NCBI GenBank assembly: GCA_009691255.1
Contig: SHUT01000007.1
Location: forward strand, 1 to 63,619
DNA from: Ilumatobacteraceae bacterium
Lineage (GTDB): Bacteria; Actinomycetota; Acidimicrobiia; Acidimicrobiales; Ilumatobacteraceae
DNA: 63,619 bases
Direction of reading: 5' to 3'
The notes below the pieces were generated by a model. That model did not search any database. It was not told where the DNA came from and saw nothing but the letters and a program-made list of their open reading frames with translations. The stretch's first letter is position 1. Each line of letters begins with the position of its first letter. Position numbers and translations under genes: made by a program. Positions 1 through 63,619 of this stretch are shown here, in pieces.

Positions 1-714
1 GCGTGCCGCTGCACTCTGAATCCCATCAAAAATCACAGACGCGGGATCACCGCCCTCAGAACCTCGCACAAATTCCGCACCCGCACGCTCGGCCCATGTC
101 TGCAATTGCTCAGCCGCGGCGGCACGGAAGGTGTCACCGGCTGCCATCAGCACTGTTCGTCCCTGGGCGGTTTGGGCAGCGCCAACTTTGCCAATCGTGG
201 TGGTTTTTCCGACACCATTGACCCCGACGAATAACCACACGCTCGGAAGCGCTGTTGTGTCAATGCGCAATGAGCGATCTGCGCTACTTAGTTGCTGTTT
301 CATCGCCACTCTTAATGCATCGATTAGGACATCTGGCGTCGTGATGGACTTCTCTCGCACTTGCTCACGCAGTGGAGCAAGCAGCGATTGCGCTAGATGA
401 ACCCCCACATCAGCACGAATGAGCGTGTCTTCGAGTTCTTGCCAGGTGCTGTCATCAATGCTGCTGCGAGATCGAATTCCGGTAAACGTCGTGTAAAACA
501 ATGACCGAGCTCGACCGATGCTTGACTTGAGGCTTGGAGTTTCAGCTACAGCATCAAGAACTTCTTGTGCTTCATGAACTACTCCGACGACAGAGTTCTG
601 CGGTATTGATACATGAGTTCGCGCAGAACGACGAGAGACAACAACAGTCCCGATACCAAATGACAACACGACGGCGAGGAGTACCAACAGAAGCGGTTGT
701 TGCGAAGCAATCAT
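1..714 (-). CDS. ftsY: Signal recognition particle receptor FtsY (partial, C-terminus beyond window edge)
   Basis: SRP-receptor GTPase that docks ribosome-SRP complexes at the membrane for co-translational insertion. Translating the minus strand gives 238 residues before the window ends. Residues 8-26 form a hydrophobic helix, as in actinobacterial FtsY proteins that use a membrane anchor instead of a long acidic A domain. A short N domain follows, then the G domain with P-loop GVNGVGKTTT near 164-173 and the DTFRAAAAEQL motif near 194-204. The remaining G-domain motifs lie outside the window. ATG at 714 is taken as start; an in-frame GTG at 717 is an alternative. It begins only 7 bases after the smc stop, so it is probably co-transcribed with smc. 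The identification is firm; only the start and the missing end are open. Confidence 0.95.
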   Translation of the reverse strand, partial: MIASQQPLLLVLLAVVLSFGIGTVVVSRRSARTHVSIPQNSVVGVVHEAQEVLDAVAETPSLKSSIGRARSLFYTTFTGIRSRSSIDDSTWQELEDTLIRADVGVHLAQSLLAPLREQVREKSITTPDVLIDALRVAMKQQLSSADRSLRIDTTALPSVWLFVGVNGVGKTTTIGKVGAAQTAQGRTVLMAAGDTFRAAAAEQLQTWAERAGAEFVRGSEGGDPASVIFDGIQSAAAR

Positions 715-721
715 CACGAAC

Positions 722-3700
722 TCAAAATAATGGCGTCGTGGCGCGTTCGGTGACCACCTTTGATGAACCGCCCGGCTGCATGCTTACGCCCACGAGGCAG
801 TCCCCTGCTTCCATTGTGCGTTTTTGATGGCTGACAATAATCAACTGGGCGTCACGTCTGAACTCGTGCACGAGTCCTAAGAAACGGTGCAAGTTGGCGT
901 CGTCGAGAGCAGCCTCAACTTCGTCCATCACATAAAAGGGCGATGGTCGACTACGAAACACTGCAAATAAATACGCGAGTGCTGTGAGCGAACGTTCGCC
1001 ACCCGATAGCAGCGATAACTTCTTAATATTTTTTCCGGGTGGTGAGGCCTCGACTTCAATACCCGTATTGAGCATGTCATTAGGGTTAGTAAGAACTAGT
1101 CGTCCTTTGCCCCCAGGAAACAACATACTAAAGAGAAAGGTGAAGTTGTCGCTTACGTCGGCGTATGCCGCTGCAAATACTGTTTGGATCTCGGCGTCAA
1201 CGGCCTTAATGATTTGCATGAGTTCGCGCCTTGTATTGCGCACATCTGTTAGCTGTTCTTCTAAAAACTCATGGCGCTTTTGGAGCTCGGTAAATTCTTC
1301 GAGTGCTAGCGGATTGATTGGTCCCATCAGACGTAAGTCACGATCAAGTACTCGCGCGCGTTCACTCGGGGTCATCCCTTCGGGAACTTCTGGCAGCGGT
1401 GCTGCCTCTGCCACTGCAGGCTCTACTTCGAGGTCGCGTCGCAAAGTTTCAACCGTTGCTTCGAGTCGCATCCGGGCTTCGGCTTCTTCGATTTCAACAC
1501 GACGAGATCGTTCGCGATGTGCTTCGAGTTCTTGTTCGGTTGTATGACGTGTTCGACGTGCCTCATCAAGACGTGATGCAAGTTGGCGAACCTCATCACT
1601 CTGACGACGACGAACCTCTTGCAGCTCAATCAGTCGAGCCTCTGTCGTAGCACGATGAGCCGTCACTAGTTCTGAAAGTCTAAGAACTGCCGTCATGGCG
1701 CGCTCAATCTGCGTGCGTCGTGTCGCTGCTTCTCGGCGGGCTTGAGCATTGGCCTCTAGTCGTCGCTCGGTCTCATCAAAGCGAACGCGAAGGAATTGTT
1801 CTCTTTCGCGTAGACCACCGATGCGAACATCTAGATCTTTTCGGCGCATAAGCAGCAAAGTTGCTCGAGATTCAGTGGCTGCACGGGCTTGACCCAGCTC
1901 TTGGGCAGCGGCGACTTCGGCAGCTTCTGTTTCTTCAAGAGCTGGAAGGATGGCTTCGAGTTCTGTAACTCGCTGTTGATGTTGCACCAATCGTTGCCGT
2001 GTGTCTTGTTGCGAGTCATAGATTACTTTTGCTTCGCTTGCCACGACGCGTCGATCACTTACGGCGTGCGTAAGTGCAATTGATGCACCCTCAACAAATG
2101 CGCTCTGGTCGTTTAAAGAGCGCTGAACATCAGCGAGGCTTTGACGAGCTGCCAATAGTTCGTTGCGACAAACATCGACATCCAATGAATATCGATCAAG
2201 ATCTTTTTGTGCAGACGCTGCTTTGTCTTGCGCATCTTGAATGACTTCAACCGAACCAGCATCATCGGCGGCCCCAATGCGCCAACCCATGGAGGAAAGT
2301 CGGTCTCCGCTGCGTGTGACGATCACGGCTGATGGTTGCGCCATGGCAATGCCGATTGCTTGGTCTAAGTCGTCAACGTACCCGATTCGTGAGAACAAAG
2401 AATCCAGAAAAGCCGTGACTCCAGGTGGCGCACCAGGAACTACCGCCACATGTTGACGCAAAGATTGGGCTCCGGTTGCGATTGTGCCTCCGGAGGTAAG
2501 CACTCCACCAAGAGCCAAAACTGCTCCGACAAAGTTTCCGGCGCGCAACGCATTCATCGCTCGCTGAGCAACCGTTGCATCCGATACCACAACTGTTGCC
2601 ACCAACTCCCCGAGCGCAGCCTTAACCGCGGCATCCCAACCGGCGTCTACTACCAAGAGATCAATGAGTGCACCTGTTACGCCATGGGTGTTGGCTAGTT
2701 GCTCGGCGGCGTGTCGTGCCCTCGCTGGCGCAGCAGCAGACTTCATCGCATCGAGTCGTGCATACAAGTGTGCGCTGCGTGATTCTGCGTCGGCTCGCGT
2801 TTGTTGGGCAAGGTCTAACGCGAGTTCTGAATCTGCACGGCGTCGCTCTGCATTTTCGAGGCTGACTCGTAACGGATTGAACACTTCTTCGGCAGCAGCG
2901 AGTTCTTGCTGAAGTCTTTCACTATCGGTAGTAAAGTGCTCTTCTCTTGAGACCAGTTGTTCAAGACGAGTAGAAAGTCTCTGGATTTCGCCTAATCCAA
3001 GTTCGACAGTATTGCGAACCGTTCGCAACTCACCACGTACTTCTGCTGCGGCTGATGCAGCCGTCGTGGTAGCGCTAAGAGTTTCTGGATCATCACCTGT
3101 TCCTAAGCGGTGTTTGGCAAACTGTTCTTCTTCGATTACAAGTGCTTCGCTCTCGGGGAGCGCTGCGACTAAGCCGGCTTCAACTTCGTTTAGTTCAATA
3201 CGCAGACGTGCTGCTTCGGCTTCAAGTGCAGCCACTACATCTCGAGCCATCAGCGACAGTTGGTCGCGTTCCATTGAGCGCTGCCGCTCTGCCAACACCG
3301 CAGATAATCCGCGTGCACGTTCGCGCAATTGCTCAACCTTGACAAGTTCGTCGCTGACTCCGCTGTCTCCGCGCGCAGATAGTTCGGCTTCACAGCTCAT
3401 TACCGTGGTGTCTAAAGCCCCAAGTTGACGACGGATTTCTTGTTCCTTAGAGCCACTATCATTTTTTTCTGTTGCCAATATCACAAGTCGCGCTCGGAGG
3501 CCGGCGATTTCTCGTCCCGACAAGTACAGACGCAAGTCGCGCAGTTCTGACACGATCTGACCGTGACGTCGTGCTGCATCTGCTTGTCGCTCAAGAGGGC
3601 GCAATTGTCGGCGCACTTCTCGGATTAGGTCCTGTACACGCAATAAGTTTGCTTCTGTGCCGTCAAGCCGACGCTCTGCTCGTTCTTTGCGTTTGCGATA

Positions 3701-4207
3701 TTTTAAAACGCCGGCAGCTTCTTCGATTATTGCGCGTCGGTCTTCGGGTCGTGCGTTTAAGACCGAATCAATTTGCCCCTGACCGACAATGACGTGTTGT
3801 TGGCGACCAACTCCGGCATCAGACAACAAATCCTGGACATCAAGGAGTCGACATTCAACGCCATTTAGTGCGTACTCGCTCTCGCCGTTGCGAAAAAGAG
3901 TTCGTCCAATCGTTATCTCTGTAAAATCGATCGGCAAAAGACCTGCTGAGTTGTCGATTGTCAAAAGCACTTCGGCTCGCCCAAGCGCTGAACGCTTTGA
4001 AGTTCCGTTGAAGATGACGTCTTCCATTTTTTGACTTCGAACTGCGCTAGGCGCCTGCGCACCAAGCACCCACGCAATAGCATCAACAACATTAGACTTG
4101 CCAGAGCCATTTGGGCCCACGACTACCGTGACACCTGGCTCCATCTCGAGCACTGTTGTGTCTGCGAAGGATTTAAAACCTTTGAGAGTAAGTGACTTCA
4201 AAAACAC
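722..4207 (-). CDS. smc: Chromosome segregation ATPase SMC
   Basis: Condensin-type ATPase that compacts and segregates the chromosome, normally with ScpA and ScpB, which are not in this window. About 1161 residues, normal for bacterial SMC. Walker A GPNGSGKSN is near residues 31-39, followed by a long coiled coil, a hinge near 490-640, a second coiled coil, then the ABC signature LSGGERS and the Walker B stretch FYVMDEVEAALDD near the C-terminus. The reading frame stays open upstream to a TTG at 4240, but the conserved N-terminus (FLKSLTLKGFKSF) follows directly after a GTG at 4207, so that GTG is chosen. ftsY follows after 7 bases and mutM lies 82 bases upstream. Confidence 0.96.
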   Translation of the reverse strand: MFLKSLTLKGFKSFADTTVLEMEPGVTVVVGPNGSGKSNVVDAIAWVLGAQAPSAVRSQKMEDVIFNGTSKRSALGRAEVLLTIDNSAGLLPIDFTEITIGRTLFRNGESEYALNGVECRLLDVQDLLSDAGVGRQQHVIVGQGQIDSVLNARPEDRRAIIEEAAGVLKYRKRKERAERRLDGTEANLLRVQDLIREVRRQLRPLERQADAARRHGQIVSELRDLRLYLSGREIAGLRARLVILATEKNDSGSKEQEIRRQLGALDTTVMSCEAELSARGDSGVSDELVKVEQLRERARGLSAVLAERQRSMERDQLSLMARDVVAALEAEAARLRIELNEVEAGLVAALPESEALVIEEEQFAKHRLGTGDDPETLSATTTAASAAAEVRGELRTVRNTVELGLGEIQRLSTRLEQLVSREEHFTTDSERLQQELAAAEEVFNPLRVSLENAERRRADSELALDLAQQTRADAESRSAHLYARLDAMKSAAAPARARHAAEQLANTHGVTGALIDLLVVDAGWDAAVKAALGELVATVVVSDATVAQRAMNALRAGNFVGAVLALGGVLTSGGTIATGAQSLRQHVAVVPGAPPGVTAFLDSLFSRIGYVDDLDQAIGIAMAQPSAVIVTRSGDRLSSMGWRIGAADDAGSVEVIQDAQDKAASAQKDLDRYSLDVDVCRNELLAARQSLADVQRSLNDQSAFVEGASIALTHAVSDRRVVASEAKVIYDSQQDTRQRLVQHQQRVTELEAILPALEETEAAEVAAAQELGQARAATESRATLLLMRRKDLDVRIGGLREREQFLRVRFDETERRLEANAQARREAATRRTQIERAMTAVLRLSELVTAHRATTEARLIELQEVRRRQSDEVRQLASRLDEARRTRHTTEQELEAHRERSRRVEIEEAEARMRLEATVETLRRDLEVEPAVAEAAPLPEVPEGMTPSERARVLDRDLRLMGPINPLALEEFTELQKRHEFLEEQLTDVRNTRRELMQIIKAVDAEIQTVFAAAYADVSDNFTFLFSMLFPGGKGRLVLTNPNDMLNTGIEVEASPPGKNIKKLSLLSGGERSLTALAYLFAVFRSRPSPFYVMDEVEAALDDANLHRFLGLVHEFRRDAQLIIVSHQKRTMEAGDCLVGVSMQPGGSSKVVTERATTPLF

Positions 4208-4289
4208 AGCACTCTGACAGTAATAGAAAACCACCCCCAAAAGTGATTTGTTGCGCCTGTGGATAAATAGTTATATCTAAAGCAATGTC

Positions 4290-5141
4290 TCAGCGCTGGC
4301 AACGGGGGCAAAAACAGGTAGATCTCCCAGCCGCCATGACCCGCCTAATCCTGCCCGTTCCACATGTTCGACAGATTTCTCCACCATGTCCATAGACCCT
4401 GTGTTGATCTTGAAACGACCCCACCTGGCCGTCAACGTCCACGTATTGAGAGTCGTTGAGCGTTGACCCTCCAGCAGTGATTGCGGTTCGCAGAATATCC
4501 GTAATTGCATCTGCGAGCAGCCCGATCTGGCGCTTCGTCAATGTGTCGGCGGGGCGATCCCAACGCAGTTTGGCACGATGCAAGATCTCATCGGCGTAGA
4601 TGTTGCCAATTCCGGCCACGACAGATTGATTCAGCAGCAATGGTTTAAGGGCGCCCCGGCGACCATGCAGTGCGGTCTGAAGAACTCGTGCGTCAAACTT
4701 GTCGCAGATGGGGTCTACCCCCATGCGAGCCAGTTCTGGCAAGACGGCTGATTCATCGGCAGGGTCGTAGACGACGACTTCTCCAAATGTTCGTGGATCT
4801 ACAAAGCGCAGCTCATGAAGGGGCTGAGTTGACGTTTGATCAAGATGCAGTACCACGTGAGTATGTGCTGGGCGAGCAACGCTGGGCTCGTCAATTAGCA
4901 CCCGACCGCTCATGCGCAGATGGATCATCATCGCGTCACCAGTGTCTAGAGAGAACAATAAATATTTTCCGCGCCGACGTGCATCCACAATTGTGGTGTC
5001 GGTCAAACCGTGAATAACTGCGTCTCGGCCAACGCGACGAACCGATCTCTGGCGACCCACTTCGACAGATGAGATATGTCGACCTACCGCTAAGGCTTCA
5101 ATACCTCGTCGCACTGTTTCAACCTCTGGAAGTTCAGGCAT
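4290..5141 (-). CDS. mutM: Formamidopyrimidine-DNA glycosylase
   Basis: Base-excision repair glycosylase/AP lyase that removes oxidised purines such as 8-oxoguanine. At 283 residues it has the usual length. It starts with the defining MPELPEVE, where Pro2 is the catalytic nucleophile and Glu3 the acid. The conserved lysine lies in RRRGKYLLF near residue 57, the helix-two-turn-helix segment GIGNIYADEILH near 170, and a C-terminal zinc finger shows CRTCG and CPRCQ pairs. It begins 2 bases after the rnc stop, indicating translational coupling in the rnc-mutM-smc-ftsY run, an order common in actinobacteria. Confidence 0.96.
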   Translation of the reverse strand: MPELPEVETVRRGIEALAVGRHISSVEVGRQRSVRRVGRDAVIHGLTDTTIVDARRRGKYLLFSLDTGDAMMIHLRMSGRVLIDEPSVARPAHTHVVLHLDQTSTQPLHELRFVDPRTFGEVVVYDPADESAVLPELARMGVDPICDKFDARVLQTALHGRRGALKPLLLNQSVVAGIGNIYADEILHRAKLRWDRPADTLTKRQIGLLADAITDILRTAITAGGSTLNDSQYVDVDGQVGSFQDQHRVYGHGGEICRTCGTGRIRRVMAAGRSTCFCPRCQR

Positions 5142-5143
5142 TC

Positions 5144-5857
5144 TTATGCTCCCGGCTTGGCCATCAAATCCTCGAATGCATGTCGTGCTGCCTCTTGCTC
5201 TGCGCTTTTTTTATTCTTGCCTGTTCCGGCACCAGCAGCTGCACCGCTAATTAAAACGACTGATGTAAAAACTTTGTCATGCTCAGGACCAACACCTGAT
5301 GTTCGATAAACCGGCACACCCAGGGATTGACGAGCCGCGATTTCTTGCAAACGTGTTTTGTGGTCGAATGTATCAAGATTCGGAATTACCTCTTCAATGC
5401 GATCGAGCAAATGTCTGCGCACGAAACGTGATGCCGTGTCTGCGCCAGCGTCGAGATAAACCGCTCCGATAACTGCCTCAAAACAGTCCGACAAAATGGA
5501 TGTTTTATTTCGACCACCAGCGCTGTCTTCGCCTTTGCCAAGAAAGAGATAGTCGCCCAGATTGAGTGAACGAGCAATGTCGGCAAGTGCGATCGCATTG
5601 ACCACCGCTTGACGCAGATCGGACAACTTGCCTTCTGAGCAGTCATCGAGACGATGATACGCAATATCGGCGATGGCCCATCCGAGCACTGCATCTCCCA
5701 GAAACTCAAGTCGCTCGTTTGAGATTGTCTCTTGTGTTTCTGCCAACCATGAACGATGTACCAGTGCAGTGCGCAGCAGTGAAATGTCTGAAAACTCATG
5801 CCCAATGCTGGTGCTCAATAAGAGCAGTGCGTCATCTTTGGCTTTGTCAGATTGCAT
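5144..5857 (-). CDS. rnc: Ribonuclease III
   Basis: Double-strand-specific endoribonuclease that processes rRNA precursors and structured mRNAs. The 237-residue protein has the N-terminal RNase III domain with signature NERLEFLGDAVLG and a second acidic cluster (DCFEAVIGAVYLD), then a C-terminal double-stranded-RNA-binding domain ending in the basic helix KNKKSAEQEAARHAF. It lies 12 bases downstream of acpP and 2 bases upstream of mutM, so it sits inside the lipid/ribosome/repair operon. Confidence 0.95.
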   Translation of the reverse strand: MQSDKAKDDALLLLSTSIGHEFSDISLLRTALVHRSWLAETQETISNERLEFLGDAVLGWAIADIAYHRLDDCSEGKLSDLRQAVVNAIALADIARSLNLGDYLFLGKGEDSAGGRNKTSILSDCFEAVIGAVYLDAGADTASRFVRRHLLDRIEEVIPNLDTFDHKTRLQEIAARQSLGVPVYRTSGVGPEHDKVFTSVVLISGAAAGAGTGKNKKSAEQEAARHAFEDLMAKPGA

Positions 5858-5869
5858 GCTCTGCCAGAG

Positions 5870-6145
5870 TTACTTATGCAAAGCGGCGTAAACATAGTTG
5901 ACTGTGTCGCCAACTGTTTTTAGTGTGGCTAGGTCTTCGTCCTTGACAGTAAAGTCGCCCGTCATCTCGCTAAAAATACGCTCGATTTCATATGAGAATT
6001 CAACAAGATGCAATGAGTCGGCGTTGAGGTCTTCTTTGAATAGTTGCGTCTCTGAAATTGTGCTTGCATCGACCTCTAGAACTGTCGCAAGACAGGCGGT
6101 CACTGTTGTTGAGATGGTTGCCCTGTCGGGCAGAATTGCAGACAT
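5870..6145 (-). CDS. acpP: Acyl carrier protein
   Basis: Small acidic carrier of fatty-acyl intermediates, about 91 residues. The phosphopantetheine attachment serine is in the motif LNADSLHLVEF. The open frame extends to 6289, but the ATG at 6145 is preceded by a strong Shine-Dalgarno (AAAGGGGGA) and gives the usual ACP length, so the upstream 48 codons are rejected. It begins 11 bases after the plsX stop and is followed by rnc after 12 bases. The plsX-acpP pairing fits a shared role in supplying acyl-ACP and acyl-phosphate for phospholipid synthesis. Confidence 0.93.
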   Translation of the reverse strand: MSAILPDRATISTTVTACLATVLEVDASTISETQLFKEDLNADSLHLVEFSYEIERIFSEMTGDFTVKDEDLATLKTVGDTVNYVYAALHK

Positions 6146-6156
6146 GGTGTCCCCCT

Positions 6157-7137
6157 TTAGATGGCTAGCGTAGTCGCAGCAATAGCGGTGCGAATCTCTT
6201 GGACCATTCCGACTTCGACCATCTCTTGAGCGCATTTGATTCCGTTGAGAATTGCTCGAGCGCTGCTTGATCCATGCGAGATGATGCACACCCCATTGAC
6301 TCCGAGCAAAATTGCCCCACCATAGGTGTCGGGGTCAAATACCTCATACATCGGTAATAATGCGGGCATCAGTGCATCGGCATGAGTCTGGTTTTCGGGC
6401 GTCGACGCAAACGCCGCGAATAATGATTTCACTACTGTTTTGATTGTGCCCTCAATTGTCTTGAGCGCGACATTTCCGGTAAAGCCGTCTGTCACGACAA
6501 CATCAACAACTCCGGTCATCATGTCACGACCTTCGACATTGCCAATAAAATTTAGACCTGCTGCACTGCTTAACAGTTCGTATGCCTCTTTGCGCAAGGT
6601 ATCTCCCTTGCTGGGTTCTTCACCGATTGAGAGCAAGCCAACGCGTGGCGTGGCGACTCCGAAACGTCGTCTTGAGTACACGGTTCCCATATGAGCAAAC
6701 TGCACGAGCCAGTCAGCCTGGACCTCGGCGTTAGCGCCAGAATCAATCAACACGCAGGGTGTTAATCCGGGCACTGGAATGGCCGTTGCAATCGCGGGAC
6801 GATGGACACCAGAGATTCGCCCCATCCTCAGTAACGCACTTGCCATAGTGGCACCCGTGTTTCCGGCCGAGATCATTGCACTTGCTTTTCCGTCGCGCAC
6901 AGCATTTGCCGCAACAACCAATGTCGAGTCTTTTTTGCGGCGCACAGATGACGCCGCGTCTTCGTGCATCTCTATGACTTCGGTAGCAACGATGAGTTGT
7001 AGTTGCTCTGTACCCACCAAGTCACTTGGACCAACAAGCACGACGGAGATGCCTGCTTCTGCAGCCTGCAGTGCACCAGCGAGAATTGCGTGCGGTGCGT
7101 TATCCCCACCCATTGCGTCTACAGCAATGGGCAACAT
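6157..7137 (-). CDS. plsX: Phosphate acyltransferase PlsX
   Basis: Peripheral membrane enzyme that interconverts acyl-ACP and acyl-phosphate, the substrate of PlsY in phosphatidate synthesis. The 326-residue protein begins LPIAVDAMGGDNAP, the family N-terminus. Glycine-rich segments SAGNTGA and TDGFTGNVALK and the C-terminal LLGVNGVCIISHGSS are typical. A TTG at 7158 would add 7 residues; the ATG at 7137 is preferred because it fits the family N-terminus. Followed by acpP. The DAK2/FakA-like protein encoded at 11,987-13,708 would feed the same acyl-phosphate pool. Confidence 0.94.
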   Translation of the reverse strand: MLPIAVDAMGGDNAPHAILAGALQAAEAGISVVLVGPSDLVGTEQLQLIVATEVIEMHEDAASSVRRKKDSTLVVAANAVRDGKASAMISAGNTGATMASALLRMGRISGVHRPAIATAIPVPGLTPCVLIDSGANAEVQADWLVQFAHMGTVYSRRRFGVATPRVGLLSIGEEPSKGDTLRKEAYELLSSAAGLNFIGNVEGRDMMTGVVDVVVTDGFTGNVALKTIEGTIKTVVKSLFAAFASTPENQTHADALMPALLPMYEVFDPDTYGGAILLGVNGVCIISHGSSSARAILNGIKCAQEMVEVGMVQEIRTAIAATTLAI

Positions 7138-7166
7138 GCGTGAACTACTCGTCAACAACCGTTGAG

Positions 7167-7352
7167 TTATTCGCCAGCAACAGCAACAGCAACGCGGTTT
7201 TTATACCAGCCACACGTTGGGCATACGGTGTGTGGAATCTTGGCAACTCCACATCGAGGGCACGTGCTGCGAGCAGGTGCATCGAGACGCCAATTGCTCG
7301 CGCGACGGGCACGGGTTTTGCGTTTTGAGGTTTTTTTCTTGGGAACGGCCAC
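7167..7352 (-). CDS. rpmF: 50S ribosomal protein L32 (zinc-binding form)
   Basis: Large-subunit ribosomal protein, 61 residues, starting AVPKKKTSKRKTRARR after a GTG initiator. The two cysteine pairs CPRC and CPTC mark the zinc-binding (C+) version. The GTG at 7352 is chosen because L32 starts with (M)AVPKKK and an AAGGAAG Shine-Dalgarno lies just upstream. The frame remains open through two upstream 20-base repeats (7369-7415) that would encode a repeated MQVP peptide; this extension is not expected in mature L32. The gene lies between the YceD gene and plsX, the classic order. Confidence 0.94.
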   Translation of the reverse strand: MAVPKKKTSKRKTRARRASNWRLDAPARSTCPRCGVAKIPHTVCPTCGWYKNRVAVAVAGE

Positions 7353-7368
7353 GGCGGTCTTCCTTAAT

Positions 7369-7415
7369 GTGAGTGGGACTTGCATCCCACATGATGTGAA
7401 CGGGACTTGCATCCC
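7369..7415. repeat. Paired 20-bp repeats with hairpin cores in the rpmF leader
   Basis: Two near-identical copies (7369-7388 and 7396-7415, 18 of 20 bases equal, period 27) share the 14-base core GGGACTTGCATCCC. Each core has self-complementary ends (GGGA/TCCC) and could form a 4-bp stem with a 6-base loop. Read on the coding strand, the pair ends a few bases before the rpmF Shine-Dalgarno. The position suggests a leader RNA element or a tandem operator controlling L32, but no known motif is recognised. Confidence 0.7.
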
Positions 7416-7460
7416 TCGGGCGTCTTGATGTTATCGGGATGAGACAATTACTGACGCTTC

Positions 7461-7976
7461 TCAGGAATCTTTGGTCAAGTTCTCCCGCAATGAGTCCAAA
7501 ACGGCCCATCGAGGGTCTGGAATCACCGCCGTGCAAGCACAAGATGCCTCCGACAGGTCGGCGCCACACTGACCACAGAGCCCCGGGCAATCGTCGCGAC
7601 ATGTTGGGGCCAGGGGAACTGTGAGCAAAATGTTCTCTCGCACCATGGGCAATAACGACACCTGGTTTTGTTCGATTGCAAAGGCGTTAGGGTCTTCAAG
7701 AATAAGTTGGTACATCTCAGCAAACTCCACTGTTAGCACTGTGTCGATGGGTCTGAGGCACCGCCTACACATTCCGCGCCACTGGGCTCTGGCCTGTCCA
7801 GAGACAGCAACGCCATTGGCTAGCGATTCAAGATGCACTGTGACGGGGATTGCAACATCAGCAATTCGCTCATCTGCAAAATCAAAATCAGCAACAGCAA
7901 TCAGGGCGTTAATGTCCTTTATTGTTCCGGGACGACGCAAAAGTTCGACGATGTTGACGACGAGTGGCGTAGCCAT
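7461..7976 (-). CDS. YceD/DUF177 family protein
   Basis: Conserved protein almost always encoded directly upstream of rpmF and linked in several bacteria to 23S rRNA accumulation. The 171 residues include the family segment RGMCRRCLRP near 70-79 and a C-terminal cysteine cluster (CRDDCPGLCGQCG and CAC) that probably binds metal. ATG at 7976 is the natural start. It lies 18 bases downstream of the coiled-coil gene and 108 bases before the rpmF start, a gap that holds the rpmF leader repeats. The family is certain; the molecular role is only partly known. Confidence 0.9.
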   Translation of the reverse strand: MATPLVVNIVELLRRPGTIKDINALIAVADFDFADERIADVAIPVTVHLESLANGVAVSGQARAQWRGMCRRCLRPIDTVLTVEFAEMYQLILEDPNAFAIEQNQVSLLPMVRENILLTVPLAPTCRDDCPGLCGQCGADLSEASCACTAVIPDPRWAVLDSLRENLTKDS

Positions 7977-7994
7977 AGGAGGTGTCTTTCTTGT

Positions 7995-8594
7995 TTACGA
8001 ACGATCTTGATCAAAAAAACCAGCGGCCCCTGTGTCCGCGGCGCTAGGGGCAGATTCTGGTTGCTCGGAGATGCTGTTGATTCCGATTGACAATCGCTGA
8101 CGACCATTAGCAACTGTCTTAGTGAGGCGGTCGAGCAAAATTTCAAAACTCCCTAAACGCTGATCAAGAAAATCCTCGGTTTCGTTGCGCTGACGCCGAG
8201 ACTCTGCGTCTGCTGCATCAATCACCTGCTGAGCACGAGCTTCTGCAGCACGCACAACTTCTGTTCGCTGCACCAATCGTTCTGCTTGTTGACGAGCAGC
8301 ACCTAGTAGTTCGTCTGCTTCACGCTTGGTTTTTTCGAGGAACTCTTGTCGCTCTTTGAGCATCCAACGGACCTGACGGATTTCTTCTGGCAAACGACTC
8401 AGGGCGTCTTCAAGCAACTCAATTATTTCGTCACGATCTAATCGAGGAGTACTAGACAAAGGCATGCTCGGAGCAGTCACAATAATGTCTATTGTGCGTC
8501 GCAGCAGGATTTCGGTATCACCAAGACGTGCCTGTGCTTGCACGGGATGAGGGAACGTTGCATCAACAGAATCTTCGAAATCGTCGTAACTCAT
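7995..8594 (-). CDS. Coiled-coil DivIVA/SepIVA-like protein
   Basis: A 199-residue, mostly helical protein. After a short N-terminal segment, residues about 55-185 are charged and rich in Glu, Arg, Ala and Gln, consistent with a continuous coiled coil; the tail is Pro/Ser/Ala-rich. In mycobacteria the equivalent position between coaD/rsmD-type genes and the YceD gene belongs to a DivIVA-like septation factor (SepIVA), so a role in septum placement or polar growth is inferred from position and architecture, not from a diagnostic motif. Its ATG overlaps the coaD stop in an ATGA junction, indicating coupled translation. Confidence 0.75.
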   Translation of the reverse strand: MSYDDFEDSVDATFPHPVQAQARLGDTEILLRRTIDIIVTAPSMPLSSTPRLDRDEIIELLEDALSRLPEEIRQVRWMLKERQEFLEKTKREADELLGAARQQAERLVQRTEVVRAAEARAQQVIDAADAESRRQRNETEDFLDQRLGSFEILLDRLTKTVANGRQRLSIGINSISEQPESAPSAADTGAAGFFDQDRS

Positions 8595-9082
8595 TTTTTA
8601 CTCCGTGGTGGATATGTTGCTTGCAAAACATTGGCTACTGCGTTTGGCACCATTGCCGATGTATCACCACCGTAGTGTGCAATCTCGCGAATAAAGCGAC
8701 TACTGATGAATCCGAGTGCAGGAGAACACGGAACATAAACCGTTCGAACGCCAGACACCGTGAAATTGGTCTGTGCCATTTGTTGTTCGACTTCAAAATC
8801 TGACATCGTGCGTAAACCCTTGACGATGCACAACGCCTGAGCAGAAATTGCCGCATCAACTGCTAAACCAGCAAACTCTTGCACGCTCACTGATCGCAGA
8901 TGACGAACTGATTCTTTGATCATGGCGATTCGTTGCTCGACGCTAAAGGTGGCAAAAGATTTCTCAGGATTATGCATCACTCCAATTATCACTTCACCAA
9001 AAAGTATGGTCGCCTGCTCGACAACATCAAGGTGCCCCAAATGGAATGGATCGAAACTTCCGGGATATAAAACAGCACTCAT
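8591..9082 (-). CDS. coaD: Phosphopantetheine adenylyltransferase
   Basis: Penultimate step of coenzyme A biosynthesis: 4'-phosphopantetheine plus ATP gives dephospho-CoA. 163 residues, standard for the family. It shows the nucleotidyltransferase motif GSFDPFHLGHLD near the N-terminus and the second motif ISSRFIREI near 124-132. The frame is open to 9121, but the ATG at 9082 gives the canonical N-terminus and overlaps the rsmD stop as ATGA. The downstream coiled-coil gene overlaps in the same way, giving a tightly coupled rsmD-coaD-sepIVA-like unit. Confidence 0.95.
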   Translation of the reverse strand: MSAVLYPGSFDPFHLGHLDVVEQATILFGEVIIGVMHNPEKSFATFSVEQRIAMIKESVRHLRSVSVQEFAGLAVDAAISAQALCIVKGLRTMSDFEVEQQMAQTNFTVSGVRTVYVPCSPALGFISSRFIREIAHYGGDTSAMVPNAVANVLQATYPPRSKK

Positions 9083-9624
9083 ACGGTGTTTACCGTACCT
9101 GTTGGGGCAGGTGTACGACACAAAAATGTCACGACAGTGCGCCCATATCGGCGCTCCCGCGTGATTTCCCAGCCCTCTGGGGCAACAATGGCCCGGCTTG
9201 CCTCAGCCACCACAATCGGGGCACAGATGCCTGCCAGCAAGCGATCCCACTGCTCAAAGTCATATGGTGGGTCGGCAATGACAATGTCAGCTTCAATTCC
9301 ATGTGCCCCTTGGGTGCTGGCGTCCATAGCCAGCACCGTGCATAGGCCCCCCGCGTCCATCGCCTCGATATTGCGACGAAGCACGCTTAGTGCGGCTCGA
9401 TCGTTTTCTATAAAAGTGCAGTGCGCCGCCCCCCGAGACAACGCCTCGATTCCCATTGCCCCCGTACCAGCAAAAAGGTCCAGGATTTTTGCGTCTCGCA
9501 CTACTCCACTGCTGTTCAGTGCATTGAAAATGGCTTGGCGCACTTTGTCAGTGGTGGGCCGTGTCGCCACGGATTGGGGAGACTCAATTCGTCGTCCTCG
9601 CCAGTCACCAGCAACCACTCTCAT
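9079..9624 (-). CDS. rsmD: 16S rRNA (guanine(966)-N(2))-methyltransferase RsmD
   Basis: SAM-dependent methyltransferase acting on 16S rRNA. 181 residues from ATG 9624, matching the family start MRVVAGDWRGRR. The SAM-binding loop is DLFAGTGAMGIEALSRGA and the catalytic motif is ADPPYDF. The reading frame continues upstream to 9708, but that part would overlap the divergent small zinc-ribbon gene and lacks family similarity. It is coupled to coaD by a 4-base overlap. Confidence 0.93.
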   Translation of the reverse strand: MRVVAGDWRGRRIESPQSVATRPTTDKVRQAIFNALNSSGVVRDAKILDLFAGTGAMGIEALSRGAAHCTFIENDRAALSVLRRNIEAMDAGGLCTVLAMDASTQGAHGIEADIVIADPPYDFEQWDRLLAGICAPIVVAEASRAIVAPEGWEITRERRYGRTVVTFLCRTPAPTGTVNTV

Positions 9625-9642
9625 ACAGAGCAGACTACGTCG

Positions 9643-9843
9643 GTGATTAGTCCCCAAGAGTCCATTATCTGCATCGACTGTGGCGGGCCATGCCATTTGC
9701 TCACCCATCCCCCTGAAGATGGAGTCTGGGAAGTCGATGATGTGGTGTCGTACCGCTGTCGTGACTGTCGCGATATTTGGTATTTACCACTGACCGATGA
9801 AGACACGGACGCTGGCTCGGGTGGAGACATGCCGTCGATCTAG
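9643..9843 (+). CDS. Small zinc-ribbon protein (hypothetical)
   Basis: About 66 residues from a GTG at 9643. Two CxxC pairs (CIDC near the N-terminus and CRDC about 32 residues later) predict a small treble-clef or zinc-ribbon fold; the tail is acidic. It fills the only sizeable gap between recG and rsmD, starting 18 bases from the divergent rsmD start and ending 12 bases from the convergent recG stop. The longer upstream frame (from 9421) lies antisense to rsmD and is not used. No function is recognised. Paired cysteines, composition and genomic fit support a real gene; the start codon is uncertain. Confidence 0.6.
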   Translation: MISPQESIICIDCGGPCHLLTHPPEDGVWEVDDVVSYRCRDCRDIWYLPLTDEDTDAGSGGDMPSI

Positions 9844-9851
9844 ATCTAGAT
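9838..9851. repeat. 14-bp perfect palindrome at a convergent gene boundary
   Basis: ATCTAGATCTAGAT is its own reverse complement and contains the stop codon of the zinc-ribbon gene, 4 bases before the recG stop. There is no T-run, so it is not a standard intrinsic terminator. It could mark a transcription end or a protein site, or be chance in a short AT-rich boundary. Confidence 0.5.
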
Positions 9852-9855
9852 AGTT

Positions 9856-12027
9856 CTAACTCTTGAAGAGGAATTCAATTTCTTCTTCAGTTAGAAGCAA
9901 CTCCAACTCATCGCGCAAGGTGGCGTGCGTTGTCAACAGTGGATCAGCATCAACAATTTCAAAGGCGGCTTCGCGCGCGAGTTCGATCAGATCGCGGTCA
10001 CGACGCAGCGAAGCCAAATTAAGATCACTGCGACCCTTTTGCCTCGTGTCCTTAATTGCTCCTTCTCCGCGCAAGTCGAGATCAATTTCGGCGAGTTCGA
10101 ATCCGTCCGTTGTTGCCACTAGTGCTTCTACGCGCGGACCTGGTTCTTCAGTAGATGTCACCAGATAGCACTCTGATGAGATATCTCCGCGACCAACTCG
10201 TCCGCGTAACTGATGCAACTGTGCAATACCAAAGCGATCGGCATCAAGAACTACCATTGCAGTTGCATTGGGGACATCGACGCCGACTTCAATCACAGTC
10301 GTCGCGACCAAGACATCTATTTCGAGAGCCCGAAATGAATTCATCGTTGCTTCTTTTTCCGAAGACGACATGCGACCATGCAATAAACCGACTCGCACAG
10401 ACTTGAGTTCGCCTTTTTGAAGTTCTTGAAATGTTTTTTCAGCTGAGGCGACTTCTAGTTTTTCGCTTTCATCAATCAGTGGACATACGACATATGCCTG
10501 TTGACGATCAGCAAGACGCAGCCGAATATCGTTCCACATTGCTGTTTCGGCCAAACCGCCGTTGACCCATCGTGTTGCAATGGGCGTGCGGCCTGGCGGG
10601 AGTTCATCAAGAACACTTACATCTAGATCGCCATAGACGGTAAGCGCCGCCGTGCGCGGAATCGGCGTGGCTGTCATTGTCAATACGTCTGGCATAGAAC
10701 CATTGGGGTTGTTGATGGCCTTGTCGCGTAAAGCGGCACGTTGTTCTACGCCGAAACGGTGTTGTTCGTCAATCACGACTACTCCAACGCTCAAAAATAC
10801 AACGGATTCCTGGATAAGTGCATGAGTACCAATCAGGATGTCAACGGTGCCATCGGCTACACCTGCAAGTATCTTGCGTCGTGCTTCGCCTATGACTCGA
10901 CTAGTAAGCAATTCCACACACAACGGACGATCACCAAACAAGTTTGTGTCGTCGGGAATTTGTAGTCCATTAAGTAGTTGTCTGATACTGCTGGCATGTT
11001 GTTCGGCCAATACTTCTGTTGGAGCCATGATTGCTGCTTGATGACCGCCCTGAACAGAGCACAGCATGGCGTGCACTGCAACAATTGTCTTGCCGCTACC
11101 GACATCACCTTGTAGTAATCGATGCATTGGGCACGCCAATGCAAGATCGTCGCTTATCTCTGAAATAACGCGCAGCTGCGCACCTGTTAGCGGGAAAGGC
11201 AATGTGCTTGTAAAACGATCAATCAATGAGCCCGTAACTCGATGCTGGAATCCACGCAATTCGCGTTCAAGTGCACGCTTGCGCGCAACGAGCACCATCT
11301 GCAATCTAAAAACTTCATCAAAGGCCAAACGCCGGCGCGCTGCATCGCGAGCGACGAATGACTCGGGCATATGAATATCTCGAAAAGCGGTGCTGCGTCC
11401 GACTAGACCAAGGCGCTTAATCACGGTCTGGGGAAGTGTTTCGGCAAATCCGCGAGCAACACATCGATTGAGTGATTCTTCGACCCATGCCGCGATGTGC
11501 CAAGTAAAAATGCGCACCTTCTCGCTTTGGGCATAAATCGGCACGATCTTGCCAGTGCGATCACCTATCAAGTCAACTATTGGGTTCGTCATTTGCAAAT
11601 ATCCGTTGCGCATTTCTGGTTTTCCGAACACTGAAACTTGCATCCCTGTCTCAAGTTGCTTGGCACGCCATGGTTGATTAAAAAATGTCACAGAGAGTTT
11701 GCCAGAGCCGTCTCCGGTGCTGACATTCACCATCATTTTTCTACTCTTAGTTCGAAAGCTACGCACATTAATTATTTTGACAAGCACCAAAGAATCAACA
11801 CCCAACACAATGTCTGAAATACGTGCCTCGTTCGTACGGTCAATCCAACGACGTGGATATGTCTGTATCAGGTCTAATACCGAAATGATGCCGAGCGTCT
11901 CAAGAGCAGCTTTTCGCTTATCGCCTACGTCCTTGAGCACTTCGACCCCAAGATTCTTGAGATCACCAAGCGTTAGAGGCTGTGTACTACTCAACACCAA
12001 ATAAATACGGGTAGAGCGGCTGGTCAC
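9856..12027 (-). CDS. recG: ATP-dependent DNA helicase RecG
   Basis: Branch-migrating helicase that remodels stalled forks and Holliday junctions. 723 residues. An N-terminal wedge/OB domain (to about 250) precedes the helicase core with Walker A GDVGSGKT, the DEQHRFG box in place of a plain DEAD box, MTATPIPRT (motif III) and a C-terminal helicase half with QLRGRVGRG. The start is uncertain: GTG at 12027 gives the full frame and overlaps the upstream DAK2 gene by 41 bases; GTG at 11997 would shorten it by 10 residues. The DAK2-recG order is typical of Firmicutes and Actinobacteria. Confidence 0.95.
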   Translation of the reverse strand: MTSRSTRIYLVLSSTQPLTLGDLKNLGVEVLKDVGDKRKAALETLGIISVLDLIQTYPRRWIDRTNEARISDIVLGVDSLVLVKIINVRSFRTKSRKMMVNVSTGDGSGKLSVTFFNQPWRAKQLETGMQVSVFGKPEMRNGYLQMTNPIVDLIGDRTGKIVPIYAQSEKVRIFTWHIAAWVEESLNRCVARGFAETLPQTVIKRLGLVGRSTAFRDIHMPESFVARDAARRRLAFDEVFRLQMVLVARKRALERELRGFQHRVTGSLIDRFTSTLPFPLTGAQLRVISEISDDLALACPMHRLLQGDVGSGKTIVAVHAMLCSVQGGHQAAIMAPTEVLAEQHASSIRQLLNGLQIPDDTNLFGDRPLCVELLTSRVIGEARRKILAGVADGTVDILIGTHALIQESVVFLSVGVVVIDEQHRFGVEQRAALRDKAINNPNGSMPDVLTMTATPIPRTAALTVYGDLDVSVLDELPPGRTPIATRWVNGGLAETAMWNDIRLRLADRQQAYVVCPLIDESEKLEVASAEKTFQELQKGELKSVRVGLLHGRMSSSEKEATMNSFRALEIDVLVATTVIEVGVDVPNATAMVVLDADRFGIAQLHQLRGRVGRGDISSECYLVTSTEEPGPRVEALVATTDGFELAEIDLDLRGEGAIKDTRQKGRSDLNLASLRRDRDLIELAREAAFEIVDADPLLTTHATLRDELELLLTEEEIEFLFKS

Positions 12028-13708
12028 CGTGATGCACTTCTACTGTGATGCCGGGATAATGCTGTGAGACCCATGCCGTGATGTGATCAGAATTCGTTGT
12101 AGTTGCATCGACGCCCGTGATGATGGTGAGCAACTCACCGCCGTCAGAAATAAGTTGCTCTAGCAGGGTCGTCGCTGCACCCGTTAATGAACCACTCACT
12201 GCCACTATGCCGTCACCGCGCACGAGGCCAATCCAATCCCCCACTCTCACTGCGCCGATGTCACTTGACGCATCGCGCACTGCTTGGGTAATTTCGCCCG
12301 TTACCACCGAGCCTGCAGCACTTTTCATATTGCGGGCATTTGTCTCTGCTGACACCTCGGGGTCATAAGACACCAGCGCAGCAAGCGCCTCTGGCATCGA
12401 ACACGTAGGAACCACCCGAACATCTTTGGTTGTTAATGCATCGATTTGATTTGCGACTGGAATAATATTTTTATTATTTGGCAAGATCACAACTTGTGTC
12501 GCGTTCATGTGCTCAACAGCATCTAGAAGTTCTTGAGTTGATGGATTCAGCGTTTGTCCACCAGTGACAACGCCTTGCACTCCGAGCTGTCCAAATAATT
12601 CAGCCAGTCCGTCTCCGCTTGCAATAGCCACCACCGCGCACGTGACTGGTGGGAGCGCACTGTGGTGATGGTGCTTATGCGTAACCCCACCGATTGTCGC
12701 CTCGCGTGCCTCATGTTCTTCGGCGACTTCTTCAAAAAGATCTGTTACTCGAATCTCATGTGGTCGACCTCCCAAAACCAATGGAACTTCAATGGCTGCT
12801 CCGATGTCGTTGGTGTGAACATGACAGTTGTACAGACCCTCGCCACCTACAACAACAATCGAATCGCCGATCTCGCCCCACGCCAGTTTGAAATCTCGGC
12901 ACTTGGCATCGTCGAGATCAAGAAAAAACATAACTTCGTATCGCAACTCACTCACGTCAATCTCGCCATTAGATGACGCGCGATGTGTAATGCGCTCTAA
13001 TTGCTCGGCAGTTGGTCCGTCAATGTCTTCTGGTTCAGGAAGTGGTTCGCCGTCAACAACATGAATCACCGAATCGAGTAACAACAAAAATCCAGCACCA
13101 CCAGCATCAACAACGCCAGCCTCTTTGAGGACTGGTAGTTGTTCGGGTGTGTTGGCCAATGCAAGTCGCCCAGCGACACGAGCAGTGCGCAACATGGCTG
13201 ACAATGTGGCACCTTGAAGCGCCGCCTTAGCGGCTGCATCGGCTGACTCGCGAACAACTGTAAGGATTGTTCCTTCAATCGGCTTGAGAACTGCTTCGTA
13301 TGCCGCGCTAGATGCCTTCTTCAATGCGTCAGCAACATTGGTCGCCGACGCACGTTGTTCTTGCACCTCTGCAAGAGTTGATGCCAAGCCACGCAGAATT
13401 TGACTCAAGATGACTCCGCTGTTGCCGCGCGCTCCCATGAGTGAGCCGTGACTGATGGCACGACAGGTTGACTCCATTCCACGGTCTGCCGTTTCTAGTT
13501 CGGCCACGACGGCATCGAGTGTTCGTGCCATATTTGTACCAGTATCGCCATCGGGCACGGGGTAAACATTGAGCCGATTGATGCCTTCGGCGTGCGCCTT
13601 CATTGTGTCGCGAAAGGCAATGACGGTCTGGCGCAGGTCGTCGGCCCCCAATTGCTCTAGAACTGGCACATCGTCATCGTATCTAGTCGCGGGTTGGGGT
13701 CGCTTCAT
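11987..13708 (-). CDS. DAK2-domain protein, FakA-type fatty acid kinase subunit
   Basis: Probable ATP-binding subunit of fatty acid kinase, which with a DegV-type FakB phosphorylates fatty acids to acyl-phosphate; FakB is not in the window. 573 residues: an N-terminal DAK2 domain with the nucleotide and metal motifs NVYPVPDGDTGTNM and GARGNSGVILSQ, a middle domain with the family's CHVHTND motif, and a C-terminal domain with VILPNNKNI. A His-rich run (THKHHHH) lies in the linker after the middle domain. Start ATG 13708. The gene heads the recG run and is functionally tied to plsX further down. Confidence 0.88.
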   Translation of the reverse strand: MKRPQPATRYDDDVPVLEQLGADDLRQTVIAFRDTMKAHAEGINRLNVYPVPDGDTGTNMARTLDAVVAELETADRGMESTCRAISHGSLMGARGNSGVILSQILRGLASTLAEVQEQRASATNVADALKKASSAAYEAVLKPIEGTILTVVRESADAAAKAALQGATLSAMLRTARVAGRLALANTPEQLPVLKEAGVVDAGGAGFLLLLDSVIHVVDGEPLPEPEDIDGPTAEQLERITHRASSNGEIDVSELRYEVMFFLDLDDAKCRDFKLAWGEIGDSIVVVGGEGLYNCHVHTNDIGAAIEVPLVLGGRPHEIRVTDLFEEVAEEHEAREATIGGVTHKHHHHSALPPVTCAVVAIASGDGLAELFGQLGVQGVVTGGQTLNPSTQELLDAVEHMNATQVVILPNNKNIIPVANQIDALTTKDVRVVPTCSMPEALAALVSYDPEVSAETNARNMKSAAGSVVTGEITQAVRDASSDIGAVRVGDWIGLVRGDGIVAVSGSLTGAATTLLEQLISDGGELLTIITGVDATTTNSDHITAWVSQHYPGITVEVHHGDQPLYPYLFGVE

Positions 13709-13798
13709 GTTGGCTGGTAGTTTTGTAGGACGCCTGGGGCGCCAACTGGCACCTCCGACAAGTTTTCACTATTCAAATCGACAAAGTTAGGTATCACT

Positions 13799-13993
13799 AT
13801 GGCTGCAGTATGCGAAGTTTGTGGCAAAGGCCCTTCATGGGGCATGTCAGTATCGCACTCCCACGTGCGCACGAAGCGCCGCTGGAATCCCAATATTCAA
13901 CGCGTGCGCGCCATCGTCAAGGGAACACCTAAGCGTTTGTATGTGTGCACTGCATGCATTAAGTCCGGCAAAGTCGTCAAGTCCGGTCGATAA
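13799..13993 (+). CDS. rpmB: 50S ribosomal protein L28
   Basis: 64-residue ribosomal protein. CEVCGKGP near the N-terminus and CTACIKSG near the C-terminus form the zinc-binding C+ type, with the L28 core [14 protein letters not shown] between them. Start ATG 13799 with a weak TTAGG upstream. Transcribed divergently from the DAK2 gene across a 90-base gap that presumably holds promoters in both directions, and followed 5 bases later by the cold-shock-like gene. Confidence 0.96.
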
Positions 13994-13998
13994 TCGCA

Positions 13999-14220
13999 AT
14001 GCAAGGTGTGATCAAGGCCTATGACCCAGCAAGTGGCAATGGCGTGGTCATGCGAGATACAGATCTCTCAGAGTACGAACTTGCTGCCAATGCACTAGAA
14101 GGTTCTATCTTTCGCATGTTGCGACAGGGCCAGCGAGTCGTCTTTGATCTTGATTCATCTGGTCACGCCACGACATTGCGTCTTGGATCCGAGATAGACA
14201 TGGCTACACCTGGTTCTTGA
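13999..14220 (+). CDS. Small OB-fold, cold-shock-like protein
   Basis: 73 residues. [15 protein letters not shown] resembles the first strands of cold-shock domains (GTVKWFNxxKGFGFI pattern), and [20 protein letters not shown] resembles the last strands. The aromatic RNP1/RNP2 residues of classical CspA are mostly absent, so single-stranded nucleic acid binding is plausible but unproven. Starts 5 bases after rpmB, suggesting co-transcription with a ribosomal gene. Confidence 0.7.
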
Positions 14221-14275
14221 ACAATTCTTTTTTGACATTCTCACTACACCCCCTTCCCCACACTCTGAGGTTCAC

Positions 14276-16069
14276 ATGAGCGCAACAACAACAAATTCAC
14301 GACTACAGAAATGGGTAAATGATTGGGCTGCCATCCTGGAGCCCACCGACATCTACTGGTGTGACGGTTCGGCCCAGGAGTACGAACGCTTGTGCGGCGA
14401 ACTTGTGGCTACCGGAACTTTTACAAAACTTGACGAAGCAAAGCGCCCCAACAGTTATTGGGCACATAGCGATCCAGGCGATGTTGCTCGTGTCGAAGAC
14501 CGCACATACATTTGTTCAGCCAAAAAAGAAGACGCTGGCCCCACAAATAACTGGCGTGAACCAGCAGAAATGCGTGCCGAACTCACGGCGCTTTACACCG
14601 GCTCAATGAAAGGACGCACAATGTATGTCGTTCCTTTCTCGATGGGACCTCTTGGATCTCCGATTGCCCACATCGGAGTGCAACTTACCGACTCTGCCTA
14701 TGTTGCAGTCAACATGCGCATTATGACGCGTATGGGACAAGGTGCACTTGATGTACTTGCCAACAACGACTGGGTGCCGTGCTTACATTCTGTCGGAAGT
14801 CCTCTTCAACCAGGACAAGCAGATTCATCGTGGCCGTGCAATCCAGACAATAAGTACATTGTGCACTTTCCTGACACTCGCGAGATTTGGAGCTACGGCT
14901 CCGGATACGGCGGCAACGCATTGCTCGGCAAAAAGTGCTTTGCATTGCGCATTGCTTCTGTAATGGCGCGTGACAACGGCTGGCTTGCCGAGCACATGTT
15001 GATTCTTAAACTCACAAACCCACAGGGCGAATTCAAATATATTGCAGCGGCATTTCCGTCTGCTTGCGGCAAGACAAACTTGGCGATGTTGGTTCCCACA
15101 ATTGCGGGCTGGAAAGCCGAGACAATCGGCGATGACATTTGCTGGATGAAGTTTGGTGCAGACGGGCGCCTCCACGCCATCAACCCTGAGGCCGGATTCT
15201 TTGGAGTCGCACCTGGAACGGGCTATGACACCAATGCCAATGCAATGGAAACACTCTGGGGAAACAGCATTTATACCAATACAGCCCTAACGCCCGATGG
15301 TGACGTGTGGTGGGAAGGAATGAGCGACACTGCGCCAGCACACGCTACCGACTGGAAAGGAAATGCTTGGACTCCCCAAACCCAGACTCCTGCGGCTCAT
15401 CCCAATGCACGGTTTACAGCTCCTGCCAATCAGTGTCCTTCGATTGCTCCTGAGTGGCAAGATCCTGCTGGTGTTCCGATTTCGGCAATTTTGTTTGGTG
15501 GTCGACGTCGCACAACAGTGCCCCTCGTGACTCAAGCGTTTGACTGGCAACACGGAGTCTTTCTGGGCTCAATCATGGCCTCAGAGACAACTGCTGCTCA
15601 AGCTGGTGCTGTTGGCAACTTGCGCTTTGACCCGATGGCAATGTTGCCATTTTGCGGATACAACATGGGCGATTACTTTAAGCACTGGCTCGAAGTCGGA
15701 ACTAAAACAACTGCCGAGAACTTGCCACAAATCTTTTTTGTCAACTGGTTCCGACGTGACGAAGATGGTCGCTTCTTGTGGCCCGGATACGGCGAAAACA
15801 GTCGCGTTCTGAAATGGATCTTTGAGCGTATCACGGGCACTGCTAGAGCCACTAAGACCGCGATTGGCCATTTGCCGCTCACGACTGACATTGATACGAG
15901 TGGTCTTGCCGTTGATGCAGCAGATCTTGACGCACTCTTGTCGGTAGACATTGAAGGATGGAAAAATGCGCTTCCCCAAATTCGCGATCACTATGCAAGT
16001 TTTGGATCAACTCTGCCGGCGCAACTCAGTTCATCTCTTAAAGAACTCGAAACCTCACTCAACGCGTGA
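14276..16069 (+). CDS. pckG: Phosphoenolpyruvate carboxykinase (GTP)
   Basis: Converts oxaloacetate plus GTP to phosphoenolpyruvate and CO2, linking the TCA cycle to gluconeogenesis, or running anaplerotically. 597 residues, the GTP-type length. It shows the PEPCK P-loop FPSACGKTN with the reactive cysteine, the substrate loop around [11 protein letters not shown], and [11 protein letters not shown] near 405. A GAGG Shine-Dalgarno precedes ATG 14276. It ends 8 bases before the convergent membrane-protein gene. Confidence 0.96.
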
Positions 16070-16077
16070 GCGCGTAA

Positions 16078-16446
16078 TCAGCCCACAAGCATCGCGCGGA
16101 TTGATAGCCCCATCAGGAACAATCCACCAAAGCCGTACAACAAATAAACCTTTTTCTTGAGTTGTGCTCTGTAGGAATACACGATGGCAACGGTGATGAT
16201 TGCAACAAAGCCATAAAAAGCATGAAACTGCGGAAACTCCAACTTGTTGTGATTGACCAAGGCCACGCCCATAGCAACTTGCACGAATATCGCCACTTCG
16301 ACGGCGGCAGTAAACCACCACAGAGCACGACTGCGCAGTAAAGGCCACTTGTGCGCGCTTAGCGCCCATATTCCGGCCAGGGCATTGCCAAAAATTACAA
16401 CCCAGGCCCACGACTTGTGGAGATCAAGAAGCATCAGACTAAGCAT
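16078..16446 (-). CDS. Four-helix membrane protein, possible heme protein
   Basis: 122 residues with four hydrophobic segments (about 11-29, 41-61, 77-92 and 100-118). Histidines lie near helix ends (His10, His32, His66, His75). The motif RALWWF also occurs in the urate-oxidase-domain-like membrane protein encoded at 30,983-31,750, which hints at a shared fold, possibly a heme-b membrane domain. No family name can be given. It is the last gene of a five-gene minus-strand run and starts 9 bases after the histidine phosphatase stop. Confidence 0.65.
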   Translation of the reverse strand: MLSLMLLDLHKSWAWVVIFGNALAGIWALSAHKWPLLRSRALWWFTAAVEVAIFVQVAMGVALVNHNKLEFPQFHAFYGFVAIITVAIVYSYRAQLKKKVYLLYGFGGLFLMGLSIRAMLVG

Positions 16447-16455
16447 CGTGACAAT

Positions 16456-17010
16456 CTACCGAATCAAAGTGTCTGCTTCGGCGCCATAACCAACGAGCGA
16501 CAAGCGACCATCATCACTTCTGGCAAGCGTGGTTATTGAGCAATTATCAAAACTTCGAATCAGGACCCGATCGTCTCCCAAGATTGACCCGACAACGGCG
16601 TTAATGGCAATGAAATGACTAAACACCACTGTATCGGCGGTACACGTTGACAAAAAAGCAACCATGTCATCTCGATACGAGATGTATCGCTGACCCAATT
16701 CAGTCCATGTCTGAGTCATCGCGGCTCGCAACCATGTGACGCGATCTTTGATCTCAACACCCTCTGGAGAAAGAATCTCAGCCACGCGCTGCTCGATCGT
16801 GATGCTCTTGTTCCAGAGTGCAGCGAGTGGTGCCGCAGTTTCTTGGCATCGCTGGAGCGGACTCGAAACGATGTTTGCAGGCGCGTATTTGGCCAAAGCA
16901 AGGCTTGCTTGTTCGGCTTGAGTGCGACCTAATTGGTCAAGACTCGGATTGGGGTCAACATCCCAACCAGCAGCAGCGCGACCATGTCGAACTAAGTACA
17001 ACTTACTCAT
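16456..17010 (-). CDS. Histidine phosphatase superfamily protein (SixA/phosphoglycerate-mutase-like)
   Basis: 184 residues. N-terminal LVRHGRA supplies the catalytic histidine (His9) and arginine; SPLQRCQETA is the second conserved arginine block; SHFIAIN near residue 130 carries the second active-site histidine. The small-molecule or protein substrate cannot be read from sequence. Its ATG overlaps the stop of the PIG-L deacetylase gene by 4 bases, so the two are translationally coupled. Confidence 0.88.
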   Translation of the reverse strand: MSKLYLVRHGRAAAGWDVDPNPSLDQLGRTQAEQASLALAKYAPANIVSSPLQRCQETAAPLAALWNKSITIEQRVAEILSPEGVEIKDRVTWLRAAMTQTWTELGQRYISYRDDMVAFLSTCTADTVVFSHFIAINAVVGSILGDDRVLIRSFDNCSITTLARSDDGRLSLVGYGAEADTLIR

Positions 17011-17807
17011 TCAAAGATCCATCCATCACGCAGTGGATCGTTGCTGGTTGGGTCAATAAACCACTCAGTTCCAAAGGCCATTGCAAATTGTTCTTCATCC
17101 ATCTTCAAAAAAAATCCAGAGTCGCCAAGTTGGCTTGCATGACACGCCATTGCCGCTCTCTTTTTTGCCGAGTATCGCATCACATCAACCCGCAGATTGA
17201 TCTCGTCTTCTGTACTACCCATCGGGTTTCCATCGTCTGCGGGACCATCTGGATCAAAGCCTTCATCATCAGTATTAAATGCGCCCATCTTGCGCGCATA
17301 GTCCATGAGTGCGCGCATGCGGTCACGATTCATTGTTCCTTCTAAAACACGCACCCCTGCTACTAGGTCGGCAGCACGATGCCCAACACGATGAACTTGG
17401 ATGTGGTCTGGATGACCGTAGCCGCCGTGCCAGTCATAGGTAGTGAGCAGATCTACGTTTTCTGATCGCAATATTTGGGCGAGTTTTTGGGCGGCTTCGT
17501 CAATCGGTGCGTTCATAAACGCATCACTATGAAAATTCTGCTGCCAACCAGTCATTCCGCTATCGGCATAACCAAGCCAAAGAACGGTGTCGATTCCGAG
17601 CACCGCTGCGGATGCTGCGGTTTCCTTTTTGCGGCGATCTATTAAAGTTTCACCATCGGCTAGATCGACAGGAGTTTCTCCGTGATCGCCGTTTGTCGCC
17701 ACTACTAGTACAACACGATGTCCTTGCTCCGCTGCGCGGGCGATTGTGCCACCAGTGCCAATGCACTCATCATCGGGGTGTGCATGAAAACATAAGAGAG
17801 TTGACAT
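17007..17807 (-). CDS. PIG-L/LmbE family N-deacetylase
   Basis: Zinc-dependent deacetylase fold. It shows HAHPDDE near the N-terminus (metal ligands and catalytic Asp) and HPDHIQVHRVG, giving the third ligand region. 266 residues. Family members deacetylate GlcNAc-type substrates or act in mycothiol metabolism (MshB, Mca); which applies here is open. Close spacing to an AMACR gene (2 bases) and overlap with a phosphatase indicate an operon. The C-terminal half, about 100 residues, is less conserved. Confidence 0.86.
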   Translation of the reverse strand: MSTLLCFHAHPDDECIGTGGTIARAAEQGHRVVLVVATNGDHGETPVDLADGETLIDRRKKETAASAAVLGIDTVLWLGYADSGMTGWQQNFHSDAFMNAPIDEAAQKLAQILRSENVDLLTTYDWHGGYGHPDHIQVHRVGHRAADLVAGVRVLEGTMNRDRMRALMDYARKMGAFNTDDEGFDPDGPADDGNPMGSTEDEINLRVDVMRYSAKKRAAMACHASQLGDSGFFLKMDEEQFAMAFGTEWFIDPTSNDPLRDGWIFE

Positions 17808-17809
17808 TT

Positions 17810-18961
17810 TCAGGCTTGCTTAACGGCGCCAGATGCGATCAGAGCATCAATATCGCCAATGCCCCACGCACTAAGCACTTCTGATGTGTGTTGTCCAGGG
17901 TGTGCTGGTGCTTGGTCGAGCGAAGTCTTGGTACGCGAGAACCGCGGCGCTGGCGCTGGTTGCATCACGCCATGAGCTTCGATAAAAGTATTGCGCTCTT
18001 TGTTGTGTGGATGCTGAGCTGCTTCGCTCATAGTTAATACGGGAGCAAAACAAACATCAGTTGCTTCCATAATGGCGCACCACTCTGCTTGAGTTTTGGT
18101 CGCAAATACCGCACTTACTTTGGGTTTGAGCCCAGACCACTTGGTGCGGTCCATGTGTGCTGCAAATTCGGGATCAGCATCTAGGCCAGTGAGGCGCAAT
18201 AACTCAGCGTAGAACTGTGGCTCAATCGACCCGATGCTGATGAACTTGTCATCCTTGCAACGGTAGGCGTCATAAAAAGGTGCTCCAGTGTCAAGCAAGT
18301 TGGTTCCGGGATTGTTTTCGTCATGCACGCCGATGCTCTTGAAGGCCCAAAACATCGTCATCAAAACAGCCGCACCGTCGACCATGGCCGTATCAACAAC
18401 TTGACCTTTTCCAGATTTTTGAGCCTCGAGCAATGCGCACACGACCCCGTATGCCAGAAACATTCCTCCGCCACCAAAGTCCCCCACCATGTTGAGTGGC
18501 GGCACAGGAGTTTGACCTGGCCGCGCAAAATGGGCCAATGCTCCGGCGAGCGAGATGTAGTTAATGTCATGTCCGGCCGCCTGGCCATACATGCCTTCTT
18601 GACCCCAACCAGTCATGCGTCCAAAGACCAACCTGGGATTACGCGCCAGGCATACATCGGGGCCAATGCCAAGTCGTTCCATGACCCCTGGTCGGAATCC
18701 TTCAATTACTGCGTCGGCTTTTTCAAGAAGTTGCAGGAGTGTTTCTACTCCTTGGGGATTTTTAAGATCGATTGCAATATTTTTGCGACCACGTTGCAAT
18801 AGATCAAAAAATGGCGCATCAGGTGCTGGTCCGCGCACGGATTGGGCACGATCAACGCGGATAACTTCTGCACCCATGTCTGCCAGCATCATCGCCGCAA
18901 AAGGTCCGGGTCCGATTCCAGCAATTTCTACAATTCGATAACCACTCAGCGGACCAGACAC
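17810..18961 (-). CDS. Alpha-methylacyl-CoA racemase (CaiB/BaiF family)
   Basis: Family III CoA-transferase fold of the racemase type, which epimerises the alpha-methyl carbon of branched acyl-CoAs so that beta-oxidation can proceed. 383 residues. N-terminal GYRIVEIAGIGPGPFAAM and MGAEVIRVDR are typical of AMACR/MCR. Catalytic His and Asp candidates are in GHDINYISLAG and NMVGDFGGGGM. ATG 18961. It sits upstream of a PIG-L gene and downstream of an alpha/beta hydrolase. An alternative is a true CoA transferase, but the N-terminus and the His/Asp pair favour racemase. Confidence 0.85.
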   Translation of the reverse strand: MSGPLSGYRIVEIAGIGPGPFAAMMLADMGAEVIRVDRAQSVRGPAPDAPFFDLLQRGRKNIAIDLKNPQGVETLLQLLEKADAVIEGFRPGVMERLGIGPDVCLARNPRLVFGRMTGWGQEGMYGQAAGHDINYISLAGALAHFARPGQTPVPPLNMVGDFGGGGMFLAYGVVCALLEAQKSGKGQVVDTAMVDGAAVLMTMFWAFKSIGVHDENNPGTNLLDTGAPFYDAYRCKDDKFISIGSIEPQFYAELLRLTGLDADPEFAAHMDRTKWSGLKPKVSAVFATKTQAEWCAIMEATDVCFAPVLTMSEAAQHPHNKERNTFIEAHGVMQPAPAPRFSRTKTSLDQAPAHPGQHTSEVLSAWGIGDIDALIASGAVKQA

Positions 18962-19002
18962 GATGACTCCCTCTCGTTTTGATTCATTTTCTTGATGAAA
19001 AA

Positions 19003-19920
19003 TTATAGGTTTCGTTTGACGTGTGCGGCGATGGAATCAACCAACACTGGCCACAGCGGCTGTGGCATATCATGCCCCATGTCAGACATCATTAATAAAT
19101 GAGCCCCAGGAATCATTTGGGCAGTGCGTTCTCCGCCACTAGGCGTAATTAATGTGTCGTCGCGACCGTGTATCACCAGAGTAGGAACATTGAGTTGATT
19201 TAACTTTTCAGAGCGTCGACCGCTCGCATAGATGGCTGCCAATTGTCGGCTTGCACCTTCTGGATAAAAACTGCGATCAAACTCTCGCGCGGCGCGTTCT
19301 TTGGTGGCCTGAGGATCAAAATATTTTCGTGACTGCCATACTGCATATTTGACAGAGCCCTCAATGTATGCGGTGCGATCAGTCTCTGGTGGCGCCAACA
19401 AAACAGATGATGCTTCAGGGCCTGGTTGTCCGTACTCGGGGTCTCCGGTCTGAGACATGATGGATGTGAGCGTTTGAACTCGAGCGGGATACTCAATAGC
19501 AATGGTCTGAGCAATCATTCCGCCCATCGATGCACCGATGACATGCGCCTTGGCAATACCAAGGTCGTCTAAGACGGCAATTGCATCAGCAGCCATGTCT
19601 GACAATGTGTAGGGCACTTCGGGTACGGGGTCTCCCAGCAAGGCTGCCTTGATGATGGCATTAGGATTAACAACAACGCCATCAAGTTTTGTCGATAAAC
19701 CACAGTCACGATTGTCAAATCGAATCACATAAAAACCAAGGTCGACAAAGAGTTGCATGAACTCTTCTGACCATGCGATCAATTGTGCGGTGAATCCCAT
19801 TACCCACAACAACGGTGGATCAGTGGGGTTCCCCATCGCGTTGTATTCAATATTTATTCCGTTGGGGGCTACTGCAACTGGCACCGTGACAGTCTCGCTT
19901 GTTTTACCTGTCACGGTCAA
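19003..19920 (-). CDS. Alpha/beta hydrolase (RdmC-like esterase)
   Basis: 305 residues with an oxyanion-side motif LWVMGFTAQ, nucleophile elbow GASMGGM (Ser), LVIHGRDDTLI with the acid, and MGHDMPQ with the catalytic histidine. This resembles aclacinomycin methylesterase-type hydrolases, but the substrate is unknown. The frame begins at TTG 19920, with GTG 19914 as alternative. It is divergent from galK with only about 40 bases between the starts, and heads the five-gene run down to 16,078. Confidence 0.85.
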   Translation of the reverse strand: MTVTGKTSETVTVPVAVAPNGINIEYNAMGNPTDPPLLWVMGFTAQLIAWSEEFMQLFVDLGFYVIRFDNRDCGLSTKLDGVVVNPNAIIKAALLGDPVPEVPYTLSDMAADAIAVLDDLGIAKAHVIGASMGGMIAQTIAIEYPARVQTLTSIMSQTGDPEYGQPGPEASSVLLAPPETDRTAYIEGSVKYAVWQSRKYFDPQATKERAAREFDRSFYPEGASRQLAAIYASGRRSEKLNQLNVPTLVIHGRDDTLITPSGGERTAQMIPGAHLLMMSDMGHDMPQPLWPVLVDSIAAHVKRNL

Positions 19921-19958
19921 TCTGGAGCGCCAACTTCATCCGCTACCGTGTCACAAGA

Positions 19959-20978
19959 ATGAACGAAGCACACGCATTGACGCAAGGAACGGTGTGGGCC
20001 CCTGGTCGAGTCAACCTTATTGGCGACCATACTGACTACACGGGCGGCTTCGTCTTGCCTATAGCGATTGACCTTGGCACCACAATCACTTGGCACTCCA
20101 CCAACACATCATCTCAATTTCGCAGCGACGTAGACGATGTGATCGTTGATTTAGATGTTGTGCCACCACCTTCTCATTGGGGTAAATACGTTCATGCCGT
20201 GGCACTGTTGCTGCAACAACAACACGTCGACCCGCAGATTTTCGGCACGATTTCATCAACTTTGCCGATTGGTTCAGGATTATCTTCTAGCGCATCACTT
20301 GAAATAGCCGTTGCGCTGAGTCTCGGGGCAACGGCGCGGAGTCGCGATGGGATTATTGCTTTAGCAAAACTATGCCAACAAGCCGAGCACGCTGCAACTG
20401 GTGTTCCGTGCGGAATCATGGATCAATTAATTGTGTTAGCAGGCCAATCAAAACACGCATTGTTGATTGATTGCAGCAGCCTTGACATGACACCGGTATG
20501 TATTCCTGACAATCTTAAAATTGTTGTTCAATTTATCGCTCATCGCACATTGGCCCGAAGTGCGTACTCCGACCGTGTTGCGCAGTGCACTCTTGCTCAA
20601 GAAATAATTGGTCCACTGCGCAGTGCCAAAATTGCTGACCTGGTTGCGCTTGATGATCCAGTCATTCAAAAACGTGCATTGCACGTGATCACAGAAAATG
20701 TCAGAGTGAACGAGTTCTGCTCTGCTCTTGCTTCTGGTGACTTTGCACAGGCCGGCTCGATTATGACTGACAGCCACAATAGCCTGCGTGATAATTTTGA
20801 TGTCTCTACTGCGCAGATGGATGCAGCGGTTCATGCAGCACATGCAATACCTGGTGTCTACGGAGCACGCATGACGGGCGGCGGATTTGGTGGATGCATT
20901 GTTGCCATTGCCGACGTAGATGCCCCAATCAATGGCTGGACTGTTCAGGCCTCAGATGGTGCTCGCTTAATCAAGTAA
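19959..20978 (+). CDS. galK: Galactokinase (GHMP family)
   Basis: Phosphorylates galactose at C1 in the Leloir pathway; galT and galE are not in this window. 339 residues from ATG 19959, where the conserved APGRVNLIGDHTDYTGGFVL follows 13 residues later. The ATP-binding motif is LPIGSGLSSSAS and the C-terminal motif is GARMTGGGFGGC. The usual GEH of galactokinases is GDH here, a small change. Upstream frame to 19899 runs into the divergent hydrolase and is not used. The last 12 bases overlap the convergent PH-domain gene. Confidence 0.87.
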   Translation: MNEAHALTQGTVWAPGRVNLIGDHTDYTGGFVLPIAIDLGTTITWHSTNTSSQFRSDVDDVIVDLDVVPPPSHWGKYVHAVALLLQQQHVDPQIFGTISSTLPIGSGLSSSASLEIAVALSLGATARSRDGIIALAKLCQQAEHAATGVPCGIMDQLIVLAGQSKHALLIDCSSLDMTPVCIPDNLKIVVQFIAHRTLARSAYSDRVAQCTLAQEIIGPLRSAKIADLVALDDPVIQKRALHVITENVRVNEFCSALASGDFAQAGSIMTDSHNSLRDNFDVSTAQMDAAVHAAHAIPGVYGARMTGGGFGGCIVAIADVDAPINGWTVQASDGARLIK

Positions 20979-21602
20979 GCGGTTTTTTTGTTGCGCAAAT
21001 TCTTCAGGAGACAAGATCCCCCGCTGCAGTAATCCTTCAAGTTTTTCGAGTTGCGTGACAATGTCGCTCGTCGTGTTGTTTCCTTGAGTCCCTGCTCCGT
21101 TGCCAATCCCGGAGTCGCGAGATTGCAGCGCCGCATGAACTATATTTTGCACTTCTTCAGGATTCTGGATATCGCTGAATTTCTCCTGCCCCTCACTGCC
21201 CGAGGACTCAATAATCAAGTCCCCAGCTCCGATAAGTCGCTCAAAAATTGTCTGCTTGAAATTGACATTGCTCACTCGCTCGAGCGGCATTTCGACGCCA
21301 TGCCGAGCCAGGACTCCCTGTCGATAGATCACTCGATGAGATGTAACTACAAAATAGGTGGTGCGCCATTGCAGCATTTTGACAACAAGCCACGACGCCG
21401 ATACGACAAGCGCCCCAATCATCAAATATATTGTCAGCGTCTCGAACCAGCCATCAAACTGCGCCAACGCAGTCAGTGTCAGCACGGCCGAAAGCCCGGT
21501 CGCGGCGCCTGCCGGAGCCAAGAACCACCAATGCGGATGCAGATCGAGGGTGATGGTTTCGTAGTCATTTAAGAGCCGACGAGGGAAGGGCATGGCGTTC
21601 AT
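20967..21602 (-). CDS. Membrane protein with bacterial PH domain (YdbS-like) and SHOCT tail
   Basis: 211 residues. Two transmembrane helices (about 27-47 and 55-75) precede a bacterial PH domain (YFVVTSHRVIYRQGVL to GDLIIESSGSEG), as in YdbS/YdbT proteins. After a Gly/Asn/Ser linker, a C-terminal SHOCT module reads LEKLEGLLQRGILSPEEFAQQK, a short helical domain found on many membrane and phage proteins. Function unknown. The start ATG 21602 lies 17 bases from the divergent helicase start, and the gene ends inside galK on the opposite strand. Confidence 0.85.
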   Translation of the reverse strand: MNAMPFPRRLLNDYETITLDLHPHWWFLAPAGAATGLSAVLTLTALAQFDGWFETLTIYLMIGALVVSASWLVVKMLQWRTTYFVVTSHRVIYRQGVLARHGVEMPLERVSNVNFKQTIFERLIGAGDLIIESSGSEGQEKFSDIQNPEEVQNIVHAALQSRDSGIGNGAGTQGNNTTSDIVTQLEKLEGLLQRGILSPEEFAQQKNRLLD

Positions 21603-21619
21603 GGTAGCGAGCCTCTAGT

Positions 21620-23527
21620 TTGTCTGAGGTGCTTCTTGACGACATTTTGCTTGGCCTTGACCAACAACAACTAGAAGCGGTTACGGCAACCTCTGGAACT
21701 GTCATCGTTCGCGCTGGCGCCGGGTCAGGAAAGACCACCGTGCTCACTCGGCGGGTGGCGTGGCGAGCAGCGAACGGCACAGCAGACCTCGAGCATGTTT
21801 TGGCGATTACATTTACTCGCCAAGCTGCAGCAGAACTGCGTCGGCGCATCCGCACACTGAGTTTCATTGCCGATGAAGACGCGCCAAGACTAAATGACTT
21901 TGCCGCTGGCACATTTCACGCAATTGCGCTTCGACTGCTCAAGCAACGATTCAATGACTCCAATCGCAGTGCTCCACTTGTGATTACCAACAGGATGGCA
22001 CTCTTGAGCACCGTGGCTGGCGTCGATAGTCGCGGAGGTGGTGCGTTTGAACTGATGACCTTGATCGATTGGGCGCACGCCCAAAATATTGGACCAGCAG
22101 AAGCCGAAAGTGCAATCCAAGAACGAGGACGACGGATGCCCGTCACGACTAAACGCTTTATCGAAATATTTACTGACTACGAAAGAGAAAAACGCAAACG
22201 CGGCGTTCTTGACCTTAATGATCTCATCTCTCTCGTTGTACACGAAGCAAAATATGACGGTGCCTTTGCCGAGTCCATCAGGTGGCAATACCGTCATATT
22301 CACGTTGACGAGGCCCAAGATATGAACCCGTTGCAGTATTCGTTTCTGCGCGTTCTCGTTGGCTCTACGCCAGATTTATTTATTGTGGGCGACCCACATC
22401 AGGCGATTTACGGCTGGAACGGCGCAGACCCCACATTGTTCAATGACCTGCCCGATCTTTCAGCAGGTAGTTATGTTGTAGAACTGCCGTCCAACTATCG
22501 GTGTACGCCTCAGATTGTTGCTGCCGCGGTGCATGTTTTAAAGAATGCTGGACACGATACAAACGAAAAATCTTTGCGCGCGGACGGCGCCGCAATTACT
22601 ACTGTTCGTTGTGCCACCGAACAAGAAGAACTCGCATCTATTTGTCAACAAGTGCTGCGACTTCATGCAGTCACTGGCTCATGGAACTCGATATCTGTGT
22701 TGTCCCGTACGAATAAGTTGGCTTCAGAGATTGCTCTGGCACTACAGAGCGCCCGAGTGCCAGTACAAGAAACTCGCCCTGGTCGCGCCTACACAGCAGC
22801 ACTCGCCGAAGCATCGTCACTGGGGAGCAGGCATGCTCTGGCTGTGTGGGCTGCTGATGCCATTGATACGCCTGACGATGACACTGATGATGACACTATA
22901 GAAATCGCTGCTTCTATTCGAATGTATTTGGCAGAGCATCCCTCTGGGCCTGCTGACGGTCGCTCATTTCAGACATGGGTCACTACGACTGCACCAACGC
23001 ACCACCACCATGGCGTCGAAGTTTTGACATTTCATGCAGCCAAAGGGCGCGAGTGGACCGCAGTGATTGTCTCTGGGGCTGAAACAGGATTACTCCCCCA
23101 TTCTTCGGCGACATCACCTGAGGCGCAACAAGAAGAAGGTCGACTTGCCTATGTTGCATGCACGCGTGCTGCCCAACACCTAGTAATTACATGGACAGAC
23201 AAACGTGGCGGAAAACGCACTGGTCCAAGCGCGCTTCTGCGAAAGTTGCCGTTAGGTGAATCACTTCCTGCCCCACCCACCCCAGAGATTCGGTCGCGCA
23301 GAAGTGCGCCGCACGTCAGCGACCCACTTGCTGTCGCACTTAATCAATGGCGCAACACAGCGGCTCGCGCATCTCGTTGTGCACCTGAGGCTGTACTAAC
23401 TGATGCAGAACTGCAACGCCTAATACGTGCTAATCCGCAAAATGATGCAGACATTGTTGCTGTTTTAGGACCAATCATTGGCACCCGATACAGCGCTCGA
23501 ATCTTGGCTGCTATTGCGGATCAGTGA
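21620..23527 (+). CDS. UvrD/PcrA-family helicase with HRDC-like tail (UvrD2-like)
   Basis: Superfamily 1A 3'-5' DNA helicase of 635 residues: Walker A GAGSGKTT, Ia ITFTRQAAAELRRR, DEAQDMNP (Walker B), VGDPHQAIYGWNGAD (motif III), LPSNYRCT (IV), VLTFHAAKGREW (V) and VACTRAAQHL (VI). The last 80 residues resemble an HRDC domain (VLTDAELQRLIRANPQ). Mycobacterial UvrD2 has this arrangement, but its tetracysteine linker is not visible here. Start codon TTG 21620; GTG 21629 is possible. The last 17 bases overlap the convergent thioesterase gene. Confidence 0.88.
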   Translation: MSEVLLDDILLGLDQQQLEAVTATSGTVIVRAGAGSGKTTVLTRRVAWRAANGTADLEHVLAITFTRQAAAELRRRIRTLSFIADEDAPRLNDFAAGTFHAIALRLLKQRFNDSNRSAPLVITNRMALLSTVAGVDSRGGGAFELMTLIDWAHAQNIGPAEAESAIQERGRRMPVTTKRFIEIFTDYEREKRKRGVLDLNDLISLVVHEAKYDGAFAESIRWQYRHIHVDEAQDMNPLQYSFLRVLVGSTPDLFIVGDPHQAIYGWNGADPTLFNDLPDLSAGSYVVELPSNYRCTPQIVAAAVHVLKNAGHDTNEKSLRADGAAITTVRCATEQEELASICQQVLRLHAVTGSWNSISVLSRTNKLASEIALALQSARVPVQETRPGRAYTAALAEASSLGSRHALAVWAADAIDTPDDDTDDDTIEIAASIRMYLAEHPSGPADGRSFQTWVTTTAPTHHHHGVEVLTFHAAKGREWTAVIVSGAETGLLPHSSATSPEAQQEEGRLAYVACTRAAQHLVITWTDKRGGKRTGPSALLRKLPLGESLPAPPTPEIRSRRSAPHVSDPLAVALNQWRNTAARASRCAPEAVLTDAELQRLIRANPQNDADIVAVLGPIIGTRYSARILAAIADQ

Positions 23528-24206
23528 GCGTGCCTTGTTCATGGTCACGAAATAATCTGGCCATTACTTCGGGTTTCATCGACAAAAACAGACCTGTTGA
23601 TTCGGCACAAAGAACGTCGCCATGATGAAGAGTGCCCTTAGTAAAGATTTTTCTGCCAATAATTTCGGTACAGACACCCCGATACACCAGCTCGACAAAC
23701 AAAGGCGCTGGATTGCGATACGTCACGGACAGATTTCCGGTTAAGCCGGGGCGACCACTCAATGATTGAGCCATTCCGAGCACCTCGTCAAAACCGGCAG
23801 CAACATAACCACCGTGGACATGACCAGGTGGTCCCTCATAGGGCTCAGTAAAAGTGACACGACCAACGATGGACCGATCATCACCAGTGCCATCAATGCT
23901 CATTGCGAGTGGTACCGAAAGAGCGTTCATTACACCCATCAGCGGACTGCGATCAAGAAACACCATCTGGGATTCAACCTCTCTCGGGTGCCTTTCGTTA
24001 CTGCGCACTTGCTCAAGTGCAAGCGACACAAAATCTGTTGCTTTTTGTACGGCATCAAGACCAGCGCTAGTTATAAAAGCATCTCTGATGAGATCACGTA
24101 TTTTGTTGGTGAGCTCGACTCGCGCCAGATCAAGTTGACTCATCTGTTCGGAGCGCTCATGAAAAGTCGGAAATGACAGACCAGCGCCTGGTTTTATTTC
24201 TGACAT
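23511..24206 (-). CDS. PaaI-type hotdog-fold thioesterase
   Basis: 231 residues. The hotdog motif GPPGHVHGGYVAAGFDEVLG near 130-150 matches the PaaI/4HBT acyl-CoA thioesterase helix, followed by NLSVTYRNPAPL. An N-terminal extension of about 100 residues, mostly helical, is longer than in minimal thioesterases. It probably hydrolyses aromatic or medium-chain acyl-CoA, in keeping with the CoA-rich gene content. It follows xthA after 3 bases on the same strand. Confidence 0.82.
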   Translation of the reverse strand: MSEIKPGAGLSFPTFHERSEQMSQLDLARVELTNKIRDLIRDAFITSAGLDAVQKATDFVSLALEQVRSNERHPREVESQMVFLDRSPLMGVMNALSVPLAMSIDGTGDDRSIVGRVTFTEPYEGPPGHVHGGYVAAGFDEVLGMAQSLSGRPGLTGNLSVTYRNPAPLFVELVYRGVCTEIIGRKIFTKGTLHHGDVLCAESTGLFLSMKPEVMARLFRDHEQGTLTDPQ

Positions 24207-24209
24207 ATT

Positions 24210-24986
24210 TTATTTCCTCTCAAACTTGAGCAACACAGGTGCGTGATCGCTTGGTTGTTCTGCCTTGCGTGCGTTGCGATCGATGATTGTCCATGTTGAG
24301 CGTTCTGCAACGCTGGCACTAGCCAACACATAGTCGATGCGCATGCCGTGACCCTTGTGAAAATCACCACCGCGGTAGTCCCACCACGAATACAGTTTGT
24401 CCTCGTCATGAAAACGTCGGAAGGTATCTGTAAGTCCAAACTCGCATACGTTAGTAAGGCTGTCTCGTTCGGCTTGGCTGACGTGCGTTGCTCCCTCGAA
24501 TTTGGTGATATCAAAAACATCTCGGTCTTCTGGCGCAATATTAAAGTCGCCCGTGACAATGACATCGTCAGTTGGGCTGCATGTTGCATCAAGGTGCTGG
24601 CGTAACCGAGCCATCCATGACAACTTGTAGGTGTAATGATCGTTGTCTAGGGCGCGGCCATTGGGAACATAGACGGATGACACTCGCACCCCTCCACACG
24701 TTGCAGAAATAATTCGTGCTTCGTGGTCTTGTTCGACACTCGCATCAAAGTTGGCGACAACATCTGTTAGTCCGACCCGCGACATGATGGCAACACCGTT
24801 CCAGCGGCCTTGCCCAAAATGTGCACTCTCATAGCCAAGAGTAGTGAGTTCTGCCGTGGGAAAAACATCTTGGGCTAATTTTGTTTCTTGCACACACAAA
24901 ATATCTGGCTGTACATCGCTCAGCCATTCAGTAACCCGAGGCAAGCGTGCCTTTAGCGAATTGACGTTCCAGGTGGCGATTAGCAC
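24210..24986 (-). CDS. xthA: Exodeoxyribonuclease III
   Basis: AP endonuclease/3'-5' exonuclease of base-excision repair. 258 residues. Motifs: WNVNSLKARLPRV, QETKL (metal-binding Glu), YVPNGRALDN, TGDFNIAPEDRDV, and the C-terminal SDHAPVLL with catalytic Asp-His. Start is GTG 24986. It would process sites left by MutM, encoded at 4,290-5,141. Confidence 0.95.
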   Translation of the reverse strand: MLIATWNVNSLKARLPRVTEWLSDVQPDILCVQETKLAQDVFPTAELTTLGYESAHFGQGRWNGVAIMSRVGLTDVVANFDASVEQDHEARIISATCGGVRVSSVYVPNGRALDNDHYTYKLSWMARLRQHLDATCSPTDDVIVTGDFNIAPEDRDVFDITKFEGATHVSQAERDSLTNVCEFGLTDTFRRFHDEDKLYSWWDYRGGDFHKGHGMRIDYVLASASVAERSTWTIIDRNARKAEQPSDHAPVLLKFERK

Positions 24987-25028
24987 AATGAGACGCTAGT
25001 AAAAAAGAATGGAGCCAAACTAGGTGGA

Positions 25029-25994
25029 CTACTTCTTTTTGGCTGCCGCTGGGGATTTCTTTTTTGCCATTGGCTTGACGATCGGCTTCTTTTTGGCTGC
25101 CGCTGGGGATTTCTTTTTTGCCATTGGCTTGACGATCGGCTTCTTTTTGGCTGCCGCTGGGGATTTCTTTTTTGCCATTGGCGCAACCATGGCAGGCATG
25201 CCCAGTTCAACACTGCGCCGACCCGGATTAAAACCTGCAACGACAACTGCTACGACTTCGCCAATTTTGAAATGATCACGGGCGCTTCGTGGCGCAGGGT
25301 TGCTGATGAGTCGCAATGGCATGTATCCGAGCACTTCTCCAATTGACAAATTTGCGCCATGTGAGGTGTAGGCATCAACCCGCGCTTTGACCATCGATCC
25401 GACTGGAGATTTTTCAACAAAAGTTAAAAACGGCATTACATCGTTAGTGTCTCGCACGCGCGCACCAGGAGGTGGTGCCTTTGGCACTGGCATTGGTTTG
25501 CTGGCCGCAGCACTTGACTTCTGTGGATTTTTCTCCACGACTCTTCCGCCGCTATTCATCGCTCGACGACTTGTTGATCCACGCACGGGCAACCTCTCAA
25601 CAAAAACCCACCCAACATTTGGAACCGGTTTTCCGCCAAGCAATCGACCTTCGTCAAAAAGCCACTCGTATTTGCCATGAAACTCTTGATAACTGTCGTT
25701 GGATAGGATTGTTCCGTTGACCTTGTGGGCAATCGACAAAACAAATGCGTCACCGCGACCTATCGCTCCGGCTGGCGGAGCTACCAACTCGTTGTTATTA
25801 ACTGCATCATCAAACTCTGCTTGCTCTTTTTTGTTGATCCGATGACCAAACGTGGCGTCCACCACAACGGTGACGATGATGCTCGGAAACTCTTTCATGA
25901 GTGATGCCACTGCTTCGCTGAGCTGCGCCAGACTCGGCTGACTGCGGCCTTCTGTGGCCATATTGGACCCATCGACAATCACGTGCTTTTTCAT
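25029..25994 (-). CDS. NYN-domain putative RNase with S1-like domain and lysine-rich repeat tail
   Basis: 321 residues. The N-terminal 145 residues match a NYN/PIN-like ribonuclease: HVIVDGSNMATEG (first acidic residue), VVVDATFG, RGDAFVLSIA and ILSNDSYQEF give the acidic metal-binding cluster. After a Pro/Ser/Ala linker, residues about 195-262 look like an S1 RNA-binding fold (GSMVKARVDAY to NPGRRSVELGM). Residues 272-321 are 2.8 copies of an 18-residue Lys/Ala/Pro unit resembling histone-H1-like tails. RNA cleavage with RNA or DNA tethering by the tail is inferred. It is divergent from the HAD gene. Confidence 0.82.
   Translation of the reverse strand: MKKHVIVDGSNMATEGRSQPSLAQLSEAVASLMKEFPSIIVTVVVDATFGHRINKKEQAEFDDAVNNNELVAPPAGAIGRGDAFVLSIAHKVNGTILSNDSYQEFHGKYEWLFDEGRLLGGKPVPNVGWVFVERLPVRGSTSRRAMNSGGRVVEKNPQKSSAAASKPMPVPKAPPPGARVRDTNDVMPFLTFVEKSPVGSMVKARVDAYTSHGANLSIGEVLGYMPLRLISNPAPRSARDHFKIGEVVAVVVAGFNPGRRSVELGMPAMVAPMAKKKSPAAAKKKPIVKPMAKKKSPAAAKKKPIVKPMAKKKSPAAAKKK
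25032..25182. repeat. Tandem 54-bp repeat, 2.8 copies, coding for the NYN protein tail
   Basis: Unit starts are at 25032, 25086 and 25140; the third copy ends near 25182. The copies are base-identical, including synonymous positions, so the expansion is recent. 54 is a multiple of 3, so copy-number change alters tail length without a frameshift. Each unit encodes 18 residues (PMAKKKSPAAAKKKPIVK). Confidence 0.95.
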
Positions 25995-26046
25995 ACACCG
26001 TCAGTCAAGCACCCCGCTAGGTGTAAAACGCGTCCACCCCCCTACG

Positions 26047-26823
26047 ATGCCTCAGATGTCATCCCTGCCCCTTCGTGCCGTGCTGTGGGACTTTGGTGGG
26101 GTGATCCTCACGAGCCCTTTTGAGGCTTTTAACCGCTATGAATCAGCAGCTGGCCTGCCCAAGGACTTTATTCGCACCATCAACTCCAGCAACCCCCACT
26201 CCAATGCGTGGGCCTTACTGGAACGCAGTGACATCTCTCCAGCAGAATTTGATGAACTCTTTGCCCAGGAAAGCGATGCTCGCGGACACCGAGTACCAGG
26301 TGCCGATGTGTTGGCATTGCTATCAGGCGACATCAGGCCAAATATGATTGCCGCTCTTGATGCAGTTATTGCGGCAGGTTTCAAAACCGCCTGTCTTACT
26401 AACAACATGGTGACTAACAGTGACATGGTGACTACCAGTGACATGGTGACTACCAGTGACATGGTGACTAACAGTGACATGGTGACTAACAGTGACATGG
26501 TGACTAACAGTGACATGGTGACTAACAGTGACATGGTGACTAACAGTGAACCCTCCGCACAACGCGCATTAGCCTTGAACGCAGTGATGGAGCGGTTCGA
26601 TGTAATTGTTGAGAGCAGCAAAGTAGGCGTACGTAAGCCAGAGCCACGCTTTTACGAGATTGCCTGTGAGATGCTCAATGTTGATCCCACCGAATGTGTG
26701 TTTCTGGATGACCTCGGAATAAATCTCAAACCAGCAGCAGCCATGGGGATGCGCACAATAAAAGTTGTTGATCCGATTGACGCCATTTCCGAACTAGGCA
26801 TTATCACCGGAATTAATTTTTAG
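26047..26823 (+). CDS. HAD-superfamily hydrolase with an internal hexapeptide repeat
   Basis: 258 residues from ATG 26047. HAD motif I is LWDFGGVIL (nucleophile Asp15), motif II CLTNN (116-120), motif III VGVRKPEPRFYE and motif IV FLDDLGIN, as in subfamily IA phosphatases and epoxide-hydrolase-type HADs. Immediately after motif II comes a 48-residue insert of eight NSDMVT-like hexapeptides; without it the protein would be about 210 residues, the usual length. The insert could loop out, or it may damage the fold. Substrate unknown. The gene overlaps the convergent kgd stop by 4 bases. Confidence 0.85.
   Translation: MPQMSSLPLRAVLWDFGGVILTSPFEAFNRYESAAGLPKDFIRTINSSNPHSNAWALLERSDISPAEFDELFAQESDARGHRVPGADVLALLSGDIRPNMIAALDAVIAAGFKTACLTNNMVTNSDMVTTSDMVTTSDMVTNSDMVTNSDMVTNSDMVTNSDMVTNSEPSAQRALALNAVMERFDVIVESSKVGVRKPEPRFYEIACEMLNVDPTECVFLDDLGINLKPAAAMGMRTIKVVDPIDAISELGIITGINF
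26407..26550. repeat. Eight tandem 18-bp units inside the HAD gene
   Basis: Consensus ATGGTGACTAACAGTGAC. Units 2 and 3 carry ACC for AAC, and the last ends in GAA. Encodes (MVTNSD)n in frame. Both strands are free of stops across it. The near-identity suggests recent slippage expansion. Confidence 0.97.
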
Positions 26824-29800
26824 CAGCCTGTCAATGCCTCGTCCATTAAGTCGGTGAGTTCTTGATCGTGAATAGCTTTTGAGCCAGTGGCTGGACTTCC
26901 GGACTCGACCCTTGATACTTGACTCAAGTCATAGCCCTGTTCTTTGAGTCGCCAGATACGGTGCTCGACGAAATGCCATGCCCCCATGTTTTCGGGCTCC
27001 TCTTGCAACCACACCACTTCTTTGGCATTTGGGTAACCCTGCAAGACGGTGGCGATCCGGTCAAGCGGAAACGGATACAACTGCTCAACACGAACAATTG
27101 CGGCATGACTTGTTCTTTTATCACGCTCAGACATGGCGTCCCACGCAACTTTTCCGCTGCACAGCACAACTCTTTGCACCGACGCACGATCGGCGACGAA
27201 GGGGTCGTCAAGAACTTCTTCAAATGAACCAGTTGTGAGGTCGGTGATTGAAGATCTGCTTTGTTTCATTCGCAATGGCTGCTTTGGTGTAAAAATAACC
27301 AGCGGTCGGCGGATGTCACTGAGTAACTGTCGTCGTAAAAGATGAAAATACTGTGCGGCCGTTGTGGCATTGCAGACCTGAATGTTGTCTTCAGCGCAGG
27401 ATTGCAAGAAGCGTTCTATGCGTGCACTTGAGTGCTCTGGACCTTGTCCTTCAAATCCGTGTGGCAGAAGCAAAACCAATCCATTACTTTGTTTCCATTT
27501 GTCCTCCGCCGCAACAAGATATTGATCAATGACAATCTGTGCCCCGTTGATGAAATCACCGAATTGTGCTTCCCAGACCACCAGCGAATCTTGATTCGTA
27601 TGGGCGTACCCATATTCAAAGGCAACTGCTGCGTACTCTGACAGCAACGAGTCATATGTCCAGAACTGACCTTTGGCATCTGGAATTTCTTGCAACGGGA
27701 TCCAGTTCTGTTCGGTTTCAAAGTCAATCAATGCCGCATGTCGCTGGCTAAATGTTCCGCGACGCGTGTCTTCTCCGGTCAGCCGCACGCTAAACCCATC
27801 TAGCAACAGTGAGCCGATAGCCAATGCTTCTCCGGTGGCCCACTCAATGGTCTGTTCGGTTTCGTAGATCTTGCTGCGTTGCTCAAACTGTTTGAGCAAC
27901 TTGGGATGTGGCGTGAAACCCTCTGGGTATGCAGTCAGTTGAGAAAATATTTTGTCAAGCGTCGCGCGAGGAACACCTGTATTGACATGATCACGCACGC
28001 CAATGGGCTTTGGTGGCTTAGCTACTTTTACAGCTTTTTCTGCTTCGGCGCGAGTCTCGTCAAGAGCAATCTGCAACTTGCTTTGGTAATCCATTAAAAC
28101 TTGCTCTGCAACTTCAAGCGTGATGTCTCCACGTTTTACCAATGTCTCTACATACAACTTGCGCACACTGCGTTGGTCTGCAATAGCTCGATACATCAGT
28201 GGCTGGGTGTAGCTAGGGTCATCGCCCTCGTTATGTCCATGGCGTCTGTAACACACCATATCGATGACAACATCTTTGTGAAATCTTTGACGATACTCAA
28301 AAGCTAACTTTGCTACCCGCACGCACGCTTCTGGGTCGTCTCCGTTGACATGGAAAATCGGCGCCTGCACTGTCTTGGCCACGTCGCTCGAATATAACGA
28401 CGAACGAGCAAACTGGGGAGACGTTGTAAAGCCAATTTGATTATTGACAATGAGATGCACGGTTCCACCAACGCGATAGCCCGAAATATCACTCATTGCT
28501 AGACATTCAGCCACAACACCTTGTCCAGCAAAAGCAGCATCACCATGAATCAAAATCGGCAAAATGCTAAAAGCATTTGGTGGTTCTATATTGTCTTGCG
28601 CCGCGCGCGCCATTCCTAGAACAATTCCGTCAACTGTTTCTAGATGACTCGGGTTTGCTGCGAGTTCGATCGGCAATGACGCACCTGTTGGCGACGCATA
28701 AGTGCCGTGTGCGCCAAGATGATATTTCACGTCGCCGCTCCCCTGCACTGACGATGGATCAATATGTCCTTCAAATTCACGAAAGATCTGGTCGTAGCTT
28801 TTACCCATTATGTTGGCCAGCACGTTGAGTCGTCCTCGGTGCATCATTCCCAGCACTGCACCATCAAGTTTTTGGTCTGCAGCATGGGACAAAACTTCGT
28901 CCAAAATGGCAATCATTGACTCTGCCCCTTCAAGGCCAAATCGCTTTGTTCCGACATACTTTGTGGCAAGAAACTTCTCAAACGCTTCTGCAGCATTGAG
29001 CCGTCCTAAGATTCGCAACTTTTCGTCGAGCGTGGGCGTAAACGTGACACCTTCGACTTTGCTCTGCACCCACCGCTGTTCGTCCGTGTCTTGAATATGC
29101 ATGTACTCAATACCGATTGTGCGGCAATAAGAGTCACGCAGAACTCCGAGTAATTCTTCGAGTTTCATTTTGGTGCTACCAGCAACACCACCTGTTAAGA
29201 ACTCGCGCTCAAGATCCCAAATGGTTAGGTCATACGTGGTGGGGTCGAGTTCACGGGGCAATCTGGGTTCTTTAAAATGCAGTGGATCAAGGTCTGCTAT
29301 CAAGTGTCCACGCACGCGATGTACGCGCACCAAAGTACTGACCTGCATTTGTTTATGCATCTGGGATTCTTCTCGATTCAACGGGCTCGTATCTGACAGC
29401 CACTTCACTGCTTGATACGGCACTTGAAGACTGCGGAACATCTCGTCGTAGAACCCATGGTCGCCAACTAAACACTCGTGTACATGCTTTAAGAAGAGTC
29501 CGCTCTCAGCACCCTGAATAATGCGATGGTCATAGGTGCTTGTGATCGTGACAACTTTAGAAACACCCAAAGTATTGAGCGTTGTTTTATCACTGCCCTG
29601 AAACTCTGCCGGATAATCAATGCTGCCGACCCCAACGATGACGCCTTGTCCTGGCATCAGTCGTGGGACTGATTGCGCTGTTCCAATGGTTCCAGGATTT
29701 GTGAGACTGACGTTGGCCCCCTGGAAATCATCAACAGTTAGTTTGTTGCTCTTTACTTTTCGAATTATTTCGTCGTAAGACACCAAGAAATCTGCAAATG

Positions 29801-30434
29801 ACAAGAGATCTGCTTGACGCAACACTGGCACCACCAATGTGCGCGTACCGTTGCCCTTGTCAACGTCTACGGCAAGACCAATATTGACGTGGGGGTGACG
29901 AATGACTTGAGGCTTGCCGTCAGGGTCTGCAATATACGCATTGTTCATGTTGGGAACAGCATCTGCTATTGATCGCACGACCGCATATGCGATGATGTGC
30001 GTAAAAGAAATCTTGCTTAATCCATGCCTCGATTGATGCTCGTTCATGGCCTTGCGATTGACCTCAAGCAAACGGGCAGGAACATTGCGAAAACTTGTTG
30101 CCGTTGGCACGCCAAGACTGCGCTCCATGTTGGCAACAATTGCTGCGCCCGCACCTCTAATTGGCTCAGGGACAGCGTGTGGGCTGGCTACCTGCCTGGG
30201 CGTCGTCTTGCTTACTGACGCACTCGTTGGTTCTGGGGCGGCAATAGACGCACGCTGAACAGCCTTAGCGGCACTGACGTTTCTTGAACCTTGGGATGCG
30301 CTCCGAAAATCACTGAAGAATTCGCGCCACGGCCCTGACACCGATGAAGCGTCCTTTTGAAACTGTTCAAACATCTCCTCGACGAGCCACGAGTTTGCCC
30401 CGAACTCCTCTATTTGATCTGTGCTGTCAGCCAT
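26820..30434 (-). CDS. kgd: Multifunctional 2-oxoglutarate decarboxylase/dehydrogenase (E2-E1 fusion)
   Basis: Actinobacterial Kgd/SucA-type enzyme of the TCA cycle. 1204 residues. It has a short N-terminal segment typical of E1o, a Pro/Ala linker, an E2-like succinyltransferase domain (about 100-330) ending with TSTYDHRIIQGAESG, then the thiamine-diphosphate E1 domain with HRGRLNVLAN, GDAAFAGQG and RRHGHNEGDDPSYTQP. As in other actinobacterial versions there is no lipoyl domain, so lipoate must come from another E2 protein. AAAGG Shine-Dalgarno before ATG 30434. Divergent from the cupredoxin lipoprotein. Confidence 0.96.
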   Translation of the reverse strand: MADSTDQIEEFGANSWLVEEMFEQFQKDASSVSGPWREFFSDFRSASQGSRNVSAAKAVQRASIAAPEPTSASVSKTTPRQVASPHAVPEPIRGAGAAIVANMERSLGVPTATSFRNVPARLLEVNRKAMNEHQSRHGLSKISFTHIIAYAVVRSIADAVPNMNNAYIADPDGKPQVIRHPHVNIGLAVDVDKGNGTRTLVVPVLRQADLLSFADFLVSYDEIIRKVKSNKLTVDDFQGANVSLTNPGTIGTAQSVPRLMPGQGVIVGVGSIDYPAEFQGSDKTTLNTLGVSKVVTITSTYDHRIIQGAESGLFLKHVHECLVGDHGFYDEMFRSLQVPYQAVKWLSDTSPLNREESQMHKQMQVSTLVRVHRVRGHLIADLDPLHFKEPRLPRELDPTTYDLTIWDLEREFLTGGVAGSTKMKLEELLGVLRDSYCRTIGIEYMHIQDTDEQRWVQSKVEGVTFTPTLDEKLRILGRLNAAEAFEKFLATKYVGTKRFGLEGAESMIAILDEVLSHAADQKLDGAVLGMMHRGRLNVLANIMGKSYDQIFREFEGHIDPSSVQGSGDVKYHLGAHGTYASPTGASLPIELAANPSHLETVDGIVLGMARAAQDNIEPPNAFSILPILIHGDAAFAGQGVVAECLAMSDISGYRVGGTVHLIVNNQIGFTTSPQFARSSLYSSDVAKTVQAPIFHVNGDDPEACVRVAKLAFEYRQRFHKDVVIDMVCYRRHGHNEGDDPSYTQPLMYRAIADQRSVRKLYVETLVKRGDITLEVAEQVLMDYQSKLQIALDETRAEAEKAVKVAKPPKPIGVRDHVNTGVPRATLDKIFSQLTAYPEGFTPHPKLLKQFEQRSKIYETEQTIEWATGEALAIGSLLLDGFSVRLTGEDTRRGTFSQRHAALIDFETEQNWIPLQEIPDAKGQFWTYDSLLSEYAAVAFEYGYAHTNQDSLVVWEAQFGDFINGAQIVIDQYLVAAEDKWKQSNGLVLLLPHGFEGQGPEHSSARIERFLQSCAEDNIQVCNATTAAQYFHLLRRQLLSDIRRPLVIFTPKQPLRMKQSRSSITDLTTGSFEEVLDDPFVADRASVQRVVLCSGKVAWDAMSERDKRTSHAAIVRVEQLYPFPLDRIATVLQGYPNAKEVVWLQEEPENMGAWHFVEHRIWRLKEQGYDLSQVSRVESGSPATGSKAIHDQELTDLMDEALTGC

Positions 30435-30577
30435 ATGTGGTGCCTTTAGAGTTTTTAGCCTGAACTTTTAGTCATTACAGGCAAAATTGCGAACCATTGT
30501 GTCCGCGTGACAAATGGTACTTGCCAATACCCCTCTCCTTCGTGCCAATAACCTACTTGGGCAGTAGATTTCGTCAC

Positions 30578-30973
30578 ATGAAACATTTCCGCTCACGCTC
30601 TTTTATGATTCTTTCTGCCATGACCCTGGGAGCCCTCTTAGCATCGTGTGGAGGGGGTGGCTCAAGCAGCCCCGCGGCGACATTTGCACCAAACGCAATG
30701 GTCGTGACCGCCGTTCCAAGCCTGCGCTTTGACGTCGTCCAATACGGCCCTACTCCCGCCGGCAACATTGCTTTTGCCTATGTCAATCAAGACACCGTTC
30801 GGCACACATTGATCATCGCCAAAGACGACGTCAAAGTCGCAAACTTTAAATTGGTGATTGGCAAAAAGGGATCAACAGACACTGGTTCTGTGACGCTTGA
30901 AGCAGGTACTTATCAGCTGTTGTGCGATGTTCCCGGACATGCCAACATGAAAGCCACGTTCGTAGTCCAGTAA
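30578..30973 (+). CDS. Cupredoxin-fold lipoprotein
   Basis: 131 residues from ATG 30578. The signal peptide with lipobox LLASC predicts lipid attachment and an extracytoplasmic location; a Gly/Ser spacer follows. The rest resembles a type-1 copper protein: His in VRHTLII, then CDVPGHANM near the C-terminus, supplying the Cys-His-Met set. It could carry electrons for the respiratory chain or store copper. It ends 9 bases before the convergent urate-oxidase-like membrane gene. The longer frame from 30497 lacks a signal peptide at its start. Confidence 0.85.
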   Translation: MKHFRSRSFMILSAMTLGALLASCGGGGSSSPAATFAPNAMVVTAVPSLRFDVVQYGPTPAGNIAFAYVNQDTVRHTLIIAKDDVKVANFKLVIGKKGSTDTGSVTLEAGTYQLLCDVPGHANMKATFVVQ

Positions 30974-30982
30974 CTAATTGCG

Positions 30983-31750
30983 TTATGCGAGCAAGATCTC
31001 CGACGCCAACCACAAGATTAGCCACAACACGAACGATGTAATAATCGCATTTTTGTGGCTCTCATAGGGCCATAGCATCTTGTTGCCGGCCTTTATTCCG
31101 CCAATCAGTCCAAGACAATTAATTTCAAGAATTGCCACGATGACGATGGCGATAACGAAAAAAGTCCAAGCACAGCCGCTCGTCGCTCCCTCAAATGCAC
31201 CGTTGTAGAAGTGGCCAGCACCGATCATAAAAAACAGCATTGATACCGAAAAGACCATGTTTTGGCGCGAGGCCAGCATTGTTTTGCGACCTGCCACAGG
31301 ACTATTGGGGTCTGCTTCTTTTCCGTCAAGAACATTGACGGCATTTGCAAGCACGACCTTTTGATTTTTCCAGATAACCATCCAAACATTTGCTGCCATC
31401 GTGATTCCTAAAACCATTCCGATGCTGATCGCCACATTATGACCAATGCCGTTGCCGTTGTCTGCAGACATAAAATCTTTGAAGTAACCCTTGATTAACC
31501 CAGTAATCAAGATTCCGGTCACCAGAGTGGCAACAGAGGCCCAACGAAACCACCACAAGGCGCGACGGGCAATCTGATTGATGGCAATATTGCGCGCCTT
31601 GCCCTCGTCACCAAAGGCTGCAAAGCCAGGCACCTGCACAAAGTTAAAGTAATACAGCAACCCGATCCATGTGATTCCAGCCAATACGTGAAGCCAGCGG
31701 AAGGCAAAAGTGCCGAAGTAATCACGGGTAAGTAACTCAAGAGCAGTCAT
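30983..31750 (-). CDS. Urate-oxidase-N-terminal-domain-like (PuuD) membrane protein
   Basis: 255 residues from ATG 31750, preceded by AAGGGG. About seven transmembrane helices. FRWLHVLAGITWIGLLYYFNF and ARRALWWFRWASVATLVTG match the membrane domain of PuuD-type proteins (PF06181-like), which carry heme-like histidines. The C-terminal cytochrome-c domain of full PuuD is missing, so a urate oxidase activity should not be assumed. It shares a RALWWF motif with the 122-residue membrane protein encoded at 16,078-16,446. Divergent from ettA. Confidence 0.8.
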   Translation of the reverse strand: MTALELLTRDYFGTFAFRWLHVLAGITWIGLLYYFNFVQVPGFAAFGDEGKARNIAINQIARRALWWFRWASVATLVTGILITGLIKGYFKDFMSADNGNGIGHNVAISIGMVLGITMAANVWMVIWKNQKVVLANAVNVLDGKEADPNSPVAGRKTMLASRQNMVFSVSMLFFMIGAGHFYNGAFEGATSGCAWTFFVIAIVIVAILEINCLGLIGGIKAGNKMLWPYESHKNAIITSFVLWLILWLASEILLA

Positions 31751-31849
31751 GTCAATAAACCCCTTAACGTGGCCATCACCGTGATGACCTATAAAGAAAG
31801 TAGCACCGAAAGGGTGCCTGGGGGTGTAATCAAGTAGCGTCTTTTCACC

Positions 31850-33526
31850 GTGGCACACGAGTTCATTTACACCTGTTATAAATTGGGACGCTTCTACCCT
31901 CCCGACCGCACCATTCTGGAGGACATCTCACTGTCTTTCTATCCTGGGGCCAAGATCGGCGTTATCGGCAATAACGGCAGTGGCAAGTCGAGTCTGTTGC
32001 GCATCATGGCTGGCCTTGATGATGGCTTTACTGGTGAAGCTCGCCTGACCCCTGGTTTTAGTGTCGGGCTCCTTGAGCAAGAGCCCCATCTCGATGCGTC
32101 AAAAGATGTCTTGGGCAACGTGATGGATGGCGTTGCACCAATTCGTGATTTGCTGATTCGATACGACGAGGTCATGGCAATGTGGGCAGACCCCGACGCC
32201 GACTACGACAAAGTGGGCGTACTCCAAGCTCAACTCGAAGACAAGATTGCAGCAACTGATGCATGGAGCCTTGATCGCAACGTAGAAATCGCTATGGACG
32301 CACTTAGGTGTCCTCCCAATGATGCTGACGTCACCACTCTGTCTGGCGGCGAGGCTCGCCGAGTGGCGTTGTGTCGATTGCTGCTTAGTCGTCCGGATCT
32401 GTTGCTGCTTGACGAACCCACTAACCACTTGGACGCCGAGAGCGTTGACTGGCTTGAGCGTTTTCTGCAGGAATACCCAGGAACCGTTGTTGCCATCACC
32501 CACGATAGGTACTTCTTGGATAATGCCGCCAAATGGATCCTTGAACTTGATCGTGGTCGTGGCTATCCGTTTGAAGGCAACTACTCAAGTTGGCTCGAAC
32601 AAAAACAAGCCCGATTGCTGAGCGAAGAAAAGTCAAGCGACTCGCGCACGCGTATGTTGGCACGCGAACTCGAATGGGTGCGCATGTCAGCAAAGGCGCG
32701 CCAAGCAAAAGGGAAGGCTCGTTTGGCCGCCTATGACAAGTTGCACGCCCAAGCCACTGCTGCTGAATACGGACCAGACCGCCTTGAAATAACTATTCCC
32801 GCCGGACCACGCCTTGGAGACATTGTCATCGCAGTCGACGGCCTGACCAAGGGATTCGGAGAGCGCATGCTCATCGACAACCTGACGTTTTCATTGCCAC
32901 CTGCTGGCATTGTCGGAATCATTGGCGCTAACGGTGCCGGTAAAACAACATTGTTTCGCATGTTTGCCGGACAAGAAGCCCCTGATTCGGGCACCGTGAC
33001 AATTGGAGATTCTGTCGTGATGAGTTATGTCGATCAAAATCGCGACTCTCTTGATGACACGCTCAGCGTCTATGAAGAAATCACTGGTGGCATCGAACAC
33101 ATGAAGATCGGAAATCGCGAGGTGCACGGCCGCGCCTATGTTGCAAGCTTCAATTTCAAAGGCAGCGATCAACAAAAACTTGTTGGTGACTTATCAGGTG
33201 GAGAACGCAACAGAGTCCACTTAGCCAAATTACTTAAGCGTGGCGGAAACCTCTTGTTGCTTGACGAACCCACTAATGACCTAGACGTCGACACTCTTCG
33301 TGCGCTTGAAGATGCGCTCGAGCAATTCCCGGGATGTGCAGTTGTCATTAGTCACGATCGTTGGTTTTTAGATCGCATTGCGACCCATGTCTTGGCCTTT
33401 GAGGGTGACAGTTACGTGCGCTGGTTTGAGGGAAACTTTTCTGAATATGAATCATGGCGCCGCAAAGAGATAGGAATTGCTGCCGAACAACCTCATCGTA
33501 TTAAATACAAACCGTTGGTTCGCTAG
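31850..33526 (+). CDS. ettA: Energy-dependent translational throttle protein EttA (ABC-F)
   Basis: Ribosome-associated ABC-F ATPase gating the first elongation step according to energy state. 558 residues with two ABC domains: Walker A GNNGSGKSS and GANGAGKTT, signatures LSGGEARR and LSGGERNR, Walker B LLLLDEPTNHLD and LLLLDEPTNDLD, plus the inter-domain linker rich in Arg/Lys (RMSAKARQAKGKARL). No transmembrane segments. Start GTG 31850, giving the family N-terminus HEFIYTCYKLGRFYPP. A small hairpin-like sequence (31,803-31,818) lies in the leader. Confidence 0.95.
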   Translation: MAHEFIYTCYKLGRFYPPDRTILEDISLSFYPGAKIGVIGNNGSGKSSLLRIMAGLDDGFTGEARLTPGFSVGLLEQEPHLDASKDVLGNVMDGVAPIRDLLIRYDEVMAMWADPDADYDKVGVLQAQLEDKIAATDAWSLDRNVEIAMDALRCPPNDADVTTLSGGEARRVALCRLLLSRPDLLLLDEPTNHLDAESVDWLERFLQEYPGTVVAITHDRYFLDNAAKWILELDRGRGYPFEGNYSSWLEQKQARLLSEEKSSDSRTRMLARELEWVRMSAKARQAKGKARLAAYDKLHAQATAAEYGPDRLEITIPAGPRLGDIVIAVDGLTKGFGERMLIDNLTFSLPPAGIVGIIGANGAGKTTLFRMFAGQEAPDSGTVTIGDSVVMSYVDQNRDSLDDTLSVYEEITGGIEHMKIGNREVHGRAYVASFNFKGSDQQKLVGDLSGGERNRVHLAKLLKRGGNLLLLDEPTNDLDVDTLRALEDALEQFPGCAVVISHDRWFLDRIATHVLAFEGDSYVRWFEGNFSEYESWRRKEIGIAAEQPHRIKYKPLVR

Positions 33527-33529
33527 ATC

Positions 33530-33841
33530 ATGTCTCTACGCGTGCTTCGTTACTTGTGCGTGTGCATCTTTATCGCAGGCGTCCCTGCCATGATTATCTC
33601 GTCCATCAGGGGCAACAATGAAGGATACGTGGTTTCATTTGGGCTCATTACTGCCATCGCGGCCATCATTTTGATTACCGCTGCAGCAACAACGAAAAAT
33701 CCTCGCATCGATGTGTTCACTGACGTACTCGCCGAAAAAATTGAGTTGCGAGTCAACGAACTCATTACTCAAGGCGCAAACGAAGACACCGCACGACAAC
33801 TCGTTCGCCAAACCATCGATCTTGTGCGTGGTTCTGAGTGA
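33530..33841 (+). CDS. Small membrane protein, two transmembrane helices
   Basis: 103 residues: hydrophobic segments about 8-25 and 35-55, then a soluble helical tail (ELRVNELITQGANEDTARQLVRQ). No family recognised. It begins 3 bases after ettA and its stop overlaps the next start as GTGA, so it is most likely co-translated with the cysQ-like gene. Confidence 0.7.
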   Translation: MSLRVLRYLCVCIFIAGVPAMIISSIRGNNEGYVVSFGLITAIAAIILITAAATTKNPRIDVFTDVLAEKIELRVNELITQGANEDTARQLVRQTIDLVRGSE

Positions 33842-34626
33842 GTACGCACGCTGAAATCGACTGGGACAATCTCAATGACAATGATCTAGCTACTGCTCTT
33901 GCTGTGCATGCTGGCCGACTCTTGGTGTCCTTGCGCGATGAATTGATTTCTGACGGAACAACGATGTGGAACCTTCGCGATTCTGGCGATGCCAAAGCGC
34001 ATTACTTTTTGCTTGACATGCTTTCGCGTGTGCGACCAAATGACGCCGTGCTCTCCGAAGAAGGCACGGACAGCAGGCATAGACTCAGCGTGCAACGTGT
34101 CTGGATTATTGATCCGCTCGATGGCACAACAGAGTACGGTGAAAATCGCCAAGACTGGGCAGTTCATATTGCGCTCTGGAGCCTTGATCATTTTGTGACG
34201 GCCGCCGTGTCGCTACCTGCAGTTGACAAAGTATTCAGCACTGCTCCTCCAGCGGTTTTGCCACAGCGCACGAGCGATAAACCTCGTCTAGTGACATCTA
34301 GGTCACGCGCACCGTATTCTGCAATCATCGTTGCTCAAGAACTTGACTGTGATGCATTTCGACTCGGAAGCGCAGGCGCAAAAGCAATGTCAGTTGTTAT
34401 GGGAGACATGGATATTTATATACATGACGGCGGGATGCACCAATGGGACTCGGCCGCTCCTGCTGCGGTTGCAATGGCTGCGGGTCTGCATGCCAGTCGA
34501 CTTGATGGTTCGCCGCTCGTCTACAACAAGCCCGATACATGGCTACCCGATTTTTTGATTTGTCGTCAAGAGTTCAAAGAGCCCATACTTGATGCCCTCT
34601 GGGGTGACAAGTGGCGTAATAAATAA
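33838..34626 (+). CDS. cysQ: 3'(2'),5'-bisphosphate nucleotidase CysQ-like (IMPase family)
   Basis: Recycles 3'-phosphoadenosine 5'-phosphate formed from PAPS. 262 residues. Metal-binding motifs SEEG near 73-76, DPLDGTTEY near 92-100, and the C-terminal WDSAAPAAVAMAAG. Start GTG 33838, overlapping the previous stop. Other inositol-phosphatase-family activities are possible, but proximity to cysD/cysNC supports CysQ. Confidence 0.85.
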   Translation: MSTHAEIDWDNLNDNDLATALAVHAGRLLVSLRDELISDGTTMWNLRDSGDAKAHYFLLDMLSRVRPNDAVLSEEGTDSRHRLSVQRVWIIDPLDGTTEYGENRQDWAVHIALWSLDHFVTAAVSLPAVDKVFSTAPPAVLPQRTSDKPRLVTSRSRAPYSAIIVAQELDCDAFRLGSAGAKAMSVVMGDMDIYIHDGGMHQWDSAAPAAVAMAAGLHASRLDGSPLVYNKPDTWLPDFLICRQEFKEPILDALWGDKWRNK

Positions 34627-35781
34627 TCACCAACGAGGTTCGTGTTCACCGACTCGCGGCACTTGACCAGGACGAAATGTGTAGCCATCAAAGTCGACAG
34701 GTGAATTTACAGCGCGATATGGCTGTTCGCCCTCACGGGGATTCATCTCAATAAAAGCACCTGCTGCAATCGCCTGCGAATCCGCAACAACATCTGGAAT
34801 CGAGTTGATCGGAGCCCACCACACATCTTGCTCGTCGAACTTGCGCGTCCACACAGCAATCGGTTCTGTCGCAAAAATTTCATCCAGCGTGGCAATCAGG
34901 GTTTCGCTGTTTACTAATCGAGCACGTGCATCAACGTATCTTTCATCTGTAGCCAAATCTGGTCGGTTGATGGCGCCAACAAGCGCTGGCCAATGTCTGT
35001 CGGCCTCTAGGCCGAGCAACCAAAAAGCACGACCATCTGCGCAACGATATGAGTTCATCAATGGAGCACGCAGTCGTGCCCTGGGTTTTGTGCTTTCGCG
35101 TTTTCCAAAGCGCAAATACACGCCAATATCCCAACCCAATGTGTAGATACCGGTGCGCAACAAACTCGTCGAGACAAGTCGACCTTGCCCTGTGCGTTCT
35201 CGGTCAAACAAGGCAGCCATCACGCCGCTGACGAGGGTTATCCCGGTGGTGTGATCACCTTGACCCGACCGAATGGCTGGCGGCAATTGATCAGGCGACA
35301 CGGTGGTGTGTGCCAACCCTGAGCGCGCCCAGAACGCACCGGTGTCGTATCCAGGTCGATCAACGTCGGGGCCCTGCGATCCATATCCAGTTAGTAGTCC
35401 GTAAATCAGTCGCGGAAACGCGGCACGAATTGCATCTGGATCGAGTCCAAGTCTGCGCAACGCGGGTAGACGAACATTCGTAATAAATACATCTGCATCT
35501 GATAACAAAGCAAGCATCGTGCGCTTGCCGTCATCACTGCGTAAGTCAAGAACAACCGATCGTTTGCCACGGTTATCGATTTCAAATTGAGGCTCACCGA
35601 TTTGAGCATCTATTCCAAGAGCACGAAACACATTGCGTTGGGGATCACCTTGGGCTGGTTCAACCTTGATGACATCAGCTCCCCAGTCAGCCATCAGCCC
35701 ACCAGCCGCTGGACCTGCCACCCAGACGCCTAGTTCAACCACCTTCACGCCAGCCAGTGGTGCCGTGGTGTCCTGCGTCAT
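34627..35781 (-). CDS. CaiB/BaiF family CoA transferase
   Basis: Family III CoA-transferase, 384 residues. N-terminal GVKVVELGVWVAGPAAGGLM and DWGADVIKVEPAQGDP, with the family's central and C-terminal segments following (KRSVVLDLRSDDGKR, RYVDARARLVNS). The catalytic Asp candidate lies in GYDTGAFWARSG. The substrate cannot be told from sequence. Convergent with cysQ, and divergent from the UbiB gene with about 60 bases between starts. Confidence 0.85.
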   Translation of the reverse strand: MTQDTTAPLAGVKVVELGVWVAGPAAGGLMADWGADVIKVEPAQGDPQRNVFRALGIDAQIGEPQFEIDNRGKRSVVLDLRSDDGKRTMLALLSDADVFITNVRLPALRRLGLDPDAIRAAFPRLIYGLLTGYGSQGPDVDRPGYDTGAFWARSGLAHTTVSPDQLPPAIRSGQGDHTTGITLVSGVMAALFDRERTGQGRLVSTSLLRTGIYTLGWDIGVYLRFGKRESTKPRARLRAPLMNSYRCADGRAFWLLGLEADRHWPALVGAINRPDLATDERYVDARARLVNSETLIATLDEIFATEPIAVWTRKFDEQDVWWAPINSIPDVVADSQAIAAGAFIEMNPREGEQPYRAVNSPVDFDGYTFRPGQVPRVGEHEPRW

Positions 35782-35844
35782 TGTTTAGACCTTACTGTGA
35801 CGCACGGCTAGCCAACTCATAAATTGATACGGCAGAATGGAGAA

Positions 35845-37443
35845 GTGACCCCCACGTATTCGGGCGACCTCGCTTGGGGCGCCTTCTCATCCACTGCGCC
35901 TTGGCAAGTTCCCGACACAAATATTGCATGGACCACGACTGCCGTTGCCTTGCGCAAGAAAGCCCAAGCCGAAGTTCCGGAACTAACAAAATCGCGACGT
36001 CTTCCGCCACTAGCGCGCATGGGCGTTGTCGTAATTGTTTTTTTGATTGCCCTTGTGCCTTGGTATGTTCGAAAACGTCGCGGATTATTCTCTTCCGATG
36101 TCGAATCTCGTGCCAATGTCTCTTTGCGTCTTCGCCGGGCCGTCGAAAAACTTGGAGCAACGTACATCAAACTGGGTCAAATCATTAGCAGTGGTGAAGG
36201 ATTATTCCCTGCAGAACTTGTTGATGAATTTAAGCGTTGCCGTGATCAAGTGCCCGCCGAAACATTTGCGTCGGTGCGATTGACCATTGAACAAGATCTC
36301 GGAGCCCACATAGAAGATATCTTTTCGTGGCTTGACTCCACACCCCTTGCTGCGGCATCAATTGCTCAAGTTCATCGGGCGCGACTACTAACCGGAGAAG
36401 ATGTAGTTGTCAAAGTACAACGACCCGCCGTATCGGTAATGGTGCGCAAAGATCTTCGGGTGATGTCGTGGCTAGCGCCACATCTCATCGGACGTATCCC
36501 CGTGGCAGCACTCGCTAATCCGCCTGCACTTGTGGAGTTGTTCGCCGAAACAATCGTGGAAGAACTTGATTTTCGAATGGAAGCAGCCAACATGCTTGAT
36601 CTTGCTCGCATGATGCGAGATCTCGGTCAAGAGGGATACGTCATCCCCCGTCCCCATCCGACTCTGGTAACTCGACGAGTTTTGGTGATGGAAGAACTTA
36701 GCGGTTTTAAATTTGATGATGTAGCGGCTATTCAGGATGCTGGAATTGATACCGAAAATATCATCCGCACAGGACTCATCGCCTTCATGGAAGGCGCACT
36801 TATTCACGGCGTGTTTCATGGCGACCTGCATGGCGGAAACTTATTTGTCATGCAAGACGGTCGAACCGCCTTGTTGGACTTTGGAATCGTCGGAAGACTC
36901 AGTTCGTCGCGAAGAATCGCGTTCTTGCGCCTCATGCTCGGAGCATCAACAAATGATCTACACGGTCAAGTCTTGGCATTGCGAGACCTCGGGGCACTTC
37001 CACTTGATTCAGATATCGATGCCGTTATCCGTGATCTGCGACTCGATCAAACGACAATTGACCCCACCACACTTACGGGCGAAGAGTTGGTCAAAGAAGT
37101 ACAACGAATCGTTAAAGCGCTCTTGGCTTACGGAGCAAAACTTCCCAAAGAACTCATGCTGTATGTCAAGAACATGGTCTTTCTTGATGGCGCAATCGCG
37201 CGACTTGCCCCCAACTTAGATCTGCTAGCAGAAGTTGCCACAATCTCAAAGGTGTTCACCCAGCGACATGGTGAGACTCTTGGCCGTGATCTCGGCATCG
37301 ACCCAAGCGCTGTTGAATTTAATTTCGACAGTGTTAAAGCCAGCTTCGGTGTCGACAATTCGACGAATTCCCTGACTTATCGAGAATTGCAACAACGACG
37401 GGACTTGATTCAAAAGAGAATGCGCGAACACGTCACCAAATAA
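35845..37443 (+). CDS. UbiB/ABC1/AarF-family kinase-like protein
   Basis: Atypical protein-kinase-like ATPase of the ADCK/UbiB family, linked to isoprenoid quinone or lipid metabolism. About 532 residues. Signature KLGQIISSGEGLFPAE (the KxGQ motif), AAASIAQVHRA (Ala-rich nucleotide loop), VKVQRPAV (Lys), HGVFHGDLHGGNLFV and LLDFGIVG. One transmembrane helix lies near residues 59-75. Start GTG 35845 is chosen with some doubt, since the upstream GGAG is very close; TTG 35824 would add 7 residues. Confidence 0.88.
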   Translation: MTPTYSGDLAWGAFSSTAPWQVPDTNIAWTTTAVALRKKAQAEVPELTKSRRLPPLARMGVVVIVFLIALVPWYVRKRRGLFSSDVESRANVSLRLRRAVEKLGATYIKLGQIISSGEGLFPAELVDEFKRCRDQVPAETFASVRLTIEQDLGAHIEDIFSWLDSTPLAAASIAQVHRARLLTGEDVVVKVQRPAVSVMVRKDLRVMSWLAPHLIGRIPVAALANPPALVELFAETIVEELDFRMEAANMLDLARMMRDLGQEGYVIPRPHPTLVTRRVLVMEELSGFKFDDVAAIQDAGIDTENIIRTGLIAFMEGALIHGVFHGDLHGGNLFVMQDGRTALLDFGIVGRLSSSRRIAFLRLMLGASTNDLHGQVLALRDLGALPLDSDIDAVIRDLRLDQTTIDPTTLTGEELVKEVQRIVKALLAYGAKLPKELMLYVKNMVFLDGAIARLAPNLDLLAEVATISKVFTQRHGETLGRDLGIDPSAVEFNFDSVKASFGVDNSTNSLTYRELQQRRDLIQKRMREHVTK

Positions 37444-37482
37444 CACTGTGCCAAAACATTGCAAGCACTCTAGAATGATGCG

Positions 37483-38400
37483 GTGAAGGTACAGCCGCAG
37501 TCACAACTCAGCCATCTGCAACTGCTAGAGGCAGAGGCAATTCACATCATACGGGAGGCCGTTGCAGAGGCAATCAATCCGGTGATGTTGTACTCGATTG
37601 GCAAAGACAGCAGTGTCATGTTGCATCTTGCTCAAAAGGCCTTCCATCCAGCGCCTCTGCCATTCCCGTTGTTGCATGTCGACACCACCTGGAAGTTCGG
37701 CGAGATGATCGAGTTTCGAGCCAAGATGGTTGAACTCGTTGGCGCAGATCTTCTGGTTCACCAAAACCCTGAATGCATCGAACTCGGCATCAATCCATTC
37801 GATCATGGCTCGTCGGTACACACAGATATGTGGAAGACACAAGGACTCAAGCAAGCACTCGACAAGTACAACTTTGATCTGGCCTTTGGTGGGGCGCGAC
37901 GCGACGAAGAAAAATCTCGCGCCAAAGAGCGTGTCTTTTCTTTTCGATCTGACAAACATGTCTGGGATCCCAAGAATCAACGACCCGAACTCTGGAACAT
38001 CTACAATGCTCGTCACGGCGCAGGTGAATCAATCCGAGTATTTCCGCTTTCCAACTGGACAGAACTCGATGTCTGGCAATACATCTATTTAGAAGCAATC
38101 CCTGTTGTTCCTTTGTACTTCGCCAAAGTGCGTCCAATTGTTTCGCGAGACGGAATGCTCATCATGGTTGATGACGATCGAATGAAGCTTCGCAAAGGTG
38201 AATCAATCGAACAACGTCTGGTTCGTTTCAGAACTCTTGGGTGTTATCCACTCACTGGAGCCGTCGATAGTGAATCAGTAGACCTTGAAGGCATCTTGAC
38301 TGAGCTTTTCACGGCAACTACATCCGAACGACAGGGACGCCTCATCGATCATGACGGTGCTGGCTCAATGGAGAAGAAAAAAATTGAGGGCTACTTCTGA
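37483..38400 (+). CDS. cysD: Sulfate adenylyltransferase subunit 2
   Basis: ATP sulfurylase catalytic subunit making adenosine phosphosulfate from sulfate. 305 residues: PP-loop [11 protein letters not shown] near 37-47, [27 protein letters not shown] and the C-terminal [14 protein letters not shown]. Start GTG 37483. Overlaps cysNC by one base (TGATG). Confidence 0.95.
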
Positions 38401-40301
38401 TGAAAAAGCATTCTTCTCAACCCACCGGACCAGTTGCAGATTTCTTGGCCGCTCAGGAGTCCAAGGGGCTTTTGCGATTCATCACATGCGGGAGCGTTGA
38501 CGATGGCAAAAGCACGCTTATTGGGCGACTTCTATACGAGTCAAAGCAAATCTTTGATGACCAGTTGGCCACTTTGTCCCAAGATTCAGAGCGCGTCGGA
38601 ACACAAGGTGGCAACCTTGACTTTGCACTCCTGACTGATGGCTTGCAAGCAGAACGCGAACAGGGAATCACCATCGACGTTGCGTATCGCTTTTTTAGCA
38701 CTGACCGCCGCACATTTATTGTTGCCGATACGCCAGGACATGAGCAATACACCCGCAATATGGTGACCGGTGCCTCAACGGCAGACTTGGCAATTGTGCT
38801 GATTGATGCGCGCAAAGGCGTGCTAACGCAAACCAGACGTCACTCGTTTCTGGTGCACCTACTAGGCATCACAAACGTCATCGTCGCCATTAACAAAATC
38901 GATCTCGTGGACTATGACGCAGCGGTATTTGAATCAATCGAGAACGAATACCGTGAATTCTCGCGAGACTTCGGATTCACAAATTTGTCGTTTGTGCCTG
39001 TATCTGCGCTCAATGGTGACAACATCACTACGACAAGTGCAGCGATGCCTTGGTACCACGGACCAACGCTTCTGAACATTCTCGAGGAGACGGACGGCCA
39101 CATATTGTCCCCCGATAAACCATTTCGAATGTACGTGCAATCTGTCAGCAGACCAAACCAAGATTTTCGTGGATACTTAGGTTTTGTTGCCAGCGGATCA
39201 CTCGCTGTGGGTGACAGCATTCAAGTACAGCCAAGCGGACGAACATCCCGAGTTGCGTCGCTGCCAAGTTTTGATGGCGACCGACAACACGTTGTGGCTG
39301 GCGAAAGCATCCAGATCTTGCTGGACGACGAAATCGATATCAGCCGTGGGGATTTGTTGTGCTCGCCAGAATCTGCCCCGGAAGTAGGTACTCAATTCGA
39401 AGCATTCATAGTGTGGACTGACGAAAACCAGATGATGCCGCATCGCTCTTATTTGCTCAAAATCGGCACCAAGACAGTTGGCGTGATGATTGATAAACTC
39501 AAATACAAGATCAACGTCAACACGCTTGAACACTTGGCTGCTTCAACTCTTGAGCTAAATGACATCGCTGTTTGCGTTCTCGCTACAGATCGACCAGTCG
39601 CCTTCGACCCATATGTCGACAACAGATATTCCGGCAGTTTTGTGATTATTGATCGGATGACGAGCAAGACAGTTGGAGCCGGAATGATTCGACATTCCTT
39701 GCGCCGAGACTCAAATATTTCTTGGCAGCACACTTCAATCGAGCGACATCATCGAGAAGAACTCAATCATCAGCGAAGTGCCACTATTTGGTTTACGGGT
39801 CTTTCCGGAAGCGGTAAAAGTACCTTAGCAAATGCTCTTGAAACGCGTCTTCATGCGATGGGACTACGTACATACCTTCTGGATGGCGACAACCTACGAC
39901 ACGGCTTAACCAGAGACTTGGGATTTACGACTGCTGATCGAATTGAAAACTTAAGGCGAGCTAGTCATGTGGCACAGATACTCAACAGCGCAGGGATTAT
40001 TGTTCTTGCCTGTTTCATCAGTCCATTCGAATCTGAAAGAACTTCCGCCAAAGAAGTCATCGGCCAAGACAGTTTCATTGAAGTTTTTGTTGACGCACCG
40101 ATCGCCGTCGCTGAAAAACGTGACCCCAAAGGGCTCTACAAAAAAGCACGTGCGGGTGAACTTCCCAACTTCACGGGTATTGACTCTGAATACGAACGAC
40201 CCACATCGCCATCTATTCATATCCACACAGACGAACTAGAAGTTGATGCAGGTGTCGAGGCGATATTGCAACACTTACGCGCCCAGTTGCTACTTCCGTA
40301 A
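38400..40301 (+). CDS. cysNC: Bifunctional sulfate adenylyltransferase GTPase subunit / APS kinase (CysN-CysC fusion)
   Basis: 633 residues. The N-terminal GTPase resembles EF-Tu-type factors (GSVDDGKSTLIGRLL, DTPGHEQYTRNM, NKIDL) and drives ATP sulfurylase with CysD. The C-terminal domain from about 460 is APS kinase (GLSGSGKSTLANAL, LDGDNLRHGL, FISPF, DPKGLYKKARAG) making PAPS. The fusion is the NodQ/CysNC type seen in actinobacteria. Convergent with cysH across 16 bases. Confidence 0.95.
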   Translation: MKKHSSQPTGPVADFLAAQESKGLLRFITCGSVDDGKSTLIGRLLYESKQIFDDQLATLSQDSERVGTQGGNLDFALLTDGLQAEREQGITIDVAYRFFSTDRRTFIVADTPGHEQYTRNMVTGASTADLAIVLIDARKGVLTQTRRHSFLVHLLGITNVIVAINKIDLVDYDAAVFESIENEYREFSRDFGFTNLSFVPVSALNGDNITTTSAAMPWYHGPTLLNILEETDGHILSPDKPFRMYVQSVSRPNQDFRGYLGFVASGSLAVGDSIQVQPSGRTSRVASLPSFDGDRQHVVAGESIQILLDDEIDISRGDLLCSPESAPEVGTQFEAFIVWTDENQMMPHRSYLLKIGTKTVGVMIDKLKYKINVNTLEHLAASTLELNDIAVCVLATDRPVAFDPYVDNRYSGSFVIIDRMTSKTVGAGMIRHSLRRDSNISWQHTSIERHHREELNHQRSATIWFTGLSGSGKSTLANALETRLHAMGLRTYLLDGDNLRHGLTRDLGFTTADRIENLRRASHVAQILNSAGIIVLACFISPFESERTSAKEVIGQDSFIEVFVDAPIAVAEKRDPKGLYKKARAGELPNFTGIDSEYERPTSPSIHIHTDELEVDAGVEAILQHLRAQLLLP

Positions 40302-40317
40302 AGTCAATTTTTTGTTT

Positions 40318-41007
40318 TTAAACGTGCAGTCCGCACTCAATTTTGTCTTGCCCAGCCCAACGACCTGATCGTTTGTCTTCATCACCCTCTACTGGTCGCG
40401 TGCAAGGCCAGCATCCGATTGATGAGTATCCCTTATCAACGAGTGGATGCTCTGGCAACTCATGGATCCGCTCATACAGTGCAATATCGTCATCGGACAT
40501 CGTGGCTAAAGGATTGACTTTAATCACGTTGCGCACAATGTCGTAGGCCATCACCGGTGTCATTGCGCGCGTCTCGGCGTCAGCACGTCGAACACCTGTC
40601 ACCCAGCCCGTCTTGTCGGAGAGTAAACGCTGCAGAGGTTCTACTTTTCGTGCAGCACAACAGCCCTCGATATTTGTTTGCCACAAATTTTCTGATTGCA
40701 CAAGTGGCTCCATGATGTGCAAGTTGAGATTGAACTTGTTGCGTAACTCAGTTGCATACCAATGAGTTTCTGCAAATAGAAACTGCGTATCGAGCAATAC
40801 GATCTCGATTCCTGGCACCGCTGTTGTCGCCACGTGGGCAAGTACCGCATCAGAGAAACTGCATGTCACGGTTAGGTCATCGCCAAGTAGGTCGTAGGCA
40901 TACCGAATAATCTCTTCAGGCTGGGCATCTTCAAGATCTCTAGAGGCCTGATTGATCTGGGCAAGAGACTGGCTCAAGTTGTCTTTTGAGGTCCGAATTT
41001 GGGGCAT
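40318..41007 (-). CDS. cysH: Adenylyl-sulfate/PAPS reductase
   Basis: Reduces activated sulfate to sulfite. 229 residues: SFSDAVLAH in the PP-loop position, LLDTQFLFAETH, and the cysteine set CCAARKVEPL plus CWPCTRPV, which marks the 4Fe-4S-containing APS-reducing type. The C-terminal catalytic cysteine is in ECGLHV. The enzyme would use the CysD/CysN product directly, leaving PAPS from the CysC domain for other uses. Sulfite reductase is not in the window. Confidence 0.93.
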   Translation of the reverse strand: MPQIRTSKDNLSQSLAQINQASRDLEDAQPEEIIRYAYDLLGDDLTVTCSFSDAVLAHVATTAVPGIEIVLLDTQFLFAETHWYATELRNKFNLNLHIMEPLVQSENLWQTNIEGCCAARKVEPLQRLLSDKTGWVTGVRRADAETRAMTPVMAYDIVRNVIKVNPLATMSDDDIALYERIHELPEHPLVDKGYSSIGCWPCTRPVEGDEDKRSGRWAGQDKIECGLHV

Positions 41008-41064
41008 CCAGAGAGTCTAGCCTATACCTGACTATTCTTATCGGGTTTTGCGGGAATCAGGGAT

Positions 41065-41916
41065 TTAGCCCTTAAAACGCACCAATCCTTGATCGATGAC
41101 CAGTCGTTCCCCCACCAAAGTAGAAAATACGGCCTCGCCTGATGAGGTCACCCACATCTGCACCGTGAGTTCTTCACCAGGCAGAACTGGGGATGCAAAT
41201 CGTCCCTCAATATGGGTGAACTTTGCAGAGTCACCACCGCATAGCGAGTGCAACAATGCTCGACCGGTAAAACCATACGTGCAGAGTCCGTGCAGAATCG
41301 GCTGATCGAATCCGCCCATGGCGGCAAATGACGGATCACTGTGTAATGGATTGCGGTCGCCGTTCAAGCGATAGATGAGTGCTTGTTCGGGAAGCGTCTT
41401 GTACGACACCACATGATCAGGTGCGCGATCTGGGGCAACATTTTGAGGTCCGCTTGGTCCGCGCTCGCCACCCCATCCACCTTCCCCTCGAATAAATACT
41501 GAGGATGTATTCGTAAATACTGGCTTGCCGTCTGCTTTGTCTACGGCTTCGGTAGATGTCACAACAACGGCCGCTTTGCCCTTGTCATACATCGCCGTAA
41601 CGCGACCTTTCATGATGACTGTTCCGGTCACGGGCAAAGGACGATGCAACGTGACGGCTTGTTGTCCGTGCACCAACATTGCTGGATTGAACTGACCAAT
41701 GTTTCGCATTGGACTCGCGCCACCACCAGACATGCCTACGACGACTGGGAACGTGGGCAGTACTTGCTGCTGTACATCTTTGGTATTTTCAGTCGTGTAC
41801 GGCAGTTCGCTGGTTCCGGCACCGACGCCTACGGCGTATAAGAGTGCATCTTTGCTTGTCCATGATGCTTCAAACGCATCACCTTCGGTTCCTACTGCTT
41901 CTGGATTAAGTGCCAT
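41065..41916 (-). CDS. R-specific enoyl-CoA hydratase 2 (MaoC family, HtdY/Hsd4B-like)
   Basis: 283 residues, double hotdog. N-terminal SWTSKDALLYAVGVGAGT is typical of hydratase-2 proteins related to peroxisomal MFE-2. The C-terminal hotdog has the hydratase motif YRLNGDRNPLHSDP then GFDQPILHGLCTYGF, with catalytic Asp and His. It converts trans-2-enoyl-CoA to (3R)-hydroxyacyl-CoA. Next to the SDR at 41,975-42,901 the pair makes a split multifunctional enzyme 2. Confidence 0.9.
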   Translation of the reverse strand: MALNPEAVGTEGDAFEASWTSKDALLYAVGVGAGTSELPYTTENTKDVQQQVLPTFPVVVGMSGGGASPMRNIGQFNPAMLVHGQQAVTLHRPLPVTGTVIMKGRVTAMYDKGKAAVVVTSTEAVDKADGKPVFTNTSSVFIRGEGGWGGERGPSGPQNVAPDRAPDHVVSYKTLPEQALIYRLNGDRNPLHSDPSFAAMGGFDQPILHGLCTYGFTGRALLHSLCGGDSAKFTHIEGRFASPVLPGEELTVQMWVTSSGEAVFSTLVGERLVIDQGLVRFKG

Positions 41917-41974
41917 GTCATGTGTCTTTCTGTGTGATGTTGCAGATGTATTCGTACGGATTTATTTCTTCAAA

Positions 41975-42901
41975 CTATTTCTTTAACGTGGTTTGTGGAT
42001 ACGAGCCTTCTTCGCCGTCCATGCCTGCGCTTGGTCGCGCTTGAGCAAGCAACTGCTCAACAATCGGGCCAAGTCGCGTTGGGTCTGCCTCTGGCCCAAC
42101 GCGTGGACCCCGATGCCAACCTTCAGCAATGGCCAACACTTGACCACTTGCCTCAAAGACACATCCTGAGACGGCGGCACTTTCTTCTGACGCGAGCCAC
42201 GTCACAATTGGCGCGATCCATTTTGGTGAACGCATGTCGCGTTCGTGATCTGTCTCTGGCGCCGCACCAAGACCTTCAGTCATACGAGTGAGCGCAACAG
42301 GAGCAACAGCGTTGACAGTCACTCCATAACGAGCAAGTTCGAGCGCAGCAATGTTGGTAAATGCTGCGATGCCAGCTTTGGCAGCACCGTAGTTGGTCTG
42401 TCCGATATTGCCATAGATGCCAGACACAGATGTTGTGTTGATGATTCGTCCGCTGACAGCATGACCTTCTTTGGAGCGGCCACGCCAATATGCAGCAGCC
42501 CATCGTGCAGGTGCAAATGTTCCCTTGAGATGCACCTTGATAACGGCATCCCATTCTTCTTCGCTCATATTGGCAAGCATCCTGTCGCGCAATATTCCGG
42601 CATTGTTCACGACGACATGCAAATCACCAAAAGTTGCGACCGCTATGTCAACTAGTCTTTGTGCTCCATCCCAACTCGAGATGTCATCACCGTTAGCAAC
42701 CGCCTCGCCGCCCATCGCAAGAATTTCATTGACCACCGACCGAGCAGGAGAAATATCTCCGCCGCTGCCGTCAATACCACCGCCAAGATCATTAACCACC
42801 ACTCGCGCGCCATGCGTAGCCAAACTCAGTGCATGTTCGCGACCAATCCCTCGCCCAGCACCCGTGACAATCGCCACGCGCCCTTCACATAACCGTGCCA
42901 T
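41975..42901 (-). CDS. SDR, 17-beta-hydroxysteroid dehydrogenase type 4-like ((3R)-hydroxyacyl-CoA dehydrogenase)
   Basis: 308 residues from ATG 42901, preceded by AAGGGAAG. Rossmann motif TGAGRGIGREHAL, VVNDLGGGIDGSG typical of HSD17B4-type enzymes, NNAGILRD, and the catalytic Tyr-Lys in TNYGAAKAG. The C-terminal extension of about 60 residues is less conserved. Substrate would be the hydratase-2 product. The frame upstream to 42925 is dropped because the Shine-Dalgarno favours 42901. Confidence 0.9.
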   Translation of the reverse strand: MARLCEGRVAIVTGAGRGIGREHALSLATHGARVVVNDLGGGIDGSGGDISPARSVVNEILAMGGEAVANGDDISSWDGAQRLVDIAVATFGDLHVVVNNAGILRDRMLANMSEEEWDAVIKVHLKGTFAPARWAAAYWRGRSKEGHAVSGRIINTTSVSGIYGNIGQTNYGAAKAGIAAFTNIAALELARYGVTVNAVAPVALTRMTEGLGAAPETDHERDMRSPKWIAPIVTWLASEESAAVSGCVFEASGQVLAIAEGWHRGPRVGPEADPTRLGPIVEQLLAQARPSAGMDGEEGSYPQTTLKK

Positions 42902-43005
42902 AACTTCCCTTCTAGCCACACCCAAGATGCGGCGATGAACTTCTTATCCTAGAGAATCCTGCTTCACAAGAGCACAGCCGTAGAAGCGCCCTAGCCTGAT
43001 TTATT

Positions 43006-44223
43006 GTGTCTAGATCTGTTCTCGTAATTGGTGCCGGTCCCGCCGGAATCGCTAGTGCCCTCACATTGCATCAACAAGGCTGTGCGGTCACTGTTTTGGA
43101 CAAGGCAACGTTTCCGCGTGATAAATGCTGTGGAGATGGTCTAACAACTGGCGCATTGCGACTACTTGAACAATTGGGACTGCGCCCTGAGATGGTGCCA
43201 GATTGGTATCAGTGTGACTCTGCCTGGTTGCGCTCCCCATCTGGTCGAGAAATTTCGTTACCACTGCCGACCAATAATGGGCAGTTCGCTGCCATTGCTC
43301 CGCGGATACAACTCGACAACGCACTCGTTGTGTTGGCGCGGTCATACGGAATTACTGTTCAAGAAAACATTTCATTTGAGTCAGTTCTTCGCAACGACAA
43401 CGATTGGGTTGAGATTCAGACATCTAGTGGTCCAATGACTGCTGACTTTGTCGTCGCTGCAGACGGAATGTGGTCTCCGGTTAGGCGTGCACTTGGTTTA
43501 AGCACTCCTTCGTATTTAGGCGAATGGCACGCCTTTCGGCAATATTTTTGCAACGTCACAGGCGTCGCAAGCAAACAACTATGTGTGTGGTTTGAGCCCG
43601 ACCTTTTGCCCGGCTATGCGTGGTCCTTCCCTCTTCCTGGTAACCGCGTAAATTTTGGTTTTGGCGTATTGCGAACTTCTGATCACGGCGTGCAATACAT
43701 GAATTCGCTCTGGCAAGAACTTCCGATGCGCGCGCATATCTCTGTAGCGCTCGGTCCTGACTTTGCTCGGGAGGGGCGTCACACGGCATGGCCGATTCCG
43801 GCGTGCATTGATACTGCCACTCGCAGTGCAGGTCGTGTGCTTTTTATTGGTGACGCCGTCTGCGCCTCTGACACGCTGACAGGGGAAGGTATCGGACAAG
43901 CTTTGCTCACCGGAATCCTTGCTGCAGATGCCATCGTCTCTGGAATGGCTCCACAAGATGTACGCGACAGTTATTCTCGTGCACTTGACAAAGAACTTCT
44001 TGCCGATCATCGGATGTCTCATCTTCTCGGAAAAATTTTGGCACGACAGGTCGGAGCCCGTGCTGCGCTTCGAATTGCCAACACCAACGAATGGACTCGC
44101 CACAACTTTGCTCGGTGGATGTTTGAAGACGAACCTCGTGCGGTCATGCTGACTCCCCGCCGCTGGCACCGCGAATTTTTTACAAGACCTGGGGCGTTTA
44201 GTGGCAACCCCGCGCCCGACTGA
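43006..44223 (+). CDS. Geranylgeranyl reductase family FAD-dependent oxidoreductase
   Basis: 405 residues. N-terminal FAD motif VIGAGPAGIASALTL, KCCGDGLTTGALRLL (family motif around CGDG), VVAADGMWSPVRR, and GRVLFIGDAVCASDTLTGEG near 280-300. Members saturate isoprenoid chains of quinones or lipids. GTG 43006 start. The next gene follows after 33 bases. Other flavoprotein monooxygenase roles cannot be ruled out. Confidence 0.85.
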   Translation: MSRSVLVIGAGPAGIASALTLHQQGCAVTVLDKATFPRDKCCGDGLTTGALRLLEQLGLRPEMVPDWYQCDSAWLRSPSGREISLPLPTNNGQFAAIAPRIQLDNALVVLARSYGITVQENISFESVLRNDNDWVEIQTSSGPMTADFVVAADGMWSPVRRALGLSTPSYLGEWHAFRQYFCNVTGVASKQLCVWFEPDLLPGYAWSFPLPGNRVNFGFGVLRTSDHGVQYMNSLWQELPMRAHISVALGPDFAREGRHTAWPIPACIDTATRSAGRVLFIGDAVCASDTLTGEGIGQALLTGILAADAIVSGMAPQDVRDSYSRALDKELLADHRMSHLLGKILARQVGARAALRIANTNEWTRHNFARWMFEDEPRAVMLTPRRWHREFFTRPGAFSGNPAPD

Positions 44224-44256
44224 CGGCTCTGCATCTTTGACAAGTACGGTTGGTCC

Positions 44257-45225
44257 ATGCGCACACGACTGACAGAACTGCTCGATATTGAAGTTCCCAT
44301 CATGCTGGCTGGCATGGGAGGGGTCTCATACCACGAACTGGTGGCTGCAGTCTCTGAAGCGGGCGGAATCGGAACCCTAGGCGCATCCACAATGTCTGCA
44401 GCACAACTCGTTGAAGAAATGGCATTAGTGCGTCAGCTCACAAAAAAACCATTCGGTGTTGATTTACTTACGGCGTCTCCTGCCAGCGTTGAAGCAGGCA
44501 TTGCTGCCGTCATTGACGGTGGAGCACGCATCTATGTCGCCGGCCTAGGAGTGCCACGCGATGTCGTTGGTGCATTACATAAAAAAAATATCCTAGTCGG
44601 GTCAATGTGTGGCAAAGTTCGCCACGCAATCGCCGCTGTTGCTAGTGGTTGTGACTTCGTAGTTGCCCAAGGCACAGAGGCTGGTGGTCATACCGGTACC
44701 GTTGCGACGATGGCTCTTGTGCCCCAAGTTGTCGACGCGGTCGGCGACAAAGTTCCCGTCGTTGCGGCTGGTGGATTATTTGATGGACGCGGCTTGGCCG
44801 CATCGCTGGCACTTGGTGCAGATGGCGTGTGGATCGGAACACGATTCATCGCTACTCCCGAAGCACGCACGGTGGGTGGATACAAAGAAGCACTGCTTGG
44901 TCTTACTGAAGACGGAACTGTGATTAGTCGTGGATTCACGGGCAAGACATGTCGTGTTGTGCGCAATGAATGGACCCAGCACTACGAAGAACACCCTGAA
45001 GAACTTCGGCCATTCCCAGAACAGTTTTTAGTATCGAGTCGCGCAGGGGCAAACCACCTCGGACCATCTGAGGGCGTGATCGCAGACATGACCAAAGAGT
45101 TCATGCCAGCGGGTCAAGGTGCTGGCGCAATACATGAACTAATCCCTGCCGCAATACTTGTGCAACAAATCATGGATCAAGCGGAGCAGGTTTTGTCGCG
45201 CATGTCTGGTCTTCGCCACAGCTGA
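44257..45225 (+). CDS. Nitronate monooxygenase-type flavoprotein (2-nitropropane dioxygenase family)
   Basis: 322 residues, FMN TIM barrel. Segments PIMLAGMGGVSYHELVAAVS, VAQGTEAGGHTG (phosphate and flavin binding), VVAAGGLFDGRGLAASLALGA and GTRFIATPEA are family hallmarks. The conserved His is in GGHTG. Substrate may be nitroalkanes or an enoyl-CoA reductase role. Overlaps the MFS gene by one base (TGATG). Confidence 0.88.
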   Translation: MRTRLTELLDIEVPIMLAGMGGVSYHELVAAVSEAGGIGTLGASTMSAAQLVEEMALVRQLTKKPFGVDLLTASPASVEAGIAAVIDGGARIYVAGLGVPRDVVGALHKKNILVGSMCGKVRHAIAAVASGCDFVVAQGTEAGGHTGTVATMALVPQVVDAVGDKVPVVAAGGLFDGRGLAASLALGADGVWIGTRFIATPEARTVGGYKEALLGLTEDGTVISRGFTGKTCRVVRNEWTQHYEEHPEELRPFPEQFLVSSRAGANHLGPSEGVIADMTKEFMPAGQGAGAIHELIPAAILVQQIMDQAEQVLSRMSGLRHS

Positions 45226-46457
45226 TGCTCTCCCTGCTTCGACGCAATAGAGGGATTAGGTTGGTTTTTGCCGCCCAAGTTATTTCATACCTTGGTGACT
45301 GGTTCACGTTCGTTGCTCTTACCGGACTAGTCGAAGACCTCACGGGTTCAAAGTTCTTGGTCTCTTTAGTTCTGGTCTCGTTTGCATTGCCGGCATTTTT
45401 TACATCTCCCATCGCTGGCGCAATGGCTGACCGATATGATCGGCGCCGAATTCTGATTGTGGTGTCGTTGGCGCAAGGCGTTGCTGCAATGGCTATGTTG
45501 CTCGTCACAGATAGTCGCGTGTGGTTGGCTTTTGTCGCCCAATCTGTTATCTCTGGTCTTGGAGCGTTTGTTCGGCCTGCAAGTGAAGCAGCAATTCCAA
45601 ACTTGGTGGACAACGACGAAGACCTGCGCACTGCCAACTCGGTCTTTGGTAGCACATGGGGAGTCATGTTGGCTTTGGGCGCCGCGCTAGGGGGTATTTT
45701 CTCTCAAACATTTGGCCGCAATGCCGCATTTTTATTTGATGCCGCCAGTTTTGTTGTGGCGGCAGGTCTGATTGCACTCGTACATCGCCCCATGCAGAGT
45801 CACGACACGGGTGCAGGATCTGGCAAACGGATTAAGCCAATTTCGGACATGAAAGAAGCAGTGACTCTGGCCCGTCAAGATCCAATCATTTTGGCGCTCC
45901 TCAGTTCTAAAGTCACCTTTGCAGTGGGTGCTGGAATAGTTAGCCAGTTACCGATCCTTGCCTCGAACGCATTTCATGCCGGCGACGCAGGACGCGGATT
46001 ACTGATTGGGGCACGAGGAGTTGGTTCTGGTCTTGGCCCCCTCATTGCGATGCGTCTAGTTGGCCGCGATATGGCCAAACTTTTGCGTGTGTGCGGTCTT
46101 GCGGGACTTGTTTTTTCTTTTTGTTATTTTGGGGCGGCAATCAGTCCAGTAATGCCACTCGCATGTCTGTTTATTGGACTTGCCCATCTTGGCGGTGGCG
46201 CGCAGTGGACACTTTCGACCTATGGCCTACAAGTTGAGTCACCCGATCATTTGCGCGGCCGTGTGATGGCTGGAGACTTTGCACTTGTCACGCTGATGTT
46301 GGGACTAACAAGTATTTTGGCAGGCCTGACGTCAGATGCAATTGGTGTGCGTCCGACGATTGCAATTTTTGCCACAGCTGCAGCGGCGGCGTCAATGGCC
46401 TATTTGATACTCACCAAAAAACTAATCGATCACATTAGATCTAAAAACGCAACCTAA
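45225..46457 (+). CDS. Major facilitator superfamily transporter
   Basis: 410 residues with about 12 hydrophobic segments. The cytoplasmic MFS motif GAMADRYDRRRILI follows helix 2. N-terminal FAAQVISYLGDWFTFVAL resembles EntS/MFS-3-type exporters. Probably an efflux carrier; substrate unknown. Translationally coupled to the upstream flavoprotein gene. Confidence 0.88.
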   Translation: MLSLLRRNRGIRLVFAAQVISYLGDWFTFVALTGLVEDLTGSKFLVSLVLVSFALPAFFTSPIAGAMADRYDRRRILIVVSLAQGVAAMAMLLVTDSRVWLAFVAQSVISGLGAFVRPASEAAIPNLVDNDEDLRTANSVFGSTWGVMLALGAALGGIFSQTFGRNAAFLFDAASFVVAAGLIALVHRPMQSHDTGAGSGKRIKPISDMKEAVTLARQDPIILALLSSKVTFAVGAGIVSQLPILASNAFHAGDAGRGLLIGARGVGSGLGPLIAMRLVGRDMAKLLRVCGLAGLVFSFCYFGAAISPVMPLACLFIGLAHLGGGAQWTLSTYGLQVESPDHLRGRVMAGDFALVTLMLGLTSILAGLTSDAIGVRPTIAIFATAAAAASMAYLILTKKLIDHIRSKNAT

Positions 46458-46474
46458 CGTTTGATCAAAATGTT

Positions 46475-47671
46475 TTACTTAGCAGCGTCAGCACACTTGA
46501 CTGCCGCATCTGTTAGGCGCTGTGCCCGCGCATCTGTGGCAAGATTTGCAGCCATCTGATTCATGACATATGCAAGCGAGAGTTGACGTGACTCTTGAGC
46601 AAAAGCAACTGATCCGCCTGCTCCGGAATGTCCATAACTACCGCTCCCCGCATAAGGGGTGAATTGACCGTGCGTCATGAACCCCATTCCGAACGTTGTT
46701 GGCATGATCAAGCACTCGTCTGCTTCGCCAGCAGGAGTGATTGTGGCCGTTGCGCATTCCCGAATGCTGTCGTTTATCAACTGCACGCCATTAATTGGTC
46801 CCAGCGTCGCTGCATATATGGTGGCAAGCGATCGAGCGTTTGTGATTCCGTTTGCAGCAGGTATTTCTGCGGCATGCACAGCACGCGTATTGAACACTCC
46901 GTCAGTGCTCGTAATTTCACCAAATGCACCGTTTAGTGAAAGCGCACGACCACCTGGGCTATCTGGTCCCATAAGATCAGCGAGCATCTTGGCAACCATA
47001 GGGTCAATTGGTGGCGTATTGGGATCAACGGGTTCGTTTGAGAGTCGCGACACTCGGGGCTCGTATTGCTCGGGAAGACCAATAAACATTTCGACTCCGA
47101 GTGGACCAGCGATTTCTTCTGCAACAAAGCGCCCCGGACTGCGGCCATCTACTCGACGAATAAGTTCACCTGCAAGCCAACCATAGGTCAGAGCGTGATA
47201 GCCGTGTTTTGTCCCGATTGGCCAGCTCGGCGCAGTGGCGGCGAGTCGAGATGTGATCGTGTTCCAGTCCAATGCTTCTTGCAAACTGATTTTACCCACG
47301 ACGGTGGAGAGTCCGCACTGATGAGACAATAATTGTGCGACCGTTGCATCTTGTTTGCCATGTTGAGCAAACTCTGGCCAATACTGCGCAACTGGTGCGC
47401 CGTAGTCGATGACGCCACGTTGGACCAACATCGCAACGGCGATCGCAGTTATTCCCTTTGTTGTGCTGAACACCAATTGCAATGCATCACTGGTGTACTC
47501 AGTTTTTTTGTCTTTATCAAACCAACCACCGGTTAGGTCAACAACGCATTTACCATGATGAAATGCGCTAACACCAGCGCCTAAATCCGCGCCGCTATCT
47601 AAGTTCGCCTGAAACGCCTCTTTGACGCCTTCCCAACCAGTCGCGACGAAGCCCTGCACTGGAGCATTCAT
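46475..47671 (-). CDS. Serine hydrolase of the beta-lactamase/EstB family
   Basis: 398 residues. Nucleophile motif STTK (Ser69-Lys72), a Tyr-type second motif at YHALTYGW, and the C-terminal HSGAGG in place of KTG. These define class-C beta-lactamase-fold esterases rather than true antibiotic-hydrolysing enzymes. No signal peptide. The ATG overlaps the stop of the LLM oxidoreductase gene by 4 bases. Confidence 0.88.
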   Translation of the reverse strand: MNAPVQGFVATGWEGVKEAFQANLDSGADLGAGVSAFHHGKCVVDLTGGWFDKDKKTEYTSDALQLVFSTTKGITAIAVAMLVQRGVIDYGAPVAQYWPEFAQHGKQDATVAQLLSHQCGLSTVVGKISLQEALDWNTITSRLAATAPSWPIGTKHGYHALTYGWLAGELIRRVDGRSPGRFVAEEIAGPLGVEMFIGLPEQYEPRVSRLSNEPVDPNTPPIDPMVAKMLADLMGPDSPGGRALSLNGAFGEITSTDGVFNTRAVHAAEIPAANGITNARSLATIYAATLGPINGVQLINDSIRECATATITPAGEADECLIMPTTFGMGFMTHGQFTPYAGSGSYGHSGAGGSVAFAQESRQLSLAYVMNQMAANLATDARAQRLTDAAVKCADAAK

Positions 47672-48729
47672 CGGCCGACTTCATCGACGATTGAGCGTAA
47701 TGTCTCCATTGTCTTGACGGCATCTGGTCCGACTGGATTAACCGACAACACAGTCACTCCGGCCTCCTTAAATGCCCCGACGCGCTCTTTGATGTATCCC
47801 CGTGGGCCTACCAAGTTAGATAACTCCAACCATTCACCAGGAACTTCAGCAGCCGCCTCTTTTTTCTTGCCATCCAAATAGAGGTCCTGAATTGCGACTG
47901 CTTCTTTTTCATATCCATAGGCGTGCGCAATGTCGTTATAGAAGTTTTTGCCGCGCGCTCCCATACCGCCGACATAGAGCGCCGTCGTCGGACGCGCGAA
48001 ATCTAAAATCTTTGCTTGTGCGTCTCCGGTGAGTGACTCATCAATCGCCAACATTCCGCCGGCGCTAATTTCAAGACGACCAAGCGATGGATCGCGCTTT
48101 GCCAAACCAGCCTTGAGTGGATTGCCCCATACATGCTGGAACTTCTCTGGGATAAACATGATCGGCAACCAACCATCAGCGTATGCAGCCGTTGCTTCAA
48201 CGCTTTTTTCCATCAGCGATGCCCACCAAATAGGAATGCTCGATCGCAGTGGATGATTAATAATCTTAAGTGGTTTTCCGAGTCCGGTTCCTTCACCATC
48301 TGGCAGTGGAATCTGAATCGTCTTGCCAGAATATTCGAGCGCCTTCTCGCGCTTCCAGACTTCACGACATACGTCCATGTATTCCTTGGTGCGTTGCATC
48401 GGCTTCTCGTACGGGATTCCGTGGAAACCTTCAATGACTTGAGGACCAGATGCACCAAGCCCCAAAATGAAACGGCCATCGCTGACATAGTCACAGCCAG
48501 CGGCCGTCATAGCCATTAGCGCTGCAGAGCGCGAGTAGATGTTGACGATGCCTGTTCCGATTTCTACACGATTAGTGACAGCCGCCAGATAGCCAATCTG
48601 TGAAATTGCATCAAAGCTGTACGCCTCAGCCACCCACACTTGATCAAGCCCTGCTTTCTCGAGTTCGACAACGCGTGCTGCAGATTCTTTAAAACCACCT
48701 GCATAATTAATCATCATCGATAGCTTCAT
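47668..48729 (-). CDS. LLM-class (F420-type) oxidoreductase
   Basis: 353 residues, luciferase-like TIM barrel. LDQVWVAEAYSFDAIS, TNRVEIGTGIVNIYSR, GRFILGLGASGPQV and ADGWLPIMFIPE match F420-dependent members. Good GGGAG Shine-Dalgarno before ATG 48729. Coupled to a serine hydrolase, suggesting a shared catabolic task; substrate unknown. FMN use cannot be excluded. Confidence 0.87.
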   Translation of the reverse strand: MKLSMMINYAGGFKESAARVVELEKAGLDQVWVAEAYSFDAISQIGYLAAVTNRVEIGTGIVNIYSRSAALMAMTAAGCDYVSDGRFILGLGASGPQVIEGFHGIPYEKPMQRTKEYMDVCREVWKREKALEYSGKTIQIPLPDGEGTGLGKPLKIINHPLRSSIPIWWASLMEKSVEATAAYADGWLPIMFIPEKFQHVWGNPLKAGLAKRDPSLGRLEISAGGMLAIDESLTGDAQAKILDFARPTTALYVGGMGARGKNFYNDIAHAYGYEKEAVAIQDLYLDGKKKEAAAEVPGEWLELSNLVGPRGYIKERVGAFKEAGVTVLSVNPVGPDAVKTMETLRSIVDEVGR

Positions 48730-48801
48730 TTTGGACTCCCTTAATTTATGGCTTGATTGACGGTCTTATTGATGGACTAATAGTAGGTTGCAATTGCGTT
48801 T

Positions 48802-49719
48802 GTGCTGAAGTCCTGCGACACTCACGGGGTGTCAATAGTCCCTCTTATCGCTCGGCGCTCTCTTGCTACTGGTCTTGCTTTAAACACCGTTCAATGGTCG
48901 AGCCCACAAACCCATTCGGGGACTCCACTGGTGCTGGTGCACGGCTTAGCCTCTAATGCGCGACTATGGGACGGGCCTGCTCAAGCACTCGTCAATCTAG
49001 GTCATCCCGTAATTGCTATCGATCAGCGCGGACATGGGCATAGCGACAAAACAGAATCTGGCTACGACATGGCAACGATCACAGATGATCTGGCCACCTT
49101 GCTTGAAGATCTGCGCGCCGATGGTTGGGATCGCCCAGTCGTTATCGGACAATCCTGGGGCGGCAACGTCGTTATTGAACTGGCATGGAAATACCCATTG
49201 CTCGTGCGTGGAGTTTGCGGCGTTGACGGCGGAATAATTGAACTCTCTCAATATTTCCCCGATTGGAACGACTGTAAAAAGATAATGGCGCCACCACGCA
49301 TCGCCGGCATGAAATTCGAAACACTTAACACGGCCATCAAATCAGCGCACGCTGATTGGTCGCCACAAGCCATCGCCGGAGCAATGAGCAACATGGAGCG
49401 ACTCGCTGACGGCACTATTAGGCCATGGCTGACATTTGACCGACACATTTTGGTTTTACATGGATTGTGGCAACATCGACCATCACAACGTTTTGCAGAG
49501 ATTAGCGTTCCAGTGATGTTCACACCCGCAGCAAGTTCTGCCACAATCGATGACGACATGACGCGTGGTAAAATTGCTGCACTAGATAGCGCTGAGCGCC
49601 TACTCAAGGCCTGTCGAGTCGAATGGTTTCGCCCCGCAGACCACGATTTACATGCTCAACATCCGATTAGATTTGCGGACGTCATCCACAGCGCATGTAC
49701 AGACGGATTTTTTTCATGA
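48802..49719 (+). CDS. Alpha/beta hydrolase
   Basis: Up to 305 residues. LVLVHGLASNARLWDG (oxyanion), IDQRGHGHSDK, nucleophile GQSWGGNV, and catalytic His in ADHDLHAQHP near the C-terminus. Start uncertain: GTG 48802 is the longest; GTG 48832 lies closer to the first conserved residues. Its stop overlaps the next start as ATGA, so the two proteins are likely made together. Confidence 0.83.
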   Translation: MLKSCDTHGVSIVPLIARRSLATGLALNTVQWSSPQTHSGTPLVLVHGLASNARLWDGPAQALVNLGHPVIAIDQRGHGHSDKTESGYDMATITDDLATLLEDLRADGWDRPVVIGQSWGGNVVIELAWKYPLLVRGVCGVDGGIIELSQYFPDWNDCKKIMAPPRIAGMKFETLNTAIKSAHADWSPQAIAGAMSNMERLADGTIRPWLTFDRHILVLHGLWQHRPSQRFAEISVPVMFTPAASSATIDDDMTRGKIAALDSAERLLKACRVEWFRPADHDLHAQHPIRFADVIHSACTDGFFS

Positions 49720-50993
49720 CCATGCCACGCATTCTTGCAATTATGGGCTCAGGCGAAACTGCACCAACAATGGTGACTACCCATCGTCGCCTAACGTCAC
49801 TACTGGCATCGTCTGTGCGCGCAGTAGTGCTTGATACTCCCTATGGCTTTCAGGAAAACGCTCCAGAGCTCGCCATGCGTGCGGTTGAATATTTTAAAAC
49901 AAGCATCAATGTCGATCTGACAGTTGCTGGTTTAGTACGCCTCAAAAATACCCACATCAAAGCAGACCCTGTTGAAGTTGAACATGGACTACGCAATCTC
50001 ACGGACGCCAACTATGTTTTTGCCGGACCAGGATCACCAACGTACGCGCTACGACAATGGAACGGAACACCAGTTGCTGGGATTCTTGCTGAGAAATTGC
50101 GCACGGGGGGCATTATTGTATTCGCATCTGCCGCCGCTCTTACTCTTGGAAAAGCAACAGTTCCTGTGTATGAAATTTACAAAGTTGGCGAAGATGTTCG
50201 ATGCCTTGACGGACTAGATCTCTTGTCAATCATTGGCATTAATGCGGCCGTCATCCCCCACTATGACAACGCCGAAGGCGCCAACCATGACACTCGTTTT
50301 TGCTATCTAGGCCAAACTCGTCTTGAAATGTTTGAGTCGATGCTCGACGACGACACGTTCGTACTCGGAGTCGATGAGCACACTGGACTAATCATTGATC
50401 TAGACACTCAAGTCGCCACTATTGTTGGCAATGGCACGGTCACTGTGCGTCTGCGTGCACAATCCCAGGTGTTTGCCGTGGGCGACACATTGTCTTTGGC
50501 CTACCTCCAAAATCCATGGGCAGCAACTGCAGTAACCGCAGTAACTCCGATGATTGTCGATACTGCGCCCACTGAGCACGATGACACTGCAGCACCTGCT
50601 TTGTCACTTGCCGCTGACACTAAAACTGCTGTTGCCGATTTTGATATCGCTATCCAAAACGCCGACGCACATGCTGCAGTGCGTGCAGTTCTCTTCCTCG
50701 AAGCAGCAATTCGTTCATGGTCAAGCGACACTCTTCAGGGTGATTCTGCTGACCATGCGCACGCCGCCTTGCGCTCAATGATTAGCCAACTAGGAGAAGC
50801 AGCAACATCTGGTCTACAGAATCCAAAAGACGTGATTGCACCATACGTTGACGCATTAATTGCAGTGCGCACAATCGTGCGTGCCGAAAAGCGCTTTGAT
50901 CTATCCGACATTATTCGCGATATTTTTGCCGCGCGAGGCATTGAAGTGCGCGACACGCCCGACGGCGTGCAGTGGGACCTACACGTGGTGTAA
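49716..50993 (+). CDS. Peptidase S51/cyanophycinase-like domain fused to a CysRS C-terminal-like domain
   Basis: 425 residues from ATG 49716. Residues 1-230 resemble S51/class-I-amidotransferase-like proteins: MGSGETAPTM, VFAGPGSPTY, a candidate nucleophile Ser138 in VFASAAAL, PHYDNAEG near 181, and GVDEHTGLIID near 218. Residues about 305-425 resemble the C-terminal part of cysteinyl-tRNA synthetase: a DALR-like helical bundle, then RIRDxLAxxGIxxxDTPxGxxW matched by IIRDIFAARGIEVRDTPDG and Trp420. No HIGH or KMSKS motif is present. Function unknown. Overlaps the preceding hydrolase by 4 bases and the convergent permease gene by 15. Confidence 0.75.
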   Translation: MTMPRILAIMGSGETAPTMVTTHRRLTSLLASSVRAVVLDTPYGFQENAPELAMRAVEYFKTSINVDLTVAGLVRLKNTHIKADPVEVEHGLRNLTDANYVFAGPGSPTYALRQWNGTPVAGILAEKLRTGGIIVFASAAALTLGKATVPVYEIYKVGEDVRCLDGLDLLSIIGINAAVIPHYDNAEGANHDTRFCYLGQTRLEMFESMLDDDTFVLGVDEHTGLIIDLDTQVATIVGNGTVTVRLRAQSQVFAVGDTLSLAYLQNPWAATAVTAVTPMIVDTAPTEHDDTAAPALSLAADTKTAVADFDIAIQNADAHAAVRAVLFLEAAIRSWSSDTLQGDSADHAHAALRSMISQLGEAATSGLQNPKDVIAPYVDALIAVRTIVRAEKRFDLSDIIRDIFAARGIEVRDTPDGVQWDLHVV

Positions 50994-51836
50994 TCCCGAA
51001 ATTCGCACACGGCCTCGAACTCCGGTTGCACCGTAGACAACGGCGAACATTACTGCTGAAACCAAAATAATTGTTGCGCTGACAGATGTATCAAGATGAT
51101 ACGCAACATTCATGCCCAAGAATCCTGACGCTGCACCAATTGCCGGAGAAACCCACAGCATGCGAGCAATCGAATTAGTGGTCATACGTGCAACTGAAGC
51201 CGGAATAACTAATAGTGCTGAGATTAACAATGTTCCGATCACGCGCATCGTGACCAAGATCGTCAAGGAAAGCATCACCATTAATAACGCTTCTATCCAC
51301 TGAACTTGCACACCAGTTACTTCTGCGACTTCAGGATCAAATGTGGCAAACACCATTTTTCGATATGCCACGACGACAACGGCTATTACAACTACGGTCA
51401 CCACGGCAACAGCAATGATGTCTCCTGTTCTGACGCCCAACACGCTTCCGAATAACACCGCTTCGATACTTTTCTTGGCTTGTCCATAGCGATTCAGTAA
51501 AGCGAGCCCAAGCGCAAATGATGCTGTCGTCACCACTCCGATAGCGGCATCAGCGCCGATAATGCGTCTTCGCGCAATTCGGCCAATAAGAACTCCAGAC
51601 CAGACTCCCCATACTCCGGCTCCAACAAAATAATTTAAGCCCATCACGGCGGAGGCGGCGGCTCCACCAAATACTGCGTGCGATAATCCATGTCCGATAT
51701 AGCTCATACCCCGAAGAACGACGAAAACGCCCAACACGCCACACAATGCTCCGGCAATTGTGGCCACCACGAGACCATTGCGAAAAAAAGCAAAGTGATA
51801 CGGCTCGAGGATGTCGAATCCGAGACAGATGATCAT
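50979..51836 (-). CDS. Metal ABC transporter permease (ZnuB/MntB family)
   Basis: 285 residues, eight or nine hydrophobic segments. GVLGVFVVLRGMSYIGHGLSHAVFGG and LLISALLVIPASVARM are hallmarks of the Zn/Mn permease family. Third gene of the binding protein-ATPase-permease operon, joined to the ATPase gene by an ATGA overlap. Confidence 0.92.
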   Translation of the reverse strand: MIICLGFDILEPYHFAFFRNGLVVATIAGALCGVLGVFVVLRGMSYIGHGLSHAVFGGAAASAVMGLNYFVGAGVWGVWSGVLIGRIARRRIIGADAAIGVVTTASFALGLALLNRYGQAKKSIEAVLFGSVLGVRTGDIIAVAVVTVVVIAVVVVAYRKMVFATFDPEVAEVTGVQVQWIEALLMVMLSLTILVTMRVIGTLLISALLVIPASVARMTTNSIARMLWVSPAIGAASGFLGMNVAYHLDTSVSATIILVSAVMFAVVYGATGVRGRVRISGLHHV

Positions 51837-52612
51837 GAAGCGTTACGACGACTCAGACGGCGCGACACTTCGTCTGCCCCGTGTTCAAGCACGACAGGCA
51901 TTCCGCCATGAATAAGAACTTCCATTGGCGCACCATAGGTTCGTTCTAACACTTCTGGCGTTAATACTTCGTTCGGAGTGCCGTCAGCGATTACCGATGT
52001 ATTGAGGCAAACAAGACGGGGTAAGTGCGCCGCTAATCCGTTCAGATCATGCGTGGTCAACAAAATCGACATTCCGCCTTCGTTAAGATCTGCCAACAAG
52101 TGCATCATCTCGTGTCGTGTTCGAACATCTACCCCAGACGTTGGTTCGTCAAGCACCAATAGATCAGGTTGATGAAACAATGCGCGAGCGATAAATACGC
52201 GCTGTTGTTGACCTCCAGATAGTTCTCTGATGTGACGACCTCCGAGCCCTGCAAGGCCAAGACGTTCTAAAACAAGTTCTGTATCTGCGCGCTCTTTGCT
52301 CGTGATGTGGGGCCACCATTTGTGACGTGACTGTGTCATCACGACAACTTCTGTCACTGTGACCGGAAAGTTCCAGTCAACGGTTTCTACTTGGGGAACA
52401 TAGGCAAGTCGCAAGCCTTCTGAGTGATCAATATGTCCGTGCGTGGGCGGAATTGCTTTTAAAATCGCCTTCAAGAGTGTCGTTTTGCCAGAGCCGGAAG
52501 GGCCAACAACTCCGACAAACTCACCCGACGTTACGGAGAGGTCAACATCTTTGACAACCACTGCATTGCCGTACGCACATGTCAGATGACGGCACTCAAT
52601 TAATTTTTTCAT
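51833..52612 (-). CDS. Metal ABC transporter ATP-binding protein (ZnuC/MntA family)
   Basis: 259 residues. Walker A GPSGSGKTT, Q-loop PQVETVDW, signature LSGGQQQRV, Walker B LLVLDEPTSGVD, and H-loop TTHD. Supplies energy to the permease encoded at 50,979-51,836. ATGA overlaps on both sides show strict coupling. Confidence 0.94.
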   Translation of the reverse strand: MKKLIECRHLTCAYGNAVVVKDVDLSVTSGEFVGVVGPSGSGKTTLLKAILKAIPPTHGHIDHSEGLRLAYVPQVETVDWNFPVTVTEVVVMTQSRHKWWPHITSKERADTELVLERLGLAGLGGRHIRELSGGQQQRVFIARALFHQPDLLVLDEPTSGVDVRTRHEMMHLLADLNEGGMSILLTTHDLNGLAAHLPRLVCLNTSVIADGTPNEVLTPEVLERTYGAPMEVLIHGGMPVVLEHGADEVSRRLSRRNAS

Positions 52613-53676
52613 TGTGGATACATCGCTACATCAGGCGCGGTGAGTGACAAGTCAAGAGACTCGAGCGCACTGGCGTCACCGCCAAGAGACTCAACCATGG
52701 TTACAAAGTCAAACCGCATGAGACCAGCATAGGAGTGCTCTGGCATTCCTCGCTCACCTGGCAAGTCATCGTCCCGCAGAATATCAACATATTTCACACC
52801 TGTCTCTTTGCCGATTTGTTCAAGAATGGGAGATGGAAACACCTCTGAACCAAAAATCGCCTGCACATCCTCGCTCCTGACTTGGCGAATCAGCGCAACG
52901 ATGTCCTTGGCAGTTGGTTCTTCAAACGACGCTGGCTGGATTGCACCAATCACTTTCCAGTCATAGTGCAACGCAAAATAGGCATACGCGTCGTGATATG
53001 TGAGCAGTTTTCGCTGAGCAACAGACAAAGTCTGTGTCGCAGCCTGCATGGCCTCATCTAGTTTGGCAATCTGTGCGGCAAACTTGGTGTAATTAGCTCT
53101 ATACACGCTGGCGTTCGTCGGGTCAGCGTGCGCGAGCGCGTCGCGAACAACCATTGCATAATCAATCGCCATCGTCGGGTTTGTCCACAAATGTGGATTT
53201 GGTTTGCCACCTGATTTAGGAAAAGAGAAATCGTAGATCCAATCAGATTCTGCAAGGATTGCGGTTCCGAGTTCGCAAACGACTGCGCCCTCGCGCATGT
53301 TCGATTTTGCAAGATCTTTAGTGGGCTCTTCTAGAACAAGCCCGTTGATAAAAACAAGGTCTGCGTTTTCGAGCACTGAAGCTGCGCTTGGCGGCGGCTC
53401 AAAGGTATGCGAGTTTGTTCCCTCCGGCACAAGACCATTAATGATTGCTCCCGCGTCTCCTGCAATTGCCGCAACAATGCTGGTTATTGGGGCAACCGTC
53501 GTCACGATATTTAACGAACGACTACTAACGGGTGCATTCGATACACAGTTCTTCGAGGCCAGTTCTGTGTCAGTCAATTTCGCTGAATTGCCGGAGTTCT
53601 GCGGTGCTGTGGAGGCTGAGTCTGAGCAGCCAGCAAGCCCAATAAAAATGAAAGAGGTGACCAAGAGGCGTCGCAT
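52609..53676 (-). CDS. Metal ABC transporter substrate-binding lipoprotein (ZnuA/MntC-like)
   Basis: 355 residues. Signal peptide with lipobox GLAGC anchors it outside the membrane. Cluster A-I ligands: His in GTNSHTFEPPPS, His in NPHLWTNP, His in TYHDAYAYFA, and an acidic residue in FGSEVFPS. The His-rich loop of some ZnuA proteins is absent. Mn versus Zn cannot be decided. It follows the fadD stop after 18 bases, and no Zur/MntR site was recognised. Confidence 0.92.
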   Translation of the reverse strand: MRRLLVTSFIFIGLAGCSDSASTAPQNSGNSAKLTDTELASKNCVSNAPVSSRSLNIVTTVAPITSIVAAIAGDAGAIINGLVPEGTNSHTFEPPPSAASVLENADLVFINGLVLEEPTKDLAKSNMREGAVVCELGTAILAESDWIYDFSFPKSGGKPNPHLWTNPTMAIDYAMVVRDALAHADPTNASVYRANYTKFAAQIAKLDEAMQAATQTLSVAQRKLLTYHDAYAYFALHYDWKVIGAIQPASFEEPTAKDIVALIRQVRSEDVQAIFGSEVFPSPILEQIGKETGVKYVDILRDDDLPGERGMPEHSYAGLMRFDFVTMVESLGGDASALESLDLSLTAPDVAMYPQ

Positions 53677-53694
53677 CGCCTGACAAAACTACCG

Positions 53695-55263
53695 TTAATT
53701 AACTTGGCGTTCCATTCCTACCCAATACGGAGCCCGCAGGTCTTTCTTTAAAATCTTGCCTGTGGGGTTGCGTGGCAAGGCGTCGACCCAGACCACACTG
53801 GTGGGGCACTTAAACTTTGCTAGTCGCTCAACGCAATACGCAATGAGTTCTTGTTCGGAGACTTCGATGCCTTGCTTTTTGACAATGATTGCCTTGGCTG
53901 TCTCACCCCATCGCTCGTGTGGCACGCCAATTACCGCTGCATCAGCCACTGCGGGGTGAGCCATTAAAATGTTTTCGACTTCGGCTGGATAGACGTTTTC
54001 TCCACCCGACACGATCATGTCCTTGACCCGATCATGGATGTAGACATACCCATCGGCGTCCATGTAGCCAGCGTCTCCGGACTTAAACCAGCCATCTGGC
54101 ATAATTGACTCTGCCGTAGCCGCTGGATCGTTCCAATACCCCTTCATTACCTGAGCCGAACGACACCAGATTTCTCCGACTTCACCAACTGGCATGTCGA
54201 GAGCTGTTGCCGTGTCAACGATTCTGAGTTCAACACTCGCAATCGCTTTTCCACATGAACGCAACAAATGCTTTTTAGAACCGATCGGGTCATGATCGTG
54301 CGGTGGCAAATCGGTGACAGAGCCAGTTGTCTCGGTAAGACCATACGCTTGTCCAAAGATTGGACCAAATGTCTCTATTGCTCTGACTAAAACTTCTTCT
54401 GAGATCGGTGATGCACCGTACATGATCAATTGCAAGCTTGAGAAATTACTAGAGGCAACGTCTGGCACCGCCAACATGAATTGAATCACTGCAGGTACTA
54501 AAAATGCGTGGGTTATCTTGTGTGCGCCAATCAACCTAACGACCTCTGCTGGGTTCACCTCTCGCAACACAATGGTCGTGCACCCAGTATATTGACCAGC
54601 CGTCGCCCATCCGCCGCCGCCGATATGAAACAACGGCATCGCCGCCAAATTAATCGCGTCAGCATTAAAGTGCCACACATCAACTGCATGAGGCATCAGT
54701 GAAAGGAAGTTGGTATTTGTCAACATGACCCCCTTTGGCCGACCTGTAGTACCACTTGAATACAACTGAAATGCAACATCATCAGGCTTGCTAACTACAC
54801 CAGGATCGTTGGCCGATTGCGACGATACCCAGTCGTTGTAATTCGTGAATTGGCCGTCACCGTTAATTACCAAAACGGTGCTCACGTGGGTCAAATTTGA
54901 CCTTATTGCCTCAACAACTGAAACAAAATCAGAGTGCACTACAAACACCTGTACCTGGGCATCGTTGACGATGAACTCAACCTCTGAAGGTGCAAGACGC
55001 CAGTTCACATCAACCGCTACCGCATTGATAAGCGCACATCCGTAGAACACTTCAAAATGCTCAATGCTGTTTTTGTCTAAAAATGCCACACGATCTTGAC
55101 TGCCTACTCCCGCCGCTCGCAACCCGTTTGCTACCTGCATAGACCGCGAATAGAGCTGACCCCATGTCTGGGAATTTGTGCCTTCAATGAGCGCGACCTG
55201 ATCTGAGCGTTGTACGCCGTGCGTGCGAATGATGTCTACAACGGAAGAGATTCTATTATTCAT
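53695..55263 (-). CDS. Acyl-CoA synthetase (AMP-forming, FadD-like)
   Basis: 522 residues from ATG 55263. P-loop YSSGTTGRPKG, GQAYGLTE, the YxxGD-like segment GWFKSGDAGYMDADGY, and C-terminal NPTGKILKKDLR with the catalytic Lys. Activates a carboxylic acid as CoA thioester. 31 bases after the P450 gene and in line with the acyl-CoA dehydrogenase, suggesting one catabolic transcript. TTG-started extension to 55293 is not used. Confidence 0.92.
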   Translation of the reverse strand: MNNRISSVVDIIRTHGVQRSDQVALIEGTNSQTWGQLYSRSMQVANGLRAAGVGSQDRVAFLDKNSIEHFEVFYGCALINAVAVDVNWRLAPSEVEFIVNDAQVQVFVVHSDFVSVVEAIRSNLTHVSTVLVINGDGQFTNYNDWVSSQSANDPGVVSKPDDVAFQLYSSGTTGRPKGVMLTNTNFLSLMPHAVDVWHFNADAINLAAMPLFHIGGGGWATAGQYTGCTTIVLREVNPAEVVRLIGAHKITHAFLVPAVIQFMLAVPDVASSNFSSLQLIMYGASPISEEVLVRAIETFGPIFGQAYGLTETTGSVTDLPPHDHDPIGSKKHLLRSCGKAIASVELRIVDTATALDMPVGEVGEIWCRSAQVMKGYWNDPAATAESIMPDGWFKSGDAGYMDADGYVYIHDRVKDMIVSGGENVYPAEVENILMAHPAVADAAVIGVPHERWGETAKAIIVKKQGIEVSEQELIAYCVERLAKFKCPTSVVWVDALPRNPTGKILKKDLRAPYWVGMERQVN

Positions 55264-55294
55264 AGACCCCAATAATAGGGCACCAGAGTGCAAA

Positions 55295-56491
55295 TCAACG
55301 AGGTTTGACCAACAAAGTAAAGGACTTTACTGCTCTGGCAAATATATTGGCTTCGACATCTGGCTCGGTAACCACAGTTAAGCCTGTTGCCCGACCCGAC
55401 AGTTCGCGAAATACCGTCCGCAGCACGAGCCGTGCCATGTTTGCGCCTACACATAGATGGGTGCCAAATCCGAACGAGAGATGTGGGTTTGGATGGCGGC
55501 TGATGTCAAAGGCAAACGGATCGACGAAGACGTCTTCGTCGTGATTTGCCGAAGGGTAAATCATCATCATTCGATCTCCTTGGGCAATAGATTGCCCGCC
55601 TACCTCTGTGTCGGCAATTGCTCGTCGAAAGAAATTGTTCAACGGAGTCACCCAACGCAATACTTCTTCTACTGCGCCGTCTACTAGATTTGGATTTGCA
55701 GCCATCGCCTCCCACTGCTGTGGGTGATCACAAAAAACACGCAGGCCATGACTGATGGCGGTTCGAGTTGTCTCTGCCCCACCAGCAATGAACAGACCAA
55801 CCTCATGCACAATCGACTCCGGTGGTAGTGGTTGGCCATCAATTCTGGCGTGTAGCCAGATCGACAAAAAGTCATCTTTGGGGCACGTCATGCGGTCCAT
55901 GGCGATTGGCTGCATCGCACCGATGAACTCCTGATTTGCTGCTACGAACTCACTAAAGACCTCGCCGCTGCGATCGCGCATGTCAGTGCGCATCAGTCGC
56001 TCGCTCCACGTTTTTAGTTGAGGCCACATGTCTTCGGGATATCCCAACAACTTGGCAGTTAATCGCGCAGGCAACTGTCCCGCGAGTTGGTCTACAACCT
56101 CGAACTCGCGTTTTTCGAGTAATTCATCAATCAGTTCACTAACAGTTTCTTCGATCTCTGCGCGCCTTTCTTGGACACCTGCGCGTGTGAGTTTTGGTTG
56201 TACCAACATTCTTTGTTGTCTATGACGTGGATCGTCTTGGGCAATCATGTTCGATTCATTTGGTGCCCACACCGCGCGATATCCAAGACCAGATGCAAAC
56301 ACAGTTGATCGTCTTTCAACGTCCATGACATCGGCATGACGCGACAGACCCCACAAGCCATTGCGCTCATCGCGATAGACCGGCTCATTGGCTCTCATCC
56401 AAGCCCAAACATCGTGGGGGTTGCGTTGATACAACGCGGGGTCAAGTAGATCTACATCTTGTCGGTCAGCCGCAGTGTCGGCGTGCGTCAT
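55295..56491 (-). CDS. Cytochrome P450 (CYP142/CYP107-like bacterial type)
   Basis: 398 residues, soluble class I P450. I-helix AGGAETTR, ExxR in EEVLRWV, and heme-binding FGFGTHLCVGANMAR with Cys347. Needs ferredoxin and reductase, which are not in the window. Position between fadD and an acyl-CoA dehydrogenase suggests terminal or side-chain hydroxylation of a hydrophobic substrate before CoA activation. CYP family assignment is tentative. Confidence 0.92.
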   Translation of the reverse strand: MTHADTAADRQDVDLLDPALYQRNPHDVWAWMRANEPVYRDERNGLWGLSRHADVMDVERRSTVFASGLGYRAVWAPNESNMIAQDDPRHRQQRMLVQPKLTRAGVQERRAEIEETVSELIDELLEKREFEVVDQLAGQLPARLTAKLLGYPEDMWPQLKTWSERLMRTDMRDRSGEVFSEFVAANQEFIGAMQPIAMDRMTCPKDDFLSIWLHARIDGQPLPPESIVHEVGLFIAGGAETTRTAISHGLRVFCDHPQQWEAMAANPNLVDGAVEEVLRWVTPLNNFFRRAIADTEVGGQSIAQGDRMMMIYPSANHDEDVFVDPFAFDISRHPNPHLSFGFGTHLCVGANMARLVLRTVFRELSGRATGLTVVTEPDVEANIFARAVKSFTLLVKPR

Positions 56492-56500
56492 GTCATCACC

Positions 56501-57688
56501 CTAGGTAGCACCGCTGGCTCGCCGAGACTCAGACCAAGACATTCCTTGTTGCGTATTTGGCTCACTTGGTAAGCCAAGAACTCGCTCTCCTAAAATATTG
56601 CGTTGTACTTCACCTGTTCCGCCACCGATAGTCAATGCCTGGGAGAACATATAGCCGCTGTACCAAGCCCGACTGTAGAGCGTTTTTGACCGGGAGAAGT
56701 CTTCTGTTTTGTCATCACCCGTGAGCATTGCATGGGCGCCAATCAGATCACGAGCCAACTGCATTGCATGTTGCCCGTGTTCGTCAGCGATGATTTTGCG
56801 CACGCTTGACTCAGGACCTGGTTGCTCGCCTCGCAAGCGGGCCGTCAGCGTGCGCATTCGAATGATTTCCAGCACAGTGTGTTCGGTGTATAGAGCAGCA
56901 ATCCGCTGACGCATCACGGGATCTGTTATTGGTCCTAGTTTTTTTGCAGATTCAATTAGCTCTAGCGCTGTTGGGCCGCCACCCCACAAGACACCACCTG
57001 TCGACAAGGACACGCGCTCGTTGCCCAGCGTTACCTTGGCAAGTCGCCATCCGTCATTAACATCACCCACCACATTGATCTGCGGAATGCGAACGTCTGT
57101 GAAAAATACTTCGTTAAACGACTCTGCGCCTGCCATCGATTTGATTGGGCGAATCTCAATACCAGCAGCATCCATCGGGCAAATGAAATACGTCACGCCT
57201 TTGTATTTCGAAACATCTGGATCTGTGCGCGCAATCAAAATTCCAAACTGTGAGTATTGCGCACCAGATGTCCAGATCTTTTGACCATTTATTATCCACT
57301 CGTCGCCGTCACGCACCGCTCTCGTACCAAGACTCGCTAGGTCGCTTCCGCTTCCGGGCTCGCTGAACAACTGACACCAAAATTCTGCTCCCGACAACAT
57401 CGGCCTGAGGTATCGCTCTTTGAGATAGTCACTTCCGGCAAACAGAATGGTCGGCCCGGCCCAGCCAATGCCAATCGGATTTGACGGTCGCGATACTCCT
57501 GCTAGATGCAGTTCTTCGTCAATGATCAGTTGATGCACTGGGTCGGCGCCTAAGCCATACGGAACTGGCCAATGCGGTGCCACAAGACCCGCATCAGCAA
57601 GTTGCTCGGCGCTTGGTCGCGCGTTATCTGCAAGCCACTTCTTGATAGCGATTCGACGAGCATCGTCTTCTCCTGGCAGAAGTTCCAT
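56501..57688 (-). CDS. Acyl-CoA dehydrogenase (FadE-like)
   Basis: 395 residues. LFSEPGSGSDLASLGTRA (flavin-binding), WIINGQKIWTSGA, TLGNERVSL, and C-terminal GGGTGEVQRNILGERVLGLP. Introduces the alpha-beta double bond in beta-oxidation. The catalytic base cannot be fixed by eye. 9 bases before the P450 gene on the same strand, and divergent from the second fadD with 38 bases between starts. Confidence 0.92.
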   Translation of the reverse strand: MELLPGEDDARRIAIKKWLADNARPSAEQLADAGLVAPHWPVPYGLGADPVHQLIIDEELHLAGVSRPSNPIGIGWAGPTILFAGSDYLKERYLRPMLSGAEFWCQLFSEPGSGSDLASLGTRAVRDGDEWIINGQKIWTSGAQYSQFGILIARTDPDVSKYKGVTYFICPMDAAGIEIRPIKSMAGAESFNEVFFTDVRIPQINVVGDVNDGWRLAKVTLGNERVSLSTGGVLWGGGPTALELIESAKKLGPITDPVMRQRIAALYTEHTVLEIIRMRTLTARLRGEQPGPESSVRKIIADEHGQHAMQLARDLIGAHAMLTGDDKTEDFSRSKTLYSRAWYSGYMFSQALTIGGGTGEVQRNILGERVLGLPSEPNTQQGMSWSESRRASGAT

Positions 57689-57726
57689 GATGTGTCATCT
57701 TAGTTTTTTCTCTAAGGTTGTCTGTC

Positions 57727-59349
57727 ATGGAAAATCGCACAAACGGCTGGAACTTTGCCGACATCTGGGAACACCAAGCAGATCGTTATCCCCAATCACT
57801 GGCGCAATCCCAAGGCGACAGAACATTTACTTGGGCAGAATTCGACCGACGCGCCGACGGTATCGCACTGGCGCTAATCAATGCGGGTGTCGCCAAACAA
57901 GACAAAGTCGCTCAATACATGACCAATTGCCCAGAGTATGTGGAATCAATGTTTGGGCTCTTTAAAGCAGCACTGATTCCGATAAACACCAATTATCGAT
58001 ATACCGAAGATGAACTCGTCTACATCTGGGACAACTCGGATGCAGTCGCTGTAATTTTTCACGGATCTTTCACAGAGACATGTGCCAACGTACGGTCGCG
58101 AGTGCCACGAGTCAAGACATGGATCTGGGTGGACGATGCAACGACGCCATGTCCTGCTTGGGCAATCGCATACGAAACTGCAGCGGCATGTGCGACCGCG
58201 CGCATCACCGCACCTTGGGGCCGTAGTGGTGACGACATGTACTTCTTATACACTGGTGGCACAACAGGTATACCAAAGGGTGTGATGTGGTTGCAAGACG
58301 ACATGGTCTCCAGTCTTGACGCAGCATCCAAGAATCCGTTGCCAGCACATGTTGACTGGAGCGCTCTTGATGCACGCAGTACCAAACCAGGCCCGATGAA
58401 CTTGCCTGCTGCGCCGCTCATGCACGGCACTGGGGCATTCAATGCCATGTGGAATCTTGTTCTTGCTGGCTCTGTCACAACGATGATGGGTCGCAGTTTT
58501 GATGCAGCAGAACTATTAGACACCGTTCAGCAACATCGCGTCAACAGCATCTCAATTGTTGGTGATGCATTTGCAAAACCAATATTGCGTGCCCTTAATG
58601 AACACCCAAACAAATGGGACATCACAAGTTTGCGTGTAATTATTTCGAGCGGTGTGATGTGGTCATCCGAAACAAAAGCAGGCCTCCTTGAACACAACCA
58701 ACGACTGATCATGATCGACAGTCTTGGCTCTTCTGAAGCTGTCGGAATGGCATCTTCGACCACGACGGCAGAGGGAAAATCTGATACTGCAAAATTTAAG
58801 CTGTCACCAAATACCAAAGTGATCTCAGAAGACGGTCGCGAAGTTGTCGCTGGCTCTGGCGAGCGCGGTCGAGTAGCACTGCGTGGCAGAACATCTATTG
58901 GCTACTACAAAGACCCTGCAAAAACCGCCGGAACATTTATTGAAATCGATGGCGTGCGATACACGATTCCGGGTGACTGGGCCGAGGTTGATGCCGACGG
59001 CACAGTAAGACTGCTGGGGCGCGGCAGTCAGTGCATTAATACTGGCGGCGAAAAGGTGTACCCCGAAGAAGTCGAAGAAGCCTTAAAACGGCACCCATCG
59101 GTAGCAGACGCCGCCGTCGTGGGCGTTCCAGATGAGCGCTTCGGCGAGGCCATCACCGCCCTTGTTGAAGCCCGAACTGGATTTGGCGTTGATGAAGGCG
59201 TACTGATTAGCCATGTGCGCCAGACCCTGGCGGCCTATAAATCCCCCAAGCGGATCCTTGAGGTCGACACCATTGGGCGCGCACCCAACGGAAAACTCGA
59301 TTACAAGCGCCTTAAATCAGAAGCCTTGGACCGTCTCGGACTACTCTGA
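57727..59349 (+). CDS. Acyl-CoA synthetase (FadD19/FadD17-like)
   Basis: 540 residues from ATG 57727, AAGG upstream. The A3 motif reads LYTGGTTGIPKGVMW, typical of the FadD19/FadD17 group that activates sterol or branched side-chain acids in mycobacteria. C-terminal INTGGEKVYPEEVEEAL and RAPNGKLDYK carry the catalytic Lys. Assignment to a sterol substrate is inference. Followed by an HSD4-type SDR. Confidence 0.9.
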   Translation: MENRTNGWNFADIWEHQADRYPQSLAQSQGDRTFTWAEFDRRADGIALALINAGVAKQDKVAQYMTNCPEYVESMFGLFKAALIPINTNYRYTEDELVYIWDNSDAVAVIFHGSFTETCANVRSRVPRVKTWIWVDDATTPCPAWAIAYETAAACATARITAPWGRSGDDMYFLYTGGTTGIPKGVMWLQDDMVSSLDAASKNPLPAHVDWSALDARSTKPGPMNLPAAPLMHGTGAFNAMWNLVLAGSVTTMMGRSFDAAELLDTVQQHRVNSISIVGDAFAKPILRALNEHPNKWDITSLRVIISSGVMWSSETKAGLLEHNQRLIMIDSLGSSEAVGMASSTTTAEGKSDTAKFKLSPNTKVISEDGREVVAGSGERGRVALRGRTSIGYYKDPAKTAGTFIEIDGVRYTIPGDWAEVDADGTVRLLGRGSQCINTGGEKVYPEEVEEALKRHPSVADAAVVGVPDERFGEAITALVEARTGFGVDEGVLISHVRQTLAAYKSPKRILEVDTIGRAPNGKLDYKRLKSEALDRLGLL

Positions 59350-59407
59350 TAACTCGCACTTCCCCCGCCCATAATCAACGGTTATGGGCTTTCACCGCAA
59401 GGACATT

Positions 59408-60307
59408 ATGAGCACACTCGGATTTGATGGAAAAGTTGCCGTTATCACTGGTGCAGGAGGCGGCCTGGGTCGTCAACATGCACTGCTATTGGCAAGTCGT
59501 GGAGCATTTTTAGTTATCAACGATCTCGGTGGCTCTGTTGACGGAAGCGGCGCTGACGCAACTGCTGCACAAAAAGTTGTTGACGAAATTGTGGCTGCCG
59601 GTGGTGAAGCAGTTGCCAACCATGACAGCGTGTCAACGCCCCAGGGCGGAGAAGCAATCATTCAAACGGCAATCGATGCCTACGGTCGTGTTGACATCGT
59701 GATCAATAACGCCGGAATCTTGCGCGACAAAACATTTCACAACATGACACCAGATTTTGTTGATGCAGTGATTGACGTGCATTTGCGTGGAGCATTCAAC
59801 GTTACTCGTCCAGCATGGATCTTGATGCGGGAACAAAAATACGGTCGCATCATCAGCACCTCATCTGCTGCTGGAATCTTTGGAAACTTTGGACAAGCCA
59901 ATTACGGCGCAGCGAAAATGGGACTCGTTGGCTTCACGCGCGTTTTGGCTCAAGAAGGCGCCAAGCACAACATCAAAGCAAATGCCATTGCTCCTCTTGC
60001 TCTTACCCGCATGACCGAAGCGCTACTCGGTCCACTCGGAGAAAAACTCGAACCAGGTCTGATCTCCCCCATCGTGGCGTGGCTTAGTCACGAAGACTGT
60101 GACGTCAGTGGCGAGGTTTACTCGGTTGGTGGCGGACGAGTTGCACGAATATTTATCGGTGAGACACCTGGCTATTTCAAGCGCGACCTGACACTCGAAG
60201 ACGTTCGAGACAATTGGGAGCAGATTCGCAACACAGAAGGATACGAAATCCCCAACGGTGTTCCGGACGAAACAAAGTTGTTCTGGAACGTCTTAAAAGA
60301 CGCCTGA
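59408..60307 (+). CDS. SDR, 17-beta-HSD4-type hydroxyacyl-CoA dehydrogenase
   Basis: 299 residues from ATG 59408 (AAGGAC upstream). TGAGGGLGRQHALLL, VINDLGGSVDGSG, NNAGILRDKTF and ANYGAAKMG. Paralogue of the SDR encoded at 41,975-42,901, with the same NDLGG motif. Likely oxidises a hydroxyacyl-CoA made after the FadE and hydratase steps. An upstream ATG at 59384 would add 8 residues. Confidence 0.9.
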   Translation: MSTLGFDGKVAVITGAGGGLGRQHALLLASRGAFLVINDLGGSVDGSGADATAAQKVVDEIVAAGGEAVANHDSVSTPQGGEAIIQTAIDAYGRVDIVINNAGILRDKTFHNMTPDFVDAVIDVHLRGAFNVTRPAWILMREQKYGRIISTSSAAGIFGNFGQANYGAAKMGLVGFTRVLAQEGAKHNIKANAIAPLALTRMTEALLGPLGEKLEPGLISPIVAWLSHEDCDVSGEVYSVGGGRVARIFIGETPGYFKRDLTLEDVRDNWEQIRNTEGYEIPNGVPDETKLFWNVLKDA

Positions 60308-60317
60308 TTCTCAAGAG

Positions 60318-61178
60318 ATGAGCACGACTACGCACATCAGCTCTACCAATGATCTGCAACTTGCACTTCATGACTTTGGTGGCAATGGCGATCCTGTGTT
60401 TTTGTCTCATGCCACAGGATTCCATGCGCATTGCTTTGACCCAATTGCGACAATTCTGTCTGCTTCATTTCATTGCATGGGCGTTGACTATCGCGGACAC
60501 GGAGACTCCCAAACCATCGACACTGCCGACTTGAAATGGGCGGACTACGGCGATGATGCCATTGCTGCTGCCAGAGTGATGTTTGCCAAGGCCGCCAATA
60601 CTCCCCTCATTGGCGTTGGCCATTCAATGGGCGGAGCAGCACTTTTATATGCGGCCCTGTATGAACCTCATCTTTTTCGTGCATTGTTCGTGTATGAACC
60701 AATCGTGTTTCCGCCTGGTGGTATCCGTGAAGATGGCGTTCCAAATCCAATGGTCGAAGGAGCACGTAAGCGCCGCTCTACTTTTGACTCCTACGACGCA
60801 GCAATTGCCAACTTTGCATCTAAGCCGCCGATGATGTATTTTGATCCAGTTGCCCGCGACGCATATGTGCGCCATGGTTTTGCTCAGATGCCAGACGGAA
60901 CAGTTGAACTCAAGTGTCGTCCTGCAACAGAGGCCCGCACTTATGAGACAGGCGGTACTGCACCGCAATGGCATGAGTTGTCGTCAATCAAAACACCAAC
61001 ATGGGTAATGGCCGGCATGCAACAACCATCTCAACCATCATTGATATCACCACTCGTGGCGCACGAATTACCGTTTGGCACATACGTGCAATGGGATGAA
61101 CTAGGACACTTTGCTCCGTTCGAACACCCAGCCCATATCGCCGGTTTCGTAGGTCGCACGGCAGCGACTCTGCAGTAG
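60318..61178 (+). CDS. Alpha/beta hydrolase
   Basis: 286 residues. LSHATGFHAHCFD near the oxyanion position, VDYRGHGDS, nucleophile GHSMGGAA, and catalytic His in ELGHFAPFEHP. AAGAG precedes ATG 60318, 10 bases after the SDR stop. Substrate unknown; a lactonase or thioesterase role in the same pathway is possible. Confidence 0.86.
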   Translation: MSTTTHISSTNDLQLALHDFGGNGDPVFLSHATGFHAHCFDPIATILSASFHCMGVDYRGHGDSQTIDTADLKWADYGDDAIAAARVMFAKAANTPLIGVGHSMGGAALLYAALYEPHLFRALFVYEPIVFPPGGIREDGVPNPMVEGARKRRSTFDSYDAAIANFASKPPMMYFDPVARDAYVRHGFAQMPDGTVELKCRPATEARTYETGGTAPQWHELSSIKTPTWVMAGMQQPSQPSLISPLVAHELPFGTYVQWDELGHFAPFEHPAHIAGFVGRTAATLQ

Positions 61179-61252
61179 GGCAGACTTTTGCGTATGGAAA
61201 ATTCTGGTGCTCTGTATCCGATTACAACCACTCTCTCGCACTGTGGTGTTCG

Positions 61253-61789
61253 ATGACATTTGATATCCGATTCGAACGGCTTGATGGAATCGGAGACCGT
61301 CTGCTCGAACCGTTGCGCAATCATCGTGTATTTGTTGCCATCTTTGGCGCTGCGAGCACAATTGGCGACTTCAGCATCATCTGGCATGTCGCTGGACTAC
61401 TTAGAGCAATCGGTAGCGTTCATCGACTCGGTCAGGCACTGGCCTTATCTGTCGTGCTTGGCGTGGAAAGCCTGGTTGTCAACCAAGGCATCAAGAGACT
61501 GTTCCCGCGACAGCGACCCACTGTGTCTGGAGACGATCGATTCGAGGTGCGCACGCCACGGACATCAAGTTTTCCGAGCGGACACGCATCATCTGCCGTC
61601 TGTGCAGCAATTGTGCTGACAACATTTACAGGTTGGCCCGTTGGCGTTCTATGGGCTGTTGTTGCTGCCATTGTCGCTCTTAGTCGGGCAGTAGTTCGGA
61701 TCCACCATATATCTGATGTTCTTGGCGGGCTCTTCTGTGGGGCACTCATCGGTGCGCTTGCACTTCCGTTCGTGCACAATTTTTCTTAA
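61253..61789 (+). CDS. PAP2-family membrane phosphatase
   Basis: 178 residues with about five transmembrane helices. The three PAP2 motifs are present: KRLFPRQRP, PSGH (in SSFPSGHASS) and SRAVVRIHHISDVLGG. Would dephosphorylate phosphatidate, undecaprenyl or other lipid phosphates at the outer face. Ends 29 bases before a convergent small gene. Confidence 0.9.
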   Translation: MTFDIRFERLDGIGDRLLEPLRNHRVFVAIFGAASTIGDFSIIWHVAGLLRAIGSVHRLGQALALSVVLGVESLVVNQGIKRLFPRQRPTVSGDDRFEVRTPRTSSFPSGHASSAVCAAIVLTTFTGWPVGVLWAVVAAIVALSRAVVRIHHISDVLGGLFCGALIGALALPFVHNFS

Positions 61790-61818
61790 CTATTTGCGGA
61801 GCAAGCCCGCGGTGCTGA

Positions 61819-61983
61819 CTAAGCGACGGTAGAGGCAGTCGCAGTCAACAGACTGCGAACATCTAATAACAAATCTGCAACTTCACCAGACGACACGAGT
61901 TCGCGCCGGAACATTTCGGCTAGTGCTTTATCGATGACGCTAAGCGCCTCAGTAATTACCGCTGCTTCTTGCTGATCGGTCAT
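61819..61983 (-). CDS. Small helical protein (54 residues, hypothetical)
   Basis: The minus strand encodes MTDQQEAAVITEALSVID and onwards, 54 residues, with AAGGG about 9 bases before ATG 61983. Composition is acidic and helical, with a regular pattern of Leu/Val (ELVSSGEVADLLLDVRSLL). No family recognised. It fills the gap between the PAP2 gene and an SDR. The good Shine-Dalgarno and protein-like composition support it, but it is short. Confidence 0.6.
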   Translation of the reverse strand: MTDQQEAAVITEALSVIDKALAEMFRRELVSSGEVADLLLDVRSLLTATASTVA

Positions 61984-62136
61984 TTCTGTCGCCCTTCGTT
62001 TGTTGTCCTGATTTCTCAGATATTTTCTGAACTACTTGTACGGTATCTCTTGCGAGCTCCCTGTTATGGCATCGTACTCAGGACTTCTGTCACCCGCAGT
62101 GCATGGTCGCCGTGACGAACCTTCTAGTCTCAGATT

Positions 62137-62961
62137 ATGGATTTTCAGGGACGTACGACTGTGGTTACAGGAGCAGCAAATGGTATTGGGGCGGCACTTT
62201 CCCGCCGATTTCATGCTGCCGGAGCCAATGTGGTTCTAGCGGACAGAGATCAGGCCCCGCTTGAGCGCGTCACGCAAGAACTTAACGACATCCGTCCGCA
62301 GAGCGCACTGGCAGTAGTTGCCGACATCGGCACTCAGGCCGGGAACATTGCACTTATCGATACTGCTCGGGCGCGGTTTGGTTTCATTGATCTGTTTTAT
62401 GCCAATGCTGGAATTGGTGGCGGAACCGACCTTGAGTCGACAGACGAAGCGATGTGGGAGGCGACTTTCAATATCAATCTCAACGCACATAGGTGGGCAG
62501 CGAAACACTTACTCGGTGAATGGCTCGCCGAGGGACGCGGATATTTTTGCAGTACAGCATCTGCAGCAGGACTACTCTCCCAAATTGGTTCTGCTCCTTA
62601 TTCAGTTACTAAGCACGGTGCAGTGGCGTTTGCTGAGTGGTTGTCGATCACATACGGTGATCGTGGTTTGCGAGTGAGTTGTTTGTGCCCTCAAGGCGTG
62701 AACACCAATCTTTTGAATCCACCTACTACAGATGCAGGCGGCACCATTGCGCCAAATGCAGGCGACGTTGTGAAGTTTGCAGGCGTGGTCCTTGAGCCTG
62801 CCGATGTGGCTGACTTCGTGTATCAGGCCATTGTCGAAGAGCGCTTTTTGATTCTTCCACACCCCGAAGTTGCCATCTACGAGCAACGCAAGGCCGCCGA
62901 CCGCGACAGATGGCTTGCTGGGATGCGAAAACTGCAGGCACGAGTTTTTGGATCTCTGTAG
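62137..62961 (+). CDS. Short-chain dehydrogenase/reductase
   Basis: 274 residues. Cofactor motif TGAANGIGAALSRRF and LADRD (Asp after strand 2 favours NAD), YANAGIGGG, Ser in CSTASAAG, and catalytic PYSVTKHG (Tyr-x-x-x-Lys). The C-terminal third suggests an alcohol substrate, not identified. Preceded by a 150-base gap without a recognised gene. Confidence 0.88.
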   Translation: MDFQGRTTVVTGAANGIGAALSRRFHAAGANVVLADRDQAPLERVTQELNDIRPQSALAVVADIGTQAGNIALIDTARARFGFIDLFYANAGIGGGTDLESTDEAMWEATFNINLNAHRWAAKHLLGEWLAEGRGYFCSTASAAGLLSQIGSAPYSVTKHGAVAFAEWLSITYGDRGLRVSCLCPQGVNTNLLNPPTTDAGGTIAPNAGDVVKFAGVVLEPADVADFVYQAIVEERFLILPHPEVAIYEQRKAADRDRWLAGMRKLQARVFGSL

Positions 62962-63005
62962 TTCTGATGAATTAACTCTGCCATTGGGGCCGTAATGTTT
63001 TGGAC

Positions 63006-63619
63006 ATGGCGATACGACTAGACCCTGCTGACGAATATATGCACGAGTTGGGACCTGAGTCCAACTTCAATGAGAGCATGTATATCAATTGTTTCGATCC
63101 AACCTCAAGAATTGGTGGTTGGTTTCGGATGGGCAATCGTGCCAATGAAGGCACAGCAGAGATGACGATTTGCATCTACTTGCCAGATGGTCGCATTGCT
63201 TTTATTTTTAAGCGACCCAGCATTGACAACAATGATGCCCTAGATGCCGGTGGACTGACATGGACAATGGTGAAACCATTCGAAGAATTGCGTATCGATT
63301 ACGTCGGCAAAGTTGTCGTGCTTGATGAACCACATCAAATGGCAAATCCAAAAGAAGCATTTGCCAACAACCCATTTTCTGAAGCAGAAGTTCATCTGAC
63401 TTTCACGGGACAAGGAAAACCAAGCATGTTTGGTGGTGAGCCCGATGTTCCGCACGAAAAACCAGGTGAAGAATTCGCCAAGGGACATTACGAACAACTC
63501 GTTGAGGCGACAGGCAGCATCCGGGTTGGGGCAGAAGAATGGCAGATCAACGGTTGCGGATTGCGCGATCATTCATGGGGCCCAAGATATTGGCAAGCAC
63601 CGTGGTATTACCGTTGGCT
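63006..63619 (+). CDS. CrtC/AttH-like hypothetical protein (partial, C-terminus beyond window edge)
   Basis: The frame from ATG 63006 runs off the window after 204 codons. It reads MAIRLDPADEYMHELGPESN, then a beta-rich stretch with GWFRMGNRANEG and ends with GLRDHSWGPRYWQAPWYYRW. The DHSWGxR motif occurs in lipocalin-like proteins related to hydroxyneurosporene synthase (CrtC/AttH type), many of them encoded beside SDR and acyl-CoA genes. Activity unknown. Confidence 0.65.
   Translation, partial: MAIRLDPADEYMHELGPESNFNESMYINCFDPTSRIGGWFRMGNRANEGTAEMTICIYLPDGRIAFIFKRPSIDNNDALDAGGLTWTMVKPFEELRIDYVGKVVVLDEPHQMANPKEAFANNPFSEAEVHLTFTGQGKPSMFGGEPDVPHEKPGEEFAKGHYEQLVEATGSIRVGAEEWQINGCGLRDHSWGPRYWQAPWYYRW

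Follow-up and report, generated by a model that had tools for sequence, protein, structure and literature searches.

We identified, in a 63,619-nucleotide stretch of DNA from an Ilumatobacteraceae bacterium (contig SHUT01000007.1; the whole stretch is called the window here), a gene in which a hydrolase domain of the peptidase S51 fold is joined to the part of cysteinyl-tRNA synthetase (CysRS) that comprises its helical bundle and anticodon-binding domain, and the analyses confirmed that it is a genuine fusion. The gene (49716..50993, plus strand) encodes 425 amino acids in one open frame, and inspection of the open reading frames also revealed an alternative in-frame ATG at 49695 that would give a 432-residue product. 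On the plus strand, the gene encodes a Peptidase-S51/cyanophycinase-like domain (residues 3-265; 49722..50510), delimited by the profile match to 6nqc, by fold and by conservation, a variable linker (about residues 266-297; 50511..50606), apparent from the alignment and the pLDDT values, and a CysRS-derived tail (50607..50981) consisting of the helical bundle (298-367) and CysS_C (about 370-422), delimited by sequence profile and conservation. The first-pass annotation had assigned the first 230 residues to the S51-like half and the last 120 to the CysRS tail; the two halves lie where it placed them, but the S51 half extends to about residue 265 and the tail begins at about residue 298. Within the window, we found neither RNA families at the gathering score nor tRNAs with ARAGORN.

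When the window protein was searched alone, both halves gave Pfam matches under the cut-offs: Peptidase_S51 (PF03575) at residues 80-227 (E=1.1e-3; 19.2 bits, gathering score 23.9) and CysS_C at residues 376-420 (E=4.9e-4; 20.6 bits, cut-off 23). A profile built from 21 homologues recovered each half, matching the cyanophycinase-like structure 6nqc over residues 7-256 (E=3.7e-7) and, at about residues 295-423, the CysRS structures 8qhp (E=7.2e-10), 6ujd (E=3.3e-8) and 1li5 (E=4.2e-8). At a threshold of E<=0.1, CysS_C (PF23493) was found in 21/21 members (best 1.6e-10) and Peptidase_S51 in 12/21. The pairing of an S51-like domain with a CysRS tail was thereby borne out, including the C-terminal similarity whose absence the first-pass annotation had named as its refutation, and the HIGH/KMSKS core that it had described as missing is indeed absent from the 425-residue translation. 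No single Pfam or NCBIfam model for the pair was found, the window protein giving partial matches below the cut-offs, and two members (from Streptomyces and Nonomuraea) had no NCBIfam match at E<=0.001. The AF2 model of the fusion has a mean pLDDT of 83.5, with values below 50 at linker residues 275-294. Chance similarity is ruled out by the profile E-values together with the conservation across distant members, and an assembly chimera or frameshift join is ruled out because the single-frame architecture recurs in 132 distinct sequences. These 132 fusions are 150 full-length frames minus identical copies; five incomplete or stand-alone frames (L102, L119, L041, L156 and L157) were left out. 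A further 21 frames classed as tail-only were also set aside; they are CysRS genes, perhaps with some fusion fragments from contig ends (L046/L047, for example) among them. Since the rows counted below are related, the counts are not independent events.

Structural comparison gave strong evidence for the predicted fold of the N-terminal half. Residues 1-264 of the AF2 model matched 6nqc with a Z of 24.8, and the half matched cyanophycinase (3en0/7uqw) with Z 24, 1fy2 with Z 20.0 and other PepE entries with Z 16-22. The fusion thus resembles cyanophycinase and peptidase E (MEROPS S51) in fold (Z 16-25) and in the order of Ser, His and acidic residue, and differs from them in its own motifs MGSGETxPTM and HDTRxCY, in carrying the CysRS tail, and in that the window protein scores under the Pfam and TIGR02069 cut-offs, reaching 21 bits for the latter, a cyanophycinase equivalog model with a cut-off of 126.6. 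Conservation points to a predicted active site encoded on the plus strand by the codons of S138 (50127), E153 (50172), H182 (50259) and D220-E221 (50373-50378), each residue being invariant in 132/132 distinct fusions. In the GVDEHT segment, G218, D220, E221 and T223 are found in 132/132 sequences and H222 in 131/132, so that the candidate Ser138 and these residues of the GVDEHTG picked out earlier from the one sequence hold for the family. In addition, E221 aligns with the Glu of the GLREG segment of Xenopus PepE in a weak alignment (E=1.4), and by this one alignment E221 may be regarded as a weak candidate for the catalytic acid. The catalytic residues of PepE are Ser120, His157 and Glu192, and those of MccG are Ser133, His168 and Asp196 (PMC9239234).

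The nucleophile elbow is the feature in which the domain departs from its relatives. The SAG elbow is a feature of peptidase family S51, and the nearest solved structure, 6nqc, a peptidase of an acI-B1 actinobacterium, has SAGA, whereas the elbow is SAAA in 132/132 fusions, and as a result the oxyanion geometry may differ. This substitution, together with the existence of S51 clade II proteins without peptidase activity (PMC9239234), would suit an N-terminal domain that is catalytically dead or carries out another chemistry, the protein then being a regulator that binds tRNA-Cys. Against this stands the finding that the Ser, His and acidic residues do not vary in members down to about 40% identity, and we regard such a dead or diverted domain as distinctly unlikely; hydrolase activity of the fusion is, from the conserved residues, quite likely. 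The Cys nucleophile of class I glutamine amidotransferases is absent, its place being taken by Ser138 in 132/132 sequences. A second, separate S51-like frame was observed in the same genome (L192, G000:C25:7545-7763; 27 bits, above the Pfam cut-off), so the fusion is not the sole S51 relative there. Another frame of 258 residues (L157, G085:C166:50920-51414) resembles the N-terminal domain only and is possibly a free-standing relative without the tail.

The tail gave a weak fold match to CysRS in the models. When residues 299-423 of the full AF2 model were compared with 1u0b_B, a CysRS in complex with tRNA-Cys, the match extended over 117 residues with Z 7.7 and an rmsd of 16, and the designed bundle 8e0o reached Z 7.0 in the same list, within 1 Z of it. 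The tail predicted alone (pLDDT 90) had 1u0b as its top Foldseek match (E=0.018), and in its VIA list 1u0b scored Z 7.3 and was outscored, via the bundle half, by unrelated helical bundles of up to Z 9.8. The identity of the tail therefore rests on sequence. CysRS of E. coli contacts G34 of the anticodon via R423, R427, W432 and D436 (PMC12684709). By alignment with CysRS, the equivalents in the window protein are R385 (codon at 50868), R389 (50880), F394 (50895) and D398 (50907), all on the plus strand. R385 (E. coli R423) and D398 (D436) are each kept in 132/132 distinct fusions and R389 (R427) in 131/132, with one Lys, while residue 394 (W432) is aromatic in 132/132 (Tyr in 63, Phe in 63, Trp in 6). 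Across the 132 fusions, six positions within residues 376-422 are at least 97% identical, namely R385, R389, D398, R401, D413 and W420, with G417 (128/132) narrowly under this threshold. Three of the four contact positions are therefore among the six most constant positions of this segment, for which the chance is 0.005 in a simple draw that ignores relatedness, and the bundle half of the tail is less conserved than the anticodon-binding part.

We then compared the tails with CysRS of the same order, using 28 frames from 30 loci (none was recognised in L165 and L173). R427, D436 and R439 are kept in 28/28, R423 and D451 in 17/28 each and W458 in 4/28; R423, D451 and W458 are thus more constant in the fusions than in CysRS itself. 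R439 and D451 are, we assume, further anticodon contacts. The conserved residues of the tail could in part be structural, as CysRS shows the same constancy at R427, D436 and R439. It is also conceivable that the tail has been re-used as a protein module, for dimerisation or docking, and has lost RNA binding. Re-use of this kind is known for other synthetase modules, and the less conserved bundle half and the weak structural match to CysRS (rmsd 16) agree with it, but the G34-contact positions rank among the most conserved of the tail, and three positions are held more strictly than in the synthetases, and we consider this explanation rather improbable. As judged from these residues, the fusion probably binds tRNA-Cys. 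The guidance by a tRNA-binding tail suggested in the first-pass annotation is strengthened, since the four positions that contact G34 in E. coli are kept in the family. Its other suggestion, an amidotransferase-like protein that has kept an old module, is weakened by a nucleophile that is Ser instead of Cys and by the strong constraint on parts of the tail; in all, its architecture, missing core, Ser138 and hydrolase coupling stood and this alternative did not fare well.

The same genome encodes the ordinary components for charging tRNA-Cys. Its tRNA-Cys has the anticodon GCA, and its CysRS is encoded elsewhere, by a gene on contig 55 (G000:C55:2583-3935; L182, L222) whose product spans positions 1-465 of the 466 of TIGR00435, which rules out that the fusion replaces a tail-less CysRS. 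This CysRS keeps R427, W432 (as Phe) and D436, one of the four G34 contacts being lost; R423 is replaced by Leu, D451 by Thr and W458 by Val despite the GCA anticodon, and the fusion retains all three. Among the 28 CysRS of the order, Leu at 423 and Thr at 451 occur in 10 each. A CysRS paralogue (G000:C10:4993-5940; L223) covers positions 1-315 of the CysRS model, with the core and KMSKS and without the CysS_C tail, and is presumably of the MshC type, in which case mycothiol synthesis would be indicated. The paralogue and the fusion are both CysRS-derived, the former keeping the core and the latter keeping the tail without the core. Because the genome has tRNA-Cys(GCA), CysRS and this paralogue, the fusion is no stand-in for CysRS.

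The fusion is widespread among relatives of the organism. All or part of it was found in 43/61 relatives, in three of which (G002, G028 and G037) it is seen in pieces only, at contig ends or split over two contigs; 18/61 lack it, and besides the 43 another four match through the CysRS tail only. In the window's own family, all or part of the gene is present in 35/37 genomes, with assemblies of 1.1-2.5 Mb. A sample of 396 Actinomycetota genomes contained at least 28 with both halves, 15 from the window's order and 13 from five families outside the class; among the matches listed in this draw, most genomes show CysRS tails only, and four members of the window's family with larger genomes (G091, G151, G173 and G246) gave no match in it. 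When named genome contigs were searched with two patterns from the N-terminal half, at least 589 relatives were confirmed. Among the best 80 of these, the match reaches residue 420 or further in 78 and stops with the contig in the remaining two (L102 and L119); the records are mostly Actinomycetota, Acidimicrobiaceae/Acidimicrobiia and Ilumatobacteraceae MAGs, and we take the few labelled 'Ferrithrix', 'Bifidobacterium breve', 'Mycobacterium sp.' and 'Acidobacteria' for loose MAG labels. Four plasmid-collection records (two Streptomyces, one Streptomycetaceae and one Nonomuraea), one of them 11.85 Mb long, hold full-length members of 39-41% identity, and both annotated copies inspected are named 'hypothetical protein'. 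Large linear Streptomycetaceae plasmids carry the fusion (L188, 12001-13275; L189, 12001-13257), each with genes for DUF4331, class F sortase, tetratricopeptide and 'nickel transporter' proteins within about 11 kb. Mobile or phage origin was considered and rejected: there was no phage record, and none of four viral-contig pattern matches, searched with the window protein alone, was confirmed. In a tree built from few columns, 54 of the 132 fusion tails fall on one side of a branch with 100/98 support that separates them from the 28 CysRS tails, which is compatible with a single origin.

The gene overlaps an upstream gene for an alpha/beta hydrolase (48802..49719, plus strand), recognised by a GQSWGG elbow (S118) and conserved D142 and H281. 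The stop codon of the hydrolase and the ATG of the fusion share the four bases ATGA, and a hydrolase lies upstream on the same strand at 82/114 distinct loci (84/117 before three duplicate places were removed), which supports the coupling noted from the window alone; the 4-base overlap recurs at 37/114, with start codons chosen mechanically. At the 32 distinct loci without an upstream hydrolase, many with a flank of only 1.5 kb, the hydrolase profile gave no match either. Among the 61 genomes, a hydrolase orthologue (E<=1e-30) is present in 40/43 that bear the fusion and in 0/18 that lack it, and when one genome per family was taken (n=24) the figures were 6/8 and 0/16; the partner thus co-occurs with the fusion, in one direction. 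In G044, the hydrolase and the fusion are on different contigs (C73 and C59), indicating that the link needs no adjacency, and at two annotated Streptomycetaceae loci no gene annotated as such a hydrolase adjoins the fusion, which may therefore do without an adjacent copy. Over the 73 aligned hydrolase rows (frames of 230-400 residues among the 84), S118 and D142 are kept in 73/73 and H281 in 72/73, and we read these as the putative catalytic residues. A triple fusion that seemed to include the hydrolase in the long frame of L150 was ruled out, the hydrolase lying in another, overlapping frame. Downstream, a zinc-type ABC transporter operon (permease, ATPase and ZnuA; PF00950, PF00005 and PF01297; 50979-53676, minus strand) converges on the fusion gene with a 15-base overlap, and the permease is the convergent neighbour at 64/117 loci. 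Genes for a beta-lactamase-family protein (PF00144) and a luciferase-like monooxygenase, overlapping by 4 bases, are located at 46475-48729 on the minus strand, upstream of the hydrolase-fusion pair, and the monooxygenase recurs upstream at 31/117 loci.

A serine-hydrolase fold joined to an anticodon reader, in a genome that has CysRS and a paralogue, is best read as acting on acylated tRNA-Cys. We tentatively suggest, with a confidence somewhat short of even, a serine hydrolase that reads the anticodon of tRNA-Cys and takes off an acyl group that is wrong or damaged, that is, a trans-editing factor or deacylase. The protein would be a soluble serine hydrolase directed at tRNA-Cys: its CysRS-derived tail would recognise the GCA anticodon arm, the S51-fold domain would extend on the flexible linker to the acceptor end, and there it would hydrolyse the ester bond to an aminoacyl group that should not be present. 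The fusion would then act in trans, as a stand-alone editing or quality-control deacylase of tRNA-Cys, with the overlapping alpha/beta hydrolase as a possible functional partner. Ester cleavage on tRNA-Cys is, taken by itself, a possibility of about the same tentative standing, and which aminoacyl group would be removed we can only infer. PepE-type S51 peptidases take dipeptides with N-terminal Asp and cut just behind it. MccG, which belongs to S51, cuts an isoaspartyl-nucleotide (PMC9239234) and provides a precedent for S51 chemistry on an amino acid borne by a nucleotide; since PepE cuts behind a single N-terminal residue and MccG cleaves an aminoacyl-nucleotide, deacylation of a tRNA 3'-end may be a chemically short step. 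Truncated synthetases that lack the catalytic site and work as free-standing trans-editors have been described, ThrRS-ed being one, and the review section that covers them names no editor for tRNA-Cys (PMC9976931). The deacylase reading has points against it: 18/61 relatives have no fusion, and the SAAA elbow departs from 6nqc. Furthermore, CysRS is regarded as very selective, which makes a need for editing of tRNA-Cys less evident.

The same evidence can be arranged in two other ways. First, charged or uncharged tRNA-Cys bound to the tail might switch an S51 exopeptidase, so that peptide breakdown would track cysteine supply. Characterised S51 relatives include dipeptidases and cyanophycinase, the anticodon contacts are kept in the tail, and a second hydrolase co-occurs with the fusion, all of which such a gated peptidase or sensor would accommodate, but its nucleophile elbow is unlike that of 6nqc and no tie to cysteine supply was seen in a neighbour scan of the loci that covered genes of the window; we consider it unlikely. 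Second, the protein might be an MccG-like immunity enzyme that detoxifies a cysteinyl-nucleotide or another inhibitor directed at CysRS, as the cleavage of an isoaspartyl-nucleotide by an S51 enzyme (PMC9239234) suggests. A domain that binds the anticodon would presumably contribute nothing if the substrate were a free nucleotide, we noticed no genes of the mcc type in the neighbourhoods inspected, in the window and at two annotated Streptomycetaceae loci, and the gene is retained by almost every genome sampled from a group with small genomes (35/37), all of which argue against this role and make it highly improbable.

Compared with known systems, the trans-editing reading places the fusion beside ThrRS-ed, with which it would have a common plan, a hydrolase plus a tRNA-reading module without the aminoacylation core, the activity of the fusion being predicted. 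AlaX with C-Ala is likewise a trans-editing factor with a synthetase-derived tRNA-binding module. The hydrolase fold of ThrRS-ed and AlaX differs from the S51 fold, and the target of the fusion is probably tRNA-Cys and not the Thr or Ala tRNA. With MccG, the microcin C immunity enzyme that cuts an amino acid from a nucleotide, the fusion has the S51 fold in common; MccG acts on a small toxin, and the passages on it mention no RNA-binding module (PMC9239234). With CysRS, it shares the C-terminal bundle and CysS_C (PF23493) in profile (about residues 295-423) and in the G34-contact residues, and differs in lacking the catalytic core. Searches of the open-licence PubMed Central literature found no paper on the architecture of S51 plus CysRS tail, and no tRNA-Cys trans-editor was seen in the titles and abstract openings of the open-licence literature surveyed. 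We therefore regard the protein as known parts in a pairing for which no description was found, and the tRNA that it targets is likely to be a new one.

Cysteine is readily oxidised and alkylated, and two of its oxidised forms, cysteine sulfinate and cysteate, are nearly isosteric with Asp. Since PepE-type enzymes recognise Asp and the sulfinate and sulfonate mimic it, an S51 pocket brought to tRNA-Cys would lend itself to clearing oxidised Cys-tRNA-Cys, and by this analogy the family might be a so far undescribed trans-editor specific to tRNA-Cys, freeing it of cysteine that is oxidised or damaged in another way, which is a speculative and very unlikely refinement as it stands. In this family, a CysRS tail lives outside a synthetase, in a genome whose own CysRS has lost some canonical residues, and the question of whether Cys-tRNA is proofread becomes directly testable with one purified protein from an unnamed family. 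The architecture suggests an enzyme that would act on something carried by, or sensed through, tRNA-Cys.
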